Assembly: GCA_013286835.1 (NCBI GenBank)
Contig: JABDEZ010000005.1
Coordinates: 1 to 60,525 of the forward strand
DNA: 60,525 nt
Reading direction: 5' to 3'
From: Bacteroidota bacterium
Lineage (GTDB): Bacteria > Bacteroidota > Bacteroidia > Chitinophagales > Chitinophagaceae
Below, in pieces: positions 1 through 60,525 of the stretch (positions are counted from its first letter, which is position 1; each line of letters opens with the position of its first letter). The notes beneath the pieces are model-generated. The model made no database searches, was not told the DNA's origin, and saw only the letters and a list, made by a program, of their open reading frames with translations. A program made the translations under genes and the position numbers.

Positions 1-360
1 GCTATAGACAGCAACGCCAATAACAGCACAGAGCCTTCTGATGGATTGACCACATACCCTGCTAATGGTACAGTATATAAGTTTACTCCTAAAAACACAG
101 GTTTAGACAACGTGGGTATTGCTTTAAAAGGTATTGAAGTTTATCCTACATTGGCTGCTGGTACAGTTTATATATTAAACACTGCAGGCAATAATATAAG
201 CTATGATTTGCTATCCATAACCGGTGCAGTTGTAACCAGCAATATCACTTTGGCAAATGGTAAAAATACTATCAACATCAGCACGCTGACGCCGGGTATG
301 TATATCATCAAAGCTGTAGGGCCACATGGCCAGGGTTTATATAAGTTTGTAAAAGAATAA
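1..360 (+). CDS. C-terminal part of a T9SS type A sorting-domain protein (5' truncated by window)
   Basis: The frame is open from base 1 to the TAA at 358-360, so this is the 3' end of a longer gene; the TTG at 46 in the ORF track is not a real start. The last ~75 residues have the layout of a type A Por secretion C-terminal sorting domain: a 'GIEVYPTLAAG' segment where the usual YPNP motif lies, alternating beta strands, 'LANGKNTINIST', and an ending 'GMYIIKAVGPHGQGLYKFVKE' trimmed here to the typical '...KFVKE' close. Such domains direct proteins with a Sec signal through the type IX secretion system to the cell surface. The passenger part lies outside the window, so the function is unknown. 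A 76-bp gap follows before the DUF349 gene. Confidence 0.8.
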   Translation, partial: AIDSNANNSTEPSDGLTTYPANGTVYKFTPKNTGLDNVGIALKGIEVYPTLAAGTVYILNTAGNNISYDLLSITGAVVTSNITLANGKNTINISTLTPGMYIIKAVGPHGQGLYKFVKE

Positions 361-468
361 TGACCAACATTTAATATCGTAGTTCTTAATATTAGTAAAT
401 AATAGTATTACTTTGCATTTGCACAGCATATAAAAATGCTGCTGTTCCTAATTAAAAATTTTGAGGTT

Positions 469-2220
469 ATGGATCAATCAGTCCTTTTGAGCTTAGAGTC
501 ATGGTGGAGTGAAGTTTCTTTTGAAGGTAAAGACAATTTTACCATAGGAGACAACGGAGAAATAATACTGAAGGCATTGCCGGGTGGTAAAGAGCGGGTA
601 GTAGCAACCGTAAGTGCAGAGACCGCCGCTGCTATTTTAAAAACACTTACTGAGAAATTTGCTGAGGCTGAAGCCCGTGCAAAAGAACTGGAAACAGAGT
701 GGGTACAGGCCGACGATAAACTAAAACTGCAAGGCAAAGTAGAGCGTCTTAAAGACTATCTGCAGCATGCGGTAGCAGTGGGCAACTATGGCCCTATTTT
801 CGCGCTGGTGGCAGACTGGGAAAAGACCTTGTATGAACTTAGCGAAGAAAATTATAAAGAACGCCTTCGGGTAATAGAGCAGGCTGAAACGCTTGCCGAT
901 AGTGACAGCTGGAAAGAAACTACGCAGGCTTTTAAAGACCTTGCCGAAAAGTGGAAAACCATGGGCAACATCTCTAAAGCAAAGAGCGATGTACTATGGA
1001 ATAGGATGGAAGCTGCACGTTCCAAATTTTACGATCGTAAGCGTACCAACCATGAGCAGCATGAGCAGGAAATGCTACGCAACCTGGATCTTAAGATGGA
1101 ACTGGTAGAGCTTGCTGAAGGCAGTGCACTATCAGAAAAGTGGAAGGCATCTACCGAAGATTTCCGCCAGTGGATGGAACGCTGGAAAGCTACAGGCCGT
1201 ACCGTTGCAGATAAGAACGAAGAACTATGGCAACGTTTCATAACAGCCAAGAATACTTTTTACGATCGCAAGAAGGTACATTTTGACCAGATACAGGGCG
1301 AGCAGGAACAGAACTATGCACAAAAACTGGCGCTGCTGGAAAGGGCAGAACAGCTAAAGGATAGTACCGAATGGGGAGCCACATCGCAAGCATATGCTAC
1401 ACTTATGGAAGAATGGAAGGCCATAGGCAAGGTGCCGCTTGAAAAAGCAGATGAATTGTGGAACAGGCTTACTGCTGCAAAAGACCAGTTTTTCCAGGCC
1501 AAGAAAAGCCACTTTGGTACCGTGAAGGTGACACAGGACGATAACCTGGCGCAGAAACGTGCTATATTAAAACGTGCAGAAGCATTAAAGAACAGTACCC
1601 GCTGGCGCGAAGCTACCGAGGAGCTGAACGAGCTGATGGACGAATGGAAGAAGATAGGCCCCGTAGCACGCGAACACAGCAATGCCATATGGGAAGAATT
1701 TATACAGGCGCGCAAACACTTCTTTAACCGCAAAGATGCTAACCGCGATGAACGAAAGGTACAGGCTGAAAAGACAGTACACATCCGTAACGAGCAGGTA
1801 CGTGGCTTTGTAACCAAACTACAGGAAGAAATAAGGGAAGAAGAAGAGCGCATCGCCGATTTCAGGAATGATCTTCAAAATGTAACTCCCGGTCGCAAGG
1901 CTGAAGAATTGCGCAAGCACCTCGGCAACCTCATATCCCAGGGCGAAGAAACAATAGCCCGTAAGGTTAAGAAACTGGAGGAAGCTAAACGCGACGCCGC
2001 GCAGCTCGACGCCAAAGAAAAACCTAAGAAGGAAACCGCAACACCTGCAGCACCACAACCTGTAGCAGAAAATACTAATACTGCAACACCTGCGGCAGAA
2101 GAAAACACAGCACCTCAAGTTACTACTGAAACAGACGTGGAAACTCCTGCAAACAATACAGACGTTGAAACCGGAACAGAAAGTACCAATACTTCAGTCG
2201 AAGGCGGCACAGAAGAATAG
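469..2220 (+). CDS. DUF349 domain-containing protein
   Basis: A large, acidic, mostly helical cytosolic protein of about 583 residues with five tandem units of roughly 70-75 residues, each with the DUF349 pattern of conserved tryptophans ('W.....F..L...WK..G', then 'LW.RF..A...FYDRKK'). After about residue 430 a coiled-coil segment ('QEEIREEEERIADF') leads into a low-complexity T/E/P/A tail of about 75 residues. I prefer the ATG at 469 (MDQSVLL) over the track's 436 start, because the extra eleven residues are hydrophobic and unlike the rest. DUF349 proteins are widespread in Bacteroidota and Actinobacteria, and their biochemical role is not settled. A strong terminator follows directly, so the gene is probably monocistronic. 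Confidence 0.85.
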   Translation: MDQSVLLSLESWWSEVSFEGKDNFTIGDNGEIILKALPGGKERVVATVSAETAAAILKTLTEKFAEAEARAKELETEWVQADDKLKLQGKVERLKDYLQHAVAVGNYGPIFALVADWEKTLYELSEENYKERLRVIEQAETLADSDSWKETTQAFKDLAEKWKTMGNISKAKSDVLWNRMEAARSKFYDRKRTNHEQHEQEMLRNLDLKMELVELAEGSALSEKWKASTEDFRQWMERWKATGRTVADKNEELWQRFITAKNTFYDRKKVHFDQIQGEQEQNYAQKLALLERAEQLKDSTEWGATSQAYATLMEEWKAIGKVPLEKADELWNRLTAAKDQFFQAKKSHFGTVKVTQDDNLAQKRAILKRAEALKNSTRWREATEELNELMDEWKKIGPVAREHSNAIWEEFIQARKHFFNRKDANRDERKVQAEKTVHIRNEQVRGFVTKLQEEIREEEERIADFRNDLQNVTPGRKAEELRKHLGNLISQGEETIARKVKKLEEAKRDAAQLDAKEKPKKETATPAAPQPVAENTNTATPAAEENTAPQVTTETDVETPANNTDVETGTESTNTSVEGGTEE

Positions 2221-2242
2221 TACCCTCTTGTAATCATATTGA

Positions 2243-2275
2243 AATAGCCCGGGCCATCGTCCGGGCTATTATTTT
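2243..2275 (+). terminator. Rho-independent terminator after DUF349 gene
   Basis: A perfect 10-bp stem AATAGCCCGG / CCGGGCTATT with an 8-nt loop is followed by ATTTTAA. It lies 22 bp after the DUF349 stop. The A-rich 5' flank means it could also stop the convergent acetyltransferase gene. Confidence 0.85.
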
Positions 2276-2311
2276 AAGTACATTTTAAGTGTAGTAGTGA
2301 TAACACGCCAT

Positions 2312-2860
2312 TTACTTCGTTTCTACGTACATCTGTATTACATCAACATACTCGCCCGATGGTTGTTTGGCTGCTTTGATGTGTCGCCCCTCTTCTATAA
2401 ATCCTAACGACCGGTACAGCTCAATGGCCTTCTGGTTGGTATGAAAAACATTGAGAAATACCTTTTCAATATGCGCATTTCCTTTTGCCCATTCCAATAA
2501 CGTTTCAACAAGCTTCCTGCCTATTCCCATGCCTTGGTAGTTTGGGTGCACACTCACACCAAACTCACCCGTATGCGCAAATTTTTTCTTAGCATGCGCA
2601 GCCAGTGAAAGTAATCCCACAATTACATTATCTGCTTCAGCTATCAATATAATAGAGTCAGGATTTTGAGCAGAACTTCTGATCCATGCTTGCTCTTGCT
2701 CAACAGTCATCGTAAATTCTTCCGGTGTAGTCACTACCTGGTCGGTTGAGGGAAACAGTACTTTAGCAAAATGGATAATGCCTTCCGCATCACTTTCTAT
2801 CGGTTGTCTGATCGTAAATTTTATGCCGCCTTTTGCCTGGTAGTTATTCATTCGTTTCAA
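2312..2860 (-). CDS. GNAT family N-acetyltransferase
   Basis: 182 residues, a typical single-domain GNAT length. The acetyl-CoA pyrophosphate loop (motif A) reads 'NYQGMGIGRKLVETLLEWA', preceded by strand 4 'TGEFGVSVHP' and followed by the motif B region 'VFLNVFHTNQKAIELYRSLGFIEEGR', which is typical of RimI/YhhY-like enzymes. It would transfer acetyl from acetyl-CoA to an amine on a small molecule or protein; the acceptor cannot be deduced. The start may be either the first Met or the Met three residues later (MNNYQAK). It converges with the DUF349 gene. Confidence 0.88.
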   Translation of the reverse strand: MKRMNNYQAKGGIKFTIRQPIESDAEGIIHFAKVLFPSTDQVVTTPEEFTMTVEQEQAWIRSSAQNPDSIILIAEADNVIVGLLSLAAHAKKKFAHTGEFGVSVHPNYQGMGIGRKLVETLLEWAKGNAHIEKVFLNVFHTNQKAIELYRSLGFIEEGRHIKAAKQPSGEYVDVIQMYVETK

Positions 2861-2900
2861 AAATTGTCTATCTAAAACTACAACAAAGCTCCAATCGGTG

Positions 2901-3296
2901 TCAAAGATTAAACGCTAATCCCATCTCCTTACTTTTTCGTGCTATAAGACTGATCTTATGATGGCGGTTATGGTCATGTATTATTCCGCCTATTGCCAAG
3001 CCTCCGCCCACTGCAAAAACTAATATACCAATGCCTGCCACCACTTCCCCCTCAGGGAATAAATTATTTAAGGTGGCTTGTTCATGGGCAGCTTCAACAA
3101 GCCCGCCAACTATCATACCCGCTCCTATCCCAGAAAGAACTATACCCGTCGTATGTGCGCCACACCATTTTTTAGGCTTGTTATTACGAGGAGAAATAAC
3201 CCCATTGTCACTATCGTACTTGTCCTCATAGCTTTGAGCCAAGGCCAGGGAATTGCTGAACAGGAAAATAAACAGTAACAGGATTACAGGTTTCAT
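2901..3296 (-). CDS. Small secreted/membrane protein of unknown function
   Basis: 131 residues with a clear N-terminal signal sequence ('MKPVILLLFIFLFSNSLALAQ') and two glycine-rich hydrophobic stretches ('GIVLSGIGAGMIVGGLVEAA' and 'GIGILVFAVGGGLAIGGII') that look like paired transmembrane or membrane-associated helices, then a His-rich 'HDHNRHHK' segment and a short basic tail. Such glycine-zipper proteins are common orphans in Chitinophagales. I do not recognise a named family. It lies 108 bp downstream of the RND operon with a terminator in between, so it is probably transcribed separately. Confidence 0.7.
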   Translation of the reverse strand: MKPVILLLFIFLFSNSLALAQSYEDKYDSDNGVISPRNNKPKKWCGAHTTGIVLSGIGAGMIVGGLVEAAHEQATLNNLFPEGEVVAGIGILVFAVGGGLAIGGIIHDHNRHHKISLIARKSKEMGLAFNL

Positions 3297-3353
3297 AAGT
3301 TTTGATTTAACATCCTATGAAAATTAATCAATTTTACAGTATCAACTATAAAT

Positions 3354-3382
3354 GAAAATATCCGCACCTGGCGGATATTTTC
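3354..3382 (-). terminator. Terminator of the RND efflux operon
   Basis: A perfect 12-bp inverted repeat GAAAATATCCGC / GCGGATATTTTC with a 5-nt loop lies 23 bp beyond the adaptor gene stop. The stem's own A/T end supplies the U-rich 3' tract in the minus direction. Confidence 0.8.
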
Positions 3383-3404
3383 ACAAAGTTATATTGTTCA
3401 ATGT

Positions 3405-4487
3405 TTATAATTTATCCCCTTCCTTCACCTGGTAACTACCATTAGTTACTATTGCTTCACCTGCATGCAGGCTGCCAAATACTTCTGTGCTGTCAGCATG
3501 TTCATTGCCTTGCGCAACATTCACTAAATGGGCAGCGCCTTCTTGGTTTACAATTATATACTTACGTTCCGTAGTAGTTACAATAGCACTCTTAGGTACT
3601 ACATAGGCATTTGCATTACCGCTTGTAGGTAGGGTTACCTCGGCATACATCCCCGCCTTAAAAATGTTATTAGGGTTCAGCACATCAATTTCTATTGCTT
3701 CAGCGCGGTAGCTATTGCTTAGGCTTTCTGATGAGCGGGATACCTTTCCGTGAAAATCCTGTCCGGGCAGTGCATTCACTTTAAAATGTACTTCATCACC
3801 ATCGTTCACCTGCGCACTATACTGTTCAGGTATATTTACTGCAAGGCGCAGCTTAGATTGTTGTTGTAGTACAAGCATAGGTTTTGCCTCTTGCGCACCA
3901 GGCCCGGCCAGTGCACCTGGGTGTACATTGCGTTCTGTTATTACACCATCAAAAGGTGCAGTTACCGTGAGGTAGCTTTTTATGGTTTCCTGTGCTTTGT
4001 AGTTCGAATATTCACCTTGTGCTGTAGCGCTGTCACCATGCATTTTAGATGCTGCAGCATCCAGGTCGTAAGCTGCAATGGTTCCGGGAGTCTTACTGGT
4101 TTCCAGCAGGCGGTGGTAGCGGTCCTTACTGGTTACATACACAGCTTCAGCCTGTGTATATTTCAGCTTTGCGGCTGCTACTTGTTGCTCTATTTCCGGG
4201 GCTTCAAGTGTTAGCAATACCTGTCCCTTCTTCACTACAGAGCCGCGGTCGACAGTAACCGTTTTTACGAAGCCATTTACTTTGGGGAATATCTGTACAA
4301 ATTCAAATGGCTGCATCACGCCCGGCAATTGCACATTGCTGCTTATCTGCCGCATCTGTAGCTGCATGGTTTTATAAACTTTTGCAGCTGGCGGAGCTTC
4401 TGTTTTTTTATGCTCTTCCTTACCCCCGCATGCAGCGAAAGAAAAGGTAATGGCCAGTGCTATTATTATTTGAGATCTCTTTGTCAT
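3405..4487 (-). CDS. RND efflux periplasmic adaptor (membrane fusion lipoprotein)
   Basis: 360 residues. The N-terminus is a lipoprotein signal with lipobox 'FAAC' (Cys20), so the adaptor is probably anchored by lipid in the inner membrane. It then has the HlyD/AcrA family order: a beta-barrel strand, half of a biotinyl-lipoyl domain ('KVNGFVKTVTVDRGSVVKKGQ'), a helical hairpin (about residues 105-165), the second lipoyl half ('VTAPFDGVITERNVHPGALAG'), the beta-barrel and a membrane-proximal domain. It should bridge the pump and the TolC-like channel encoded upstream. It is the third gene of the operon, 65 bp after the pump, and a strong terminator follows. Substrate unknown. Confidence 0.93.
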   Translation of the reverse strand: MTKRSQIIIALAITFSFAACGGKEEHKKTEAPPAAKVYKTMQLQMRQISSNVQLPGVMQPFEFVQIFPKVNGFVKTVTVDRGSVVKKGQVLLTLEAPEIEQQVAAAKLKYTQAEAVYVTSKDRYHRLLETSKTPGTIAAYDLDAAASKMHGDSATAQGEYSNYKAQETIKSYLTVTAPFDGVITERNVHPGALAGPGAQEAKPMLVLQQQSKLRLAVNIPEQYSAQVNDGDEVHFKVNALPGQDFHGKVSRSSESLSNSYRAEAIEIDVLNPNNIFKAGMYAEVTLPTSGNANAYVVPKSAIVTTTERKYIIVNQEGAAHLVNVAQGNEHADSTEVFGSLHAGEAIVTNGSYQVKEGDKL

Positions 4488-4552
4488 AGTTTTTCTGATT
4501 ATTGAGTTGTATCAAGACAATAAGCCATTGATACCAATGCTCATTATATAGT

Positions 4553-7500
4553 TTATAACTGTTTGGGGTGAATGTCTGTCTTGTTTACTTGTTTGGATAA
4601 ATGCTTTTCCGGCAATAAAGACACCGATTTTAAAGTTGCCTTTTGTTGCAGCCATGTGTAGCATTGTGGCACAATGAATAGTGCTGCAAAAGTAGAGGCA
4701 ATAAGCCCCCCAATGATTGCCCTGCCCAAAGGCGCTGTTTGGTCGCCCGATTCTCCCAGTCCACTGGCCATGGGTATCATACCCACTATCATTGCAAGGC
4801 TGGTCATTAGTATGGGGCGTAGTCTTATTGCAGCGCTCGATATCGCTGCCCTTGCTACATCGTTGTTAAATTCAAACCGCAGCTTTTCTGCATTGGTCAC
4901 TATCAGTATCGCATTAGCCACAGATACACCTACCGACATGATAATACCCATGTACGATTGCAGGTTCAACGTAGAGCCTGTGAGTAACAATAGAGCCAGC
5001 GCGCCAAGTATCACAGCTGGTATAGAAGACAGTACAGCAAGCGATGCCCTGAACGATTGATAGTTGGCCGATAGTAGTAAGAAGATAACAATAATGGCCA
5101 TTAGCAAACCACTTTGCAGGCTGTCAAGTGTTTCCGTAAGCAAGTTCGACATGCCTTTTACATCTACTCTCACTCCCCTTGGTAAAGCACCAAGAGACTT
5201 GATGGCTTTAAGTACTTCATGAGTACCGCTGCCTAGGTCTTTCTTGTATAGGTTGGCGCTTACTGTTATAAATCTTCTTGGGCCACTGCGGTCATATTCT
5301 CCGGGCACAGTATCCATCTCAAAGGTTGCTACATCTTGCAATACAAGCCCCGTTTGCCCCACCTGTAGGGGTATTTCTTTAAGGTCATTTATATTGTTCA
5401 TTATGTATGGCGCTACCTGTGCCTGCACCTGGTAGGTGTATGCATTTTTTGTATCCAGCCACAGATTTTTTTCAGTGTACCTGCTCGACGATGTGAAATC
5501 TGCTACCGACCTTGATACATCCTGCAGCTTCAATCCCATCTGGGCTATTTTGTATCTGTCCAGTACTATTTTTACAGTCGGGTATTTTAAAGGTTGTTCT
5601 ATCTGTACATCCCGCATAAAGGGTACTTTCTTCAGTTCACTAACCAGCTTGTTTGCACAGTTTTCTATGTCCTGCATATCCTTTCCGCCAACCTCTACCT
5701 CTATGGGTGTGGAGGCACCCTGGCTCATTATCTTTTCTGTAAGCTCTATGGGCTCAAAAGAGATTTTTACGTCTGGGAGTTTATCATGCATGGTGTTGCG
5801 AAACAGATCCTGGAACTTATCCTTACCCATTTTAAAATGCTCATCCAGTTGTATTTGTACCGAGGCTTCATGCATGCCGCTGTTAAATACATACAAGTTA
5901 GCTGTGGCATAGTTGGGCGGCATCATACCTACATATGCAGAGCTGATCTCCACATGATTGTCTGTTATGCTGTCCAGCAAATGCAGTACATCGTGCATCA
6001 TTGTCTCAGTTCGTTCCAGTCTGGTTCCATCAGGCATACGCAGTTTTATCTGGTATTGTCCATTATTGGTTTTAGGCAAAAGGTCTTTTCCTATCCACAC
6101 AAAAAAACATCCGGCGAGTCCTAGAACAATAATAAGATAGATGCTTACATTCCGCTTTTTATTCCTGATACTTTTTCTAAGTATCCATTCAAAACGGGTT
6201 TTTAGGTGTTCAAAAAAATTGGCTTTCGCCGGTTCTTTTGCATGCGTACCATTGGTTGTGCTTACAGCATGTTCACCTGTAGTCACGTGGTGCTGGTACA
6301 TACCTTCTTTCAGCAACCAGTTAGATATGATAGGTACAAGGGTTTGCGATAAAAGAAAGGATGCTATCATAGCAAATCCTACGGATAATGATAGGGGTAA
6401 AAACATAGCCCTTGGTACTCCCGTCATCAATCCAGCAGGCACAAATACAGCCAATATACTCAACAGTATAAGTAGTTTGGGTAATGCTATTTCCTCACAT
6501 GCTTCCAGTATAGCCTTTCGTTTGGGCTTACCCATTTCCAGGTGTTGGTGTATGTTTTCTATCGTCACAGTACTTTCATCTACCAATATTCCTATGGCAA
6601 GTGCAAGGCCCCCCAGGGTCATAATGTTTATGGTCTGTCCAAATATCTTGAGCAGAAAAACCGCGCTGAAAATAGCAAGCGGTATAGTGATCACTACTAT
6701 AATGCAACTGCGCCAATCGCGCAAGAAAAGCAGTATCATCAAAGCCGTAAGCACAGCGCCTATAACACCTTCCGAAATAATACTTTTTACGGAATTGATA
6801 ACAAATATGGACTGGTCAAATTCGTAACTGATGTGTACATCCTCTGGCAGCAGGCTTTGCATTTCTGGTATTTTTGCCTTCAGGCTCTTTACCACTTCCC
6901 ACGTCGATGCATCTGGCGTCTTCACTATAGGCATGTAAATAGATCGCTTCCCGTTTACCAATGCATATCCCGTTGTTACGTCCGATGCATCTTCTATTGT
7001 TGCCAGGTCGTGGAGGAATATTGTATTGGTGTTGTCCGATCTTACGGGTATATCTCCAAAGGCCTCTACAGTGCTTTCAAGTGCATTTGTGGTGGCCATG
7101 TAAGTAGTGTTCCCTGCACTTATATTGCCCGATGGTGCAGTTATGTTATTGTGTGTCATCACAGATACTACCTCATCTGGAGTCAGGTTATAGCTTCTTA
7201 GTTTATTCGGATCTATGTTTATAACTATAGTACGCTGGTTGCTGCCTATAGGTGGTGGTGCCGAAAGGCCGGGCACTGTAGAAAATAACGGCCTGATGCG
7301 TGTGGCTGCCATATCATGTATCTCTTCCAGGTTCCTGTCTGGGCTGCTGAATACTAATGTGCCTACAGGTAAAGAAGATGCATCAAAACGTATCACCTGC
7401 GGCGGCAATGCTCCGGGCGGGAAAAATTGCATGGCTCTGTTCAGCTGCACAGCTACCTCGGCAGATGCTTCTGCCATATCGGTACTCTCAAAGAATTGCA

Positions 7501-7780
7501 GTTTTAAAATGCTTATACCTTGTATGTTCTTGCTGCTGATGCTTTTTATACCGCTTACATACAGAAATTGATCTTGCAGTCGGGTAGAGAAAAAACCTTC
7601 CATCTGCTGAGGGGTCATACCTGCATAAGGTTCTATTACATAGATCACTGGCAGGTTAAGTTTCGGGAAAATATCTATCGGTATCGTATTCACAGCCAGG
7701 AATGAACCGAAGAACACAGCTGATATAATTACCAGTATAGTTATCGGTCTTCTTAGGGCTGCTTGTATTAAGCTCTTCAT
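4553..7780 (-). CDS. Efflux RND transporter permease (AcrB/CzcA-like pump)
   Basis: 1075 residues, the normal size for a resistance-nodulation-division pump. It has an N-terminal membrane helix, a first periplasmic porter loop, a block of six helices, a second helix and porter loop starting near 'KKRNVSIYLIIVLGLAGCFF', and a last six-helix block. The proton-relay helix TM4 reads 'GGLALAIGILVDESTVTIEN': the first acidic residue is kept and the second, usually Asp, is Glu. It would export substrate using the proton gradient. The gene starts 5 bp after the TolC gene. A ~45-residue linker ('GEHAVSTTNGTHAKEP') sits between the two halves. Sequence alone does not tell drug from metal export. Confidence 0.95.
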   Translation of the reverse strand: MKSLIQAALRRPITILVIISAVFFGSFLAVNTIPIDIFPKLNLPVIYVIEPYAGMTPQQMEGFFSTRLQDQFLYVSGIKSISSKNIQGISILKLQFFESTDMAEASAEVAVQLNRAMQFFPPGALPPQVIRFDASSLPVGTLVFSSPDRNLEEIHDMAATRIRPLFSTVPGLSAPPPIGSNQRTIVINIDPNKLRSYNLTPDEVVSVMTHNNITAPSGNISAGNTTYMATTNALESTVEAFGDIPVRSDNTNTIFLHDLATIEDASDVTTGYALVNGKRSIYMPIVKTPDASTWEVVKSLKAKIPEMQSLLPEDVHISYEFDQSIFVINSVKSIISEGVIGAVLTALMILLFLRDWRSCIIVVITIPLAIFSAVFLLKIFGQTINIMTLGGLALAIGILVDESTVTIENIHQHLEMGKPKRKAILEACEEIALPKLLILLSILAVFVPAGLMTGVPRAMFLPLSLSVGFAMIASFLLSQTLVPIISNWLLKEGMYQHHVTTGEHAVSTTNGTHAKEPAKANFFEHLKTRFEWILRKSIRNKKRNVSIYLIIVLGLAGCFFVWIGKDLLPKTNNGQYQIKLRMPDGTRLERTETMMHDVLHLLDSITDNHVEISSAYVGMMPPNYATANLYVFNSGMHEASVQIQLDEHFKMGKDKFQDLFRNTMHDKLPDVKISFEPIELTEKIMSQGASTPIEVEVGGKDMQDIENCANKLVSELKKVPFMRDVQIEQPLKYPTVKIVLDRYKIAQMGLKLQDVSRSVADFTSSSRYTEKNLWLDTKNAYTYQVQAQVAPYIMNNINDLKEIPLQVGQTGLVLQDVATFEMDTVPGEYDRSGPRRFITVSANLYKKDLGSGTHEVLKAIKSLGALPRGVRVDVKGMSNLLTETLDSLQSGLLMAIIVIFLLLSANYQSFRASLAVLSSIPAVILGALALLLLTGSTLNLQSYMGIIMSVGVSVANAILIVTNAEKLRFEFNNDVARAAISSAAIRLRPILMTSLAMIVGMIPMASGLGESGDQTAPLGRAIIGGLIASTFAALFIVPQCYTWLQQKATLKSVSLLPEKHLSKQVNKTDIHPKQL

Positions 7781-7785
7781 GAAGA

Positions 7786-9189
7786 TTATTTAAAATTTTG
7801 TAAGAAAGTGTCTAATTGGCCGCTCAGGCCTGCGCGTAGGTAAAGTAGTTGTAGCATATCGTCTTGCGCAAGCACGAGGTCTGTTTCAGATTGGTTCAGC
7901 ACATACAGCGCAGTGGTCACATCGGTAAGCGTGTTTAGTCCTGCACGGTATAATGCAACCTGTTGCCCATACGCCTGTGTAGCAGAGTGCAGTCTCACTG
8001 GCAGTTCTTGCAGCTTCAGCATTGTAGTGTTATAGCCTATACCAGCCTGCTGTAGTAATCTGTTCAGCTCTAATTGTTGATTTTGTAAAGCATGTGCCGC
8101 AGCATCTGTTCTGTAACTGTTCTCTTTCAGCTCATCATGCCGGTGTTTTATATCAAACAAGTTGTAAGAAAGTGAAAGCCCAAGCAGATAATTATACCTG
8201 GTGTTGGCAGTAGCGTTAAGGGCATCAGGTGCGTACATGTCTGTGCTAGATATGCTGGAACCACGTTGCCATCCGGCACCTTCAAAAGCAACGCGAGGCA
8301 GGTATCTGTGTGCTATTACATTGCCTGTAGCTGCCTGTTGTTCGTATTGTTTTTCATACAGGTCCAGCAGCGGGTGGGTACCTGCCACGCTGTCTGCTGG
8401 CTCAAACAGTTTTATTTTATCCAGGAATGCTCCGGTAAAAATGCTGGTGTCTGGTGCCATTCCTGTAGTATCTGTGCCGGTATAACTGTGTAGGTATGCC
8501 TGGTCATATTTATAATCGCCCAGTGCTTGCAGGTAGGCTATGCGTGCTCTGGCATATTCAGCACTGGCGGTAGCACTGTCAACACCCGGTTTCAATCCAC
8601 TGTTTACCGTAGCTTTTATAGCGTTCAGTATAGTTCGGGTACGTTCCACGTTCTGCATTTCTACCTTCATCAACTGGTACTTTTTCAACCAATCCAGGTA
8701 TAGGGTGATCACGCTTTGGGAAAGTAGGTACTTGTCACTTTCCAATCCTGCTTTAGAAGCTGCCAATTGTGCCTTTGCTTCTTTTTGTTGTGCGTTGTAA
8801 TACCCAAATGTGTAGAACTGCCAATCCAGGTAGGATATAGCAATAGTGCCCGACGATAAAGATCCGTTATTGGTTGCACGTATAGATCCGGATGTAGAGG
8901 GTATTACACCCAGTGGGAAGTAAGACCCTGGAAGACTGTTAGATGTACCGGCAGTAGCTTCTCCTATCAGTCGTAATGCTGGTAGTCGGTTTCCGTTTAT
9001 TGTGGTAATGTGTGCCCTAGATGATGCCACTTCAGATTCACGCTGTAGTATTAGCGGGTAATTGGCCAAAGTTTTATTAACGGCATCGTACAGGTTCAGA
9101 GGCTGGCTATTTGCATTGGGTATAGTAGCAAATAGCACCAACCCTGCTAGGATGCACTTTTTTAGGTGCATACTTAGGTATGAATGCAT
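7786..9189 (-). CDS. TolC family outer membrane efflux protein
   Basis: 467 residues with a signal peptide ending near 'NANSQ' and two repeats of the outer membrane efflux protein fold: long alpha-helical segments (for example 'YYNAQQKEAKAQLAASKAGLESDK' region and 'YGQQVALYRAGLNTLTDVTTALYVLNQSE') separated by beta segments. It should form the trimeric outer membrane channel for the pump encoded next. A second in-frame Met at 9171 ('MHLKKCILAGL') gives a more classical signal peptide and may be the true start. First of the three pump genes, and 69 bp downstream of a small secreted protein gene. Confidence 0.93.
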   Translation of the reverse strand: MHSYLSMHLKKCILAGLVLFATIPNANSQPLNLYDAVNKTLANYPLILQRESEVASSRAHITTINGNRLPALRLIGEATAGTSNSLPGSYFPLGVIPSTSGSIRATNNGSLSSGTIAISYLDWQFYTFGYYNAQQKEAKAQLAASKAGLESDKYLLSQSVITLYLDWLKKYQLMKVEMQNVERTRTILNAIKATVNSGLKPGVDSATASAEYARARIAYLQALGDYKYDQAYLHSYTGTDTTGMAPDTSIFTGAFLDKIKLFEPADSVAGTHPLLDLYEKQYEQQAATGNVIAHRYLPRVAFEGAGWQRGSSISSTDMYAPDALNATANTRYNYLLGLSLSYNLFDIKHRHDELKENSYRTDAAAHALQNQQLELNRLLQQAGIGYNTTMLKLQELPVRLHSATQAYGQQVALYRAGLNTLTDVTTALYVLNQSETDLVLAQDDMLQLLYLRAGLSGQLDTFLQNFK

Positions 9190-9258
9190 AAAATTATATG
9201 GTTGGGGCGCAAGCCCGTTAAAAAATCTTAAGAAATATAATAGAGATAACTTAATAAA

Positions 9259-9630
9259 TCAAGCCAGGCAAGCAGGTGGCCCCCGCAGCAGGTCATTGCT
9301 ATTAAGTATAGCACTTATATGCGACCTGTATAAAGAAGAGAAATAATAAATTGTAAAATCAGGTACGCGTGTACTCATCACCCACATCTCAGATTGCACA
9401 GCAGATGACGATGGGTTTACCAGTTTTTTATGAATAAATTGTCTGTGCCGACCTGGATATTTACCCGCCTCATACATTAATCCGAAAGATGCGGGTACAT
9501 GAAGGTTATTATGGACAAAATATTGGACGTGCGGTGCTGGCGGCTGCATAACATCATTGCATGCATGTGCTCCTTGCGAAAAAAGCAAGATAACCATACA
9601 CTGCAATATGAACCAAAACGGCCTGCCCAT
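9259..9630 (-). CDS. Small secreted protein preceding TolC
   Basis: 123 residues with a signal peptide ('WFILQCMVILLFSQGAHA') and no recognisable domain. It ends in 'LLRGPPACLA'. The position directly upstream of tolC on the same strand, with 69 bp between and no terminator, suggests it is the first gene of the efflux operon. The gene at 10471-10845 has the same size and a similar Arg-x-Pro-Pro ending. Function unknown; a periplasmic accessory or sensor of the efflux substrate is only a guess from context. A weak promoter-like TAATTTCG lies upstream. Confidence 0.6.
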   Translation of the reverse strand: MGRPFWFILQCMVILLFSQGAHACNDVMQPPAPHVQYFVHNNLHVPASFGLMYEAGKYPGRHRQFIHKKLVNPSSSAVQSEMWVMSTRVPDFTIYYFSSLYRSHISAILNSNDLLRGPPACLA

Positions 9631-9724
9631 GTTTTTAATAAGAGTATACGAAATTATGCAATAATTATTTATTAAGTGTATTAGTATTTATCTTCAACAA
9701 TTCGTTAACACTAACTAAAAAAAT

Positions 9725-9757
9725 ATACAGAGATATCTTTGCAAGACATCTCTGTAT
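9725..9757 (-). terminator. Terminator after the 9785-10360 gene
   Basis: ATACAGAGAT / ATCTCTGTAT (10 bp) continues after one A.C mismatch into TCTT / AAGA around a TGC loop. On the minus strand it is followed by ATTTTTTTA. It separates the secreted-protein gene from the efflux operon. Confidence 0.8.
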
Positions 9758-9784
9758 GAAAATATTAGTGTAATCCATTAAGAA

Positions 9785-10360
9785 TTAGAACCTATTTTTT
9801 GATTCTTTATATAGTTCTTCTACTTTATAATCGTGCCTTTTCTTATCGTACTTGATCAGGTTATCTTCACGTTTACAACTCTTCAAAAGCGTTACAAATT
9901 TTTCGTTGGTAGGAGAAAATACTCTGTCAAGGTTTGCATCGTTAAGTTCATAAATATCACCACCCAATCGCCTGCTGAAATAGTATTTTATTTCAGTAGT
10001 AGGATTCAACTCTGTAGATGGGGTTCGTCCTTCGTCCATGTTAGTTTCGTCAACAAGGCGAGAATAAATGCACAGGTTTCCTAATTCCAGTACACGATAT
10101 TTATCTCCATCATAAATGCGGTATTCATTACCGTGCTTATCCCTAAATCCCCAGACGTCATTTTCTGTATATTCTGAAGATCCGCTTGTTGTTTTAACCA
10201 ACACCATGTCCGCATTATCTACACGTACATTCTTAAGTGTTGGGTCCATTTTGGGATCTTTGAATTCATCTATATTCTTTGCTACAAAAGGGAAATTTCC
10301 CTGAGCCATTGTGCAGTAAGCCATAGGCACCAGCATCAATAGCAAAACTATCTTTTTCAT
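9785..10360 (-). CDS. Secreted protein of unknown function
   Basis: 191 residues from the internal ATG at 10360 (MKKIVLLLMLVPMAYCTMAQG), which gives a classic signal peptide; the track's 10450 start adds 30 residues ahead of the signal and is unlikely. The mature part is polar and charged, with no internal hydrophobic segment, and is probably periplasmic or exported. No motif that I recognise. A terminator follows closely; upstream is another small secreted protein gene on the same strand. Confidence 0.7.
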   Translation of the reverse strand: MKKIVLLLMLVPMAYCTMAQGNFPFVAKNIDEFKDPKMDPTLKNVRVDNADMVLVKTTSGSSEYTENDVWGFRDKHGNEYRIYDGDKYRVLELGNLCIYSRLVDETNMDEGRTPSTELNPTTEIKYYFSRRLGGDIYELNDANLDRVFSPTNEKFVTLLKSCKREDNLIKYDKKRHDYKVEELYKESKNRF

Positions 10361-10470
10361 TGCATTAAGTTTTTGGTTAAATATTATTGAATGTGTTACT
10401 ACTCCGGGCCCACAGGCACTGGCACTTCGTTTACAAAAAAGTGATAACAATTTTACAGTAACCAGTTATG

Positions 10471-10845
10471 CTAAATCATATAGAAAGGTGGGGCGCGTTC
10501 TGAGATCTGTATTACAGAAGTTTCAGGCGTAATAAAGAGGTAAAAAGAGCATTGGTAATTATCTGCCGGGAATATGTGATCTTGGGTAAAGGTATATTGG
10601 GTAATTACAAATAGGGATCTTTCCCTCGAAGCTTTTATCCTTCTTGCAATCGGTTTGGTTTTTATGCGTTGGCCCGCATGTACATAGTTTTCATTCAACT
10701 GGTTTAAAACATGGCTATTATAATCATGTTGTACACCTGCCTTATAGGTGGCATAAAGAACTTTAGCATCCGTCCCAACACTTCCGAGGGAAAGAAAGAG
10801 TAACAAAACTCCCAGTTGCAAAAAGATGTTTGTCGATTGTTTCAT
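10471..10845 (-). CDS. Small secreted protein with Arg-x-Pro-Pro tail
   Basis: 124 residues with an N-terminal signal sequence ('IFLQLGVLLLFLSLGSVGTDA') and a basic central part, ending 'ISERAPPFYMI'. Size, signal and C-terminal pattern resemble the 9259-9630 gene upstream of tolC ('LLRGPPACLA'), although the middles share little identity by eye. Function unknown. The gene stands 110 bp upstream of the next secreted protein gene and may be cotranscribed with it. Confidence 0.6.
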   Translation of the reverse strand: MKQSTNIFLQLGVLLLFLSLGSVGTDAKVLYATYKAGVQHDYNSHVLNQLNENYVHAGQRIKTKPIARRIKASRERSLFVITQYTFTQDHIFPADNYQCSFYLFITPETSVIQISERAPPFYMI

Positions 10846-10897
10846 AAAACAAACATGTTCTCCTCAAATTGCACCAAAATCTTGCCACCAACAAATA

Positions 10898-10939
10898 TAA
10901 GAGGGCACGTATGTTTATCATAACATACATGCCCTCTTA
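10898..10939 (-). terminator. Terminator after the 10970-11275 gene
   Basis: A long stem, TAAGAGGGCA ... TGCCCTCTTA continuing into GTATGTT / AACATAC with one mismatch, and a 6-nt loop. It lies 30 bp past the stop of the minus-strand gene. Confidence 0.8.
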
Positions 10940-10969
10940 GCAAAGTAACATTCAATTAAATAAATTAGT

Positions 10970-11275
10970 CTACAGCCCCTCTATCCACCACCTGCTTTCC
11001 TTTATCAGGCTGCGCCATTTCTTTTCTATAGTAGGTACGTTATGCGTAAGTTGGGCTTGTCTGCCCGGGTGCATAGGTGCAGCTTCTGCTTCTTCATCTA
11101 TAATAATGAGCTCATAAATGCCATTTGCAGGGTCGTACTTGCCCACTTTAAATTTATCCAGGTTACCTTTATCCAGTGCCAGTTCATCTTCAGGTTCGCC
11201 AAGGGTGGGGTATCTGTATATCAGGTCACCCGGCTTCAGCCTGTTTACCTGATTTTCTCTTTCTATTTTTATCAT
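10970..11275 (-). CDS. Conserved hypothetical protein
   Basis: 101 residues, soluble and acidic, with no signal peptide. It begins 'MIKIERENQVNRLKPGDLIYRYP' and has an acidic stretch 'IIDEEAEAAPMHPG' in the middle and a Trp-rich end 'ESRWWIEGL'. The 'LKPGDLIYRYP' part resembles small beta-barrel folds but I cannot name a family. A good promoter (-7 TATATTTG at 11294-11301) gives a leader of about 12 nt, and a strong terminator follows, so it is likely a single-gene transcript. Confidence 0.7.
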   Translation of the reverse strand: MIKIERENQVNRLKPGDLIYRYPTLGEPEDELALDKGNLDKFKVGKYDPANGIYELIIIDEEAEAAPMHPGRQAQLTHNVPTIEKKWRSLIKESRWWIEGL

Positions 11276-11293
11276 AACCTTTAATTATAGACA

Positions 11294-11301
11294 CAAATAT
11301 A
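11294..11301 (-). promoter_or_regulatory. Bacteroidota -7 promoter element TATATTTG
   Basis: Matches the primary sigma consensus TAnnTTTG on the minus strand, 19 bp ahead of the start codon at 11275. It overlaps one arm of the perfect palindrome at 11299-11330. Confidence 0.55.
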
Positions 11302-11330
11302 GCATGGTATAATGGTTTATACCATGCTAT
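11299..11330 (-). terminator. Perfect 14-bp inverted repeat between two small genes
   Basis: ATAGCATGGTATAA / TTATACCATGCTAT with a 4-nt loop. It lies 25 bp after the stop of the 11356 gene and just ahead of (overlapping) the promoter of the 10970 gene. It could be a terminator of the first or an operator for the second; the following T-run is weak. Confidence 0.55.
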
Positions 11331-11355
11331 AAAGCTCCGTTAGAGACTTTCTGCT

Positions 11356-11616
11356 CTACTCCCCTACAATAAATCCTTCTGTAAATATATATACCTCCTT
11401 GCCTTCTTGCTCTTCTTCATGTAAGTGTGCATCTATCTTCAGTTGTTCAAAAGCATTTTCTATTTCAAACTTCGAGAATGATGGATACTTTTCCTGTAGT
11501 TCCCTTACCATTTCTTCTTTTGTAGCTGTAACCGGTGTGGCAGGGTTTTCCACCACAATTTGTTTGGTGATCACAATAGCCCTTATCTTATCGGTCAATG
11601 AACCTTGGTTTTCCAT
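11356..11616 (-). CDS. Conserved hypothetical protein
   Basis: 86 residues, soluble and acidic. A helical segment 'TKEEMVRELQEKYPSFSKFEIENAFEQL' suggests a small helix-turn-helix-like or winged fold, followed by 'EGKEVYIFTEGFIVGE' as a beta hairpin. No signal peptide or catalytic motif is visible and I cannot assign a family. It lies between the desaturase terminator and a palindrome, probably as its own transcript. Confidence 0.65.
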   Translation of the reverse strand: MENQGSLTDKIRAIVITKQIVVENPATPVTATKEEMVRELQEKYPSFSKFEIENAFEQLKIDAHLHEEEQEGKEVYIFTEGFIVGE

Positions 11617-11680
11617 AAAATGATTTTTAAGTGTTTGTAACGCTATTCATATAAAACCCACGCCATCGCAGGTATAATAC

Positions 11681-11721
11681 AAAAACAAAGAGGCCGGATT
11701 ACATCCGGCCTCTTTGTTTTT
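11681..11721. terminator. Bidirectional terminator downstream of the desaturase
   Basis: A 19-bp uninterrupted stem, AAACAAAGAGGCCGGAT / ATCCGGCCTCTTTGTTT with a TAC loop and A/T-rich ends on both sides. It lies 15 bp beyond the desaturase stop codon. Confidence 0.9.
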
Positions 11722-11735
11722 GTCAGTTGACTTTT

Positions 11736-12809
11736 TTAATAATTACGCTGTCCCATTTTCTTCAGGTGCGATACATGTGATCCTATAGCCGCATACATCT
11801 TCTGATGCTCTATATAGGGTACGCCTAGTTCAGCACAAGCCTTCTTGATGATCTGGCTGATAACCGGGTAGTGAATGTGCGACACTTTAGGGAATAAGTG
11901 ATGTTCTATCTGGAAGTTAAGGCCGCCTACGCACCAGGTTATAAATTTATTCTTAGTAGCAAAGTTCGCCGTGGTCTTCAATTGGTGTACTGCCCACTCG
12001 TCTTCTATTTTATTTGTAGCTACTACAACTTGAGGGAAACTGGTCTCTTCAACCGTATGTGCCAGTTGGAAAACGATACTTAAAACAAAACCACCAACGC
12101 TGCCATATACCAGGTAACCTATAAGCCATGGGCCGAAACCGCAGAAATATATAGGTAAAGCCATATACAATACAACGTACAATACCTTAAAACCCCAGAA
12201 TGTAAAGTGGTCTTTCAGTTTCAATTTTTTCAATGGCACACTGCCCACATGTTTGCTGAAGTATTTTTTATAGTCGGTATAGAATACCCAGAATATATAC
12301 AGCAAAGAATATAGGAACCAGAAGTACAGGTGCTGGTATTTATGGGCCTTATAGTGCTTTTGGGTATCGCACATACGCAGGAATGGTTTTGCATCAATGT
12401 CATCATCTACACCATCTATGTTGGTAAAAGAATGGTGTACCATGTTGTGCTTCACATTCCACATAAAGCTGCTGGCCCCCAGGCAATCTAGGCTAAAAGC
12501 AGCCATATTGTTTATGGTCTGGTTTTTACTAAAGCTCCCATGCGCCCCATCGTGCATAATGTTGAAACCTATACCTGCGGTCAGTAGTCCGAGCAACGCA
12601 CATTCAGGTATTGCTATCCATACTATGGGTGTAAAAAATATAAGGTGTATGTAAACAAATATGTAAGAAGATAAAAGGATCGCAGCTTTCCAATACAGTT
12701 TGTGGTTGCCGGTTGCTTCAATATTTGCCGACTGAAAATAATCATTTACCTGTTTTCTCAATTCATTATGTACTGATAATGTTGAAGTTCCAAACTTTGG
12801 AGTAGCCAT
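11736..12809 (-). CDS. Membrane fatty acid desaturase (front-end type)
   Basis: 357 residues. It carries the three histidine boxes of the membrane di-iron desaturases: HDGAH (86-90), HNMVHH (121-126) and QIEHH (about 303). The Gln in the third box is the signature of front-end (delta-5/6-like) and related acyl desaturases. Hydrophobic segments at about 42-85 and 180-240 fit the usual four-helix topology. There is no fused cytochrome b5 domain, so electrons must come from a separate ferredoxin or b5. It would introduce a double bond in membrane acyl chains. A short hairpin lies in its leader (12853-12877) and a very strong terminator follows. Substrate and position are not deducible. Confidence 0.92.
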   Translation of the reverse strand: MATPKFGTSTLSVHNELRKQVNDYFQSANIEATGNHKLYWKAAILLSSYIFVYIHLIFFTPIVWIAIPECALLGLLTAGIGFNIMHDGAHGSFSKNQTINNMAAFSLDCLGASSFMWNVKHNMVHHSFTNIDGVDDDIDAKPFLRMCDTQKHYKAHKYQHLYFWFLYSLLYIFWVFYTDYKKYFSKHVGSVPLKKLKLKDHFTFWGFKVLYVVLYMALPIYFCGFGPWLIGYLVYGSVGGFVLSIVFQLAHTVEETSFPQVVVATNKIEDEWAVHQLKTTANFATKNKFITWCVGGLNFQIEHHLFPKVSHIHYPVISQIIKKACAELGVPYIEHQKMYAAIGSHVSHLKKMGQRNY

Positions 12810-12852
12810 AATTATTCAAAAATTTTAAAAACAGATTATACTGCCTTGGTAT

Positions 12853-12877
12853 AGCACAATATAAGCATAATTGTGCT
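12853..12877 (-). promoter_or_regulatory. Hairpin in the desaturase 5' region
   Basis: AGCACAAT / ATTGTGCT, an 8-bp stem with a 9-nt loop, lies 44 bp upstream of the desaturase start codon. It could be a leader structure or an operator; nothing here proves a role. Confidence 0.35.
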
Positions 12878-13016
12878 GAACGTGCCGCAAAGGTCTTACT
12901 TTTTACTTGATACTCAAAACGCCGATTGTAATTTGTTTGACATTTTTTTCTTATTTAATGGTTAAGAAAAATAAAGCAAAAAAATCAACCATTAGTTTTC
13001 GGGGCACACTCAGTAT

Positions 13017-13796
13017 TTATTCTTTGTCTGTATGTTTGGCAGGTACATTAAATAATGCTGATGTGGCTAGTGGCACAGCAAATACAAGTATGGTCAGAAG
13101 ACTGGTCATCCAGTCGGCTTTTTCATCCATAAATATTTTGCTTACAAAGGTCTCAGGGTAAAAATGCTCATAAAGGCTCATAGATAGTTTAAGGCCCAGT
13201 ATCCCCAATACCACAAAAGCTGCTTTTTCAAGGAAGGGATATTTTTCCATCAGTACCACAAAAGCGCTTGCCACAATGCGCATAGCCAGTATTCCTATAA
13301 ACACCCCTACCCAAACCAATATAATATTACTGGTAAAGGCTACTGCTGCAAATACATTATCTATAGAAAATGCCAGGTCCATCACTTCTACCAGCAATAC
13401 CGTAGCCCAGAATGGCCCAAGTACACCTATTATCTTACGGTACAGGGCGCTTTTTTGCTTGTTGGCAGCCTCAGGGGTGTTGGTGCGTTTCTTATGTTTT
13501 ACAAAATAATTAATGAAGAGGTACAGCAGGTAAAAGCCCCCCAATGGCTTCAGCCACCATATCTGTATCATATATGCGGCAAAGAACAGGCACACCCCTC
13601 TGAAGATATAGGCTCCAATTATCCCATAGCTGAGTGCCCTCTTACGTTCCTTGCGGTCAAGGTCCAGCACCATAGTTGCTACTACAGCAGCGTTATCCAC
13701 GCTCAGCAGGCTTTCTATAAGTATCAGGTTGCAGATAATGGCCAGCGAGTTAAGCGGTTTATCTACTATCTGTTGCAGGAGTGTACTGATGTCCAT
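13017..13796 (-). CDS. TerC family integral membrane protein
   Basis: 259 residues with about seven hydrophobic helices. The two family motifs are visible: 'ESLLSVDNAAVVA' in the first helix pair and 'LAFSIDNVFAAVAF' later, each with the Asp-Asn pair thought to line the transport path. TerC proteins are associated with tellurite resistance and with manganese or calcium export; the ion handled here cannot be told. The start codon lies 8 bp after the preceding small gene, so the two are probably cotranscribed and translationally coupled. Confidence 0.9.
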   Translation of the reverse strand: MDISTLLQQIVDKPLNSLAIICNLILIESLLSVDNAAVVATMVLDLDRKERKRALSYGIIGAYIFRGVCLFFAAYMIQIWWLKPLGGFYLLYLFINYFVKHKKRTNTPEAANKQKSALYRKIIGVLGPFWATVLLVEVMDLAFSIDNVFAAVAFTSNIILVWVGVFIGILAMRIVASAFVVLMEKYPFLEKAAFVVLGILGLKLSMSLYEHFYPETFVSKIFMDEKADWMTSLLTILVFAVPLATSALFNVPAKHTDKE

Positions 13797-13804
13797 GGGG
13801 TAGG

Positions 13805-14140
13805 CTATAGTTCTTCAAAATATCGTACCATACACTCTTTTAGTATTTGCTCCTGGCCTTTCAGCCCGGTTTCGGTCACAGGTTTCAGTTCCTGGTAGTG
13901 GGGCCAGCCTTCTTCATCGCGTAGCACAAATTCATAGTATCCTAGTTGGCTCAGCAGTTTGCATACGGCTATATGCATCAGGTCCTGCTTTTGTTCTTTA
14001 GTAAACTTTCTTGTTTCAGGTATTGCCCCCAATTCATTTATACCTATTAAAAAGAACATGCCTTCCATATCGGGTTTCTTACCAAACCGTTCGGTAAGCA
14101 GGTTTGTCACATTCATCCACCGCTCCTCAAAATTGTCCAT
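13805..14140 (-). CDS. Conserved hypothetical protein upstream of terC
   Basis: 111 residues, soluble, mostly helical and acidic ('MDNFEERWMNVTNLLTERFG', 'FTKEQKQDLMHIAVCKLLSQLGYYEF'). No motif for catalysis, binding or export is visible. It lies 8 bp from the terC start and is probably the first gene of a two-gene transcript. It looks like a conserved Bacteroidota orphan family, but I cannot name it. Confidence 0.7.
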   Translation of the reverse strand: MDNFEERWMNVTNLLTERFGKKPDMEGMFFLIGINELGAIPETRKFTKEQKQDLMHIAVCKLLSQLGYYEFVLRDEEGWPHYQELKPVTETGLKGQEQILKECMVRYFEEL

Positions 14141-14285
14141 TATATATCCTGTAGTTTAAATTTTTTCAGGTGTAAAGTTACTCATTCAGAATGCTTTTAT
14201 AGCTAAAGTCTGGGTAATGAAGTAATGAAGTTTTTAAAAAAAGTTAAACTATTAATATAGTTTCTTCTTTTTAGGTTCGAATTTC

Positions 14286-14293
14286 TATTTTTG
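14286..14293 (+). promoter_or_regulatory. -7 promoter element TATTTTTG for the MoxR gene
   Basis: An exact match to TAnnTTTG, 20 bp before the ATG at 14314, implying a leader of about 14 nt. No convincing -33 TTTG is visible. Confidence 0.55.
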
Positions 14294-14313
14294 ACCCATA
14301 TTGTTTTGTACCT

Positions 14314-15318
14314 ATGGAAATGTCATCATCGGCTGAGATCCGCGAATTAAACGAACGTATTCACCAGCAGAGCGCTTTTATAGATCTGCTTAAGATGGAG
14401 CTAAACAAAGCGGTTGTTGGTCAGCAACACATGGTAGAGCGCCTGCTTATAGGTTTACTGGCCAATGGCCACGTATTGCTCGAGGGTGTACCCGGCCTGG
14501 CAAAAACACTGGCCATAAAGTCATTGGCAAATGCTATACACGGCAAGTTTGCCCGCATACAGTTTACCCCCGACCTTTTGCCTGCCGACGTACTGGGTAC
14601 TATGGTGTACAACCCACAGGCGCACGAGTTCAACGTGCGTAAGGGCCCCATATTTGCCAACTTCATTCTTGCAGATGAAATAAACCGCGCCCCTGCCAAG
14701 GTGCAAAGTGCATTGCTCGAAGCCATGCAGGAACGCCAGGTAACTATTGGCGATACCACTTACAAGCTCGAAGAACCATTCCTGGTGCTGGCCACTCAAA
14801 ACCCTATAGAACAAGAGGGTACCTATGAGCTGCCAGAGGCGCAGGTGGATAGGTTCATGCTCAAGATCATCATTACCTACCCAAAGAAAGAGGAAGAGCG
14901 CGATATCATTCGCTTCAATCTCAATCCAAAAGGTATGAGCAAAATAAACGCTGTAGTTACCCCGCAGGATATATTGAAAGCCCGCGAACTGGTGCGCGAG
15001 GTGTACATGGATGAGAAAATAGAACAGTACATACTGGATATTGTTTTCGCTACCCGCTTCCCAGCAGATTACAAGCTGCAGAAGCTGAAACCACTCATCA
15101 GCTACGGGGCATCTCCACGTGCCAGCATCAGCCTGGCGCTGGCTGCTAAAGCATATGCATTCATCAAACGCCGCGGTTACGTAATACCTGAAGATGTGCG
15201 TGCTATTTGCCACGATGTAATGCGCCACCGTATTGGCCTCACTTACGAAGCCGAAGCCGAAAATGTAACCAGCGAGCAAATACTTAACGAAATACTGAAC
15301 GTGGTAGAAGTACCTTGA
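14314..15318 (+). CDS. MoxR family AAA+ ATPase
   Basis: 334 residues. Walker A is 'GVPGLAKT' (58-65), Walker B ends in 'ILADEINRAP' with Asp-Glu at 121-122, sensor 1 is 'LATQNPIEQEGTYELPEAQ' and sensor 2 is 'GASPRASISLA'. This is the AAA_3/MoxR subgroup, chaperone-like ATPases that usually work with von Willebrand A proteins in complex assembly or stress tolerance. Normally moxR is followed by a DUF58 gene and bat genes; here it stands alone between a promoter and a strong terminator, while a vWA/TPR pair lies 37 kb away at 51.5-53.3 kb. Confidence 0.95.
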   Translation: MEMSSSAEIRELNERIHQQSAFIDLLKMELNKAVVGQQHMVERLLIGLLANGHVLLEGVPGLAKTLAIKSLANAIHGKFARIQFTPDLLPADVLGTMVYNPQAHEFNVRKGPIFANFILADEINRAPAKVQSALLEAMQERQVTIGDTTYKLEEPFLVLATQNPIEQEGTYELPEAQVDRFMLKIIITYPKKEEERDIIRFNLNPKGMSKINAVVTPQDILKARELVREVYMDEKIEQYILDIVFATRFPADYKLQKLKPLISYGASPRASISLALAAKAYAFIKRRGYVIPEDVRAICHDVMRHRIGLTYEAEAENVTSEQILNEILNVVEVP

Positions 15319-15340
15319 TCTGTATCATTTGAAATATCAC

Positions 15341-15369
15341 AGCCCGGACTGCCTGTCCGGGCTTTTTTT
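15341..15369 (+). terminator. Terminator after the MoxR gene
   Basis: AGCCCGGAC / GTCCGGGCT (9 bp, loop TGCCT) followed by TTTTTTA, 22 bp past the stop codon. Confidence 0.92.
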
Positions 15370-15388
15370 ATCTATACCCTAGTCGATA

Positions 15389-15417
15389 TGTAAAGATTTG
15401 CATCAAAATCTTTGTAT
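15389..15417 (+). promoter_or_regulatory. Inverted TGTAAAGATTT box upstream of the Fic gene
   Basis: ATGTAAAGATTT and AAAATCTTTGTAT form an imperfect inverted repeat about 35 bp before the Fic start codon. The same TGTAAAGATTT word occurs twice just downstream of the gene, which suggests a protein-binding site. Confidence 0.5.
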
Positions 15418-15450
15418 GTTTACCGTATCTTTAAAAAATCCTTACACATC

Positions 15451-16536
15451 ATGTGGATAAATGCTGGCCAACCATATAATGATCTACCAGATTTGCCGCC
15501 CATAACAGAACTGGAAACATCTGCTGTTTTAAAAAAAGCTATTGGGGCTAATAAATTTTTAGCGGAACTAAAGGGTTCTTGTCTTAGGTTACCTAATCCA
15601 GATTTATTACTTAATACTATTATTTTACAGGAAAGTAAAGATAGTTCGGCGATTGAAAATATTGTAACTACACAGGATGCTTTATACCAGGCAATAATCA
15701 ATCCCTTCGATAGTATCCCTTCAGAGGTCAAAGAGGTACTAAGGTATAGGGAGGCCATGTATGCGGGTATTGAAGATATGAATGAAACAGGATTGATAAA
15801 ATCAAGTGTTGCTATTAATATCATGTGCAGGCTTAGAGGTATATCAGTTGGCTTCAGAAGCAATCCAGGGACACAATTAGTAAACCCACGATCTAAAAAA
15901 ATAATATATAGCCCTCCTGACCCCAGGCTGATACCTGATAAGATGGCTGCATGGGAAAGGTTTGTTAACGGATATGAAGAATATGATCCTTTGGTTAAAA
16001 TGGCATTAATGCATTACCAATTTGAAGCAATCCATCCATTCAGTGATGGTAATGGTCGTACAGGAAGGATTTTAAATGTATTATATCTAATGCAACAAAA
16101 CCTGATTACCCAGCCTGTTTTATATCATAGTTCCTATATTATACAACACAAATCGGAATACTATCGTTGCTTAAGAGAGGTTACAGAAAAAGGGGCTTGG
16201 GAGCCTTGGGTAATATTTATACTTGAATCAATAATAGAAACATCCCAGGTAACGCTTAAGTTTATAGATAAAATGCTTGCGCTAAAGGAAGAAACATTAT
16301 CTATTATCAAAACATTGTCACAGAAGCTACCGGCCTATGAACTTACTAACGTATTGTTCAGTTTCCCATATGTAAAAATCAAAACCTTGTTGGATAATAA
16401 TTTTGGTACAAGGCCAACGGTAACTGGTTATTTAGATGCTTTGGTGCAAAAGGGTGTGCTCAAAGTGTCGAAAATAGGAAGAGAAAATTATTATATCAAC
16501 TTTCGTTTAATGAATTTGCTAACCCAGCCAAAATAG
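15451..16536 (+). CDS. Fic family protein (AMP transferase) with winged-helix C-terminus
   Basis: 361 residues from the ATG at 15451; the track's 15412 start lies within the upstream box region and adds an unlikely leader peptide. The Fic core motif is complete: HPFSDGNGRTGR at 195-206, with catalytic His195 and the anion hole, so the enzyme should transfer AMP (or a related group) from a nucleotide to a hydroxyl on a protein. An inhibitory helix of the class II type, SSAIEN (65-70, pattern S/T-xxx-E-G/N), precedes the Fic fold, so activity is probably held off by Glu69. The last ~80 residues ('FSFPYVKIKTLLDNNFGTRPTVTGYLDALVQKG' region) look like a winged helix DNA-binding domain. Repeated boxes on both sides hint at autoregulation. 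Confidence 0.93.
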   Translation: MWINAGQPYNDLPDLPPITELETSAVLKKAIGANKFLAELKGSCLRLPNPDLLLNTIILQESKDSSAIENIVTTQDALYQAIINPFDSIPSEVKEVLRYREAMYAGIEDMNETGLIKSSVAINIMCRLRGISVGFRSNPGTQLVNPRSKKIIYSPPDPRLIPDKMAAWERFVNGYEEYDPLVKMALMHYQFEAIHPFSDGNGRTGRILNVLYLMQQNLITQPVLYHSSYIIQHKSEYYRCLREVTEKGAWEPWVIFILESIIETSQVTLKFIDKMLALKEETLSIIKTLSQKLPAYELTNVLFSFPYVKIKTLLDNNFGTRPTVTGYLDALVQKGVLKVSKIGRENYYINFRLMNLLTQPK

Positions 16537-16602
16537 GTGTAAAGATTTTTTACACGTTGCTTTAAAGTGTAAAGATTTTCTTTAAAACCTTTACACTTTA
16601 AA
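16536..16602 (+). promoter_or_regulatory. Two TGTAAAGATTTT boxes and a perfect 14-bp inverted repeat after the Fic gene
   Basis: GTGTAAAGATTTTTTACAC lies at 16538-16556. It is followed by TTTAAAGTGTAAAG (16561-16574) and its exact reverse complement CTTTACACTTTAAA (16589-16602) separated by 14 nt. It shares TGTAAAGATTT with the box upstream of fic. There is no U-tract, so operator sites are as likely as a terminator. Confidence 0.55.
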
Positions 16603-16659
16603 ATATAATAATAGTAACACTCATTTCAAGTAAGGTTATCATACCATCAAGGCATTACT

Positions 16660-16668
16660 TATATTTGC
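16660..16668 (+). promoter_or_regulatory. -7 promoter element TATATTTGC for serS
   Basis: An exact TAnnTTTG match ending 17 bp before the ATG at 16686. It overlaps the track's upstream start (16665), which therefore cannot be within the transcript; this decides the serS start in favour of 16686. Confidence 0.6.
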
Positions 16669-16685
16669 CACACCAATTTATATAT

Positions 16686-17957
16686 ATGTTGCCAATACAT
16701 TTATTCCGGCAGAACAAGGAACTGATACTGGAAGGACTTAAGAAAAAGAATTTTAAAGAGCCGGAACTGGTTGACCAGATTATTGCCATAGACGAGCGCC
16801 GTCGTCAACTACAGGTTGAGAACGATAACATTGCTGGCTTTATCAATAGTGCATCAAAAAACATAGGCCAGTTAATGGCCAAAGGCAATAAAGAAGAAGC
16901 TGAAGGGCTGAAGGCGGAAGTGGCAACAAAGAAAGATGCCGCAAAGGATATAGCCCAGCGCCTGGCCGAGCTGGAAACTGAGCAGCACGATGCACTGATA
17001 AAACTGCCTAACCTGCCACATAGCAGTGTGCCATTTGGCAAAACACCCGAAGAAAATGAAGTGGTACGTACCGGCGGCTCAACTCCCGACCTTAGTGCAC
17101 AAAAACTACCCCATTGGGAGCTGGCTGCTAAATATGGTCTTATAGACTTTGAACTGGGTAACAAGCTTACCGGCAGTGGCTTTCCTGTTTACATGGGCCA
17201 AGGTGCAAAACTACAGCGCGCACTCATTAGCTATTTTTTAAGTTACAACATAGATGCAGGGTACAAAGAGTATTATCCTCCTTACATGGTAAATGAGGCC
17301 AGCGCTTATGGCACAGGCCAGTTACCTGATAAAGAAGGGCAGATGTACCATGCTACGGCCGATAATTTTTACCTCATACCCACTGCCGAAGTTCCGGTAA
17401 CCAATATTTACCGCGATACCATCATTGCCGAGCATGAGCTGCCGGTAAAGATGACTGCCTACACACCGTGCTTTCGCAGGGAGGCTGGCAGCTATGGCAA
17501 AGATGTACGTGGCCTCAACCGCTTGCATCAGTTCGATAAGGTGGAGATAGTACAAATAGTACAACCCGATAACAGCTATGACGCTTTGGAAGGTATGGTA
17601 GCACATGTAGAACTGCTTTTGGTAGAATTAGGATTAGAATATCGCATCCTGAGGCTTTGCGGCGGCGATATGAGTTTCACCAGTGCGCTTACTTACGACT
17701 TTGAAGTATATAGTGCAGCACAGGAACGTTGGCTTGAGGTGAGTTCTGTATCCAACTTCGAGAATTTCCAGGCCAATCGTATGAAGATACGTTACAAGGA
17801 TGCTGGTGGAAAACCTCAGCTGGTGCACTCATTAAATGGTAGCTCACTTGCGCTGCCACGTATTGTTGCCTGCCTGCTCGAAAACCATCAAACACCCGAT
17901 GGTATTAAGATACCTGCAGCGCTGCAACCATTTTTCGGAAAAGAAATGATCAACTAA
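16686..17957 (+). CDS. serS: Seryl-tRNA synthetase
   Basis: 423 residues from ATG 16686 (MLPIHLFRQNKE). The N-terminal ~110 residues form the antiparallel coiled-coil arm that grips the long variable arm of tRNA-Ser ('NDNIAGFINSASKNIGQLMAKGNKEEAEGLK'). The class II core follows, with motif 2 'TPCFRREAGSYGKDVRGLNR' shortened here and motif 3 'GSSLALPRIVACLLENHQ'. 'TAEVPVTNIYRD' is the serine-binding TxE loop. It charges tRNA-Ser (and tRNA-Sec where present) with serine in the cytosol. The DUF4293 gene starts 27 bp later and is probably cotranscribed. Confidence 0.97.
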   Translation: MLPIHLFRQNKELILEGLKKKNFKEPELVDQIIAIDERRRQLQVENDNIAGFINSASKNIGQLMAKGNKEEAEGLKAEVATKKDAAKDIAQRLAELETEQHDALIKLPNLPHSSVPFGKTPEENEVVRTGGSTPDLSAQKLPHWELAAKYGLIDFELGNKLTGSGFPVYMGQGAKLQRALISYFLSYNIDAGYKEYYPPYMVNEASAYGTGQLPDKEGQMYHATADNFYLIPTAEVPVTNIYRDTIIAEHELPVKMTAYTPCFRREAGSYGKDVRGLNRLHQFDKVEIVQIVQPDNSYDALEGMVAHVELLLVELGLEYRILRLCGGDMSFTSALTYDFEVYSAAQERWLEVSSVSNFENFQANRMKIRYKDAGGKPQLVHSLNGSSLALPRIVACLLENHQTPDGIKIPAALQPFFGKEMIN

Positions 17958-17984
17958 CAATTGTAAAAACCTAAAAGACATTTT

Positions 17985-18422
17985 ATGATACAACGTATCC
18001 AGTCGGTATGGCTACTAATAGCCGCACTGCTTACAGCAGGCCTCTTCGGTTTTGATATGTACCATGCACACACACTCGTAAATGGTGTGGATACATTGGT
18101 AGAGATAAGAGTGAACAATGATTACTTGCAGCTACTGCTTGCTTTGATCATTACTTTATTGCCTTTTGCAGCAATTTTCATGTTCAAGAACCGAAAGCGT
18201 CAACAAAATCTTATTATGCTTACCCTGGTACTCACCTTGGGTTTCCTTGCCTATATGGTTATAAAAGTCACAAATCTTAATAATCAGGTACCTCAGCCTA
18301 CCAAGGGTTCCTATTGGATAGGTGCAGTATTGCCGGTTATATCAATGGTGTTTCTTATCATGGCCAACAACGGAATAAAGAAAGACGAAAAATTGGTGAA
18401 ATCTTTAGACAGGCTGCGATAA
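17985..18422 (+). CDS. DUF4293 family membrane protein
   Basis: 145 residues with four hydrophobic helices: 'SVWLLIAALLTAGLFGF', 'LLLALIITLLPFAAIFMF', 'LIMLTLVLTLGFLAYMVI' and 'WIGAVLPVISMVFLIMA'. The start 'MIQRIQSVWLL' is typical of the Bacteroidota DUF4293 family, found as a short inner membrane protein of unknown role. It follows serS by 27 bp. Its last three codons and the stop codon are part of the terminator hairpin. Confidence 0.88.
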   Translation: MIQRIQSVWLLIAALLTAGLFGFDMYHAHTLVNGVDTLVEIRVNNDYLQLLLALIITLLPFAAIFMFKNRKRQQNLIMLTLVLTLGFLAYMVIKVTNLNNQVPQPTKGSYWIGAVLPVISMVFLIMANNGIKKDEKLVKSLDRLR

Positions 18423-18436
18423 CGCAGCCTTTATTT
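18411..18436. terminator. Terminator built on the end of the DUF4293 gene
   Basis: AGGCTGCG / CGCAGCCT with an ATAA loop, followed by TTATTTTTT. The stop codon TAA lies in the loop. The convergent TfoX-like gene ends at 18431, so both genes share this 8-bp stem. Confidence 0.85.
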
Positions 18437-18775
18437 TTTCTTCTTGGGTGCTGCTTTGGCCTCTTTATTAAAGTCTAGTGCCAGGGTCACCCAATGCTGT
18501 AGTTTGGTTGTAGTGTTCAGCACCTCTTCGCTTACATACACAAAGCCTTTCATCACCTTACCCCCATGCACCATAGGTTCGCAGCTGGGTTGTTCTATTG
18601 ATTCTTCAAAATTTGTGGGCGATATGCGCACCATTATCCTGTCCTTGCCTACACTCACGCACATTTTTCCGTTCACCATAAAGGTCACGCCGCTAAACAT
18701 CACCTTTTCTTCTACATCATAGTTTGTTGCTGCTATCAGTTCTCTTACACGGGCTGCAAGTGCTTCATTGTACAT
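18431..18775 (-). CDS. TfoX/Sxy N-terminal domain protein
   Basis: 114 residues, a single TfoX_N domain: 'EEKVMFSGVTFMVNGKMCVSVGKDRIMVRI' is the characteristic 'K.MFGG..fmvnGkm' core and 'MKGFVYVSEEVLNTTTKLQHWVTLALDF' the ending helix. A Lys-rich tail 'KAAPKKKK' follows. In gamma-proteobacteria Sxy/TfoX activates competence genes with CRP, but most stand-alone TfoX_N proteins in other phyla have no known function. It starts 16 bp after an outer membrane protein gene and may share its promoter. Confidence 0.9.
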   Translation of the reverse strand: MYNEALAARVRELIAATNYDVEEKVMFSGVTFMVNGKMCVSVGKDRIMVRISPTNFEESIEQPSCEPMVHGGKVMKGFVYVSEEVLNTTTKLQHWVTLALDFNKEAKAAPKKKK

Positions 18776-18791
18776 ATGTGGTGTTTAAAAG

Positions 18792-19541
18792 TTATTCGTA
18801 GCGGCTATCCTTTTTCTTCCAGAATATTATTTCCTTACCCAGCAGGTAGTGTAGCGTAATGTAGAAGGTAGGTATAATGGCATGGCCGCTCAGGTAAGTG
18901 CTATACGCTACCGTTTTCTGCAGATTATAGTCCTCAACCGTCAGGTGATAATAGTTGTCGTTTTGCAGGAAGATGATGTACTGGAAGTTTAGCCCAAGGC
19001 TCATGTACAGCTTCTGGTTCACCGCATCTCCATACACATACTCCATACCCAGTCCTATAGATGGGAAGATCTTGGTGATGTTAGATACAGAATCTATATT
19101 GATATTGCTGGCTTCCCCACCTTTGCCCGATAGTGTTGCTCCCGCCCTGGCATAGTCCATAAAGCCAATACCGCCAATAATGTATAAAGAGTTTTGGTTG
19201 TTGAAGGTGATTACATAGTTACCATTCAGCATCACATTTTGGTAGTTAAAATTTTCGCATGCCACATTTGTGCCTATCTGTTGCAGGGGTAGCCGGGTGC
19301 GGCCAAAAGTATAGTTAAGTGTGGGGAAGAACTGTGTGCCTTGTGGCTTGTAACTCACGCCCAGTCTCACACCAAAGCTGATCTGCCCATAGTTAAGGCG
19401 TTGGTTATATTTGTTAAACATCAGCGGGTAGCTCATATCTATACCAGAAGATACCTCTACCTGTGCATTACATACTGGCAATGCTGCTATCATCAACATT
19501 AAAACGAGCAGCCAAAGCCTTATTGTTTTTCTTGTCCTCAT
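18792..19541 (-). CDS. Outer membrane beta-barrel protein
   Basis: 249 residues with a signal peptide ('LLVLMLMIAALPVCNA') and then alternating amphipathic strands ending in aromatic residues ('QISFGVRLGVSYKPQGTQFF', 'NSLYIIGGIGFMDYA', 'KLYMSLGLNFQYIIF', 'TFYITLHYLLG'), as in small outer membrane barrels of the OmpA/PorT type. No OmpA peptidoglycan domain follows. Function unknown. A full promoter (TTTG-N22-TAAGTTTG) is visible upstream. Confidence 0.78.
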   Translation of the reverse strand: MRTRKTIRLWLLVLMLMIAALPVCNAQVEVSSGIDMSYPLMFNKYNQRLNYGQISFGVRLGVSYKPQGTQFFPTLNYTFGRTRLPLQQIGTNVACENFNYQNVMLNGNYVITFNNQNSLYIIGGIGFMDYARAGATLSGKGGEASNINIDSVSNITKIFPSIGLGMEYVYGDAVNQKLYMSLGLNFQYIIFLQNDNYYHLTVEDYNLQKTVAYSTYLSGHAIIPTFYITLHYLLGKEIIFWKKKDSRYE

Positions 19542-19565
19542 TGGGTCTGGTTTGCTAAAACAAGG

Positions 19566-19600
19566 GCAAACTTAGCACTAATAACACATTTTGGGACAAA
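19566..19600 (-). promoter_or_regulatory. Bacteroidota promoter TTTG-N22-TAAGTTTGC
   Basis: On the minus strand the -33 TTTG (19597-19600) and -7 TAAGTTTGC (19566-19574) are 22 bp apart. They precede the outer membrane protein start codon at 19541 by 25 bp. This is the best two-part primary promoter in the window. Confidence 0.65.
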
Positions 19601-19658
19601 GAAAGTATGTCGCCAAAAAACTATTAGCGGCAAAAAATAAACGTAAAGGCCAAAATGA

Positions 19659-19859
19659 TCAAATATTATAGGTGTGCATGTAGTAGGTGATGAGTTTATT
19701 AATGTATTCTTCTACTTGTTCAGTAGAATTGCCTACAATGGCAACAACCTCTTTCAGCAACTTTTCAGTAACACCGAAATAGTTTGTCCAGTAATCTAAA
19801 AGCTGTTGTTGTGAGAGGTCAACGATAGCGTTATCGATAGAATTTTTTTGTATCGTCAT
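19659..19859 (-). CDS. DUF3606-like small protein
   Basis: 66 residues. The segment 'LLDYWTNYFGVTEKLLKEVVAIVGNSTEQVEEYI' matches the DUF3606 pattern (YWTKKFGV....L..AV..VGNS...V..YL), a small helical domain of unknown function found singly in many bacteria. It is cytosolic with no signal sequence. It stands alone, 117 bp upstream of the outer membrane protein gene. Confidence 0.75.
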   Translation of the reverse strand: MTIQKNSIDNAIVDLSQQQLLDYWTNYFGVTEKLLKEVVAIVGNSTEQVEEYINKLITYYMHTYNI

Positions 19860-20061
19860 CGCTTTTTAGTTTCTGTAGGTTCCCTTTTTATTTCTTTGTT
19901 ATTGATTGGTTAATACAGGTGAAATTACAGCACTAAAATTAAAAAAAGTGTTATTGCATTAATTTATTGTAAAAAATTATAATGGGTTGTACTTAAAGGA
20001 TTTATACATTGTCATCTCAACTCATTGGAAGATATTCCAGCATTGTTTTATATAATTTGTG

Positions 20062-20367
20062 CTATTCTTTCACAAGCTTTACCACCTGCGCACTGCCACT
20101 TTCACTCACCACTTTCACAAAATATATTCCCGCAGCAAAAATGTTCATATCAATAGTTGTTGTAGCAGATGCGCCAAAATTGTACTGGGCAGCTAACAAT
20201 GTTCTACCCATAATATCGCAGATGGTAATTGTTGTATTAGTCTTCAGGCTTGGGGCAGAAAGTCTAACTATACCAGTAGTAGGATTAGGATATACAGAAA
20301 CAGTTGAAGGCGCATTACTAATGCCCGGGGTCGCTAGTTTGTAAGGATGCGCTACTACAGCTGACAA
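20062..20367 (-). pseudogene. Orphan T9SS C-terminal sorting domain, gene remnant
   Basis: About 100 codons encode a complete type A sorting domain: 'VSVYPNPTTGIVRLSAPS', 'ITICDIMGRTLLAAQ', 'FAAGIYFVKVVSESGSAQVVKLVKE'. There is no ATG, no signal peptide and no passenger domain: the frame opens with a TTG one codon from an in-frame TAA at 20374-20376. A hairpin array begins immediately upstream. I read this as the 3' remnant of a secreted protein gene cut off by repeat insertion or deletion. It is unlikely to be functional because sorting domains need a Sec signal. Confidence 0.65.
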
Positions 20368-20389
20368 TATAGATTATATACCCCTCTCG

Positions 20390-20500
20390 TACTCGTTTAT
20401 AACGAGTATGCCCCGGTTTGGCGTTTGCAACGCCTGTGAAACATTCCACACCGTGGAACGGTGCATATCTTCTTTACTAAAATACCGATTACCCATGGTA
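20390..20500. repeat. Array of short hairpins with 3-nt loops
   Basis: Three perfect hairpins follow each other: TACTCGTT-TAT-AACGAGTA (20390-20408), GGCGTT-TGC-AACGCC (20420-20434) and TTCCAC-ACC-GTGGAA (20444-20458). A weaker fourth, TACC-CAT-GGTA, lies at 20490-20500. Centres of the first three are about 25-28 nt apart. All differ in sequence but share the design of 6-8 bp arms with a triplet loop. No coding potential. Confidence 0.6.
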
Positions 20501-20591
20501 CCTTGCACTCGCATATATAACCTGTAAACCCTCGCGTCAGCAGGGCACAGTATAAAATATTCGCTCAGTTCTTAAAAATCGCTAACTAAAT

Positions 20592-20732
20592 AAATGTCTC
20601 TTAACAGACATTTTAAGACATTTTTAAATGTGCTTGTAAAATTTAATATAAGCTACTACAGCATGTTTCAGGCTGTATCCCAATCCAAAATGTCCGTTTC
20701 ACGAACCTTTTTTGCAACAGACATTTTACAAG
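20592..20732. repeat. AAAATGTC palindromic repeat element, copy 0
   Basis: Two hairpins, AAATGTCT-CTTAAC-AGACATTT (20592-20613) and AAAATGTCCG ... CAGACATTTT (20687-20727), are 73 bp apart. The wording (TTAAGACATT next to one stem, CAACAGACATTTTA in the other) matches the reverse complement of the elements at 27.3-28.4 kb, though the two modules are in a different order. Confidence 0.6.
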
Positions 20733-20777
20733 CTCCTCTCCTTTTTTCAAGGAGGAGTGGCCAACGGCCGGGGTGGT
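20733..20777. repeat. Double-hairpin intergenic repeat
   Basis: CTCCT...CTTTTTTCAAGGAGGAG and GGCCAACGGCC in direct succession, followed by GGGGTGG. This wording (GGAGGAGTGGCC..GGCCGGGGTGG) resembles a GGAGGGGTG...GGGGTGG-type intergenic repeat I have met in many Bacteroidota; that is recollection, not a search. Confidence 0.45.
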
Positions 20778-20981
20778 TACAATTGCAAAGTCTTGAAAAT
20801 GAAGGGGGCTATATTTCACAATTCAAATCGGACAGCATCGGACAGGATAAGACAGCTAAAAAAAATGCATATTATCTGCCATAAAGCATTTCAGTCACAA
20901 GAATCAAGCAGCCTGTCCGGTTTTCGTTTTAAATCGGACAGGACATCTGCCTTTTTTCAGCTGTTGAAAAAGGATAAAAAA
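20778..20981. other. Intergenic stretch with an inverted CCTGTCCG repeat
   Basis: No gene seen. CCTGTCCG (20912-20919) and CGGACAGG (20935-20942) form an 8-bp stem with a 15-nt loop, and CGGACAG occurs twice more at 20831-20842. It lies just beyond the stop of the B12-binding gene on the minus strand. Confidence 0.4.
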
Positions 20982-21407
20982 CTAAAACAGCTCCTTGCGA
21001 TGCTCATGCACCCAGCCGTTTATGTATTCAGCTATGTCTGCGGTAGGTGAGCTGGGGCCAAATAGCTTACCGGTCCCCATAGTGTTCAGTTGCTCCATAT
21101 CCTCTTCTGGTATGATGCCACCACCCGTAAGCAGCACATTATCCAGTCCCTTTTCCTTCATCAGGTTTATGATCTTGGGGAACACGGTCATATGGGCGCC
21201 GCTGAGTATGCTTATGCCAATAGCGTCAGCATCTTCTTGCAGGGCAGTTGCTACCACCATTTCAGGGGTCTGGCGCAGGCCGGTATATATTACCTCCATC
21301 CCGGCATCGCGCAAGGCGGTGGCTATAACTTTGGCACCCCTGTCGTGGCCATCCAGTCCCACCTTGGCTACCACTACCCTTATTGGCCTTTGTGCATTAT
21401 CACTCAT
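20982..21407 (-). CDS. Cobalamin B12-binding domain protein (methylmalonyl-CoA mutase small-domain type)
   Basis: 141 residues forming only the B12-binding Rossmann-like domain. The base-off/His-on motif DxHxxG is present as D19-G-H21-D-R-G24, followed by 'AISILSGAH'-like '[11 protein letters not shown]' and '[10 protein letters not shown]', the usual Ser and Gly-rich loops that hold the nucleotide tail. Sequence is of the mutase C-terminal subfamily. It has no catalytic TIM barrel, so it must pair with a separate large subunit, which is not in this window, or act as a B12 carrier. A promoter-like TACTTTTG lies upstream. Confidence 0.93.
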
Positions 21408-21451
21408 AGCTTTTTAGAAAATATATATACTGTCACCATTAAGGTGGGCAA

Positions 21452-21459
21452 CAAAAGTA
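21452..21459 (-). promoter_or_regulatory. -7 promoter element TACTTTTG for the B12-binding gene
   Basis: An exact TAnnTTTG match on the minus strand, 45 bp upstream of the start at 21407. No -33 element is evident. Confidence 0.4.
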
Positions 21460-21528
21460 AGAATTTATAGTGCTTCATACTAAAACCTTTTATATTTAGG
21501 TTATAGTTCGTTATAAAACCTTTAACCT

Positions 21529-22245
21529 ATGAAAAAATATATCCTTTTATGCAGCGCAGTATTATTTACCCTGCAGGCCACCGCTCAGAATGGCTTCTTT
21601 TTACAACCCATAGCATCAACAGGGTTTAGCAAAACAGTGGTACATAATTTTGGCGGTCAACCCGATTACAAAAATGTTACAAGTACTAACTTTTCCTTTG
21701 GCATAGGTTACAAACTTAATAAATGGCGCTTTGCCACAGGCATAAGTTACCTACGCACAGGCAACAGTATAGACCTGACATTTGCAACATTTGACCCCCT
21801 TACAGGAACGCTAACTGGCATTCAACATCGAACGCAATGCTATTATTTCCATCACCTGGTTGTTCCTGTTACCGCAGGCTATCAGTTAAATTTGTCCCGC
21901 AAGTTGAGCCTGGTGCCAACGCTGGGGGCAGAATTATCCTATAATATAGATGAAAAAGAAACGCTCACTGGTTATCCCGATAGAACAATGTCCAATGAAT
22001 CATTTAACAACAATTACCACAGGGTAAGTCTGTGGGCCACAGCTAATGTTCATTTGGAGTATGCCGTGGGTAAAACGCTATCAATTTTTGCCGGCCCGTC
22101 TGCCCATGTAATGTTAAGTAATATGTACAAAGTACCTGCTGGTGCCCCGTACAATGCTACCCAGCATAATAATGCTTACCTGTTTGATGCCGGGGTACTA
22201 TGGTTTTTCCACAAAAAAGTAAAGACTGAAACTAAGGTTCAGTAA
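21529..22245 (+). CDS. Outer membrane beta-barrel protein
   Basis: 238 residues with a signal peptide ('YILLCSAVLFTLQATAQ') and strands of alternating polarity ('FSFGIGYKLNKWRFATGISYLR', 'VVPVTAGYQLNLSRKLSLVPTLGAEL', 'TANVHLEYAVGKTLSIFAGPSAHVM', 'YLFDAGVLWFF'), consistent with an eight-stranded porin-like barrel of the Bacteroidota outer membrane. It ends with a basic tail after the aromatic 'WFFHKK'. No ligand can be inferred. It stands alone ahead of glnS with 63 bp between. Confidence 0.78.
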   Translation: MKKYILLCSAVLFTLQATAQNGFFLQPIASTGFSKTVVHNFGGQPDYKNVTSTNFSFGIGYKLNKWRFATGISYLRTGNSIDLTFATFDPLTGTLTGIQHRTQCYYFHHLVVPVTAGYQLNLSRKLSLVPTLGAELSYNIDEKETLTGYPDRTMSNESFNNNYHRVSLWATANVHLEYAVGKTLSIFAGPSAHVMLSNMYKVPAGAPYNATQHNNAYLFDAGVLWFFHKKVKTETKVQ

Positions 22246-22293
22246 TTTAAATACAGTTTCATCCTTTGTAATCAACCTTTTAGCCCAAAAGCC

Positions 22294-22302
22294 TAACTTT
22301 GC
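22294..22302 (+). promoter_or_regulatory. -7 promoter element TAACTTTGC directly ahead of glnS
   Basis: An exact TAnnTTTGC match that ends only 6 bp before the ATG at 22309. With transcription starting about 6-8 nt downstream, the mRNA would be leaderless or nearly so. Confidence 0.6.
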
Positions 22303-22308
22303 CCCGTA

Positions 22309-23988
22309 ATGAGCGAAGAAAGATCACTAAACTTTTTAGAAGAAATAATTGAGGCTGATATTGCCGCTGGCAAGAATGATGGACATGTGCAAACACGTTT
22401 CCCACCTGAGCCTAACGGGTATCTGCATATAGGCCATGCATCGTCTATTGTGCTCAACTTTGGGTTGGCACAAAAGTACCATGGTAAGTGCAACCTCCGT
22501 TTCGATGATACAAACCCTGCAACAGAAGAAACAGAGTATGTAGAAAGCATAAAGAACGATATAAAATGGCTGCTGCAAGGCACCGGAATGAAATGGGCCA
22601 ACGAGCTTTATGCATCTGACTATTTTGAACAGATATACACATTTGCAACAGACCTCATCATGAAGGGCTTGGCTTATGTAGATGACAGCAGTGCAGAAGA
22701 AATTGCTGCTACCAAAGGGTCAACCACTGCACCTGGTACCAATAGCCCATACCGCGACAGGAGCATTGAAGAGAACCTGCAATTGTTTGCAGCTATGCGT
22801 GCCGGTAAGTATGCCGATGGTGAAAAAGTGCTGCGTGCTAAAATAGATATGGGTCATCCCAATCTACTACTACGCGATCCTGTTATATACCGCATTAAAC
22901 ATGCACATCATCACCGCACCGGCAATGCTTGGTGTATATACCCCATGTACGACTTTGCACATGGCCAAAGCGATAGCATAGAGCATATTACGCACTCTAT
23001 TTGTACACTGGAGTTTATACACCACAGGCCTTTGTACAATTGGTTTATAGAGCAGCTGGGTATCTTCCCAAGCCATCAGTACGAGTTTGCACGTCGCAAC
23101 TTGTCCTACACGGTAATGAGCAAGCGCAAACTGCTGCAGCTGGTAAACGAAAACTACGTAACAGGCTGGGATGATCCACGTATGCCTACCATAAGCGGTA
23201 TGCGCCGCCGTGGTTATACACCTGAAGCACTGCGCCAGTTTTGTGACACAATAGGTGTTGCCCGCCGCGAGAATGTGGTGGACCTTAGCCTGCTGGAATT
23301 TTGTGTGCGCGAACACCTCAACAAAAGCAGCGACCGCGTAATGGCGGTGCTTGATCCTGTGAAGCTCGTTATCACCAACTACCCTGAAGGTCAGGAAGAT
23401 TTGTTTGATGTGGAGAACAATCCAGAAGACGGTACTGGCAGTACCCGCAAGGTGCCGTTCAGCAGGGAAGTATGGATAGAGAACGAGGACTTTATGGAAG
23501 TGGCGCCCAAGAAATTCTTCCGCCTGGCACCTGGACAAATGGTGCGTTTGAAGGGTGCCTACATCATCAAATGCGATGACTTTAAGAAAGATGAGAACGG
23601 CAAAATAACAGAGATCTACTGCAGTTACCTGCCCGAAAGCAAGAGCGGTAAGGATACCAGCGGCCTGCATGTAAAAGGCACCATACACTGGGTAAGCGTA
23701 CAGCATGCACACACTGCCGAGGTAAGGATGTACGACAGGTTGTTCAGCGTAGAAGACCCCGCAACTGCTGAAGGCGACTTCAAAGACCATATCAATCCAA
23801 ATTCGATAGAAGTTTTACCGGCTGCATACATTGAGCCTTCATTGGCTACTGCAGAGGCCGGCAAACAATTCCAGTTCCTGCGCAAAGGTTACTTCTGTGT
23901 AGATAAGGATAGCCAACCGGGCAAGCTTGTGTTCAACCGCACTGTTACACTTAAAGATGCCTGGGTGAAGGAAATGAAGAAGGCATAA
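22309..23988 (+). CDS. glnS: Glutaminyl-tRNA synthetase
   Basis: 559 residues, the size of a bacterial GlnRS. Class I signatures: '[13 protein letters not shown]' with HIGH at 40-43 and 'VMSKRKL' at 269-275 as the KMSKS loop. '[13 protein letters not shown]' and the acceptor-binding '[14 protein letters not shown]'-like '[13 protein letters not shown]' are typical of GlnRS rather than GluRS. The C-terminal third is the two-part anticodon-binding beta-barrel. It attaches glutamine to tRNA-Gln, so this organism does not depend on the amidotransferase route alone. The antiporter gene starts 25 bp after. Confidence 0.97.
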
Positions 23989-24013
23989 AAGAACATACTA
24001 ACAACCACCGCAA

Positions 24014-25243
24014 ATGGCATACGAAGCATTAGTGATACTGGTATGTATTTGCGGTGTTTTTTCATACATCAATGTGCGGTTTTTAAAACTGCCTCCAACT
24101 ATTGGGGTCATGTTGCTTTCGCTGGTGCTGTCGTTATTGGTTTTGGCAGCGGGTAGCTCATTTCCATGGTTCTCTAATTTTATTGTAACACTTATTGGCG
24201 GCATAGACTTTGGAAAGCTGCTGATGAAGGTGATGCTGGGGTTTCTGCTATTTGCCGGGGCCATACATATAGATGCCACCGCATTGCGCAAGCAAATGTT
24301 ATCCGTCATTGCCTTATCTACTATAGGTACGGTGCTATCTACAGCCATCATTGCAGTTTCACTGTTCTACATGCTCCCGCTGTTCCACCTGCAGATACCA
24401 CTCATTTACTGCTTGCTGTTTGCTGCGCTCATATCCCCTACTGATCCCGTAGCGGTTTTGGCTATACTGAAAAAAGCAAAATTGCCGCAGTCGCTGGAGC
24501 TTAAGATTGCCGGAGAATCTTTGTTTAATGATGGTGTGGCTGTGGTCATATTTGTAAGTCTTTTAGAGATCTCGCAGATCGGTTACGACAAGTTGAGCGC
24601 AGGCACCATCGCACTTTCATTTTTGCGAGAGGCTGGTGGTGGCCTGTTATATGGCGCCTTTCTGGGCTACCTGGGTTACTGGGCCATACGCACTATTGAT
24701 AATTACCAGGTAGAAGTGCTTATTACCATAGGGACTGTAATGGGTGGCTACTTTATTGCTGATCTTATTCATGTATCGGGCCCGCTGGCCATGGTAGTGG
24801 CAGGTATCATTTTAGGGAATAAAGCCCGTAAATCGGGTATGTCTGACATATCGATGGATTACACTGGAAAATTTTGGGAACTGATGGATGAGATACTCAA
24901 TGCTATACTATTCCTACTGGTAGGGTTTGAAATGCTGGTGATTAAAATGGATGGCCCATTACTTTTAGCTGGTTGTGCAGTTATAGTTATTGCGCTGCTG
25001 GCGCGCTGGCTATCAGTAGCGCTGCCCATATCGATACTAAGCCTGGGTATGAAGTTTGAAAAGAATGTTATAGGCATACTTACCTGGGGTGGTTTGCGCG
25101 GTGGGTTGTCAATTGCACTGGCACTCTCACTACCACAAAATGCATGGCACGACCCTTTGCTGGCAATAACCTATATTGTCGTAGTATTTTCTATCGCAGT
25201 ACAAGGGTTTAGCCTGATAAAGTTTAGCCACAAGTTATTGTAG
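24014..25243 (+). CDS. Cation:proton antiporter (NhaP/CPA1 type)
   Basis: 409 residues with about twelve hydrophobic helices. Core motifs of CPA1 exchangers are seen: 'SPTDPVAVLAILKKAKLP' (TM5 region), 'GESLFNDGVAVVIF' with the Asn-Asp pair of the ion site, and 'WGGLRGGLSIALALSLP' near the end. It should exchange Na+ (or K+) for H+ across the inner membrane. No cytoplasmic TrkA or cNMP domain follows. The gene starts 25 bp after glnS and is probably cotranscribed with it. Confidence 0.92.
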   Translation: MAYEALVILVCICGVFSYINVRFLKLPPTIGVMLLSLVLSLLVLAAGSSFPWFSNFIVTLIGGIDFGKLLMKVMLGFLLFAGAIHIDATALRKQMLSVIALSTIGTVLSTAIIAVSLFYMLPLFHLQIPLIYCLLFAALISPTDPVAVLAILKKAKLPQSLELKIAGESLFNDGVAVVIFVSLLEISQIGYDKLSAGTIALSFLREAGGGLLYGAFLGYLGYWAIRTIDNYQVEVLITIGTVMGGYFIADLIHVSGPLAMVVAGIILGNKARKSGMSDISMDYTGKFWELMDEILNAILFLLVGFEMLVIKMDGPLLLAGCAVIVIALLARWLSVALPISILSLGMKFEKNVIGILTWGGLRGGLSIALALSLPQNAWHDPLLAITYIVVVFSIAVQGFSLIKFSHKLL

Positions 25244-25264
25244 TCACCTTACCAGCCTATAGTT

Positions 25265-26560
25265 CTACCAATGTGCAAAGTCCGCATCAAAGTTCTTCAT
25301 GCGCTCTGATGGTGGGTTGAAGTAGCCGAACTTGAGCGCGGGAAATTCTTCGCGTATCAGCTCCAGCAACTGGCCTACACCCATGCATTCACCGGTATCG
25401 GTAATGCCCATTTTACCCAGGTACCAATCGGGGTCTATATTGAAATTGCGCCACTGTATCATTTTAAGGTTTGTGGTCTTTATCAGCTCACGCAAGGCCT
25501 CGTATTCGGCAATGCTATCTGTCATACCCGGGAATACAAAGTAGTTGATAGATGACCAGCCATTGTAACGATCTACCACCCGCAGACTTTCAACTATATC
25601 TTCAAACCGGTAGTTGTTGGGCTGGTAGTACTTGGTATAAATATCGGCACGGGCGCTGTTGGTACTTACCCTTATACTGTTCAGGCCAGCCTTCATCAGT
25701 TCTTCTACAGCGGCAGGTTTGCTGCCGTTGGTATTGATGTTGATGCTGCCTTTGCTGGTATGCTTGCGTATTTCTATGATAGATTTCTTAATGGTTTCCC
25801 ACATCAGCAGTGGCTCACCCTCGCAACCCTGCCCAAAACTAATGATGGGGTATGGAGCAGTTTCAAGGTGCGGTACTGTAAATTCAACTATTTCTTCAGC
25901 AGTTGGTTTAAACTGCAAACGGTCTTGTGTAGATACAATGGTTTCTTCCTCGGGCTGGAAGGAAATACAACCAATACAATTGGCATTGCACGCCGGTGAA
26001 GAAGGTACAGGGCATTCCCAACGACCCATAAAGTAATTGCGGGCAGCCGGGCAATGATAAGTAAGTGCACAGTTATTTGCCAAGTGCTGCACCAGACGGT
26101 TTTGAGGATAGTGGGCCAGCATGTCTTTCACTCCTATCTGCACTTTGGCGTCATCAAAGCCAGCACTTTCCTGCCGTATATCTTGCTCTATTCGTACCGC
26201 GGGAACATAAAATTTATCGTTGAGCCAGCTTGCGGCAGTGTAGCAGAACAGGGGCAGTGTTGGTGCGTCAGCCTGGGTTTCATAAGCAGCTATATACAGG
26301 CCGGTATGTGCCGGTGGTATAAAGGCAGCTACTGCCCAGCCTTTTTCGCACAGGCGCATCCCGCCTGTTTCTATATCTATACCTATGCCTTTGCGACCGG
26401 GCAGCTCGTAAAGGGAGCCGCCTTCCGGTAATTCTATCCATTCGTCTTCGGGGACAGGTACTGCGTCCCAACCCATCCTGCCCACGGCATATAGCGTGGT
26501 ATCCTCAAAAATATTACCGTCCCCGTCAGAGTATAGTATGTATGGCGAAGTATCTAACAT
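25265..26560 (-). CDS. Radical SAM protein with ~180-residue N-terminal extension
   Basis: 431 residues. The [4Fe-4S] cluster motif CxxxCxxC is C191-NAN-C195-IG-C198, followed by the SAM-binding 'SFGQGCEGEPLL' (GGE-like) and 'ININTNGS'. The first ~185 residues are not radical SAM: they contain an acidic beta-rich part and a short Cys/His set ('NNCALTYHCPA', 'WECPVPSSPAC') that may bind metal or connect the domains. There is no SPASM or B12 domain at the end. Substrate unknown, and no precursor peptide or partner gene is visible nearby. It converges with the antiporter gene, 21 bp between stops. Confidence 0.88.
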   Translation of the reverse strand: MLDTSPYILYSDGDGNIFEDTTLYAVGRMGWDAVPVPEDEWIELPEGGSLYELPGRKGIGIDIETGGMRLCEKGWAVAAFIPPAHTGLYIAAYETQADAPTLPLFCYTAASWLNDKFYVPAVRIEQDIRQESAGFDDAKVQIGVKDMLAHYPQNRLVQHLANNCALTYHCPAARNYFMGRWECPVPSSPACNANCIGCISFQPEEETIVSTQDRLQFKPTAEEIVEFTVPHLETAPYPIISFGQGCEGEPLLMWETIKKSIIEIRKHTSKGSININTNGSKPAAVEELMKAGLNSIRVSTNSARADIYTKYYQPNNYRFEDIVESLRVVDRYNGWSSINYFVFPGMTDSIAEYEALRELIKTTNLKMIQWRNFNIDPDWYLGKMGITDTGECMGVGQLLELIREEFPALKFGYFNPPSERMKNFDADFAHW

Positions 26561-26615
26561 GGCTTAAAAATCAAAAAAATGCACAAATAATTTATCAACA
26601 CAAAGGGCAGCACGA

Positions 26616-27224
26616 CTACCAATCTTTTTCACGTTTATCAATATTAGCAGTTACATTATCGCTGCAGTAGTTTTCAAAAGCTTCTTTATCTACGCCAGCA
26701 GGTTCTACATGATACTGAAACAGCCTATTGTTGTGGCAGTCTATGGTGAGTATGCCATAACGCAGCAGTACCTGTTCTACCTCGTGCCAGTGTACCTGCC
26801 GCTTGCGCGAGGTAACCGGGAGTTTTATACCTTCTTTGCTTACCTGTATAGTAAGGTTTTTATAAGCGCCCCGTTCCCAATACAGGGCAAATAGCAGTGC
26901 AAGCGATAGGCTACCTGGTACAATAGTAGGCATCCATCTATGTTGCAACGACAGGTAGGCAGCAGCACTTAATAAAATAATCAGCTCAAACACCCTGAAT
27001 ATCCTGTTATTAATGCCTTGTGTGATCCATTTTATCTTAAAAAGTGAAATAAATAGAAGCACCAACCCTGCAATCATCATTATCAACCCCGCCCATTTTA
27101 CATCGGCATACAGCAGGTAAAAGAATGCCCCGATACCGGCTATTACGAAGGCACTGAGCAAGTGCAATCCTGTAACCTGGTGTGGTTTCACTTTTTCGTC
27201 CATTATGGGCAACTGAAATGTCAT
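26616..27224 (-). CDS. Four-helix membrane protein with PH-like C-terminal domain
   Basis: 202 residues from the ATG at 27224, which lies 6 bp after a -7 box (27230-27238); the track's 27287 start would lie upstream of the promoter. Four hydrophobic helices ('LHLLSAFVIAGIGAFFYLLY', 'AGLIMMIAGLVLLFISLF', 'VFELIILLSAAAYLSL', 'SLSLALLFALYW') are followed by a beta-rich cytosolic part ('NLTIQVSKEGIKLP...VHWHEVEQVLLRYGILTI') like the PH-like domains of bacterial YdbT/DUF304-type proteins. Function unknown. Confidence 0.75.
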   Translation of the reverse strand: MTFQLPIMDEKVKPHQVTGLHLLSAFVIAGIGAFFYLLYADVKWAGLIMMIAGLVLLFISLFKIKWITQGINNRIFRVFELIILLSAAAYLSLQHRWMPTIVPGSLSLALLFALYWERGAYKNLTIQVSKEGIKLPVTSRKRQVHWHEVEQVLLRYGILTIDCHNNRLFQYHVEPAGVDKEAFENYCSDNVTANIDKREKDW

Positions 27225-27229
27225 AGCGT

Positions 27230-27238
27230 GCAAAGTTA
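27230..27238 (-). promoter_or_regulatory. -7 promoter element TAACTTTGC for the membrane protein gene
   Basis: An exact TAnnTTTGC match on the minus strand, 6 bp before the start codon at 27224. It predicts a near-leaderless mRNA and rules out the longer start. Confidence 0.5.
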
Positions 27239-27291
27239 CAACAATGTGATAGAAATGCGGGATGTGACGGGTGCGAGCCATGTGCAACGAT

Positions 27292-27402
27292 GTAAAATGT
27301 CTGTTTTCCCTTCAGAATGTCTTAAAATGTCCGTTGGGAGACATTTTGGTAATTGGCTGAAATGCGATACTGGTAAGGGTTTTATATGGAAATGTCTGTT
27401 TG
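27292..27402. repeat. AAAATGTC palindromic repeat element, copy 1
   Basis: Contains TAAAATGTCTGTT, then CAGAATGTCTTAAAATGTC / GACATTTT (stem at 27327-27346), and ends with AAATGTCTGTTTGG. It is less well conserved than copies 2 and 3 in the middle part. Confidence 0.6.
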
Positions 27403-27527
27403 GAGGTGGAGCAATTATTGTGAAGTTGTTTGTCTGAACTATGATTTTTATGGTTAAAGTGATTTTTGAGACTGTGGAGTGTGATACCACAAAAACCAGA
27501 GATCAGAGGGGGTGTACCGGGCTGGTA

Positions 27528-27680
27528 CTAAAATGTCTTTTTTTTCCTCAGAATGTCTTAAAATGTCCGTTGGAGGACATTTTAAGTATTTGGTGAAAAC
27601 CTTTACTGGATTGCATTTCAATAATTGAGTACTCTAAAATGTCTGTTGTAATATTTAATACGGAACGGACATTTTGTAGG
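27528..27680. repeat. AAAATGTC palindromic repeat element, copy 2
   Basis: Module A, AGAATGTCTTAAAATGTCC-GTTGGA-GGACATTTTAA in outline, is followed by a ~53-bp spacer (GGTGAAAACCTTTACTGG... inside) and module B, AAAATGTCTG ... CGGACATTTT. It lies 30 bp past the DUF2442 stop codon. Confidence 0.75.
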
Positions 27681-27709
27681 AACGGAGATAATTATAGAAA
27701 AATATTTTT

Positions 27710-27946
27710 TCAAACTACTTTACCATCCAGGTACAACGTATCTGGATCAAAATCTATACTGTCATCCCATACCACCGTTCCGTTTAAGACTTTTGCTTTA
27801 CGGCAATATATTTCATCCTTTAAGGGGCTATAAACAGGGTATTGCAGATAGCTACTGAAATCAAATTCCTTTACCTCTTTATTAGCAAAAGTAAGGAGCA
27901 GCTTATAAGGCGTTTCGTATAACACATTTGTGATTCTAGGATTCAT
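27710..27946 (-). CDS. DUF2442 domain-containing protein
   Basis: 78 residues, beta-rich: 'ITNVLYETPYKLLLTFANKEVKEFDFSSYL' is the DUF2442 core ('V..v.....y.L.l.F.nGe.r.fD...'), followed by 'GTVVWDDSIDFDPDTLYLDG', the family's ending. DUF2442 genes are often paired with DUF4160 genes, as here, in a small operon with the look of a toxin-antitoxin module; which partner might be toxic is not established by the sequence. It starts 4 bp after the DUF4160 stop. The pair is bracketed by direct repeat copies 2 and 3. Confidence 0.88.
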   Translation of the reverse strand: MNPRITNVLYETPYKLLLTFANKEVKEFDFSSYLQYPVYSPLKDEIYCRKAKVLNGTVVWDDSIDFDPDTLYLDGKVV

Positions 27947-27950
27947 AATT

Positions 27951-28220
27951 TCATTTTAATGGATCAATGGTAAAAACTTTGTTTCCTGAAACAGCCAATT
28001 GCCAGTTTGCCATTAAATCTTCATGATGGATTTCTATCCATGCCTGTACTAATTTTTCTTTATTTGAAGGCAATGAACCTTCAAGCAGTTTGCCATCTGG
28101 TAATTGATACACACCTTCCATTTCACCATATTTGACATGTATATGAGGCAAATTATGCTGCTTTGTATCTAAATAATACATCGCAATAATTAAGCCGTAA
28201 AACATTGATATAACTGGCAT
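27951..28220 (-). CDS. DUF4160 domain-containing protein
   Basis: 89 residues. The family's features are seen: 'MPVISMFYGLIIAMYYLD', then 'HNLPHIHVKYGEMEGVYQLPDGKLLEGSLPS' (the PPHxHa.Y element with two His) and 'WIEIHHEDLMANWQLA' (Wi..h.eEL..nW). The conserved His/Glu residues suggest a metal site or nuclease-like function but no activity is known to me. It is the first gene of the pair with DUF2442, with a CAAATTTA (-7 box TAAATTTG) 5 bp ahead of the start codon, so the mRNA may be leaderless. Confidence 0.88.
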   Translation of the reverse strand: MPVISMFYGLIIAMYYLDTKQHNLPHIHVKYGEMEGVYQLPDGKLLEGSLPSNKEKLVQAWIEIHHEDLMANWQLAVSGNKVFTIDPLK

Positions 28221-28280
28221 AAAACAAATTTAAAGCAAATAAATGAAATTGCTACATCACTATAGTTGCTAAAGGGCTCA

Positions 28281-28411
28281 ACAGAATGTCTTAAAATGTC
28301 CATTGGCAGACATTTTAAATTTTTGGTGAAAACCTTTACTGGATTGCATTTCAATAGTTGAGCAATCTAAAATGTCTGTTGGAATATTTAAACGGGAACG
28401 GACATTTTGTG
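28281..28411. repeat. AAAATGTC palindromic repeat element, copy 3
   Basis: Same orientation and order as copy 2: ACAGAATGTCTTAAAATGTC ... AGACATTTTAAA, then a spacer nearly identical to copy 2 (TTTGGTGAAAACCTTTACTGG and GATTGCATTTCAATA), then AAAATGTCTGTTG ... AACGGACATTTTGT. It lies 61 bp upstream of the DUF4160 start. Confidence 0.78.
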
Positions 28412-28634
28412 TGTGTTGAATTGAGCTGCCTGGAAATACAACAACGGTGCAAGATACTATTGGTAGAAGTGGTTTACCAAAAGAAGATGTGCACAGTTCC
28501 ACGGATCGTAGTGTTCCACAAGATTGTTTTGCATTGGTGCTACAGACGCCGTCTGGTGCATCCCCTGCTCGGAGAAGTTTCACCCACAAATGTTCGGAAC
28601 CTATTTTCTCACAAAATCGGCCCTTCATTTCCTT
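28412..28634. other. Intergenic stretch, no gene recognised
   Basis: No supported gene, RNA or clear repeat. The plus-strand ORFs that cross it run through repeats on both sides and have low-quality, Cys/His/Arg-rich translations. Confidence 0.5.
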
Positions 28635-28717
28635 ACTTTCTTTTGCATGCCCAAAAGAAAGTAGGCCCTTTGGGCTCGAAAAAGGCAGTCGGCAGCTATG
28701 ACAGCTGCAGCCGACGA
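28635..28717. repeat. Cluster of intergenic hairpins
   Basis: ACTTTCTTTTG-CATGCC-CAAAAGAAAGT (11-bp perfect stem, 28635-28662), GGCCC-TTT-GGGCT and GTCGGCAGCT-ATGAC-AGCTGCAGCCGAC follow in close order. Non-coding. Confidence 0.5.
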
Positions 28718-28724
28718 AGCTTTG

Positions 28725-28932
28725 TGCAGGCAGCAGTACTACTGTTCTTCCAAACTAAACGATTCTACCTCATAAGAATCCGTCCAAAAACCAACAAAAA
28801 CATCAAACTACAGGTTCCGAATATCGAACAGCTGAGGACAAACTTTAAGCTTCAGCCTTTCAAATTCCGGTCGGGAGACCGGCTACTTTGGGTAGGCACG
28901 AGTCATCCTATCGGAAGACTGCGTGCCAGTGG
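28725..28932. repeat. Structured interspersed repeat R, copy 1
   Basis: About 205 bp starting GCAGGCAGCAGTACT. It holds hairpins GATTCT-ACCTCATA-AGAATC, the palindrome CCGGTC-GGGA-GACCGG and a long interrupted stem GGCACGAGTC.TCC / GGA.GACT.CGTGCC with a TATC loop. It starts 11 bp beyond the stop of the first NHL gene. Paired base changes between copies 1 and 2 preserve the stems. Confidence 0.75.
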
Positions 28933-28946
28933 AAAGGACGTATTCT

Positions 28947-30332
28947 TTATTCCATCTTTACCAGTTTTTCAGTTGTTATTATGGCACCGGTTTCATTTGT
29001 TACCCGTGCAAAATATATTCCATTAGGCATTTTTTTCAGGTTTACTTGTGCAGCATTGCCCGCAATTTTCTCCGTAGCAACCAGCTGGCCCATATTGTTG
29101 AATACTACAACCTTTGCGTTTGTTTGCTGTGCAGTTGTAGTCACATTAAAGATACCTGTGGAGGGGTTGGGTGATATGGTAACATCCCCGACGTTAGGGG
29201 TTTCAGGCACATCAAGAGGATTTAAAATGACCTTGAACAGCATAGACATACTGCTATTTAGGTCTTCTTCATCAAAGTACAGGTTGCCCTTTTTATCGAA
29301 TATAATATCATTGGGGCTATTGATATGAGAAGTAGCGGCCACTGTACTGTCGCCACTGTAACCCCATACACCGTCACCTGCCACTGTAGTAACAATACCC
29401 GCTTTTGATATCTTCCTGATCTTTGCGTTATTACGTTCAGCAAAATACAATTCACCATCGGGGCTGAATGCAAGGGCATCAGGATAAATAGCTGCATCAC
29501 TAATGCCAACGCCATCAGCAGGGTTGGTTCCGTTACCTGCGTAAAAAGAATAAATGCCTTTGTTGTCTATTTTAACGATAAAACTATCGTCGCAGGAAAT
29601 ATACAGGTTGTCTGCATCGTCTGTGATCAACCCTAACGGATGGTCTATAATGGCCTGGCGGGCCGGTGTGCCATCGGCAGTTGATGTGCCGAGGCCGGCA
29701 TAACGAGTGATAATGCCCGCAGGGGTTACCTTAGAGATATAACCATTGGTAGTGGAGCCATACATCAAAAAATCGGCATGTGCTATATAGATATTGTTTT
29801 CCTTGTCGGTTGTTATGGCGCTTATTGGCCCAAGATTTACAGTAGTTGCGGGCACCCCTTCCCTGTAAGCAGTTGCGGTATCGCTGCCCGCTACCACAGT
29901 AATAATGCCGTTTGTAGATATTCTCACCACCATGCCCCATGCCATAGAAACAAGTATATTATTGTTTATGTCATTGGTAAGGTACATGACATTGAGCATT
30001 GGCGTAGTATCTGCACTCGCACCCGATACTATTGAAAATGCACCCGATACTTGGTTGAGAAAGTTATTGGTACCGTTGCCTGCAAACCGACTTATGATGC
30101 CATTGGCAGCTATTTTCTGGATAACTTGAAAGCTCCAGTTGTTCAAATAGATATTACTTGAGCTATCCATTGTCATACCCCATGGAGCACATATTGTTGC
30201 GTATTTGGCCGGGCCGCCATTGCCTACAGTATCACATACACCGGTACCGGCAATCCTTACCATCATCTGTGCATTTGCAGTGCCGCAAATAAATATAAAC
30301 ACAACTAGGAGCAGGTTTTTTAGGTTCTTCAT
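28947..30332 (-). CDS. Secreted NHL-repeat protein with T9SS sorting domain (copy 1)
   Basis: 461 residues: a signal peptide ending 'GTANAQ', about five NHL beta-propeller blades (repeats such as 'PLGLITDDADNLYISCDDSFIVKIDNKG' and 'PNDIIFDKKGNLYFDEED', each with 'I.tyAGnGT' between), and a type A sorting domain ('VTISPNPSTGIFNVTTTA' to 'GAIITTEKLVKME'). It should be exported by Sec and T9SS to the surface. NHL propellers bind proteins, sugars or hydrolyse small esters; the target is unknown. It is a close tandem paralogue of 30594-31973, including the upstream region. Confidence 0.9.
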   Translation of the reverse strand: MKNLKNLLLVVFIFICGTANAQMMVRIAGTGVCDTVGNGGPAKYATICAPWGMTMDSSSNIYLNNWSFQVIQKIAANGIISRFAGNGTNNFLNQVSGAFSIVSGASADTTPMLNVMYLTNDINNNILVSMAWGMVVRISTNGIITVVAGSDTATAYREGVPATTVNLGPISAITTDKENNIYIAHADFLMYGSTTNGYISKVTPAGIITRYAGLGTSTADGTPARQAIIDHPLGLITDDADNLYISCDDSFIVKIDNKGIYSFYAGNGTNPADGVGISDAAIYPDALAFSPDGELYFAERNNAKIRKISKAGIVTTVAGDGVWGYSGDSTVAATSHINSPNDIIFDKKGNLYFDEEDLNSSMSMLFKVILNPLDVPETPNVGDVTISPNPSTGIFNVTTTAQQTNAKVVVFNNMGQLVATEKIAGNAAQVNLKKMPNGIYFARVTNETGAIITTEKLVKME

Positions 30333-30545
30333 ATTGGGGGAGTTTTATATAAAGACACGATGTATGAGTAAAAAGGTTGGTAGCCCGCAGTATATAGTTG
30401 TCGGATAGTAGTTAATTGTTTTTATCCGTAGAATGCCTGGCGTGGGAAGTTCTTTAATTTAGCTGCATAACATTGAATGGCGTTCGCAGAACGGATTTTA
30501 TTGGCTAGTTCCAGATGTCTTTCAGAACATCTAGAACATCGTGGG
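30333..30545. repeat. Duplicated upstream region U, copy 1
   Basis: About 210 bp upstream of NHL copy 1 that aligns end to end with 31974-32187 upstream of NHL copy 2. Shared words include AGTTTTATATAAAGACACGA, AAAAAGGTTGGTAGCC and TTTAGCTGCATAACATTG. The match ends at CATCGTGGG in both. It probably holds the promoter of the NHL gene, though no TAnnTTTG box is seen. Confidence 0.7.
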
Positions 30546-30593
30546 TTTTAGGACGAAGCAAACGCTTCGACCAGTTGGGGGTGGGTATATTCT

Positions 30594-31973
30594 TTATTCC
30601 ATCTTTACCAGTTTTTCGGTTGTTATCACGGCACCCGTTTCGTTCATCACCCTGGCGAAATATATTCCGTCAGGCATTTTTTTCAGGTTTACTTGTGCAG
30701 CATTGCCAGCTATTTTCTGTGTAGCAACCAACTGACCCATATTGTTGAATACTACAACCCTGGTGTTTGTTTGCTGTGCAGTTGTGGTCACGTTAAATAC
30801 ACCGGTGGAGGGGTTGGGTGATATTGTAACATAACCGACACTAGGAGTTTCAGGCACATCAAGAGGATTTAAGATAACCTTGAACACCATAGACATACTG
30901 CCATCTGGGTATTCTTCATCAAAGTACAGGTTGCCTTTTTTATCGAATATAATATCATTGGGGCTATTGATATGGGAAGTAGCGGCCACAGTACTGTCGC
31001 CACTGTAACCCATTGCACCGTCGCCTGCCACTGTAGTAACAATACCGGCTTTCGATATCTTCCTGATCTTTGCGTTATTACGTTCAGCAAAATACAATTC
31101 ACCATCGGGGCTGAATGCAAGGGCATGAGGGTAAATAGCTGCATCACTGATGCGAGCGCCATCAGCAGGGTCGGTTCCATTACCTCCGTAAAAAGAATAA
31201 ATGCCCTTGTTGTCTATTTTAACGATAAAACTATCGTTGCAGGAAACATACAGGTTGTCTGCATCGTCCGTGATCAACCCTAGCGGCTGGTCTATAATGG
31301 CCTGGCGGGCCGGTGTGCCATTGGCAGTTAATGTACCAAGGCCGGCATAACGAGTGATAATGCCCGCCGGGGTTACCTTAGAGATATAGCAATTGGTAAT
31401 GGAGCCATACATCAAATCGGCATGTGCTATATAGATATTGTTTTCCTTGTCGGTTGTTATGGCGCTTATTGGCCCAAGAGATACAGTAGTTGCCTGTACC
31501 CCTTCCGTATAAGCACATCCGGTATCATTCCCTGCTACCACAGTAATGATACCGGATGTAGAGATCTGCACCACCAGTCCCCACGCTAAACTGACGAGTA
31601 TATTATTATTCCTGTCGGTGCACATGTACATAACATTTTCAAACGGTGTGGTATCTGCAAGTGCACCGTTTATGATACCATCATCTGTGCCTGGTATCCA
31701 GTTACCCCAAGTGCCGTTGCCGGCAAACGGGCCGATGATGCCGTTGGCAGCTATTTTCTGGATAACATTGTAGTTCAAGTTGTTCAAATAGATATTACTT
31801 GAGCTATCCATTGTCATACCCCATGGAGCGCATATTGTTGCATCCTTGGCCGGGCCGCCATTGCCTTCGGTATCACATACACCGGTACCGGCAATTCTTA
31901 CCATCATCTGTGCATTTGCAGTGCTGCAAATAAATATAAGGGCAACTATGAGGAGGGTTTTTAGGTTCTTCAT
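30594..31973 (-). CDS. Secreted NHL-repeat protein with T9SS sorting domain (copy 2)
   Basis: 459 residues, the same architecture as copy 1: signal peptide ('STANAQ'), NHL propeller and type A sorting domain ending 'AVITTEKLVKME'. Most residues are identical to copy 1; differences concentrate in the second blade region ('GTWGNWIPGTDDGIINGALADTTPFENVMYMCTDRN' against copy 1's 'NNFLNQVSGAFSIV...'), which suggests diversification of one face of the propeller. The tandem arrangement with a matching upstream region points to a recent segmental duplication. Confidence 0.9.
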   Translation of the reverse strand: MKNLKTLLIVALIFICSTANAQMMVRIAGTGVCDTEGNGGPAKDATICAPWGMTMDSSSNIYLNNLNYNVIQKIAANGIIGPFAGNGTWGNWIPGTDDGIINGALADTTPFENVMYMCTDRNNNILVSLAWGLVVQISTSGIITVVAGNDTGCAYTEGVQATTVSLGPISAITTDKENNIYIAHADLMYGSITNCYISKVTPAGIITRYAGLGTLTANGTPARQAIIDQPLGLITDDADNLYVSCNDSFIVKIDNKGIYSFYGGNGTDPADGARISDAAIYPHALAFSPDGELYFAERNNAKIRKISKAGIVTTVAGDGAMGYSGDSTVAATSHINSPNDIIFDKKGNLYFDEEYPDGSMSMVFKVILNPLDVPETPSVGYVTISPNPSTGVFNVTTTAQQTNTRVVVFNNMGQLVATQKIAGNAAQVNLKKMPDGIYFARVMNETGAVITTEKLVKME

Positions 31974-32187
31974 ATTGGGGAGTTTTATATAAAGACACGA
32001 GGTGTGAGCAAAAAGGTTGGTAGCCTGTAATATATAGTTGGTGGATAGTCGTCAATTGTTTTTTATCTATAGAACGCCGAGCAGAGCAAGTTCTTTAATT
32101 TAGCTGCATAACATTGAATGGGCGTTCGCAGAACGGATTTTATTGGCCGGTTCCAGATGCCTTTCAGAACATCAGGAACATCGTGGG
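31974..32187. repeat. Duplicated upstream region U, copy 2
   Basis: Homologous to 30333-30545. After the common end CATCGTGGG it joins directly to structured repeat R copy 2. Confidence 0.7.
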
Positions 32188-32398
32188 GCAGGCAGCAGTA
32201 CTGCTGTTCTGCCAAACTAAAGGGTTCTACCTCATAAGAACCCGCCCAAAAATTCACAAAAATATCAAAAATTGCAGGTTCTGAATAGCAAGCAGCTAAG
32301 GACAAACTTTAAGCTTCAGCTTTTCAAATTCCGGTCGGGAGACCGGCTGCTTTGGTTAGACACGAGTCATCCTGTCGGAAGACTGCGCGTTAGTGGCT
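32188..32398. repeat. Structured interspersed repeat R, copy 2
   Basis: Same orientation and content as 28725-28932: GCAGGCAGCAGTACT, hairpin GGTTCT-ACCTCATA-AGAACC, CCGGTC-GGGA-GACCGG, and the final interrupted stem with loop TGTC. It lies 64 bp beyond the stop of the cupin gene on the minus strand. Confidence 0.75.
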
Positions 32399-32461
32399 TA
32401 CGGCAATTTATTAGTGTTGGCACAACACCAGCATTAAACTGAATGCGTAGTTGAAACGTCG

Positions 32462-32827
32462 TTAAGGCAAGTAAAAAGTATCCTTCTGGTGGTCTGAAAT
32501 AGAATTGAGCTCGAGGCAAGTGCAGTCGGTTTGCATAATGAGTTCGTGCCAGGTAAAGGGTAATATCTCCAGTCTTACCGGGCCTATTAATTCTGCTGTT
32601 TGTATTTCTGTGTCGTTTACGCTGCGCCAGTTGAGGGTGCAGGTGCCATGCAGCAGATAAAATATCTCCGGCTTCTTGGTGAGCGATAAGCCTTTGTGGT
32701 AATGCCTGCCGCTTACAGTACCTGCCTTGCGGAAAATGATAAGGCTTTGCCCTATACGTTCATGGTAATACTCGGCCGTATAACCCCTGTCGTCACTTCC
32801 TGATATATCGAGCCTTGTAATTTTCAT
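32462..32827 (-). CDS. Cupin-fold protein (sugar ketoisomerase-like)
   Basis: 121 residues from ATG 32827 (MKITRLDISGSDDRG), 10 bp after the preceding stop; the track's earlier start overlaps that gene. The cupin motif 1 reads 'GRHYHKGLSLTKKPEIFYLLHG' in outline, with two His and a Glu for the metal site, and motif 2 'RLEILPFTWHELIMQT'. The single small cupin resembles the WxcM/FdtA-like dTDP-sugar isomerase domains, but no sugar nucleotide gene is near, so a general metal-binding cupin is as likely. It is the second gene of a two-gene unit with the DUF1835 gene. Confidence 0.78.
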   Translation of the reverse strand: MKITRLDISGSDDRGYTAEYYHERIGQSLIIFRKAGTVSGRHYHKGLSLTKKPEIFYLLHGTCTLNWRSVNDTEIQTAELIGPVRLEILPFTWHELIMQTDCTCLELNSISDHQKDTFYLP

Positions 32828-32837
32828 GTTCTGTTTT

Positions 32838-33662
32838 TTATGCTTGTATAGATTCTGGTTCGCCACCGGGCAGTTTCACGTCAAAGTCCTTTATAGACTT
32901 TGTTTCATCGCCCTTTATTTGCACCAGTCCTGCTGCTGCCATTTGTCGCAAGCGCCAGCCCAGGTAAAGATCGCCCGTAGGGATACTGAACTTAGTGAGC
33001 GCCTGGGTAACTATACGTGCGGCCTTCTGGAATTGTTGCGAGCAAAAACTAATGAGTTGACTATCGTAATAGTTCTCGTCTTTAGACGATAGTTTTTTAC
33101 CACCCTCGTGTGTGCGTATGCCTTTATTTTCTTTTACCAGTTTCTGCCATTCATCGCCATCTATCTCCACTTCGGATGGCGTTACCAGGCGCGCCAGTTT
33201 ACGAGCTTTTATTATTTCCTTAGGTATTACCTCGCTAAGGCTTTTGGGGTAGAATACTTTGCCTTGTATATCTAAAAAAGGAAGGTTAGCAATATTGACA
33301 ATATAGAAACGCTCTTTGTGCTTGGACAGGTAGGGCAGTACCCAGTGGTATGCGCAAACATCGGCAGGGATAGGTGCCATCCAGAACCAGGCAACCAGTT
33401 CATCGTTCTTGTACATGGCGTGAGACAGGTCGAGGATACGCTCCATGTCATCTACCTGTATCTTATCTTTTTCTGCGGGTATCACCTGCTGCCAAAAGGC
33501 AGTGCGGGTGTTGCTGAAGGGTACGCCATCTTCTTTTAAGATAGGGCCAACGTTCAGTATATCTTTCAATACCACAACTTCCCCTGCCATAGAGGGGTCT
33601 TGTGCAATTGCTTCTTTAAGAGGTACAGCGGCGAGATCGCCAACTACTATATGATAGATCAT
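32838..33662 (-). CDS. DUF1835 domain-containing protein
   Basis: 274 residues from ATG 33662; a -7 box at 33681-33689 lies 19 bp ahead and excludes the track's 33785 start. The N-terminal half is a DUF1835 domain: 'MIYHIVVGDLAAVPLKEAIA', 'GEVVVLKDILNVGPI' and 'DELVAWFWMAPIPADVCAYHWVLPYL'. The C-terminal part ('DSQLISFCSQQFQKAARIVTQALTKF...DLYLGWRLRQMAAAGLVQIKG') is helical and matches the DUF3658-type ending usual in this family. Function unknown; cytosolic. Confidence 0.88.
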   Translation of the reverse strand: MIYHIVVGDLAAVPLKEAIAQDPSMAGEVVVLKDILNVGPILKEDGVPFSNTRTAFWQQVIPAEKDKIQVDDMERILDLSHAMYKNDELVAWFWMAPIPADVCAYHWVLPYLSKHKERFYIVNIANLPFLDIQGKVFYPKSLSEVIPKEIIKARKLARLVTPSEVEIDGDEWQKLVKENKGIRTHEGGKKLSSKDENYYDSQLISFCSQQFQKAARIVTQALTKFSIPTGDLYLGWRLRQMAAAGLVQIKGDETKSIKDFDVKLPGGEPESIQA

Positions 33663-33680
33663 TATTACTTTTTCCGAACG

Positions 33681-33689
33681 GCAAAAATA
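33681..33689 (-). promoter_or_regulatory. -7 promoter element TATTTTTGC for the DUF1835 operon
   Basis: An exact TAnnTTTGC match on the minus strand, 18 bp ahead of the start at 33662. Confidence 0.5.
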
Positions 33690-33776
33690 GGTGGATATTG
33701 ACAACTTTTCATGTAATACCAATTCGACAACTGATTTTGGTATATTTTGTATGTAGTGGAAATCGATTTGCGGTAG

Positions 33777-33845
33777 GGGGCGCATCTACGAAGCGCATTA
33801 TGATGATGCTTATTTTTTCTGCAAAGCTGTAGCCCTACAGGGCAG
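33777..33845. repeat. Short intergenic palindromes
   Basis: GCGC-ATCTACGAA-GCGC (33780-33796) and CTGTAG-CC-CTACAG (33827-33840). They lie in the non-coding gap between the esterase and DUF1835 genes. No second copy was seen in the window. Confidence 0.35.
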
Positions 33846-33901
33846 ACCATCATAACCTGATCAAATTAATTGTCTAAATAGCATAATTGCCTGTTGGTGT
33901 A

Positions 33902-34807
33902 CTACTGGCCTATGATATCATAGAGGAAATCGGTGGTGAACTGCCCGGCATCGCGCCACCGTTTATGGGTACCCGGGCCTGCAAACAACGGATTGAAATG
34001 CCTTTGCAACTCATGTCCGTACCCCTCGTATAACTTGAGCGTATTGGGTATGTGCCTTTTATCGGCTTCGGCGTGGATGGGTATACTGCCGTAGAACGAG
34101 GATTTGCCTGTGGCCTGAACTATACGGTCTTTTGTGCCGTGCACGCAAACAATGGGTACGTTGTTGTTGCCGAGCCATTCTAAATTAAAAATAGCCCCCC
34201 AGTAACTGATGACTGCTGATACGGGTTGGTAGGGCAGGGCTTTCTTTATTTGTGCTTCCGGTATATGCGCTATCTCCCCCAATTGCTCGTTAGTGCTGTA
34301 TACCGCTTGCAGAGCAGTTATTGCACCGGCCGAGATGCCGCCAATAATGATCTTATCCGGATCGATATTGTAATGGGCCGCATTTTGGCGGAAGTAGGCT
34401 ATTGCAGTACGGGCATCTTGCACGGCATAAAAACAACTGGTCAGTAATTCATCGAAATGAGAAACGGGATTGTACTTGCTGAGCCTGTAATTGATGGATA
34501 CACAGACATATCCCTTTTGGGCGTATAGTTTGTTCCAGAACCGCATGCTATGGTCGGTTTTGGAGCCGTATTTAAAACCGCCGCCGTGCAGCCATATTAT
34601 TAGCCGCCTTTTTGTTGCTGTATCGCCCTGTGGCTGGTAAAGATCAAACTGGTAAGCTTTTTCATACTCCACCAGGCCCGGGTGGTAAGACAAGTTCTTT
34701 TCAACAGTAACATCAGTAAATACATTGGACCTGTAACGCTGCATGGATTGGGAATGAACGGTAGTTGTAAAACATAAAAGTACGCAGCATAGGGCGCTTT
34801 TGAGCAT
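33902..34807 (-). CDS. Secreted alpha/beta hydrolase (carboxylesterase-like)
   Basis: 301 residues from ATG 34807 (MLKSALCCVLLCFTTTVHSQ), which gives a good signal peptide; a longer start at 34876 would bury it behind 23 polar residues. Oxyanion loop HGGG at 74-77, nucleophile elbow G-I-S159-A-G, acid Asp227 in 'HGTKDRIVQ' and His265 in 'EGYGHELQ' make a full catalytic triad of the hormone-sensitive lipase/BD-FAE-like group. It probably hydrolyses acyl esters (for example acetylated sugars) in the periplasm. It is downstream of an orphan antitoxin gene with 72 bp between. Confidence 0.88.
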   Translation of the reverse strand: MLKSALCCVLLCFTTTVHSQSMQRYRSNVFTDVTVEKNLSYHPGLVEYEKAYQFDLYQPQGDTATKRRLIIWLHGGGFKYGSKTDHSMRFWNKLYAQKGYVCVSINYRLSKYNPVSHFDELLTSCFYAVQDARTAIAYFRQNAAHYNIDPDKIIIGGISAGAITALQAVYSTNEQLGEIAHIPEAQIKKALPYQPVSAVISYWGAIFNLEWLGNNNVPIVCVHGTKDRIVQATGKSSFYGSIPIHAEADKRHIPNTLKLYEGYGHELQRHFNPLFAGPGTHKRWRDAGQFTTDFLYDIIGQ

Positions 34808-34879
34808 GAGGGAACTTTTGTTGTATATACGAAGGAAAGTAGGCGAGAGATGCTGCCATGCTTTCATCGAATCCATGTT

Positions 34880-35104
34880 TTATAAATTTCCCTTCATTTC
34901 AGCCAACGAATCTTCAAGCCTGCGTTGATTTGCAAAAGTACTGGTTAGATACAGTGTTTCCTGGAGCGCGTTATATTCGTTAAAATCCAGGAGAACAACC
35001 TTGCCTTCCGGTCGAGAAAGTATAAAAGATTTTTTATGTTTATTTAGTGCATTAAGGAACTTGTCTGGGTTCTTATTAAATTCACTGAATGCTACTGTTT
35101 TCAT
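34880..35104 (-). CDS. Phd/YefM-family antitoxin, no toxin partner
   Basis: 74 residues from ATG 35104; the -7 box at 35121-35128 excludes the track's 35164 start. The Phd/YefM fold is clear: 'MKTVAFSEFNKNPDKFLNAL', 'SFILSRPEGKVVLLDFNEYNALQETLYLTS' and the helical tail 'NQRRLEDSLAEMKG' that normally wraps the toxin. YefM-type antitoxins are normally followed by a RelE/YoeB toxin; here the next gene is a secreted hydrolase and no small toxin frame is visible. It may be a solitary transcription regulator or a relic. Confidence 0.88.
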   Translation of the reverse strand: MKTVAFSEFNKNPDKFLNALNKHKKSFILSRPEGKVVLLDFNEYNALQETLYLTSTFANQRRLEDSLAEMKGNL

Positions 35105-35120
35105 ATATAAAGGTTCATAA

Positions 35121-35128
35121 CAAATATA
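35121..35128 (-). promoter_or_regulatory. -7 promoter element TATATTTG for the antitoxin gene
   Basis: An exact TAnnTTTG match on the minus strand, 16 bp ahead of the start at 35104. It diverges from the pigment operon promoter, only about 40 bp away. Confidence 0.55.
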
Positions 35129-35143
35129 AGGATTCCCTGTATA

Positions 35144-35176
35144 TTGTGTTCGCTGAGTCTTCATTTACTAATTTTG
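35144..35176 (+). promoter_or_regulatory. Promoter of the pigment operon, TTG-N22-TAATTTTG
   Basis: The -7 box TAATTTTG (35169-35176) is exact and a TTG lies 22 bp upstream (35144-35146). It gives a leader of about 20 nt to the ATG at 35204, and excludes the track's start at 35144. Confidence 0.6.
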
Positions 35177-35203
35177 ATTAGCACTAGAAGATTAATAATA
35201 GGT

Positions 35204-36478
35204 ATGACAGGAAAAAGAACAACAGAATATAAAGCCCAATCACTGCAATCATTGCTGCAATATGTATCGGTGCATTCGCCCTATTACAAAACGCTGTTTG
35301 AAACGCATCATATTGATAGCTCGACCATCCATACTGTGGCTGACCTGGTGGCTATTCCGCCCACCAGTAAGGAGGATGTACAGCGATATAATAGCGCCTT
35401 TTTGTGCGTGCCCCAGCGCGATGTAGTAGAGTATGCGGCTACATCGGGCACACTGGGTGCACCGGTAACTATTGCACTTACAGAGCGCGACCTGCAGCGA
35501 CTGGCTTATAATGAATACAATTCGTTTGTAACGGCTGATGGGTCGGCTGATGATATTTACCAGCTGATGCTGACGCTAGACCGGCAGTTTATGGCAGGTA
35601 TTGCCTATTATTCGGGGCTACGCATGCTGGGGGCCGGGGTTATAAGGCTGGGGCCTGGTGTGCCCTCGCTGCAATGGGAAACTATAGAGCGGCTGAAGCC
35701 TACTACCATTATAGCGGTACCCTCCTTCGTTCTTAAACTAATAAAGTATGCGAGTGAAAATGGTATTGACATCAATGCATCATCTATAAAAAAAGCAATT
35801 TGTATAGGCGAAAATATAAGGAACGCTGATTTATCACTGAATATACTGGGTAAGAAGATCACAGATGCATGGGATATTAAATTGTATTCTACCTATGCCT
35901 CAACCGAGATGCAAACCGCGTTTACAGAATGCAGTGCAGGCATGGGTGGTCACCATTTTGAGGAACTGCTGGTAATAGAACTGCTGGACGAAAATGATAA
36001 GCAAGTGCCACCACATACTCCTGGTGAGCTGACCATTACAACCCTAGGAGTAGAAGGCATGCCCCTGCTGCGCTATAAAACAGGTGATATCTGTATGTAT
36101 TTTGATGAGCCCTGCACTTGTGGAAGAAAAACCTGGCGGCTGTCGCCAATACTAGGGCGCAAGCAGCAGATGATAAAATTTAAGGGAACAACATTATACC
36201 CCCCTGCACTGTTCGACATACTGAATGAGCGGGACGAGATAAAAGAGTACGTGGTAGAAGTATATGCAAATGAAGTAGGGCTGGATGAAGTGTTGATATA
36301 TATAGTACCAGCCGATGAAACCGAGGATTGCGACCGCAGTATAAGAGCCTACCTGCAAGCCAGGTTGCGCGTGAGTCCGTATATAAAATACATAGCTGCT
36401 GCAGACATGCAAAAAATGCAGTTTCCTGAAAACGCACGCAAAGCCGTTAAATTTTTAGATAAAAGGGCTAAAAATTAA
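35204..36478 (+). CDS. Phenylacetate-CoA ligase-like adenylate-forming enzyme (aryl activation)
   Basis: 424 residues. It has the ANL-family P-loop 'ATSGTLGAPVTIALTERD', the A5-like 'YSTYASTEMQTAFTEC', 'LLRYKTGDICMYFDEPCTCG' with the hinge Asp and a Cys-x-Cys pair, and a small C-terminal domain ('LRVSPYIKYIAA'). It is of the PaaK type rather than the 4-coumarate:CoA ligase type. In flexirubin clusters such a gene sits with the ammonia-lyase and should activate 4-coumarate (or a derivative) by AMP for loading to CoA or ACP. It is the first gene of the operon and follows its promoter. Confidence 0.88.
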   Translation: MTGKRTTEYKAQSLQSLLQYVSVHSPYYKTLFETHHIDSSTIHTVADLVAIPPTSKEDVQRYNSAFLCVPQRDVVEYAATSGTLGAPVTIALTERDLQRLAYNEYNSFVTADGSADDIYQLMLTLDRQFMAGIAYYSGLRMLGAGVIRLGPGVPSLQWETIERLKPTTIIAVPSFVLKLIKYASENGIDINASSIKKAICIGENIRNADLSLNILGKKITDAWDIKLYSTYASTEMQTAFTECSAGMGGHHFEELLVIELLDENDKQVPPHTPGELTITTLGVEGMPLLRYKTGDICMYFDEPCTCGRKTWRLSPILGRKQQMIKFKGTTLYPPALFDILNERDEIKEYVVEVYANEVGLDEVLIYIVPADETEDCDRSIRAYLQARLRVSPYIKYIAAADMQKMQFPENARKAVKFLDKRAKN

Positions 36479-36582
36479 TAGCGGTAATAAGTTGGCGTAA
36501 TTTTAGTGATGTTACGGGTTAAGCACATTAATTAATACATTTACCCTTCATTAATACTTGCAATAAAAATATCTATTTGCCC

Positions 36583-38133
36583 ATGATCGTAATTGGACAA
36601 AGCACACTGTCGGTTGAAGATTTTGCTGAACTGGTTTTTAAACAACAAAAGATCGCACTGCATGGCGCTGCTGTTGAAAAAGTGGCCGCCAGTCATAAAT
36701 TTTTAAAAGAGTTCTCTTCCAACAAGCTTATATATGGCATCAATACCGGTTTTGGGCCCATGGCACAATACAAGGTTGAAGATGCCAACCTGCTGCAATT
36801 GCAGTACAACCTGATACGCAGTCACGCATCGGGCAGTGGCAACCTGATGCAGCCCCAGATGGTAAAAGCGCTGATGGTAGCCAGGCTGAATAGTTTTATG
36901 CAGGCACGCAGCGGGGTACATACTGATGTGCTGGAACTGCTAAAAGAACTGATCAACAATGACATAACCCCTTGTATTTATGAGCATGGTGGAGTTGGGG
37001 CCAGCGGAGACCTGGTGCAACTGGCCCACCTGGCGCTGGTATTGATAGGCGAGGGCGAAGTGATCTATAAAGGCGCTGTTTATCCTGCTGCTGAAATATT
37101 GGGCAGATATCAACTTAAACCTTTGTCCATACGTATAAGGGAGGGGCTTGCACTCATCAATGGCACATCGGCCATGACTGGTATAGGGATGATGAATATT
37201 GTGCGTGCCCGTAAACTGCTGCACTGGTCGGTAGTATTGTCGGCTATGATAAATGAGGTGGTATCTGCTTACAGCGATCATTTTTCTTACGAGCTGAATG
37301 CTGTGAAACACCATAAAGGTCAAAACAAAGTTGCGGCCATGATGCGCCGCATTCTGAAAGGCAGTGGAATGATACGGCAGCGTGCTGACCATCTCTACAA
37401 TCCTGAGCACCTGGACCGGGAAGTATTTGAGGATAAGGTGCAGGAGTACTATTCACTGCGCTGCGTGACCCAGGTGCTGGGGCCGATTTATGATACTATA
37501 GAATATGCAGCAGGTGTAGTAACAGATGAACTGAACTCAGTGAATGATAACCCGGTAGTGGATCATGAAAATAAAAACATTTACCACGGGGGTAATTTCC
37601 ATGGCGACTATGTATCGCTTGAGATGGATAAGTTGAAGATAGCCATTACGAAACTATCTATGCTTTCTGAAAGGCAACTGAACTACCTGCTGAATAACAA
37701 GCTGAATGAGAAATTTCCGCCATTCCTGAACCTGGGTGTGCTAGGGTTGAATTTTGGCATGCAGGGTGTGCAGTTTACTGCTACATCGACCGTAGCTGAG
37801 AATCAAACATTGTCGTTCCCTATGTACGTGCATAGCATACCGAATAACAACGATAACCAGGACATAGTAAGCATGGGCTGCAATGCCGCGCTTATGACCA
37901 AAAAAGTAATTGACAATTCTTTTGAAGTTCTGGCAATACAGATGATGGCAACCATGCAGGCAATAGACTACTTGCAGTGTACAGAAAACCTGGCACCAAT
38001 ATCTGCAGATGTATATAATGAAGTACGCAAGATATTTCCAAAATTTGTGGAAGACATGCCTAAGTATAAGGACATAACCAACGTGAAAGAATATTTGGAA
38101 ACAGCTGAAAATATTATTCCGCAAGACCTATGA
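36583..38133 (+). CDS. Tyrosine ammonia-lyase (MIO enzyme, flexirubin pathway)
   Basis: 516 residues from ATG 36583; the track begins at a TTG six bases earlier. The MIO prosthetic group is formed from Ala140-Ser141-Gly142 in 'GGVGASGDLVQLAH'. Residues 76-86 read 'NLIRSHASGSG', as I recall for the Flavobacterium johnsoniae tyrosine ammonia-lyase, to which the whole sequence looks closely alike ('VYHGGNFHGDY...', 'MYVHSIPNNNDNQDIVSMG'). It would deaminate L-tyrosine to 4-coumarate as the starter of the aryl polyene. The selectivity pair Ser80-His81 is also the one in histidine ammonia-lyases, so context carries the Tyr assignment. It overlaps the next gene by ATGA. Confidence 0.9.
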   Translation: MIVIGQSTLSVEDFAELVFKQQKIALHGAAVEKVAASHKFLKEFSSNKLIYGINTGFGPMAQYKVEDANLLQLQYNLIRSHASGSGNLMQPQMVKALMVARLNSFMQARSGVHTDVLELLKELINNDITPCIYEHGGVGASGDLVQLAHLALVLIGEGEVIYKGAVYPAAEILGRYQLKPLSIRIREGLALINGTSAMTGIGMMNIVRARKLLHWSVVLSAMINEVVSAYSDHFSYELNAVKHHKGQNKVAAMMRRILKGSGMIRQRADHLYNPEHLDREVFEDKVQEYYSLRCVTQVLGPIYDTIEYAAGVVTDELNSVNDNPVVDHENKNIYHGGNFHGDYVSLEMDKLKIAITKLSMLSERQLNYLLNNKLNEKFPPFLNLGVLGLNFGMQGVQFTATSTVAENQTLSFPMYVHSIPNNNDNQDIVSMGCNAALMTKKVIDNSFEVLAIQMMATMQAIDYLQCTENLAPISADVYNEVRKIFPKFVEDMPKYKDITNVKEYLETAENIIPQDL

Positions 38134-38858
38134 AGTGCGCACTGGTAACCGGCGGATCGAGAGGTATAGGCAAAGCCATATGCATGAAAATGATGGCCAT
38201 GGGATATCATGTGCTTATCAATTATCGTCAAAATGATGTTGAAGCCAATAATGTACTGCAAGAAATAACGGACAACGGCGGCAGCGCTGAATTGCTAAAA
38301 TTTGATGTGGCGGACAAAGAAGAGGTACAGCAAATTTTAGGGGGCTGGATAGATACAAATACCGACCAACAAATTGAAGTATTGGTAAACAACGCCGGCA
38401 TACGTGACGATAGTTTGCTGGCCTGGATGACAGATGAACAATGGAATGGGGTAATGAATACCAACCTGAATAGTTTTTTTTACACTACCCGGTTGGTGCT
38501 CAATAGTATGATGATGAATAGGTACGGAAGGATAATAAATGTTGTTTCTCTTTCGGGCATTAAAGGTATGGCTGGGCAAACTAATTACTCTGCCGCCAAG
38601 GCGGGCGTTATAGGCGCTACTAAAGCACTGGCGCAAGAAGTAGGCCGACAGGGCATTACAGTAAATGCTGTAGCACCCGGTTTTATAAAAACGGATATGA
38701 CTGCAAACCTCGACGAAAAAGAATTAAAAACGTTGATACCGCTCAAGCGCTTTGGCCTGCCTACAGAAGTTGCATATGCTGTAGGTTGCCTGGCTGCGCC
38801 TGAGGCTGCTTATATAACCGGGCAGGTATTGTCTGTAAACGGAGGGCTATATACATAA
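38130..38858 (+). CDS. 3-oxoacyl-ACP reductase (SDR, FabG-like)
   Basis: 242 residues, a classical short-chain dehydrogenase. The cofactor loop is 'TGGSRGIGKA' (7-16), the Asn-Asn-Ala-Gly is at 87-90, and the catalytic Ser140, Tyr153 and Lys157 are in 'VVSLSGIKGMAGQTNYSAAKAG'. The ending 'ITGQVLSVNGGLYT' is typical of FabG. In this operon it should reduce the beta-keto intermediate of each polyene extension, using NADPH. It overlaps the TAL stop (ATGA) and the following gene start (TAATG), so translation is coupled. Confidence 0.93.
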   Translation: MKCALVTGGSRGIGKAICMKMMAMGYHVLINYRQNDVEANNVLQEITDNGGSAELLKFDVADKEEVQQILGGWIDTNTDQQIEVLVNNAGIRDDSLLAWMTDEQWNGVMNTNLNSFFYTTRLVLNSMMMNRYGRIINVVSLSGIKGMAGQTNYSAAKAGVIGATKALAQEVGRQGITVNAVAPGFIKTDMTANLDEKELKTLIPLKRFGLPTEVAYAVGCLAAPEAAYITGQVLSVNGGLYT

Positions 38859-39292
38859 TGGACCTTACGTTGCCTATATCAGATGTTGTAGCACTTTTGC
38901 CACAAAGACCACCATTCGTTATGGTGGATAGTTTGCTGTATGCAGATGTTGAAAGTTCAAATTGTACGTTAACAATACTGGCAGATAACATTTTTGTTGA
39001 GGAAGGAAAGTTTAATGAGGCTGGTTTGCTGGAACACATAGCGCAAACAGCAGCTGCAGGGGCAGGTTATAATGCAGCAGTAAATAACAGGGCAGTCACA
39101 GTGGGGTATATTGGCGCTGTTAAAAATTTTGAGATAATCGATTTCCCTAAAGTTGGTGACAGGTTGGTAACAGAAGTAAAGGTTGCCAGCAGGGTATTTG
39201 ATGTACTGGTGATAACCGGGATTGTAAAGTGTAATGGAGCGCAAATTGCATCGTGTGAAATGAGGGTGTTTACGCAAAACAGTGCAGTGTAA
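38858..39292 (+). CDS. Hotdog-fold dehydratase-like protein (pigment operon)
   Basis: 144 residues of hotdog fold: 'LPQRPPFVMVDSLLYAD' at the start, the central helix 'FNEAGLLEHIAQTAAAGAGY', and 'TVGYIGAVKNFEIIDFPKVGD'. The helix keeps the Glu of the FabZ active site (LLEHIAQTAA) but the HFPxxPVxPG His segment that should precede it is missing ('IFVEEGKFNEAG' instead). It may therefore complete an active site only with the other dehydratase, which has the His but not the Glu. Role: dehydration of 3-hydroxyacyl-ACP to the conjugated polyene. Start and stop both overlap neighbours as TAATG. Confidence 0.85.
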   Translation: MDLTLPISDVVALLPQRPPFVMVDSLLYADVESSNCTLTILADNIFVEEGKFNEAGLLEHIAQTAAAGAGYNAAVNNRAVTVGYIGAVKNFEIIDFPKVGDRLVTEVKVASRVFDVLVITGIVKCNGAQIASCEMRVFTQNSAV

Positions 39293-40437
39293 TGGATGTG
39301 CGGCAACTACATAAGGATGTATTTGTGATAGCTGATAATATACTATCGCCTATTGGCAGTACGACTGCAGAAAACATTCTGGGCCTAAAAAATGGTGAGA
39401 GTGGCGTGTGGCAGCATAGCAATACAAACATATTGCCTGGTACATTTTCAGCATCGCTGTTCTCACCATCGCATATATTTTTGGAGGAGGAAGGAGATTA
39501 TACAAAATTTGAACAATTGCTTATTGCATCTGTAACCGATGCAGTAAGAGAATTATCAGAAATTGTAAGCAGTGAGCGTACTTTACTCATCATATCATCT
39601 ACTAAAGGCAATATTAGTTTATTGGAAACAAAGGCACATAGCGCTGGGTTATACCAGCGCATAGCGTTGTATACATCGGCCGGTTTGGTAGCAAGGCATT
39701 TCGGGTTTGTGAATACGCCAATAATTATCTCCAATGCCTGCATATCTGGTGTGGTAGCAATTATTACCGGCATGCGTTTATTGCAGTCAGGCGACTATGA
39801 TCATGCGATTGTGGTAGGTGCTGATGTTATATCGAAATTTGTTTTGTCCGGCTTTGGCTCCTTCCAGGCGCTCAGCAACGAGCTATGTAAACCGTTTGAT
39901 AAGGACAGGAAAGGCATAAACCTGGGTGAAGGGGCGGCTACGGTGGTGCTATCGAATATGGCAAAGAATAGTGACGATCTAAAAATATTGGGCGGAGCTA
40001 TTAGTAATGATGCTAACCATATATCGGGGCCATCGCGCACAGGTGAAGAGCTTGCATGGGCCATTAATGAGGCATTGACTGAGGCTGACCTTACAAATTC
40101 TGATATCAGCTTTATTTCGGCCCATGGCACAGCCACGTTGTACAACGATGAGATGGAGGCAAATGCGATCAATATTGCAGGTATGCAAACAATACCGGTA
40201 AATAGCCTGAAGGGATATTATGGGCATACATTGGGTGCCGCAGGGCTTATTGAAACTGTTGTTTCGCTGCATAGCCTTAAAGAAGGTATAATACTTCCCA
40301 CCCCCGGCTTCCAAAATTCTGGGGTGTCAAAACCTTTGAATGTAAATGCACAGATGTTGAAAGGACCATTGACAAATGGTTTAAAAACTGCATCAGGTTT
40401 TGGGGGGTGTAATGCAGCTTTAATATTTGGTAAATAA
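39292..40437 (+). CDS. Beta-ketoacyl-ACP synthase (pigment operon, KS 1)
   Basis: 381 residues with the FabF-type thiolase fold. Catalytic Cys150 sits in 'SNACISGVVAII' (an atypical elbow; the usual form is TACSSS), with His in 'FISAHGTATLYNDEMEANAI' and the Lys and second His in 'SLKGYYGHTLGAAGLIET'. The triad is thus complete and the enzyme should condense malonyl-ACP with the growing chain. It begins TAATG at the previous stop. In the aryl polyene system the elongating KS works with a chain-length factor; the CLF-like gene three places downstream is the likely partner. Confidence 0.88.
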   Translation: MDVRQLHKDVFVIADNILSPIGSTTAENILGLKNGESGVWQHSNTNILPGTFSASLFSPSHIFLEEEGDYTKFEQLLIASVTDAVRELSEIVSSERTLLIISSTKGNISLLETKAHSAGLYQRIALYTSAGLVARHFGFVNTPIIISNACISGVVAIITGMRLLQSGDYDHAIVVGADVISKFVLSGFGSFQALSNELCKPFDKDRKGINLGEGAATVVLSNMAKNSDDLKILGGAISNDANHISGPSRTGEELAWAINEALTEADLTNSDISFISAHGTATLYNDEMEANAINIAGMQTIPVNSLKGYYGHTLGAAGLIETVVSLHSLKEGIILPTPGFQNSGVSKPLNVNAQMLKGPLTNGLKTASGFGGCNAALIFGK

Positions 40438-40448
40438 TAGAAACTAAT

Positions 40449-41060
40449 TTGGCCGAACAGAAACATATTACAGCATGGTGTTCCATCTTTGATAATAAGG
40501 TGGTTAAAAATGGCACGCAACTTTTTGATGCCAAAAGTGTTGGTATAAATGAATTTGTTGTGGCTGTGTACAAACATTTACAGGTGCAGTACCCTAAGTT
40601 CTATAAGATGGATAACCTGAGCAAGCTTGGTTGGCTGGCTACAGAAGTATTGCTGAAAGATAACTTTGATAAGAGTAGCTATGCACCGACACAGGTTGCT
40701 GTGGTGTTGGCAAATGCGAATGCCAGTCTTGATAGTGATTTGAAATACTTAGAATCTGTAAAAGATGGTGCAAGCCCGGCGTTATTTGTATATACCTTGC
40801 CCAATATTGTTATTGGAGAGATCTGCATACGGAATGGTTTTAAAGGTGAGAATACATTTTATATTACAGTGCACTTTGATGCAGCTATGATACACAGGCA
40901 AGTAAGTGAAACGATGGATCACAAAGCTGCAGCTTGTATTTGTGGATGGGTAGATGTTTTGGGCGAAGATTATAAAGCTGTTTTGTTCCTGGTAGAAACC
41001 AACAAAGAGGGCATTCCATTTTCTGAAACCAATTTGAAAAAACTGTTTGAAAGTAATTAA
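40449..41060 (+). CDS. Half-length ketosynthase-like protein without catalytic Cys
   Basis: 203 residues, starting at TTG 40449 (no ATG upstream in frame, and the start region looks family-conserved). 'SLDSDLKYLESVKDGASPALFVYTLPNIVIGEICIRNGFKGENTFYI' matches the N-terminal half of FabF-like synthases up to the nucleophile elbow ('P..F...LPNm..g.isIr.g.kGpn'), but where the Cys should be it reads 'ITVHFDAA', and the C-terminal half with both His is absent. It cannot be a condensing enzyme. It abuts the next KS gene with no gap (TAA-ATG), so a scaffold or partner role is the simplest guess. Confidence 0.72.
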   Translation: MAEQKHITAWCSIFDNKVVKNGTQLFDAKSVGINEFVVAVYKHLQVQYPKFYKMDNLSKLGWLATEVLLKDNFDKSSYAPTQVAVVLANANASLDSDLKYLESVKDGASPALFVYTLPNIVIGEICIRNGFKGENTFYITVHFDAAMIHRQVSETMDHKAAACICGWVDVLGEDYKAVLFLVETNKEGIPFSETNLKKLFESN

Positions 41061-42272
41061 ATGAGTAACGGTGAATATACAGATGCTCCTATTTACGTTG
41101 CTGGTGCTGGTATTATCTGCGCCATAGGTAATAATGTAGGTGAATGCATTACGTCATTTGAGCAAGGCACTGCAGGCATGGGTGGGATGACCTACCTAAA
41201 TAGCCTGCATAAAGAGCTGCCAGTAGCTGAGGTGAAGCACAATAATAAGGAGTTGGTGGTAATGGCTGGTATGACTGCAAGTACCAGTCGTACAGCATTG
41301 CTCAGTTGTATTGCAGCCCGTGAAGCGCTCAGTGATGCAGGTATTAAGAATATAGACAGTTTACGCTCAGGTTTTATCTCTGCCAATACTGTTGGCGGCA
41401 TGGATAAAAGTGAACATTTCTTTGAGGCATTTGCTGTAGACAGGAATGCAGGCAGACTAAGAAATGTAAACAACCATGAGTGTGGCAACATTACTGAAAT
41501 GGTGGCTGAACAGCTTAATCTGCGCGACCAGGTTACTACCATCAGTACGGCGTGTTCCTCATCAGCCAATGCTATATTTTATGCTGCCAGGCTCATTCGC
41601 CATGGCCTGCTTGATGTGGCGGTTGCGGGTGGTACAGATGCACTTACAAAGTTTACACTCAATGGGTTCAATACCTTGATGATACTGGACAAGGAATATT
41701 GTCGTCCTTTTGATGATACTCGTGCCGGTCTTAACCTGGGTGAGGGTGCAGGGTATGTAGTGCTGGTATCAGAAAAGGTAGCTGCATCATTGCCGCATAT
41801 CTATTGCAGGTTCAGCGGTTATAATAATAGTAATGATGCCTATCACCAGACCGCCTCATCTCCCGACGGTACAGGCTCTTACCTGGCTATGCAGGGCGCT
41901 CTGAAAAAAGCAAAATTGCAACCGGCCGATATTGATTACATCAACCTGCATGGTACAGGTACACAGAATAATGATAATGCAGAAGGTACTGCTATAACCC
42001 GTTTATTTGCACCCCATGTGCCGCGCATGAGTTCTACAAAATCTTTTACCGGGCATACCCTTGGCGCCAGCGGTGGCATAGAAGCTGTGTTCTCTGCGTT
42101 AGCTGTAAAACATGGTTATGTATATCCCAATCTGCGCTTTGAAGCGCCTATGAAAGAACTGCAGCTCACACCCGAAACCAGCTTCCTGAAGAACGCACCT
42201 CTGCGACATGTGCTATCCAATTCGTTTGGGTTTGGGGGCAATTGTACATCACTCATTTTTTCAAAGGCTTAA
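41061..42272 (+). CDS. Beta-ketoacyl-ACP synthase II-like (pigment operon, KS 2)
   Basis: 403 residues, a full FabF-like ketosynthase: nucleophile Cys165 in 'STACSSSANAIF', His in 'INLHGTGTQNNDNAEGTAI', and 'SSTKSFTGHTLGASGGIEAVFSALA' with Lys and His. It is complete and should be active, perhaps for the first condensation on the aryl starter or for a fatty acid branch. There is no gap to the previous gene, and the following start lies 1 bp after the TAA. Confidence 0.9.
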   Translation: MSNGEYTDAPIYVAGAGIICAIGNNVGECITSFEQGTAGMGGMTYLNSLHKELPVAEVKHNNKELVVMAGMTASTSRTALLSCIAAREALSDAGIKNIDSLRSGFISANTVGGMDKSEHFFEAFAVDRNAGRLRNVNNHECGNITEMVAEQLNLRDQVTTISTACSSSANAIFYAARLIRHGLLDVAVAGGTDALTKFTLNGFNTLMILDKEYCRPFDDTRAGLNLGEGAGYVVLVSEKVAASLPHIYCRFSGYNNSNDAYHQTASSPDGTGSYLAMQGALKKAKLQPADIDYINLHGTGTQNNDNAEGTAITRLFAPHVPRMSSTKSFTGHTLGASGGIEAVFSALAVKHGYVYPNLRFEAPMKELQLTPETSFLKNAPLRHVLSNSFGFGGNCTSLIFSKA

Positions 42273-42273
42273 G

Positions 42274-43320
42274 ATGAAGATATACATACACTCGGCCACT
42301 GCAATATCTCCGCAACATACCTTTGATGGCGCGTTGCTGGAAGATCTGGTTACTTATAATACCAACCGTTTACAAGTTATAGAGCCACCCTATCAAGACC
42401 TGCTGGATACTAAGCTGATACGCCGCATGAGCCGCATTATACGTATGGGCACAGCTGCTGCTATAAAATGCCTGAGGGATGCAGAAATAGATCAGCCTGG
42501 CGCCATAGTAACAGGTACAGCATACGGTTGTCTTGAGGACACAGGTACGTTTTTAACTAAAATGGTAGAGCAGTGCGAAGATCTGTTGCCACCTACGCCT
42601 TTCATACAATCGACCCACAATACAGTGAGTGCACAAATAGCCCTCACATTGCATTGCCATGCATACAATAACACGTTTGTTCATAATGGCTTCTCTTTCG
42701 AAAGCGCCATGCAGGATGCTGTTTTGTTGCTACGGGAACAGGAAGCTGATAATGTACTGGTAGGTAGCGCTGATGAACTTACAGACATCAGCTACCAGAT
42801 TTTAACGCGCCTGGGTTTATACAAAAAACAAGCAGGCAGCAATCTTGACTTATTCAATACCAATACAAAAAGGACTATAGGAGGTGAGGGTACTGCTTTC
42901 TTCCTTCTTTCTCCAACGCCATCTCAAGATGCAGTTGTATTAGAAGGAATGAATACTTTTTACTTATCGGAGCACGCACAACTTTCGCCAGAACGTATAG
43001 CCGCTTTTCTTTCAGTGCATAATCTGTCTGTGGAGGATGTAGATGTTGTTATAGACGGCAGTAACGGTGATGCCATAGAGGATGGCTTATACAAGTTTCT
43101 ACAACAAACTATATTTAGTGCTCTGCCTGTTATCCGTTACAAACATCTCTGTGGCGACTACCCTACCGTATCGTCATTTGCTTTATGGTTGGCATACAGC
43201 ATCATAAAAGCCGGCAAAGTACCATTCTCACTTCATGTTAAACAACCTTCAGCAAAACGAATACTCGTTTGTAATACCTATCTTAACAAGTATTGTTCAT
43301 TAATGCTGGTTACAAAATAG
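42274..43320 (+). CDS. Ketosynthase chain-length-factor-like protein
   Basis: 348 residues from ATG 42274 (MKIYIHSATAIS); the track's 42208 start lies inside the upstream gene. KS-like fold, but the nucleophile elbow reads 'FIQSTHNTVSAQIAL' (residues about 110-124) with no Cys, and the His motifs are replaced by 'VVIDGSNGDAIEDGLYKFLQ' and 'YKHLCGDYPTVSSFALWLAY'. This is the pattern of a catalytically silent chain-length factor that dimerises with an active KS and sets polyene length, as known for aryl polyene systems. Which of the two upstream KS is its partner is open. Confidence 0.82.
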   Translation: MKIYIHSATAISPQHTFDGALLEDLVTYNTNRLQVIEPPYQDLLDTKLIRRMSRIIRMGTAAAIKCLRDAEIDQPGAIVTGTAYGCLEDTGTFLTKMVEQCEDLLPPTPFIQSTHNTVSAQIALTLHCHAYNNTFVHNGFSFESAMQDAVLLLREQEADNVLVGSADELTDISYQILTRLGLYKKQAGSNLDLFNTNTKRTIGGEGTAFFLLSPTPSQDAVVLEGMNTFYLSEHAQLSPERIAAFLSVHNLSVEDVDVVIDGSNGDAIEDGLYKFLQQTIFSALPVIRYKHLCGDYPTVSSFALWLAYSIIKAGKVPFSLHVKQPSAKRILVCNTYLNKYCSLMLVTK

Positions 43321-43331
43321 CAGAACTATTC

Positions 43332-43697
43332 ATGTTGAGGGATGATCTTTATACCATACAGGAGCTAACTAACGATGGCAGCACCGTCAATGCCACCATC
43401 GCATTAAATGCGGATCACAAGATATTTGATGGTCACTTTCCTGGCCAGCCGGTACTGCCTGGTGTATGTACTATGCAAATGGTTAGGGAGATACTAGAAA
43501 CAGTTCTTGGAGAACATTTAAGACTTTTCCGTAGTGGTAATATCAAATTCATTTCACTTATAGTTCCAACAATTACCCCCCTGGTACACATCGTCATGTC
43601 TTATAAAATTATTGATGATAAGATAACTACAACTGCCAGCGTGATGGTAAATGACGTTGTATGTTTTAAATTTCAGGGAATATATTTCCGCAACTAA
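43332..43697 (+). CDS. FabZ-like hotdog dehydratase (pigment operon)
   Basis: 121 residues from ATG 43332; the track start at 43293 overlaps the previous gene. It contains 'DHKIFDGHFPGQPVLPGVCTMQMV', the FabZ active-site strand with catalytic His in GHFPGQPVLPG. The Glu expected four residues after the Gly-Val (as in 'PGVLIVEALAQA') is Gln here. The other hotdog protein of the operon has the Glu but lacks the His, so the two may form one composite site at a heterodimer interface. It is the last gene of the operon; no clear terminator follows. Confidence 0.87.
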   Translation: MLRDDLYTIQELTNDGSTVNATIALNADHKIFDGHFPGQPVLPGVCTMQMVREILETVLGEHLRLFRSGNIKFISLIVPTITPLVHIVMSYKIIDDKITTTASVMVNDVVCFKFQGIYFRN

Positions 43698-43860
43698 GAT
43701 TTCCAACTTATTAACGGCTATACTTATGGTCATTTAAATGCACCTTTCTGTAGGTCCATAGCTGGTTTCATCATGAAATTGTAAATACGCTTAATTACAG
43801 AATTTATATTGCAACTATACCTTTAATATATTCGTAAATTAGCTGGAAATAAGCAATAAC

Positions 43861-46800
43861 GTGAGCGAATTGCCAAAACCAAGGGATGAGAAAGAGAGAC
43901 TTAAAGCCCTTAAAAATTATGCAATACTTGATTCATTAAGCGAGGAAGAATTTGACAGGATAACAGAATTGGCATCGCTGATCTGTGATGTCCCTATTTC
44001 ATTAATATCACTGGTTGATGATGACCGGCAATGGTTTAAATCTAAAGTAGGTATAGATGTATCAGAAACTCCGCGTGGTCTTGCTTTTTGCCAATATGCA
44101 ATATTGGATACCGATACACTTGAAGTAGAAGATGCTACCCTGGATGAAAGGTTTAAAGCAAATCCATTAGTTACAGGTGATCCCAATATTCGTTTTTATG
44201 CGGGCCATCCTTTAATTGATCCTCAGGGGTATGCTTTGGGTACAATTTGTGTAATAGACCAAGAACCAAGGGTGTTGACTGGAAAGCAAAAGAGAGCTTT
44301 ACAATTGCTGGCCAAAGAAGCTATGAACCTCATTGTTGAGCGGCGTCAAAGGGCGGAGCTTAAAAATTTTGAAAGCTTATTCCAACTATCTAACGACCTG
44401 ATTTGTGTAGCAGGTATTGATGGTTTTTTTAAGAAAATAAATCCAGCATTCGAGAAGCTTCTAGGATGGGATGCAGATATATTGCTAAGCACTTCCTTTT
44501 TAGACCTGATACATCATGATGACCTGGAACGGACAAAGCATGAATTGCAGCTTTTAGCAGAAGGGTATAACACGATCAACTTTACACACCGTTTTAAAAC
44601 AAAAGATGGCAACTACAAAGTATTGCAATGGGTAGCAACACCCGAACCTTTAACGGGAAACTTGTTTGCCATAGCCAGGGATGTGACTGAGGAAAAAGAG
44701 AAAGAATTGCAACTTGTACTGAGCGAAGAAAGAGCAAGAGCGTTTTTTGAAAATTCGCAAGGCTTTATGTGCACACACGACCTGCGCGGCAAATTTTTGT
44801 CTGTTAATGGTGCAGGTGCTACTATACTGGGATATACTAAGGAAGAGATATTGCAACGTACTTTATTTGATATTATACCGGTATCAAGGCATGCGTCTGT
44901 TGAGATCTATTTAACCGAAATAGCGCAGAATGGAAGGTTTAGGGGGCAAATGGTTACCCAACATAAAGATGGAACTTACCGCATTTGGATGTATAATAAT
45001 ATCTTAGAAACAACATCTGATGGCGACACGTATGTAATAGGCAATGGTATTGACATTACAGAAAGGCACCAGCTGGAAGAAGATCTGAAGAGAACGAAAG
45101 AGACACTTGAGCAAACCAACAAAGTTGCCCGTGTAGGTGGCTGGGAAATGGATGTTAAAAAACAAAAAATTACATGGACTTCAGTAACCAAAGAAATTTA
45201 TGGTGTAAGCCCTGACTATAAGCCCCAATTGGAAAGTGCACTTAACTTTTATAAAGAGGGAGAAAGCAGGGATAAGATCACTGAAGCTATGAACCTGGCT
45301 ATTAGCGAAGGACAGCCCTGGGATATTGAATTACAGATCATTAATAAACAAGGTAAAGAGTTATGGGTGCGTGCCCTTGGCACCCCAGAGTTTGTGAATG
45401 GCATTTGCACAAGGCTTTTTGGCGCGTTTCAGGATGTTGATAAAGCTAAGAAAGCAGAGCTTGATGTTACCCGTTCCCGTAAACTATTGAATGATGTATT
45501 GCAGGCAGCTTCTGAGATCAGCATCATTGCTACCGATACCAATGGTACAATAAATGTCTTCAATGCAGGCGCTGAAAGAATGCTGGGCTATACAGCGGGA
45601 GAAATGGTAGGTAAGCAATCACCGACTATTATTCATTCTTCTGATGAAATGATTGCCAGGGGTAAAGAATTGACAGCAGAGCTAGGCTATAAAGTTGAAG
45701 GTTTTAGGGTGTTTACTGAAAAAGTTGACCTAACCGGGTCAGAGCAACGTGAGTGGACATACATAAAAAAAGATGGAACCCAAAGGACCGTATCGCTTGT
45801 TTGCACAGCCATCCGCGATATTGATGATGTGGTTGTTGGCTACCTGGGTATAGCGACCGACATCACTGAAAGAAAAATCATAGAACGTGCATTAACTACT
45901 GAGAAAGCAAGACTATCAGCATTTGTAGAACATGCACCTGCTGCAGTGGCTATGTTTGATAATGACATGAAGTACGTGGCTGTAAGTAAACATTGGATGG
46001 ATGATTACCGCCTTACCGGGCAAAATATTATCGGCAAATCTCATTACGATGTCTTTCCTGGTATAACAGAGGAGAGGCGTGCATTGCATTCCAGGATCTT
46101 ACATGGTTCGGTAGAGCGGAAAGATGAAGAAGAAAGCATTGTATCATTAAATGATAGTAGCGAGGCCCAATATGTTGCGTGGGAAATGCGCCCATGGTAC
46201 CAGTTTGACGGTAGTATTGGCGGCATGATGATGTTCACACAAAACATTACCTCTATTATAAATCAAAGAGAAGAATTAAAGGTTGCTAAAATACATGCAG
46301 AACAGGCCAGTGTTGCAAAATCTGAGTTTCTGGCCAATATGAGCCATGAGATACGGACACCACTCAACGGAGTTATTGGGTTTACAGATCTTGTTTTAAA
46401 AACCAATCTGAATGAGACCCAGCAGCAATATTTAACTATCGTAAATCAATCTGCTAATGCCTTGCTTAGCATTATAAACGATATTCTGGACTTTTCTAAA
46501 ATAGAAGCAGGTAAACTAGAACTTGATGCAGAGAAGTGCGACTTATACGAAATGAGTTGCCAGGCTACGGATATTATTTCTTACCAGGTACAGAACAAAG
46601 GGCTCGAAATGTTATTGAATGTTTCGCCCGATCTGCCCCGGTTCATTTATGCAGATCCCGTAAGGCTAAAACAAATACTGATCAACCTTTTAGGTAACGC
46701 GTCTAAGTTTACGCAAAAGGGAGAGATCGAACTTAAGATAGAAACGCTATCAACCCACGGCGACCAAACTGCAATACGGTTTAGTGTAAGGGATACCGGT

Positions 46801-48210
46801 ATTGGCATCAAACCAGAGAAGCAGGGAAAAATATTTGAAGCCTTCTCGCAAGAGGATAGTTCAACCACCAAGAAGTATGGTGGTACTGGTTTAGGATTAA
46901 CTATTTCAAATAAACTGCTGGGATTGATGGGTAGCCGTTTACAACTGGATAGCAAACTGGGTGTTGGCAGCATTTTTTACTTCGATGTTACGTTTAAATC
47001 TGAAATGGGTGAGGCGATCAATTGGGAAAATATCGACAAGGTCAAAAATGTTCTGGTAGTAGATGATAATGATAACAACCGGATGATTGTCTCCCAAATG
47101 ATGCTGCTCAAAAACATCCAAACCACTGAGGCCCGGAACGGTTATGAAGCGTTGCAGCTTTTAGCCAGCGGTGCCCGTTACGATGTTATTTTCATGGACT
47201 ACCACATGCCCTTTATGGATGGGTTGGAGACGATAAGGAAAATTAGAGAGAGTTTCTATGCAACCTCTGAAGAGCAGCCCATTATTATGTTGCACAGCTC
47301 GTCTGACGATGGCCTGATCATTAAGGCTTGCGATGAATTGAAGGTGAGCAAACGGTTAGTTAAGCCCATAAAAATGCAGGACATATACAATGCCCTGTCC
47401 CGGTTGCACAAGAAGGATAAAAAGGTAGCGGAAGATGCCACTCACCAATCAGAGATCACCTCCGGCCAGTTCACTATATTGATTGCCGAAGACAATACTG
47501 TGAACATGTTGCTAGCCCATACCATTGTTAAGAAAATAGCACCTAATGCTATTGTGCTGGAGGCTAAGAACGGTGTTGAGGCTGTAGCCTACTGTGAGAA
47601 GCAATTGCCCGATCTGATATTAATGGATGTACAGATGCCCGAAATGAACGGGTATGAGGCTACTCAAAAAATAAGATTGCTGGAGACCAGTAAACACACA
47701 CCTATTATAGCCCTCACTGCAGGTAATGTAAAAGGAGAAAAAGAAAAATGCCTGGCTGCCGGCATGGATGATTTTGTAGTAAAACCCATTGTGGAAGAAA
47801 TACTCGCAGCCGCCATAAATAAATGGCTGGATACAGATGCTCAAAACCAGGAAGCTGAAGACCCACTCGCTGCTACCGGCGAAAACTCACATTTTAACCT
47901 AAATACGCTTAAGACCTATATTGGTGATGATAAGGAAATGCTGAATAAAGTGCTGGACCTGGTAAAGATAGAAATGCAGACATCTTTAACCGCATTTACC
48001 AAAGGCTGGGAAGATAAAAACCTGGCTGCACTCAACAGCGCCGGCCACAGGTTATATGGCACCGCCGCATCTTCTGGTATGGTGCCCTTGTCAAAAATAG
48101 CTAGGGAATTTGAACACCTGACAGTTTTGGACGGAGAAAAGATAGAGACTTTGCTACAAAATGTGCAGGATGAAATAACTCAGGTCTTTAATATTATTAA
48201 GATGCTTTGA
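43861..48210 (+). CDS. Soluble hybrid sensor histidine kinase (GAF-PAS-HisKA-HATPase-REC-REC-Hpt)
   Basis: 1449 residues from GTG 43861, with no signal or membrane helix, so a cytosolic sensor. Order: GAF (about 20-165), four to five PAS/PAC units (about 170-800), HisKA with phospho-His829 in 'NMSHEIRTPLNGVIGF', HATPase c with 'DTGIGIKPEKQGKIFEAFSQED' and 'GTGLGLTISNKLL', receiver 1 with Asp1113 in 'VIFMDYHMPFMDG', receiver 2 with Asp1256 in 'LILMDVQMPEMNGYEA', and an Hpt domain with His1396 in 'SAGHRLYGTAASSG'. All phosphorelay residues are present. No response regulator gene is adjacent. It follows the pigment operon by 163 bp. Confidence 0.95.
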   Translation: MSELPKPRDEKERLKALKNYAILDSLSEEEFDRITELASLICDVPISLISLVDDDRQWFKSKVGIDVSETPRGLAFCQYAILDTDTLEVEDATLDERFKANPLVTGDPNIRFYAGHPLIDPQGYALGTICVIDQEPRVLTGKQKRALQLLAKEAMNLIVERRQRAELKNFESLFQLSNDLICVAGIDGFFKKINPAFEKLLGWDADILLSTSFLDLIHHDDLERTKHELQLLAEGYNTINFTHRFKTKDGNYKVLQWVATPEPLTGNLFAIARDVTEEKEKELQLVLSEERARAFFENSQGFMCTHDLRGKFLSVNGAGATILGYTKEEILQRTLFDIIPVSRHASVEIYLTEIAQNGRFRGQMVTQHKDGTYRIWMYNNILETTSDGDTYVIGNGIDITERHQLEEDLKRTKETLEQTNKVARVGGWEMDVKKQKITWTSVTKEIYGVSPDYKPQLESALNFYKEGESRDKITEAMNLAISEGQPWDIELQIINKQGKELWVRALGTPEFVNGICTRLFGAFQDVDKAKKAELDVTRSRKLLNDVLQAASEISIIATDTNGTINVFNAGAERMLGYTAGEMVGKQSPTIIHSSDEMIARGKELTAELGYKVEGFRVFTEKVDLTGSEQREWTYIKKDGTQRTVSLVCTAIRDIDDVVVGYLGIATDITERKIIERALTTEKARLSAFVEHAPAAVAMFDNDMKYVAVSKHWMDDYRLTGQNIIGKSHYDVFPGITEERRALHSRILHGSVERKDEEESIVSLNDSSEAQYVAWEMRPWYQFDGSIGGMMMFTQNITSIINQREELKVAKIHAEQASVAKSEFLANMSHEIRTPLNGVIGFTDLVLKTNLNETQQQYLTIVNQSANALLSIINDILDFSKIEAGKLELDAEKCDLYEMSCQATDIISYQVQNKGLEMLLNVSPDLPRFIYADPVRLKQILINLLGNASKFTQKGEIELKIETLSTHGDQTAIRFSVRDTGIGIKPEKQGKIFEAFSQEDSSTTKKYGGTGLGLTISNKLLGLMGSRLQLDSKLGVGSIFYFDVTFKSEMGEAINWENIDKVKNVLVVDDNDNNRMIVSQMMLLKNIQTTEARNGYEALQLLASGARYDVIFMDYHMPFMDGLETIRKIRESFYATSEEQPIIMLHSSSDDGLIIKACDELKVSKRLVKPIKMQDIYNALSRLHKKDKKVAEDATHQSEITSGQFTILIAEDNTVNMLLAHTIVKKIAPNAIVLEAKNGVEAVAYCEKQLPDLILMDVQMPEMNGYEATQKIRLLETSKHTPIIALTAGNVKGEKEKCLAAGMDDFVVKPIVEEILAAAINKWLDTDAQNQEAEDPLAATGENSHFNLNTLKTYIGDDKEMLNKVLDLVKIEMQTSLTAFTKGWEDKNLAALNSAGHRLYGTAASSGMVPLSKIAREFEHLTVLDGEKIETLLQNVQDEITQVFNIIKML

Positions 48211-48234
48211 TTAGTGGAGTGACTCTTTTAAAGA

Positions 48235-48271
48235 AATAAGGCCATCTCAAATCTTTTGAGATGGCCTTATT
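48235..48271. terminator. Bidirectional terminator between the kinase gene and ssrA
   Basis: A 17-bp perfect stem AATAAGGCCATCTCAAA / TTTGAGATGGCCTTATT with a TCT loop. It serves the plus-strand kinase gene (24 bp after its stop) and the tmRNA transcript on the minus strand. Confidence 0.9.
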
Positions 48272-48279
48272 CTTGTTTG

Positions 48280-48648
48280 TGGAGCCGCCGGGAGTCGAAC
48301 CCGGGTCCAAACACATGCCCAATAAGCTTTCTACATGTTTATTCCTTTATTTGATCTTGGAAGCCTGCCGGAAAAGGACAAACCTACCTGCTTCCCAGCC
48401 ACTTTGATTTTAATGCTTGCAGCGTAGCAATACAAGCCTTATCCCATTATTTGTTTGATTGGGCGGCGGGGACTGCAATGGGCAGCATTCCCGGCGGCCA
48501 TAATGGATGCGTTAATCTCTGATTAAGCAGCCATGGCGTAGTTAGATTCGCCAGTTGAAGTTTGAGCATTCAGATTTACGTGCTAATTACACAACGCACG
48601 ACATGCTTACACCTACCCTGCCTTATGCTGTCAAAACCAGTCGGCCCC
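48280..48648 (-). ncRNA. ssrA: Transfer-messenger RNA (tmRNA)
   Basis: About 369 nt. The 3' end on the minus strand reads GGGTTCGACTCCCGGCGGCTCCA, cut here to the T-arm 'GGGTTCGACTCCCGG', and the 5' end GGGGCCGACTGGTTTTGACAG includes the D-arm-like start. The acceptor GGGGCCG pairs with CGGCTCC, leaving A as discriminator, so the final CCA is not encoded beyond it. The reading frame on the minus strand (48523-48552) codes G-E-S-N-Y-A-M-A-A and stops at TAA. It rescues stalled ribosomes with SmpB and tags the nascent peptide for proteolysis. Confidence 0.96.
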
Positions 48649-48700
48649 GTTACATAAAATGTAGCGGTAAGTAGTCTTCACATTTACTTAAAGAGCTACT

Positions 48701-48709
48701 GCAAATTTA
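48701..48709 (-). promoter_or_regulatory. -7 promoter element TAAATTTGC for ssrA
   Basis: An exact TAnnTTTGC match on the minus strand about 53 bp upstream of the mature 5' end. A precursor leader removed by RNase P would fit. Confidence 0.5.
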
Positions 48710-48780
48710 CAAAATAAAAACCGTTATACATCAGCGCTGCGATGTTATAACGGTTTATTATGAATGATCTTGAATAGATG

Positions 48781-49779
48781 TTATCCTTCTTCAGTAAGCG
48801 CCTTCCACAGCATGTCTTTTAGCTTATCTATACCCTGGTTGGATAATGACGAGATAAAGATGTGCGGAACATCTTTCGGCAATGTCTTCGCTATTTCTGT
48901 TTTTAACTCATCGTCCAGCATTTCACTTTTGCTTATAGCCAGGATGATCTTTTTATCCAGCAGCTCGGGGTTAAACTGTTCCAGCTCATTGATCAGTATG
49001 TCAAACTCTTTTGCATGGTCGCTACTATCTGCCGGTATCAGGAACAAAAGGGCTGCATTGCGCTCTATATGGCGCAAGAAACGATGCCCAAGACCCTTGC
49101 CTTCTGCTGCACCTTCTATAATGCCTGGTAAGTCTGCCATGCAGAAAGACCGGTTATCGCGGTAGGCCACTATACCCAACATGGGTACTACAGTTGTAAA
49201 TGCGTAATTAGCTATTTTGGGTTTGGCTGCACTTACTACAGATAGTAAGGTGGATTTACCCGCATTAGGGAAGCCCACAAGGCCCACATCGGCAAGTACT
49301 TTCAGTTCCAGGTTCTTATACCCTTCAATACCCATTTCGCCGGGTTGTGAGTATTCTGGTACCTGGTTGGTAGCTGTAGCAAAGTTTGAGTTGCCCAATC
49401 CGCCACGGCCGCCATGCAGCCATATTACTTCCTGGCCGTCTTCAAGTATTTCAGCTTCTATCTCGTCGGTTTCCTGGTCTTTGGCTATGGTGCCCAATGG
49501 CACCTCTATGATCACGTCTTTACCAAAGCGCCCTGTGCATTTATTCTTGCTGCCGTTCTGGCCATCTTCGGCATGTACGTTCTTATAATAGCGCAGGTGC
49601 AGCAATGTCCATAATTGGCTGTTCCCTTTAAGTATTATGTGGCCACCACGTCCGCCGTCTCCGCCGTCGGGTCCTGCCTGTGCATCAAACTTAGTACGGG
49701 CAAAGTGTGTGCTTCCTGCACCACCTTTACCCGAGCGGCAAAATATCCTTATATAATCAACAAAATTTCCTTTCTCCAC
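48781..49779 (-). CDS. obgE: GTPase ObgE/CgtA
   Basis: 332 residues. The glycine-rich Obg domain (about 1-160: '[12 protein letters not shown]', '[15 protein letters not shown]', '[15 protein letters not shown]') precedes the G domain with P-loop 'GFPNAGKST' (169-177) and G3 'DLPG' at 216-219. No C-terminal OCT domain is present, as usual in Bacteroidota. It is an essential ribosome-assembly GTPase that acts on the 50S subunit and in the stringent response. It starts 5 bp after the adk stop, forming the adk-obgE operon. Confidence 0.97.
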
Positions 49780-49784
49780 AATAC

Positions 49785-50366
49785 TTACGCTGGTAACAGG
49801 TATTTATCTATTTGTTTGGCTAAAAGCCTGAATGTATCTTCTATTGAGTTGTCACCTTTCACACGTTCCAGCTTTCCTTGTTCAGCATAATGGCTGGCAA
49901 CTGCTGCAGTTTTGGTGTGGTATTCCTTTATACGTTTGGTGATCACTTCTGCATTATCATCAGAACGGCCCGATGTAGCCCCGCGGCCTACCAGGCGATC
50001 TATGAGTTGCTGTTCAGGCACTTCAAGAGACAATACCAGGTTTATAGATGTGTTTTTAAACTCCAGCAGTTTGTCCAGGGCCTCTGCTTGTGCCTTGGTA
50101 CGCGGGAAGCCATCAAATATAAAACCACGTGCATCTGGCAGTTCATCTATCTTACTGCTTATCATTCCTATCACTACTTCGTCTGGTACCAGTAAACCCT
50201 GGTCCATGTATTTCTTGGCTTCTACACCTAGTGGTGTATGCCGTGTTACTTCATCACGTAAAAGGTCGCCGGTAGATATGTGCTGCAATCGGTATGTCTT
50301 CACAACATTTTCCGATTGGGTGCCCTTGCCACTACCCGGAGGGCCGAACAAAATCAAATTGAACAT
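49785..50366 (-). CDS. adk: Adenylate kinase
   Basis: 193 residues, the short form. The P-loop '[10 protein letters not shown]' covers 8-17, the AMP-binding region is '[11 protein letters not shown]' and '[14 protein letters not shown]', and the LID '[23 protein letters not shown]' lacks the four Cys of the zinc form and is short. It interconverts ATP + AMP and 2 ADP. A -7 box lies 5 bp before the start codon. It is the first gene of the adk-obgE operon. Confidence 0.97.
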
Positions 50367-50370
50367 AATT

Positions 50371-50379
50371 GCAAAAATA
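50371..50379 (-). promoter_or_regulatory. -7 promoter element TATTTTTGC directly ahead of adk
   Basis: An exact TAnnTTTGC match on the minus strand, ending 5 bp before the adk start codon at 50366. It predicts a leaderless or almost leaderless mRNA. Confidence 0.55.
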
Positions 50380-50476
50380 TTTTAAACAGCACAAAAATAA
50401 CCATACCTGCGAATAAGCAATGAAAAATATGATAATAATAACATGCCGGGTAGGAGAACGGTCAAATATATGCCAT

Positions 50477-51064
50477 TCAGCGGCTAAATAACAATTGTTT
50501 GTCTGTGCCTGTAAGCTTAATACTTTCTCCCGGTTGCATGTTGCCTATCGTTACGCTGCCTATGCTGTATCGCACTAATCGAAGCGTTGGGAATCCCACT
50601 GCCGCTGTCATTCTCCGCACTTGTCTGTTCTTGCCCTCAGTAAGTGTAAGGGACAGCCACGAGTCTGGTACGTTTTTCCTGTAGCGTATGGGTGGGTTAC
50701 GGTCGGGTAGCAAAGGTGGTGCAGATAACAACTCTGCCTCTGCGGGTAGGGTGGTGTATTTTTTACCGTCAATAGTTATGATAACACCTTGTTGTAAATT
50801 TTTTATTGCTACTGCATTTATCAATCCTTCTACTTGTACCAGGTAGGTACGTTTGTGTTTGAAAGAAGGATCGAGCAATTGATGTGTGAGTGCTTTATCG
50901 TTAGTAAGTAACAACAGTCCTTCACTGTCATAATCGAGCCGGCCTACCGGGTAAACATTTTTTGCAACATGGGGTAAGTAGTGTGCCAGCGTTTTTTTAT
51001 CACCTTCTTCAGAAAACTGTGAAAGCACATTAAAAGGTTTGTAAAAAATAAAATAGTCGAACAT
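50477..51064 (-). CDS. 23S rRNA pseudouridine synthase (RsuA/RluE-like)
   Basis: 195 residues. The catalytic motif is 'YPVGRLDYDSEGLLLLTND', with the Asp in GRLDxDSEGL, followed by 'HKRTYLVQVEG' and 'LTEGKNRQVRRMTAAVGFPTLRLVR', all typical of the RsuA/RluB/RluE branch. It lacks the N-terminal S4 RNA-binding domain, like RluE, so it probably modifies one position in 23S rRNA. No close gene shares the transcript. Confidence 0.92.
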   Translation of the reverse strand: MFDYFIFYKPFNVLSQFSEEGDKKTLAHYLPHVAKNVYPVGRLDYDSEGLLLLTNDKALTHQLLDPSFKHKRTYLVQVEGLINAVAIKNLQQGVIITIDGKKYTTLPAEAELLSAPPLLPDRNPPIRYRKNVPDSWLSLTLTEGKNRQVRRMTAAVGFPTLRLVRYSIGSVTIGNMQPGESIKLTGTDKQLLFSR

Positions 51065-51120
51065 ACAAAACGGTGATCGTTGAAAGAGGCTGCAGGTAAG
51101 GCTTCCCGGCTATACAAAAA

Positions 51121-51152
51121 AAACCCGGCAAGTGTTGTGAACTGCCGGGTTT
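51121..51152. terminator. Hairpin upstream of the pseudouridine synthase gene
   Basis: AAACCCGGCA / TGCCGGGTTT, 10 bp with a 12-nt loop and A/T on both ends. It lies 57 bp ahead of the synthase start on the minus strand. No gene ends directly into it, so it may be a residual terminator or an upstream attenuator. Confidence 0.55.
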
Positions 51153-51416
51153 CTATAAAGGATGGGTTAGTAAGTACAATCCTTACCACAATATTAAAAA
51201 TAATTTTGCGACTAAAAAAAAATCTTCAAACTTTTTTATAGCGATGTTGAAAACATGTGCACAACCTACGTGGCTATGAGGTTACAAAAAAGGAAAGAAA
51301 ATGAATTTGTATTGTCATGCAGGCCGCATAAAATAGACTGATTACTGTGTATATACTGTGCTGCATCTGTATAAAAAAGAGTAAATAATGTCTGTCATAC
51401 ACTGTGCAAAAAATAA
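51153..51416. other. Intergenic stretch, nothing recognised
   Basis: AT-rich, with no supported gene, RNA or repeat. It separates the hairpin upstream of the pseudouridine synthase gene from the bat operon terminator. Confidence 0.5.
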
Positions 51417-51436
51417 CCCCGGCTATTGAGCCGGGG
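51417..51436 (-). terminator. Terminator of the bat operon
   Basis: AGCCGGGG / CCCCGGCT arms, 8 bp with a 4-nt loop. On the minus strand the stem is followed by TTATTTTTT. It lies 67 bp after the TPR gene stop. Confidence 0.88.
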
Positions 51437-51503
51437 CGTAATAAAATATAAACAAGTGCTGTACATTTTTATTTAGGAACAACATTCTGTTTCGCATGGT
51501 GTG

Positions 51504-52253
51504 CTACCAGTCTTTTTCCATTCTTGCAGGTATGCCCTTTTCTTTATTCAGTTTATCCTGTAATTTCTTTTCTTCGTTCTGCAATGCATTCAGCACCTGG
51601 TCGGCTTGCTGCTGTGTCAGCTTGCTGGGCTGGCTTTGCTGCTGCTGATCTTGTTTGTCTTTATCGTCCTTATTGTCTTTGTTCTGCTGGTCCTGGTTTT
51701 GCTTGTCTTTATCCTTATCTTTTCCCTTATCGTCCTTGTTCTGTTTTTGTTTGTCCTTGTTTTTATCTTTCTTATCGTCTTTTTTCTGGTCTTTACTACC
51801 ACCGCCACCTTGCTGTTGCTTCTTCAGCATTTGCTCCGCGTAAGACAGATTATATTTGGCATCAAGGTCCTGTGGGTTGTTGCGCAATGTTTGCTTGTAG
51901 CTATTTACAGCATCTTCCCATTTTTTTTCGGCCATGTAGGTATTACCTATGTTGTAGTTTACGCCGGCCTTAGCAGTTTTATCTTTAGTAGCGTTGGCTG
52001 TGGCGGTCATTACTTGCCGCGAGGCATCAAACTTCTGCTGCTGGTAAAGTGAGTTGCCCAGGTTAAAAAGGCCTGGGGTATAGTTTGGGTTTTTAGTCAA
52101 TGCTTTCTGGTAGTCTGCAGCCGCATCGTTGTATTTTTGTTGTTCATACAATTTGTTACCCTGCCGTATCAATGCATCGGCCTGGTTTTGCGCGAGCGCT
52201 GTACTGCCGCAAACGCCAACTAGAACTATAAATAAGCTGATGTATTTTTTCAT
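51504..52253 (-). CDS. TPR protein of the Bat system with charged low-complexity tail
   Basis: 249 residues from ATG 52253, which overlaps the previous stop as ATGA; the longer track start is inside that gene. A signal peptide ('LFIVLVGVCGSTALAQ') is followed by three TPR units (about 25-135: 'ALIRQGNKLYEQQKYNDAAADYQKAL', 'GLFNLGNSLYQQQKF', 'VNYNIGNTYMAEKKWEDAVNSYKQTL') and a ~95-residue tail made almost wholly of K, D, Q and N. TPR proteins are the usual partner of vWA Bat proteins at the inner membrane/periplasm. The tail is probably disordered. Confidence 0.88.
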   Translation of the reverse strand: MKKYISLFIVLVGVCGSTALAQNQADALIRQGNKLYEQQKYNDAAADYQKALTKNPNYTPGLFNLGNSLYQQQKFDASRQVMTATANATKDKTAKAGVNYNIGNTYMAEKKWEDAVNSYKQTLRNNPQDLDAKYNLSYAEQMLKKQQQGGGGSKDQKKDDKKDKNKDKQKQNKDDKGKDKDKDKQNQDQQNKDNKDDKDKQDQQQQSQPSKLTQQQADQVLNALQNEEKKLQDKLNKEKGIPARMEKDW

Positions 52254-53260
52254 GCTGTCTTTGCTTTCAATTTTGTTTTCGCTCCTGGCAATAACCACTC
52301 AATAAGTAAAGCAAGCAAGCCCACTGCCAGGAAGTACTGGAAATAGCTGGTGTAATCTGTAAATACAACTGCGCCCAGGCTTTTCTGCTCCATGCCATCC
52401 ATCTCCTTCACCAGCTTGTTGGCTACCTCGTCTGTGTTTTGCAACAAACTATATGTGCCATGCCCGGCAGTAGCTATTTGTTTCATCTCGTCCTCGTTCA
52501 GTTTGCTGATGACGGGCTGGCCGTTTTCATCCAGCTTCACAGATTTTGTGGCAGGATCAAATATAGTAGCGCCCTGTGGCGATCCTATACCCACTGTATG
52601 CACTATTACCCCGGCATCGGCGGCTTCCCTGGTTTTGGCAATTGCCTTTTCATCGTGGTCTTCCCCGTCCGATATAATAATGAGGGTCTTATACTTTCTT
52701 TCTTGTTTAGAAAAAGATTGCATCGCCATATCTACAGCGTCGCCAATCACAGTACCCTGTGTAGGTACCGACTCAGGCCCTGCATTCTGCAGCATCATTT
52801 TTACCGCACTGTAGTCAACCGTCATAGGTACTTGCAGGTAAGACCGACCTGCAAACAATACCAGGGCTACCCTGTCGTTCTGCATCTTGTCTATAATGCG
52901 CGATATAAGTTGCTTGGCCCGTGTAAGCCTGTCAGGCTGCAGGTCTTTTGCCAGCATACTCTTGCTTACATCCAGTGCAATAACTACATCTACGCCCTTG
53001 CGTTGTATTTTTTCTATATGGTCTGCGCTTTGCAGATTGGCCCAACCAATAATAATGGCGCCCAGCGCTACTGCCAGCAAAATAAACTTGAACGTATGGC
53101 GGCCCGGTATAAATCCCCGTATCTGAGAGGCAACCAATTCTTCATCACCTATTTTTTTCAATTTGCTTTTACGCCAGTAGAGCATCCATAAAAACAACAC
53201 TATAAACACCGGCAATACGCCGAGTGTAAACAGGTAAGACATGTGCTGAAATCGAAGCAT
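52250..53260 (-). CDS. vWA-domain membrane protein (BatB-like)
   Basis: 336 residues from ATG 53260 (MLRFQHMSYLF), 20 bp after a -7 box; the track's earlier start has no support. Two N-terminal membrane helices ('YLFTLGVLPVFIVLFLWMLYW' in outline and 'FILLAVALGAIIIGWA'), a von Willebrand A domain with the MIDAS motif DxSxS at D97-S99-S101, later 'IIISDGEDHDEKA', and a last helix 'YFQYFLAVGLLALLIEWLLPG'. Bat proteins belong to an aerotolerance-type system with MoxR ATPases. The usual neighbours batA, batD and moxR are absent, and only the TPR gene follows. Confidence 0.9.
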   Translation of the reverse strand: MLRFQHMSYLFTLGVLPVFIVLFLWMLYWRKSKLKKIGDEELVASQIRGFIPGRHTFKFILLAVALGAIIIGWANLQSADHIEKIQRKGVDVVIALDVSKSMLAKDLQPDRLTRAKQLISRIIDKMQNDRVALVLFAGRSYLQVPMTVDYSAVKMMLQNAGPESVPTQGTVIGDAVDMAMQSFSKQERKYKTLIIISDGEDHDEKAIAKTREAADAGVIVHTVGIGSPQGATIFDPATKSVKLDENGQPVISKLNEDEMKQIATAGHGTYSLLQNTDEVANKLVKEMDGMEQKSLGAVVFTDYTSYFQYFLAVGLLALLIEWLLPGAKTKLKAKTA

Positions 53261-53279
53261 AATATATAATAGTGCGGTT

Positions 53280-53288
53280 GCAAATTTA
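53280..53288 (-). promoter_or_regulatory. -7 promoter element TAAATTTGC for the bat operon
   Basis: An exact TAnnTTTGC match on the minus strand, 19 bp before the batB-like start at 53260. It decides the start in favour of 53260. Confidence 0.55.
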
Positions 53289-53573
53289 ATTAAAACTACC
53301 AATTGCCCTCGCCGATTGCAAACGCAATGAAATGTTTTTGGGAATAGGTTAACAAAAAAAGCATACTTGGCTGCAATGTAGCATGTTTTCAGGCTTACAG
53401 GGTCAAAATACATTGTTCTGCACCATCGGAATACTGTTGTTTAGATGGCTTTTCTGGTTGTAAAATTGATTGGTAATAGGTCTGTTTACTATGCTGGACG
53501 CCAGCTTACCGAATAGCTGATTGCTATTACAGCCTTATCCGTTAATTTCGCTGTCTTAAAAAGACAACAGTAT
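53289..53573. other. Divergent intergenic region
   Basis: No gene supported. A near-consensus -7 box TAATTTCG (53543-53550) lies 23 bp before the fumarylacetoacetase-like start on the plus strand; otherwise nothing recognised. Confidence 0.4.
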
Positions 53574-54584
53574 ATGAAACTAGTAACCTATGTAAGCAAT
53601 GGCGGACAGCAACTTGCTTTTTACATCAACAATATGCTATATGCTACCAATACTGCCAACCCCGAACTGCCAGGCAATATGAAAGCATTGCTAGACAACT
53701 GGGAGCTGAACATAGGCCTGATGCGTACTACTGAGGCAGATATAAAGAACGGCAAGAATACTACGGCACAAGCCATTCCCTACAATGCGGCTCACATTAT
53801 GGCGCCTGTGCCACACCCAACCTCATGTCGCGATGGTTATGCCTTCAGGCAGCATGTTGCCGCTGCCCGCCGCAACCGTAAGGTAGATATGATCGCCGAG
53901 TTCGACCAGTATCCTATATTCTACTTCACAAATCATAATGCCATACAAGGCCCGGGCGAAATACCGGTGATGCCGGACCACCTGCAAAAGCTGGATTTTG
54001 AACTGGAAGCCGCAGTGGTATTGTGTAAGAAGGGACGCAACATAAAGGCTGAAGAAGCTGACCAATATATAGGTGGGTACATGATAATGAACGACATGAG
54101 CGCCCGTACCCTGCAAATGGAAGAAATGTTGCTGAACCTGGGCCCGGCTAAGGGTAAGGATTTTAGTACGGTAATAGGCCCAATGCTTGTTACGCCCGAT
54201 GAACTGGAGCAGTATCGTGTACCTGCCAAGCCCAACCATACAGGTGCCGCATACAACCTTAAAATGACTTGTAAGGTAAATGGTATAGAAGTGAGCGCAG
54301 GTAACATGGCCGATATGGACTGGACATTTGCTGAAATAATAGAACGCTGCGCATATGGGGTAGATGTGCTACCCGGCGATGTGATCGGTAGCGGTACTGT
54401 AGGCACAGGTTGCTTCCTGGAGCTTAACGGCACCGGCAGGCTCAACGATCCTGCTTTTAAGGATCAGTGGCTGCTGGATGGCGATGTGGTAGAAATGGAA
54501 ATAGATGGCCTGGGTTTACTCTCCAATACTATTGCAGCCGAAAAAACAGATTGGAGCATACTAAAGTTAAAAAAGCAAGCTTAA
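53574..54584 (+). CDS. Fumarylacetoacetate hydrolase family protein
   Basis: 336 residues. The FAA hydrolase fold is seen in 'HIMAPVPHPTSCRDGYAFRQHV' and 'QGPGEIPVMPDHLQKLDFELEAAVVL', which holds the metal-binding Glu-x-Glu pair, then 'MNDMSARTLQ' with the third metal ligand Asp and 'PGDVIGSGTVGTGCFLEL'. The length and the His near residue 90 agree with the tyrosine-degradation fumarylacetoacetase branch, which splits fumarylacetoacetate into fumarate and acetoacetate, but other C-C hydrolases and isomerases share the fold. No other tyrosine catabolism gene lies in this window. A terminator follows. Confidence 0.88.
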   Translation: MKLVTYVSNGGQQLAFYINNMLYATNTANPELPGNMKALLDNWELNIGLMRTTEADIKNGKNTTAQAIPYNAAHIMAPVPHPTSCRDGYAFRQHVAAARRNRKVDMIAEFDQYPIFYFTNHNAIQGPGEIPVMPDHLQKLDFELEAAVVLCKKGRNIKAEEADQYIGGYMIMNDMSARTLQMEEMLLNLGPAKGKDFSTVIGPMLVTPDELEQYRVPAKPNHTGAAYNLKMTCKVNGIEVSAGNMADMDWTFAEIIERCAYGVDVLPGDVIGSGTVGTGCFLELNGTGRLNDPAFKDQWLLDGDVVEMEIDGLGLLSNTIAAEKTDWSILKLKKQA

Positions 54585-54608
54585 TTGATAGCGAAAGGAA
54601 TAGTGAAT

Positions 54609-54641
54609 AAGTAAGGCTGTCTGATAAAGGCAGCCTTACTT
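54609..54641. terminator. Bidirectional terminator between FAA hydrolase and VOC genes
   Basis: AAGTAAGGCTG / CAGCCTTACTT, 11 bp with an 11-nt loop. Its 3' arm overlaps the last codons of the VOC gene (stop at 54636-54638). It serves both converging genes. Confidence 0.85.
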
Positions 54642-55016
54642 ATAATTGCTCACTTCAACCAGGTTCATGTCAGGATCGCGAAAATATATAGAGGCTATCT
54701 TTCCCGTAGCGCCTGTCCTTTCTACAATGCCTTCCAGTATATCAATGCCTTTGGTACGTAATTCTTCAAGTACGTCTGTTACCGGTGTATCGCTAATAAA
54801 ACACAGATCTGCAGATCCCGGTGTGGGGTGGTTGGCTTTGGGGTCTATCTCTTTCCCTTTCTGATGCAGGTTTATCTTCTGTTGTCCAAACTGCAGTGCT
54901 TTCCTGTTCTCTCCAAAAGTAATTATAGTCATACCCATGATGTGTGCATAAAACGCACAAGTTGTGTCCACATCAGCCACCGTAAGTACCAGGTGGTCCA
55001 GCCTGTTGATGATCAT
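54636..55016 (-). CDS. VOC family protein (glyoxalase/dioxygenase fold)
   Basis: 126 residues, two beta-alpha-beta-beta-beta modules: 'MIINRLDHLVLTVADVDTTCAFYAHIMGM' with the first metal-site His in LDHLVL, and 'GSADLCFISDTPVTDVLEELRTKGI' with 'GKIASIYFRDPDMNLVEVSNY', where Glu in NLVEVS closes the site. This resembles the YaeR-like small VOC proteins; lactoylglutathione lyase itself is less likely. The metal and substrate are unknown. Its stop codon lies in a shared terminator. Confidence 0.9.
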   Translation of the reverse strand: MIINRLDHLVLTVADVDTTCAFYAHIMGMTIITFGENRKALQFGQQKINLHQKGKEIDPKANHPTPGSADLCFISDTPVTDVLEELRTKGIDILEGIVERTGATGKIASIYFRDPDMNLVEVSNYK

Positions 55017-55055
55017 ACTGCAATTTACAAGTTGACCCGGATAATTTTGGGATCC

Positions 55056-56171
55056 TTAATGTAAACGATATTTTAATTGTACCTGCATGTAATTACGATC
55101 TATATAGTTATTACCAGCGGAAAGTAAATTATTAGTGCCTATGCGGTAACTTACCCCACCTTTAAGACGTGTGGTTACCGCATAGTCTGTTTTTAATAAA
55201 AGCCCTATATCTGTCATCGGTGCCACCTTTTCTTTGTCGTTATAGATAACAGTAGTCTCGTGGTCCTCCAGCAGACGTTGCAGATCTGCACCAGCCCCTA
55301 CAATTATTTTTTTAGAAACATTATAACCTGCTACGGGCGAAAATTGTAAGTAATTAAGCGGCGTTGTATTGGTTGTGTTGGTTACGTTGTGCACCGCGTT
55401 TGTGGGACCATAGTTTGACGTACCATTGCTCATTGCTGTGGCGCTGCTATTGTTTATATACCCCATTGTAACCTCAATACTCATTTTATTACTTATCCTT
55501 TTGTCGGCAACTGCATTCAGGGCGTAACCAGCATTTAGTGTGCCATAGTTAACGCCACCACCTACACTAATATTTATATTCTTCTTTACAACCGCAACTT
55601 CTTCCTTTATTGATGGCCCGGGCAGCGGTAATGCAACAGATTTTTGCTGAGGAGTTGCTTTTTTATCAACCTGTGCAAATTTTTCAGCCAAGGTTGTTTG
55701 TGCTACAGCGCTGTTGCCACTATCGTGTGATGTTGCAGGGGCTGCAGCCATGTTGCTTGCTGTATTTTTGGTGATACCAGCATTGACCAGTAATTGGTTG
55801 TTGTTTGTTTTTTTAGTTGTTACGGTAAAGGTTTTACTTCTGTTTGCAGATGTAATAGCAATAGTGTTTTGTGCTTTAATTGGTGTTGATGGGGTAACAG
55901 GGGCTGACGTTGCTATTTTGCTGGCAGTGTGTTGGTGAATACTTACAGTAGTTATGATTTCTTTCTTAGACAATAAAAGACTGATGCCTACCATGCAGAC
56001 AAGCAACGATGCTGCTATGCCAGATACTTTATAGACAAACAGTATGGTACGTTTCTTGTGTCTTGCATCAGCAAGCTGCACGGTTAGTTTATCCCAGTCA
56101 CCGGGATCGTATGTAAAAGTGGTCTGTTTCAGTTTTTCAGCCACAAGCCTGTCAAACTCATTGTTGCTCAT
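55056..56171 (-). CDS. Putative anti-sigma factor fused to an outer membrane beta-barrel-like domain
   Basis: 371 residues. A short cytosolic part ('NEFDRLVAEKLKQTTFTYDPGDWDKLTVQL', 1-40) precedes one membrane helix ('VSGIAASLLVCMVGISLLLS', about 48-67), a long Thr/Ala/Asn-rich linker to about 190, and then strands of barrel type ('NINISVGGGVNYGTLNAGYALNAVADKR', 'TPLNYLQFSPVAGYNVSKKIIVGAGADL', 'TDYAVTTRLKGGVSYRIGTNNLL', 'NYMQVQLKYRLH'). It starts within the ECF sigma gene (14-bp overlap), which argues for a role as its anti-sigma partner. If the prediction is right, the protein spans both membranes. The barrel could act as sensor. Confidence 0.8.
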   Translation of the reverse strand: MSNNEFDRLVAEKLKQTTFTYDPGDWDKLTVQLADARHKKRTILFVYKVSGIAASLLVCMVGISLLLSKKEIITTVSIHQHTASKIATSAPVTPSTPIKAQNTIAITSANRSKTFTVTTKKTNNNQLLVNAGITKNTASNMAAAPATSHDSGNSAVAQTTLAEKFAQVDKKATPQQKSVALPLPGPSIKEEVAVVKKNINISVGGGVNYGTLNAGYALNAVADKRISNKMSIEVTMGYINNSSATAMSNGTSNYGPTNAVHNVTNTTNTTPLNYLQFSPVAGYNVSKKIIVGAGADLQRLLEDHETTVIYNDKEKVAPMTDIGLLLKTDYAVTTRLKGGVSYRIGTNNLLSAGNNYIDRNYMQVQLKYRLH

Positions 56172-56724
56172 AAAGCTTGTTTTTTGTCACTATCAATTGT
56201 TGCAATGTCTTGCGTGCATGATGCACATGCCAGTGCGATGTGCCGGTGCTCATGTTCAGCAATGCCGCTATTTCATTGTGGGTATAGTCTTCAAATACAA
56301 ACAGGTTGAATACTGTTCGTGTCACAGGGGGTAATGACTGCAGCAGCGCTATCAGATCATTCGTATTTATGTTGCTTATGGCATCGTTATAAACAGCATG
56401 ATTGGTATTATCCTCTATTACCTCTTTATGTATGGTCTGATTACTTTTTTTAAATTCACTGCTTTTCAGATATTCAAGACAAGTATTTACCATTATTTTC
56501 CGCATCCACCCTTCAAACGATCCTTCATTCCTAAAGCTGCCTATAGACATGAAGATCCTCACAAAACCGTCATTCATCAATTGCTTTGCATTCTGTATAT
56601 CCTTAGCATAGCGCACACAGACAGTAAGGAATATGCTGTAGTATTTTTTATACAGATACTCCTCATATAACCTGTCTTTTCTCAGGCAGCCTTTTATTAC
56701 TTCCTGCTCGGCATACTCAGCCAT
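56158..56724 (-). CDS. ECF RNA polymerase sigma factor
   Basis: 188 residues with sigma-70 region 2 ('YEEYLYKKYYSIFLTVCVRYAKDIQNAKQLMNDGFVRIFMSIGSF...FEGWMRKIMVNTCLEYL') and region 4 ('LLQSLPPVTRTVFNLFVFEDYTHNEIAALLNMSTGTSHWHVHHARKTLQQ'), and no region 3, as in ECF sigmas. It is followed by the anti-sigma/barrel gene with a 14-bp overlap and lies 47 bp downstream of the first lipoprotein gene with no terminator, so it may be autoregulated through the shared motif ahead of that gene. It would redirect RNA polymerase to the genes with the ACCCAAG motif. Confidence 0.93.
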   Translation of the reverse strand: MAEYAEQEVIKGCLRKDRLYEEYLYKKYYSIFLTVCVRYAKDIQNAKQLMNDGFVRIFMSIGSFRNEGSFEGWMRKIMVNTCLEYLKSSEFKKSNQTIHKEVIEDNTNHAVYNDAISNINTNDLIALLQSLPPVTRTVFNLFVFEDYTHNEIAALLNMSTGTSHWHVHHARKTLQQLIVTKNKLYEQQ

Positions 56725-56771
56725 GGTTTTATACTTCCTGTCATTGTACTACTAAATTTAAGACGATGTTT

Positions 56772-57239
56772 TTATAACTGATCCAACACATGCCCTGCCT
56801 GCCATATATATGTTCTTAATTCAGCCGGTATCTGCGATGTATCTGCATTAACATCCCACTTTGTTCTTACGTCATTAGCTGTAGCCCAGAGCCGTATTAC
56901 GGCCCCATCTGCACAACCTGGGCACCCTATCAAGCTGTCGCTAGGGTGGTTGAGCAGGTATGCCGGAAAGTTGTCAATGAGTTGCTTTGCAATAACATAG
57001 AGACTATCAGGCTCCTTAGCCAAGGCAAAGGGATTAGGGGTCATGTAATAAGACTGGTCTGCGAACAGCATATTATTTTGCAATAAATAGAATTGTCCGC
57101 ATACCATTGGTGTCACGCACATTGGGTTGTACCTGCCAAATATCAGGCTATCAGGTTTGGGTACAGGGGCTGTTGTTTCTTTTTTGCAGGCCGATAATGC
57201 CATGATAGCCACCAGGCCAACCATTATTAATGGTTTCAT
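56772..57239 (-). CDS. Lipoprotein, paralogue 1 of 3
   Basis: 155 residues, lipoprotein signal with lipobox Cys18 ('IMALSACKK'). The family core seen in all three paralogues is 'IDNFPAYLLNHP', 'IGCPGC' and a last part 'KWDVNADTSQIPAELRTYIWQ'. Four Cys in the mature part ('CVTPMVC', 'CPGC') could form disulphides or bind metal; paralogues 2 and 3 keep few of them. Function unknown. It is followed directly by the sigma factor gene and preceded by the conserved motif at 57264-57295. Confidence 0.82.
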   Translation of the reverse strand: MKPLIMVGLVAIMALSACKKETTAPVPKPDSLIFGRYNPMCVTPMVCGQFYLLQNNMLFADQSYYMTPNPFALAKEPDSLYVIAKQLIDNFPAYLLNHPSDSLIGCPGCADGAVIRLWATANDVRTKWDVNADTSQIPAELRTYIWQAGHVLDQL

Positions 57240-57263
57240 AACTTTTGATGAATTACTTGTTTA

Positions 57264-57295
57264 TATAGAAGGATATAATGACCGGAACCTTGGGT
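57264..57295 (-). promoter_or_regulatory. Putative ECF promoter, lipoprotein 1
   Basis: On the minus strand: ACCCAAGGTT, 13 bp, CCTTCTATA, ending 24 bp before the start codon at 57239. Two other lipoprotein genes have the same bipartite motif. It has no match to TAnnTTTG. Confidence 0.6.
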
Positions 57296-57331
57296 AAATG
57301 AGAAAAAAAATACGCTAACGGTTTTGCGCCA

Positions 57332-57880
57332 TCAATGCATATGAGATAAAGAATCCCTCACCTGCTGCATTTGCGCTGTATATATCCTTATCTCTGCAGG
57401 GATCTTTGTGGTATCGATGTTTATATTCCACGTAGTAGTATCATTCTTATTCACGGTGGCTATATAAAGATATAATGCAGGCACATTTGGGGTAGCGCCA
57501 AAAATAGTATTAGGATGTGCCAGCAGGTATTGCGAGAAACCGGTGACCAGGGGCCGAACTAGTGTGTATGCTTTATCAGGCATTAGTATCGAAGAATCGA
57601 ACAAATTATTTGCCCACGTGTTCAGCATACTATTCAGCATCACAGAGTCTGTGAAATACCTGGTCTGCTTATATACCCGTGTTGTATCAAAAAAATAGAA
57701 GGTATAGGATGGTATATTGTTAGACATGTGCGGCCGGTCATATTCACCAAATACAAACTGGTTACTGACCAAAACAGGGGCAGGCATGCCATCATTACCG
57801 AAAGAATTTATTGTTGCTGTTTTCTTGGTGCAAGATGTAAGTGTGAGTGCTAATAAGCAGATAGTGGCCAGGTTTTTCAT
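57332..57880 (-). CDS. Lipoprotein, paralogue 2 of 3
   Basis: 182 residues from ATG 57880 (MKNLATICLLALTLTSC, lipobox Cys17); the track's start at 58039 lies upstream of the motif and adds 53 unlikely residues. Same ending as its paralogues: 'FSQYLLAHPNTIFGA' and 'TTWNINIDTTKIPAEIRIYTAQ'. The N-terminal part has diverged. It is anchored to a membrane by lipid. It has its own motif at 57908-57939, so it can be transcribed independently. Confidence 0.82.
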   Translation of the reverse strand: MKNLATICLLALTLTSCTKKTATINSFGNDGMPAPVLVSNQFVFGEYDRPHMSNNIPSYTFYFFDTTRVYKQTRYFTDSVMLNSMLNTWANNLFDSSILMPDKAYTLVRPLVTGFSQYLLAHPNTIFGATPNVPALYLYIATVNKNDTTTWNINIDTTKIPAEIRIYTAQMQQVRDSLSHMH

Positions 57881-57907
57881 AACTAAGATTTGTTTTCTGT
57901 TCTTTAG

Positions 57908-57939
57908 TATAGAAGGAGGCAACACATATAATCTTGGGT
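57908..57939 (-). promoter_or_regulatory. Putative ECF promoter, lipoprotein 2
   Basis: On the minus strand: ACCCAAGATT, 13 bp, CCTTCTATA, with identical spacing to lipoprotein 1. It ends 27 bp before the start codon at 57880. Confidence 0.6.
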
Positions 57940-58048
57940 CAGGCGAACAATATTTTGATAAGGATATACCATTTGTGCGTGAATGAACAAACCTGCTGGC
58001 GTAAGCGATAGTGCTTGTACCAGCAGGTTTGTAAATCAAAACTCTTGT

Positions 58049-58507
58049 TTATTTAAAGCCTAGGGTATGGTCTACCTGCCATACATACTGCTTTAATTCC
58101 TTCGGTAGCTGGCTGGTATCCATGTCTATATTCCATTTCAACGTGTCCCCATTTACCAACGCTTCCAGGTGTATGTACACGCAGACATTAGCGCCTATTG
58201 TAGTATCTGGAACATGGCTGAGCAAGTACGATGGAAAGTTGTCCTGCAGCAGTTTTGCTTTTGCATATACACTATCAGGCAGCGGCACCGTATAGTAGTT
58301 TATAGGTGGTAGCAAATAAATACTGTCCATGAATACATGGTCATTGTGTACTGCAAAATAAACACCTTGTGGCATTGGGGTCAATGCACAGGGAAATGCC
58401 CAGCCATACAGGAACCATTGTGTATTAGACACAGGTTGTGTGTTGTCTTTTTTACAAGAGGTCGCCATTGTAATGGTTAGCGAACAAATTATTATTACCT
58501 TCTTCAT
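58049..58507 (-). CDS. Lipoprotein, paralogue 3 of 3
   Basis: 152 residues with lipobox Cys18 ('TITMATSCKK'). Shared family core: 'LQDNFPSYLLSHVPDTTIGANVC' in outline and 'LKWNIDMDTSQLPKELKQYVWQ'. Closest in layout to paralogue 1. It is preceded by the conserved motif at 58530-58563. Function unknown; the tandem family next to a sigma/anti-sigma pair suggests that these are the regulon's output at the cell envelope. Confidence 0.82.
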   Translation of the reverse strand: MKKVIIICSLTITMATSCKKDNTQPVSNTQWFLYGWAFPCALTPMPQGVYFAVHNDHVFMDSIYLLPPINYYTVPLPDSVYAKAKLLQDNFPSYLLSHVPDTTIGANVCVYIHLEALVNGDTLKWNIDMDTSQLPKELKQYVWQVDHTLGFK

Positions 58508-58529
58508 GGTCTGTTAAGGTTGTGCCTTA

Positions 58530-58563
58530 TATAGAAGAGGATATAGTGGTGCCAAACTTGGGT
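58530..58563 (-). promoter_or_regulatory. Putative ECF promoter, lipoprotein 3
   Basis: On the minus strand: ACCCAAGTTT, 13 bp, CCTCTTCTATA (two bases longer than the other two). It ends 22 bp before the start codon at 58507. Confidence 0.55.
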
Positions 58564-58598
58564 AAAAGTAGAAAAAATATTCTTTTGTATTGTTCATT

Positions 58599-59399
58599 TT
58601 ATTGTTTTTCATCGCTTTCTTCTCCTGTATCCTTGTCCACATGCCTGTATTCCGATCCTGGAACTGTCTCTTCCTTCGCATGCTTTCGTCTATGTTTAGC
58701 ATGGAACGAAAAATTGTCAGAAATGCCAAAGTTTACCTGCTGGCCAAAAGTGAGTTGTACACTTTTTGAGTTTCTTGTTTCTGAATAGTCGCTTTTTGAG
58801 TGCATATTTACGTAGTCAACACCACCGAAACTAAAATTAAGTGCAAGGCCTTTATATATTTTAGCCCCTACTGCCGGGAAAATTTGTACCTGGAAACTGC
58901 CGGTGGACGTAGGGTTGGATCCGTAGTAATAACTATTAACTGGCATGTAGTTACTTAAGAGTGGGTAAAAGTATTCGGGTTGGTTATGCAACTCGCTGGA
59001 TAGGTAGGACATATTTGCTTGCCCATACAAAAAGAATATTTGACCCAGGTCTTGTGTATAACGGAAGAATCCTCCTGCAGACCAATTGATCGTTATGCTG
59101 TTGCCAGAAGCATATTCATACCCGGAAATAGGGCCTGCGTTAAATGGTACATAGCCATTCGTTGCATCCTCAATATGGCTATAGCTAACCTGTACACCTG
59201 CGGTAATGTGTTTATTAAACTGGTACCCTATGCCTGGGGCCACACTCCAGCTTGTATTTGTGCCTTGTGGGTATTGGTAAGGGTCGGTATTGGAATTTTG
59301 CGATAGGCCGGCAGTTCCATATACCAACCAGGTATGTGGCTGTGCAGATATTGCAGTATAATAAAACAGGCTTGCAGCTAACAGAATTGATTTTTTCAT
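58599..59399 (-). CDS. Outer membrane beta-barrel protein
   Basis: 266 residues from ATG 59399 (MKKSILLAASLFYYTAISAQ), with a good signal peptide; the track's 59480 start overlaps the gene before. Strands such as 'WSVAPGIGYQFNKHITAGVQVSYSHIED', 'ITINWSAGGFFRYTQDLGQIFFLYGQANMSYL', 'SFQVQIFPAVGAKIYKGLALNFSFGGVDY' and 'SKSVQLTFGQQVNFGISDNFSFH' make a small barrel. After the last aromatic strand there is an unusual charged tail of ~35 residues ('KHRRKHAKEETVPGSEYRHVDKDTGEE'), which would be periplasmic. It starts 10 bp after the T9SS gene, so they form one operon. Confidence 0.8.
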   Translation of the reverse strand: MKKSILLAASLFYYTAISAQPHTWLVYGTAGLSQNSNTDPYQYPQGTNTSWSVAPGIGYQFNKHITAGVQVSYSHIEDATNGYVPFNAGPISGYEYASGNSITINWSAGGFFRYTQDLGQIFFLYGQANMSYLSSELHNQPEYFYPLLSNYMPVNSYYYGSNPTSTGSFQVQIFPAVGAKIYKGLALNFSFGGVDYVNMHSKSDYSETRNSKSVQLTFGQQVNFGISDNFSFHAKHRRKHAKEETVPGSEYRHVDKDTGEESDEKQ

Positions 59400-59409
59400 A
59401 GAATGTGTT

Positions 59410-60525
59410 TTATTGTTTAATAACCTTTTGGCTGTGCAGTATTTTACCGTTATCGTCTGTAATAATAAGTATATAGGCACCCGGGCTGAACCTGTTTATA
59501 TCAATTGTCTGTACGGTTTTGCTATCTGCACTTTGCGTTACCAACAATTGCCCCATTGTATTTAAAATGCGGATGGTTGTTTTACCCGCAGACGCGTCTA
59601 TACCAGATATAGAGACAATATTGTTAGCCGGATTAGGATATACAGTTATACTGCTTGCTGCAGTAACGTTGGGTACGGCAGTGGCATTATATGTTTCGTA
59701 AGTATAGCGTGCAACATAATAAGGGACGGTGGGGAACGTAGTACCATTACCATAATATCCCTTTGTGATAACAGGGTTGTTGTAGTTATCGTATTGCACT
59801 ATATACTTAATAGGTGTTTGGTTGACGGTACTTCCTGTATCAACAAAACCATAGACAGAATCTAGAAGCCCCATGGCCGATACGTGAAACTGCAATGTAT
59901 TTACGTAGTTAACACCATTTTCAAAAGCGGTATATTTTTCGAAAGTATAAAAACCCACTCCACCGGTATAGCCAAAAGAGTCTATAGAAGCAGTGGACCA
60001 CTGGTTATTACTAAAATCAATGTAATCCTCTTCCGAAGTTTTTAATTGATTTAATGTAGTATAGGTATTTATATACTTCCTGGAGGGAATGGTAGTTGAG
60101 TTGCTATAGTCAAATGCGTCCACCTGAGTAAGGTTACCGGAACCATCGTAAGTATAGGTATTTACAAATTGTACCGTAAGAGGGGAATTTATGTATGTTG
60201 AATCTGCGACGAGTTTGTTTTGGACATAAACAAAAATGCGCTTAGTCTGTGTGTCTGCAACACCGTTTAATACAGAAGATAATACCAGGTTAAGGATGTT
60301 GTTTTGGCCATTGTAGCTGGCAGCAGTAATAGTAGTATTACTACCCGAAATACTTATGTTGTTGGTAATGTTATCGCCATGGTAGGTTACATATTGCTGG
60401 TCTAATAATGAAATACTACTTCCATCATTATTATAATTTCGTACTGTGTCAGCAAATACGTTGCACGGCTGGGGGGCATATACGCCATTTATATTCCCAT
60501 ATGTGTCGTACCCATACGGATCGTA
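59410..60525 (-). CDS. T9SS type A sorting-domain protein (5' part beyond the window)
   Basis: The frame is open from the stop at 59410 to the end of the window, at least 371 residues; the GTG start in the track (60123) is internal. The N-terminal visible part is rich in Tyr, Asn, Asp and Ser ('YDPYGYDTYGNINGVY', 'YTYDGSGNLTQVDAFDYS'), a style like YD-repeat or beta-helix surface proteins. The end is a type A sorting domain: 'SSITVYPNPANNIVSISGID', 'TIRILNTMGQLLVTQ', 'FSPGAYILIITDDNGKILHSQKVIKQ'. It is probably exported by T9SS. The barrel gene follows after 10 bp. Confidence 0.85.
   Translation of the reverse strand, partial: YDPYGYDTYGNINGVYAPQPCNVFADTVRNYNNDGSSISLLDQQYVTYHGDNITNNISISGSNTTITAASYNGQNNILNLVLSSVLNGVADTQTKRIFVYVQNKLVADSTYINSPLTVQFVNTYTYDGSGNLTQVDAFDYSNSTTIPSRKYINTYTTLNQLKTSEEDYIDFSNNQWSTASIDSFGYTGGVGFYTFEKYTAFENGVNYVNTLQFHVSAMGLLDSVYGFVDTGSTVNQTPIKYIVQYDNYNNPVITKGYYGNGTTFPTVPYYVARYTYETYNATAVPNVTAASSITVYPNPANNIVSISGIDASAGKTTIRILNTMGQLLVTQSADSKTVQTIDINRFSPGAYILIITDDNGKILHSQKVIKQ

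What the first reader, a model, noticed from the sequence alone, without database searches (positions are those of the whole stretch)
56158..58563. Putative ECF regulon: three paralogous lipoproteins with an identical bipartite promoter motif
Each lipoprotein gene is preceded 22-27 bp from its start by ACCCAAGnTT, 13 bp, CC(TC)TTCTATA (third copy two bases longer). The motif is not the TAnnTTTG type seen elsewhere, and the first copy can also drive the sigma and anti-sigma genes, giving a self-amplifying loop. The lipoproteins share a DNFPxYLLxHP and WNxxxDTSQxPxEL core that I cannot assign. Together this looks like an undescribed envelope response system.
Basis: partly seen in the sequence, partly recalled or inferred. 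Interest (0 to 1): 0.72.

Follow-up and report, generated by a model that had tools for sequence, protein, structure and literature searches.

The report
Self-driven envelope sigma factor lipoprotein operon
A Chitinophagaceae bacterium carries a cell-envelope alarm made of an alternative sigma factor and an anti-sigma predicted to reach from the cytoplasm to the outer membrane, and a shared promoter appears to put a family of unstudied lipoproteins and the alarm itself under that sigma; the kind of alarm is known, but its promoter code, its surface-protein targets and the lipoproteins were not found described.

Summary
In detail: three ACCCAAGnTT-N14(16)-CTTCTATA copies lie 22-27 bp before three paralogous lipoprotein genes, none elsewhere in the MAG, none in shuffles. 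The reading 'ECF regulon' is well supported; 'undescribed system' is not. The gene after the sigma encodes a predicted cytosolic helical domain, one TM helix, a ~130-residue disordered tether and an 8-stranded OmpA-like barrel: the layout of Bacteroidota Dma (dual membrane-spanning) anti-sigmas. The lipoprotein-sigma-anti-sigma unit with this promoter recurs in five Chitinophagaceae genomes. A sister form, ACCCAAG-N14-CGTCTA, precedes related sigma operons and up to 12 dispersed genes per genome; 21 of 23 genomes with the motif own this anti-sigma family (P=8e-17), 41 of 43 sites have a co-directional gene downstream, and about half of these genes carry type IX secretion tails. The window's sigma clade has lost the -10 G (CTTC/CATC) and has private substitutions, mostly in sigma region 2; a second paralogue coexists in three of these genomes. 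The lipoprotein family matches no Pfam, NCBIfam or PDB family, yet also sits beside sigma/anti-sigma pairs in a second bacterial family, fused to PrcB_C. Regulation and lipoprotein function are inferred; nothing was measured.

The parts
57264..57295 (-). promoter element 1, ACCCAAGGTT-14-CTTCTATA, before lipoprotein C and the sigma/anti-sigma genes
   Evidence: conserved before the first lipoprotein of the homologous loci
57908..57939 (-). promoter element 2, ACCCAAGATT-14-CTTCTATA, before lipoprotein B
58530..58563 (-). promoter element 3, ACCCAAGTTT-16-CTTCTATA, before lipoprotein A
56772..57239 (-). lipoprotein C (155 aa, MKPLIMVGLVAIMALSAC), family without a Pfam model
   Evidence: AF2 pLDDT 83.8
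57332..57880 (-). lipoprotein B (182 aa, MKNLATICLLALTLTSC)
58049..58507 (-). lipoprotein A (152 aa, MKKVIIICSLTITMATSC)
56158..56724 (-). ECF sigma factor (188 aa; sigma-70 regions 2 and 4)
   Evidence: Pfam PF04542/PF08281 above cut-off; tree
55056..56171 (-). anti-sigma factor, Dma-type layout: cytosolic helices 4-39, TM helix 44-69, disordered ~65-195, 8-stranded barrel 199-369; overlaps the sigma gene by 14 bp
   Evidence: Pfam OMP_b-brl_2 below cut-off; AF2; Foldseek OmpA 1qjp E 8e-6
58599..59399 (-). outer-membrane beta-barrel protein (OMP_b-brl), probably co-transcribed with the T9SS-tailed gene
   Evidence: same gene order in L004
59410..60525 (-). T9SS C-terminal-sorting-domain protein, cut by the contig end; in the sister genome its promoter carries the exact motif (L004:3268-3299)

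Best explanation
This is an autoregulated Dma-type envelope sensor-response locus. The anti-sigma holds the ECF sigma at the inner membrane through its short cytosolic domain, while its C-terminal 8-stranded barrel sits in the outer membrane, joined by a disordered tether. A disturbance sensed at the outer membrane (barrel assembly, lipid/LPS state or a ligand; not known which) frees the sigma. Sigma-RNA polymerase then recognises ACCCAAGnTT (-35) and CTTCTATA (-10), raising three lipoproteins, very likely the neighbouring T9SS-secreted protein plus barrel protein, and sigma/anti-sigma itself by read-through from the lipoprotein C promoter. The lipoproteins most likely act in the envelope as effectors of the response, as NigD1 does under Dma1, possibly feeding back on the barrel. 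Shown by sequence: motif, gene order, their conservation, paralogy. Predicted by model: anti-sigma architecture. Inferred: sigma-promoter recognition, the signal, and what the lipoproteins do.
For: Motif exact and unique in the MAG. Same promoter before the first lipoprotein gene in G063, G080, G158 and G094, always with the sigma and barrel anti-sigma downstream and no motif directly before the sigma. The 15 more distant lipoprotein homologues listed show no such motif on inspection of 150 bp and no linked sigma hit. A close variant, ACCCAAG-N14-CGTCTA, stands before other sigma operons of the family and occurs, with the CTTCTA form, 58 times in 23 of 399 Chitinophagaceae genomes against 5 for the reversed control; 21 of the 23 own the anti-sigma family, 62 of 399 overall, P=8e-17. 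Directional: 41 of 43 sites have a co-directional gene within 350 bp, 1 of 43 a divergent one. Targets: 20 of 42 carry a T9SS tail against 5 of 52 other genes, P=4e-5. In G094 two divergent copies share the same -10 variant (CATC) and face the lipoprotein and a GEVED/T9SS protein. Anti-sigma model and OmpA-like barrel. In a second bacterial family, a PrcB_C-lipoprotein, an ECF sigma and an OMP-type anti-sigma are adjacent in five genomes with their own bipartite upstream element.
Against: No expression, transcript-start or binding data. The copy for lipoprotein A has a 16-bp instead of 14-bp spacer, which may weaken it. The barrel match is below Pfam's cut-off (22.7 against 27 bits) and overall AF2 pLDDT of the anti-sigma is 60, with well-scored barrel strands. 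ECF21 membership of the sigma was not tested. The phylum search found mostly N-terminal matches of the anti-sigma profile, so homology to Bacteroides Dma proteins was not shown directly. Copies with up to three mismatches are not above the reversed-pattern control, so the regulon cannot be extended by loose matching.
Confidence: 0.8

Rival explanations
1. The motif is an operator for another regulator (repressor or activator), not the promoter of this sigma.
For: No transcript data exist, so a separate regulator cannot be excluded by measurement.
Against: The element is not palindromic, is oriented toward the gene in 41 of 43 cases, has a nearly fixed 14-bp spacer and an ECF-like -10 (CGTC/CTTC), and co-occurs with the sigma/anti-sigma family.
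Confidence: 0.07
2. The promoters are served by another ECF sigma (for example the second, CGTC-type paralogue present in the same cells), so the neighbouring sigma is not the cognate one.
For: The -35 half is the same in both promoter types; overlapping ECF regulons are common; a paralogous pair is present in G063, G080 and G094.
Against: The -10 differs by sigma clade, and the clade (99/97 support) has private substitutions in sigma region 2 (E21, K47, V55, M59, R65, E67, K76). It is one evolutionary event, so the correlation is suggestive only.
Confidence: 0.1
3. The lipoproteins are mainly feedback or sensor partners of the barrel anti-sigma rather than effectors.
For: Linkage with sigma/anti-sigma in two bacterial families, copy number one to four, and placement in the same operon.
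Against: Nothing structural or biochemical supports it; homologues elsewhere lack the linked sigma.
Confidence: 0.25
4. Three similar upstream regions are simply remnants of tandem duplication, so the motif carries no functional signal.
For: The genes are tandem paralogues.
Against: The proteins are only 27-38% identical, the spacers between the half-sites are unrelated, and the same element stands before non-homologous genes (T9SS proteins) in sister genomes.
Confidence: 0.03

Closest known systems
Das/Dma systems of Bacteroides thetaiotaomicron (Das1-Dma1, Das2-Dma2)
   Same: Adjacent ECF sigma and anti-sigma; N-terminal anti-sigma domain, TM helix, long disordered tether, C-terminal barrel; a lipoprotein-type or unknown product (NigD1 under Dma1, BT_1557 in the dma2 operon) under control (PMC13088901).
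   Different: Lipoproteins here are not recognisable as NigD or DUF4943 (no Pfam match); a promoter sequence is proposed here; no link to vesiculation tested; ECF21 assignment not tested.
Phocaeicola vulgatus M0N98_03761/03760 and the similar B. fragilis EcfO pair
   Same: Sigma with a periplasm-spanning barrel-ended anti-sigma, strong induction under envelope stress, NigD orthologues up-regulated (PMC9308784).
   Different: Different order of bacteria, different lipoproteins; the LPS O-antigen response has no counterpart seen in this locus.
Flavobacterium psychrophilum SM6 promoters (CGT box; T9SS genes and one ECF/anti-sigma pair)
   Same: ECF-type -10 CGT box, T9SS connection, includes an ECF/anti-sigma operon (PMC9723704).
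   Different: There mainly T9SS machinery genes; here T9SS cargo, TonB-type receptors and lipoproteins; the window clade uses CTTC rather than CGTC.
PorXY-SigP of Porphyromonas gingivalis
   Same: An ECF sigma controls T9SS-related genes (PMC4800418).
   Different: Acts downstream of a two-component system; a different motif was suggested; no anti-sigma is mentioned in that paper.

Membership tests
ECF sigma / anti-sigma pair | sigma regions 2 and 4 only, small protein | tested here: met
   Pfam PF04542 and PF08281 above cut-off, 188 aa
ECF sigma / anti-sigma pair | anti-sigma gene adjacent and coupled | tested here: met
   14-bp overlap in the window; same order in the loci inspected
ECF sigma / anti-sigma pair | autoregulation through a sigma-specific promoter | tested here: inconclusive
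   Conserved element precedes the operon; transcription not measured
Dma (dual membrane-spanning anti-sigma) | N-terminal cytosolic domain plus one TM helix | tested here: met
   Helices 4-39 and 44-69; hydrophobic peak at residues 49-67; predicted only
Dma (dual membrane-spanning anti-sigma) | long disordered periplasmic tether | tested here: met
   Residues 65-195 pLDDT below 50, no secondary structure after residue 69
Dma (dual membrane-spanning anti-sigma) | C-terminal outer-membrane beta-barrel | tested here: met
   Eight strands 199-369; OmpA 1qjp Foldseek E 8e-6, probability 1.0; predicted only
Dma (dual membrane-spanning anti-sigma) | adjacent ECF21-group sigma | not testable with these tools
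   No ECF-group models on hand; NCBIfam best hit TIGR02985 is below its cut-off
Dma (dual membrane-spanning anti-sigma) | sequence homology to B. thetaiotaomicron Dma1/Dma2 | not tested
NigD-like lipoproteins | match to a NigD family model | tested here: not met
   No Pfam match for 25 members; no NCBIfam match above cut-off for the window's three
DUF6438 | profile match | tested here: not met
   One of 25 members at E 0.078; hhalign probability 2% against a three-sequence profile
SSI-type protease inhibitor | fold or sequence match | tested here: not met
   Foldseek probability 0.25-0.41, TM below 0.4; hhalign probability near 0

The most novel reading that the evidence does not exclude
Two paralogous Dma-type systems in one cell are kept apart by a one-base change in the -10 element (CGTC versus CTTC/CATC) matched by substitutions in sigma region 2 while the -35 stays the same; the CGTC branch runs a genome-wide T9SS/receptor surface regulon and the CTTC branch a local module of a new lipoprotein family that signals to, or protects, the outer-membrane barrel of its own anti-sigma.
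Probability: 0.3. Interest if true: 0.7.

Novelty: new variant of a known kind. Interest (0 to 1): 0.5.

Why it matters
Dma-type sensors are a recently described, Bacteroidota-only way to report outer-membrane state to RNA polymerase, and in the papers read here no promoter sequence for their sigmas was found. This locus gives a candidate promoter code that can be searched in any genome, ties such a system in Chitinophagaceae to type IX secreted and other surface proteins, provides a natural pair of paralogues for testing how ECF promoters diverge, and flags a lipoprotein family, conserved beside such pairs in two bacterial families, as a candidate effector or feedback partner.

Tried and rejected
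(1) A dispersed regulon in the window's own lineage: loose motif hits in G063, G094, G158 and G080 outside the locus lie mostly inside genes or do not exceed the reversed-pattern control, so none is claimed there. (3) DUF6438 kinship: not supported. (4) PDB relatives of the lipoprotein by sequence: none. (5) The single CTTCTA hit in G318 lies inside a gene and is treated as chance. (6) Sigma-70 consensus promoters in the region: no more than in shuffles. (7) The PNAS paper on Dma1 and the ECF reclassification paper were not held, so statements about Dma1 come from citing papers.
Full report
What is there. On the minus strand, in transcription order, the window's right end holds a T9SS-tailed protein (cut by the contig end at 60525), an OMP barrel protein (58599-59399), lipoproteins A (58049-58507), B (57332-57880) and C (56772-57239), an ECF sigma factor (56158-56724) and a barrel-ended anti-sigma (55056-56171). 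The closest named relative fetched is a Flavipsychrobacter MAG (L004), whose contig is also held as G063:C60.

The anti-sigma. Pfam gives a sub-threshold OMP_b-brl_2 match. AlphaFold2 with 27 aligned homologues predicts two short helices, one TM helix (44-69), a disordered stretch (about 65-195) and eight strands (199-369); Foldseek finds the OmpA transmembrane domain (E 8e-6, probability 1.0). This is feature by feature the layout reported for Dma proteins (PMC13088901) and for the P. vulgatus anti-sigma (PMC9308784). It is a prediction, and sequence homology to those proteins was not tested.

The locus is conserved. The lipoprotein family occurs in 26 of 399 Chitinophagaceae genomes. In five (G000, G063, G080, G158, G094) one to four copies stand before the sigma/anti-sigma pair; a sixth, divergent case is G027. 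Upstream of the first lipoprotein in each of the other four there is the same element: ACCCAAGATT-14-CTTCTTAT (G063), GCCAAAGGTT-14-CTTCTATA (G080), ACCCAAGGTT-14-CTTCTTATA (G158), ACCCAAGATT-14-CATCTGTA (G094). None stands directly before the sigma gene, consistent with co-transcription. In G063 an exact copy precedes the T9SS-tailed gene, and in G094 a second, divergent copy (ACCCAAGATT-14-CATCTATA) faces a GEVED/T9SS-tailed gene; there both copies carry the same unusual -10, as expected if one sigma reads both. The 15 more distant homologues listed show, on inspection of 150 bp, no such motif, and no linked sigma of this family was hit; some of their start sites are uncertain.

The promoter class is wider than the locus. 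Anti-sigmas of this family occur in 62 of 399 genomes. Before several of their sigma operons or the adjacent lipoprotein genes stands (A)CCCAAG(A/G)TT-14-CGTCTA or a near variant. An exact family-wide scan for ACCCAAGNTT-N14-CKTCTA finds 58 sites in 23 genomes against 5 for the reversed pattern; 21 of the 23 genomes own the anti-sigma family (P=8e-17). Of 43 sites in the regions fetched, 41 have a co-directional gene within 350 bp and 1 a divergent one, as for a promoter and not for a symmetric operator. Of 42 downstream genes, 20 end in a T9SS sorting domain, 15 carry CarboxypepD_reg domains, 9 a TonB plug; 52 other genes from regions of the same genomes gave 5 T9SS tails (P=4e-5). The background set is small and comes from loci fetched for other reasons, and related genomes are not independent, so these P values are guides only.

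Two paralogues, two -10 elements. The sigma tree puts the five lipoprotein-linked sigmas in one clade (99/97), apart from a second clade (96/99) that includes a second sigma of G063, G080 and G094. The linked clade's promoters read CTTC or CATC at the -10; the strict family-wide hits outside the window's genus read CGTC with one exception inside a gene. Eleven sigma positions are fixed in the clade and rare or absent in the 19 others; seven lie at residues 21-76, in region 2, which by general knowledge of sigma factors reads the -10, and none between residues 127 and 180, which hold the region 4 helix-turn-helix, while the -35 is unchanged. The clade is one lineage, so this is one event: suggestive, not proof. 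The second paralogue's own promoters in these genomes are weak or uncertain matches.

The lipoproteins. Family alignment A3 has an invariant lipobox Cys and near-invariant G35, P92 and W128. No Pfam, NCBIfam or PDB family covers them. The model is good (pLDDT 83.8) but no solved fold matches at E 0.001 or better. Whether they face the periplasm or the surface was not tested. In a second family of the class (five genomes of genus g111) a longer lipoprotein joins PrcB_C to this domain (PrcB_C shown for three of them) and stands before an ECF sigma and an anti-sigma with a barrel-like C-terminus (Pfam OMP_b-brl_2, sub-threshold, in one of two tested), each with ACGCAACC-14/15-CATCT (once TATCT) upstream. 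The association therefore extends beyond one bacterial family, which argues that the lipoprotein belongs functionally with the sensor.

Mechanism. Likely: an outer-membrane disturbance acts on the barrel, the tether transmits it, the sigma is released and transcribes lipoproteins, surface proteins and itself. For the Bacteroides and Phocaeicola systems experiments show that loss of the anti-sigma switches on the sigma regulon and that envelope-directed toxin exposure induces the sigma gene (PMC13088901, PMC9308784); for the present locus there is only sequence. The inducing signal, the transmission step and the work of the lipoproteins remain inference.

Verdict. A real, conserved, probably autoregulated sigma/lipoprotein module; a new variant of the Dma-type system rather than an undescribed one. 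The parts not found described in the papers read here are the promoter code, the T9SS-cargo connection in Chitinophagaceae, the -10 split between paralogues and the lipoprotein family.

Noticed in passing
L160-L199 (genera g99 and g91; G270 has 12 exact sites): ACCCAAG-N14-CGTCTA sites scattered through these genomes precede T9SS-tailed M43 peptidases, ~1100-aa CarboxypepD_reg/TonB-plug proteins and other surface proteins: a candidate surface regulon of the Dma-type sigma.
   Followed up: partly
L276-L280 (G593, G597, G565, G417, G421): Conserved operon of PrcB_C-lipoprotein, ECF sigma and anti-sigma with barrel-like C-terminus, with its own bipartite element ACGCAACC-14/15-CATCT.
   Followed up: partly
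L037:7909-7940 (+) and L037:7802-7833 (-): Two divergent promoter copies sharing a CATC -10 face a GEVED/T9SS gene and the lipoprotein gene.
   Followed up: yes
L004:6694-7371: An extra 226-aa lipoprotein of another kind, with no Pfam match, lies between the lipoproteins and the sigma in the sister genome.
   Followed up: partly
L038:5741-7063: A 440-aa secreted protein lies between the two lipoprotein genes of the G158 operon and may be T9SS cargo; its domains were not scanned.
   Followed up: no
window 59410-60525: The T9SS-tailed gene runs off the contig end, so its promoter could not be read in this MAG.
   Followed up: yes
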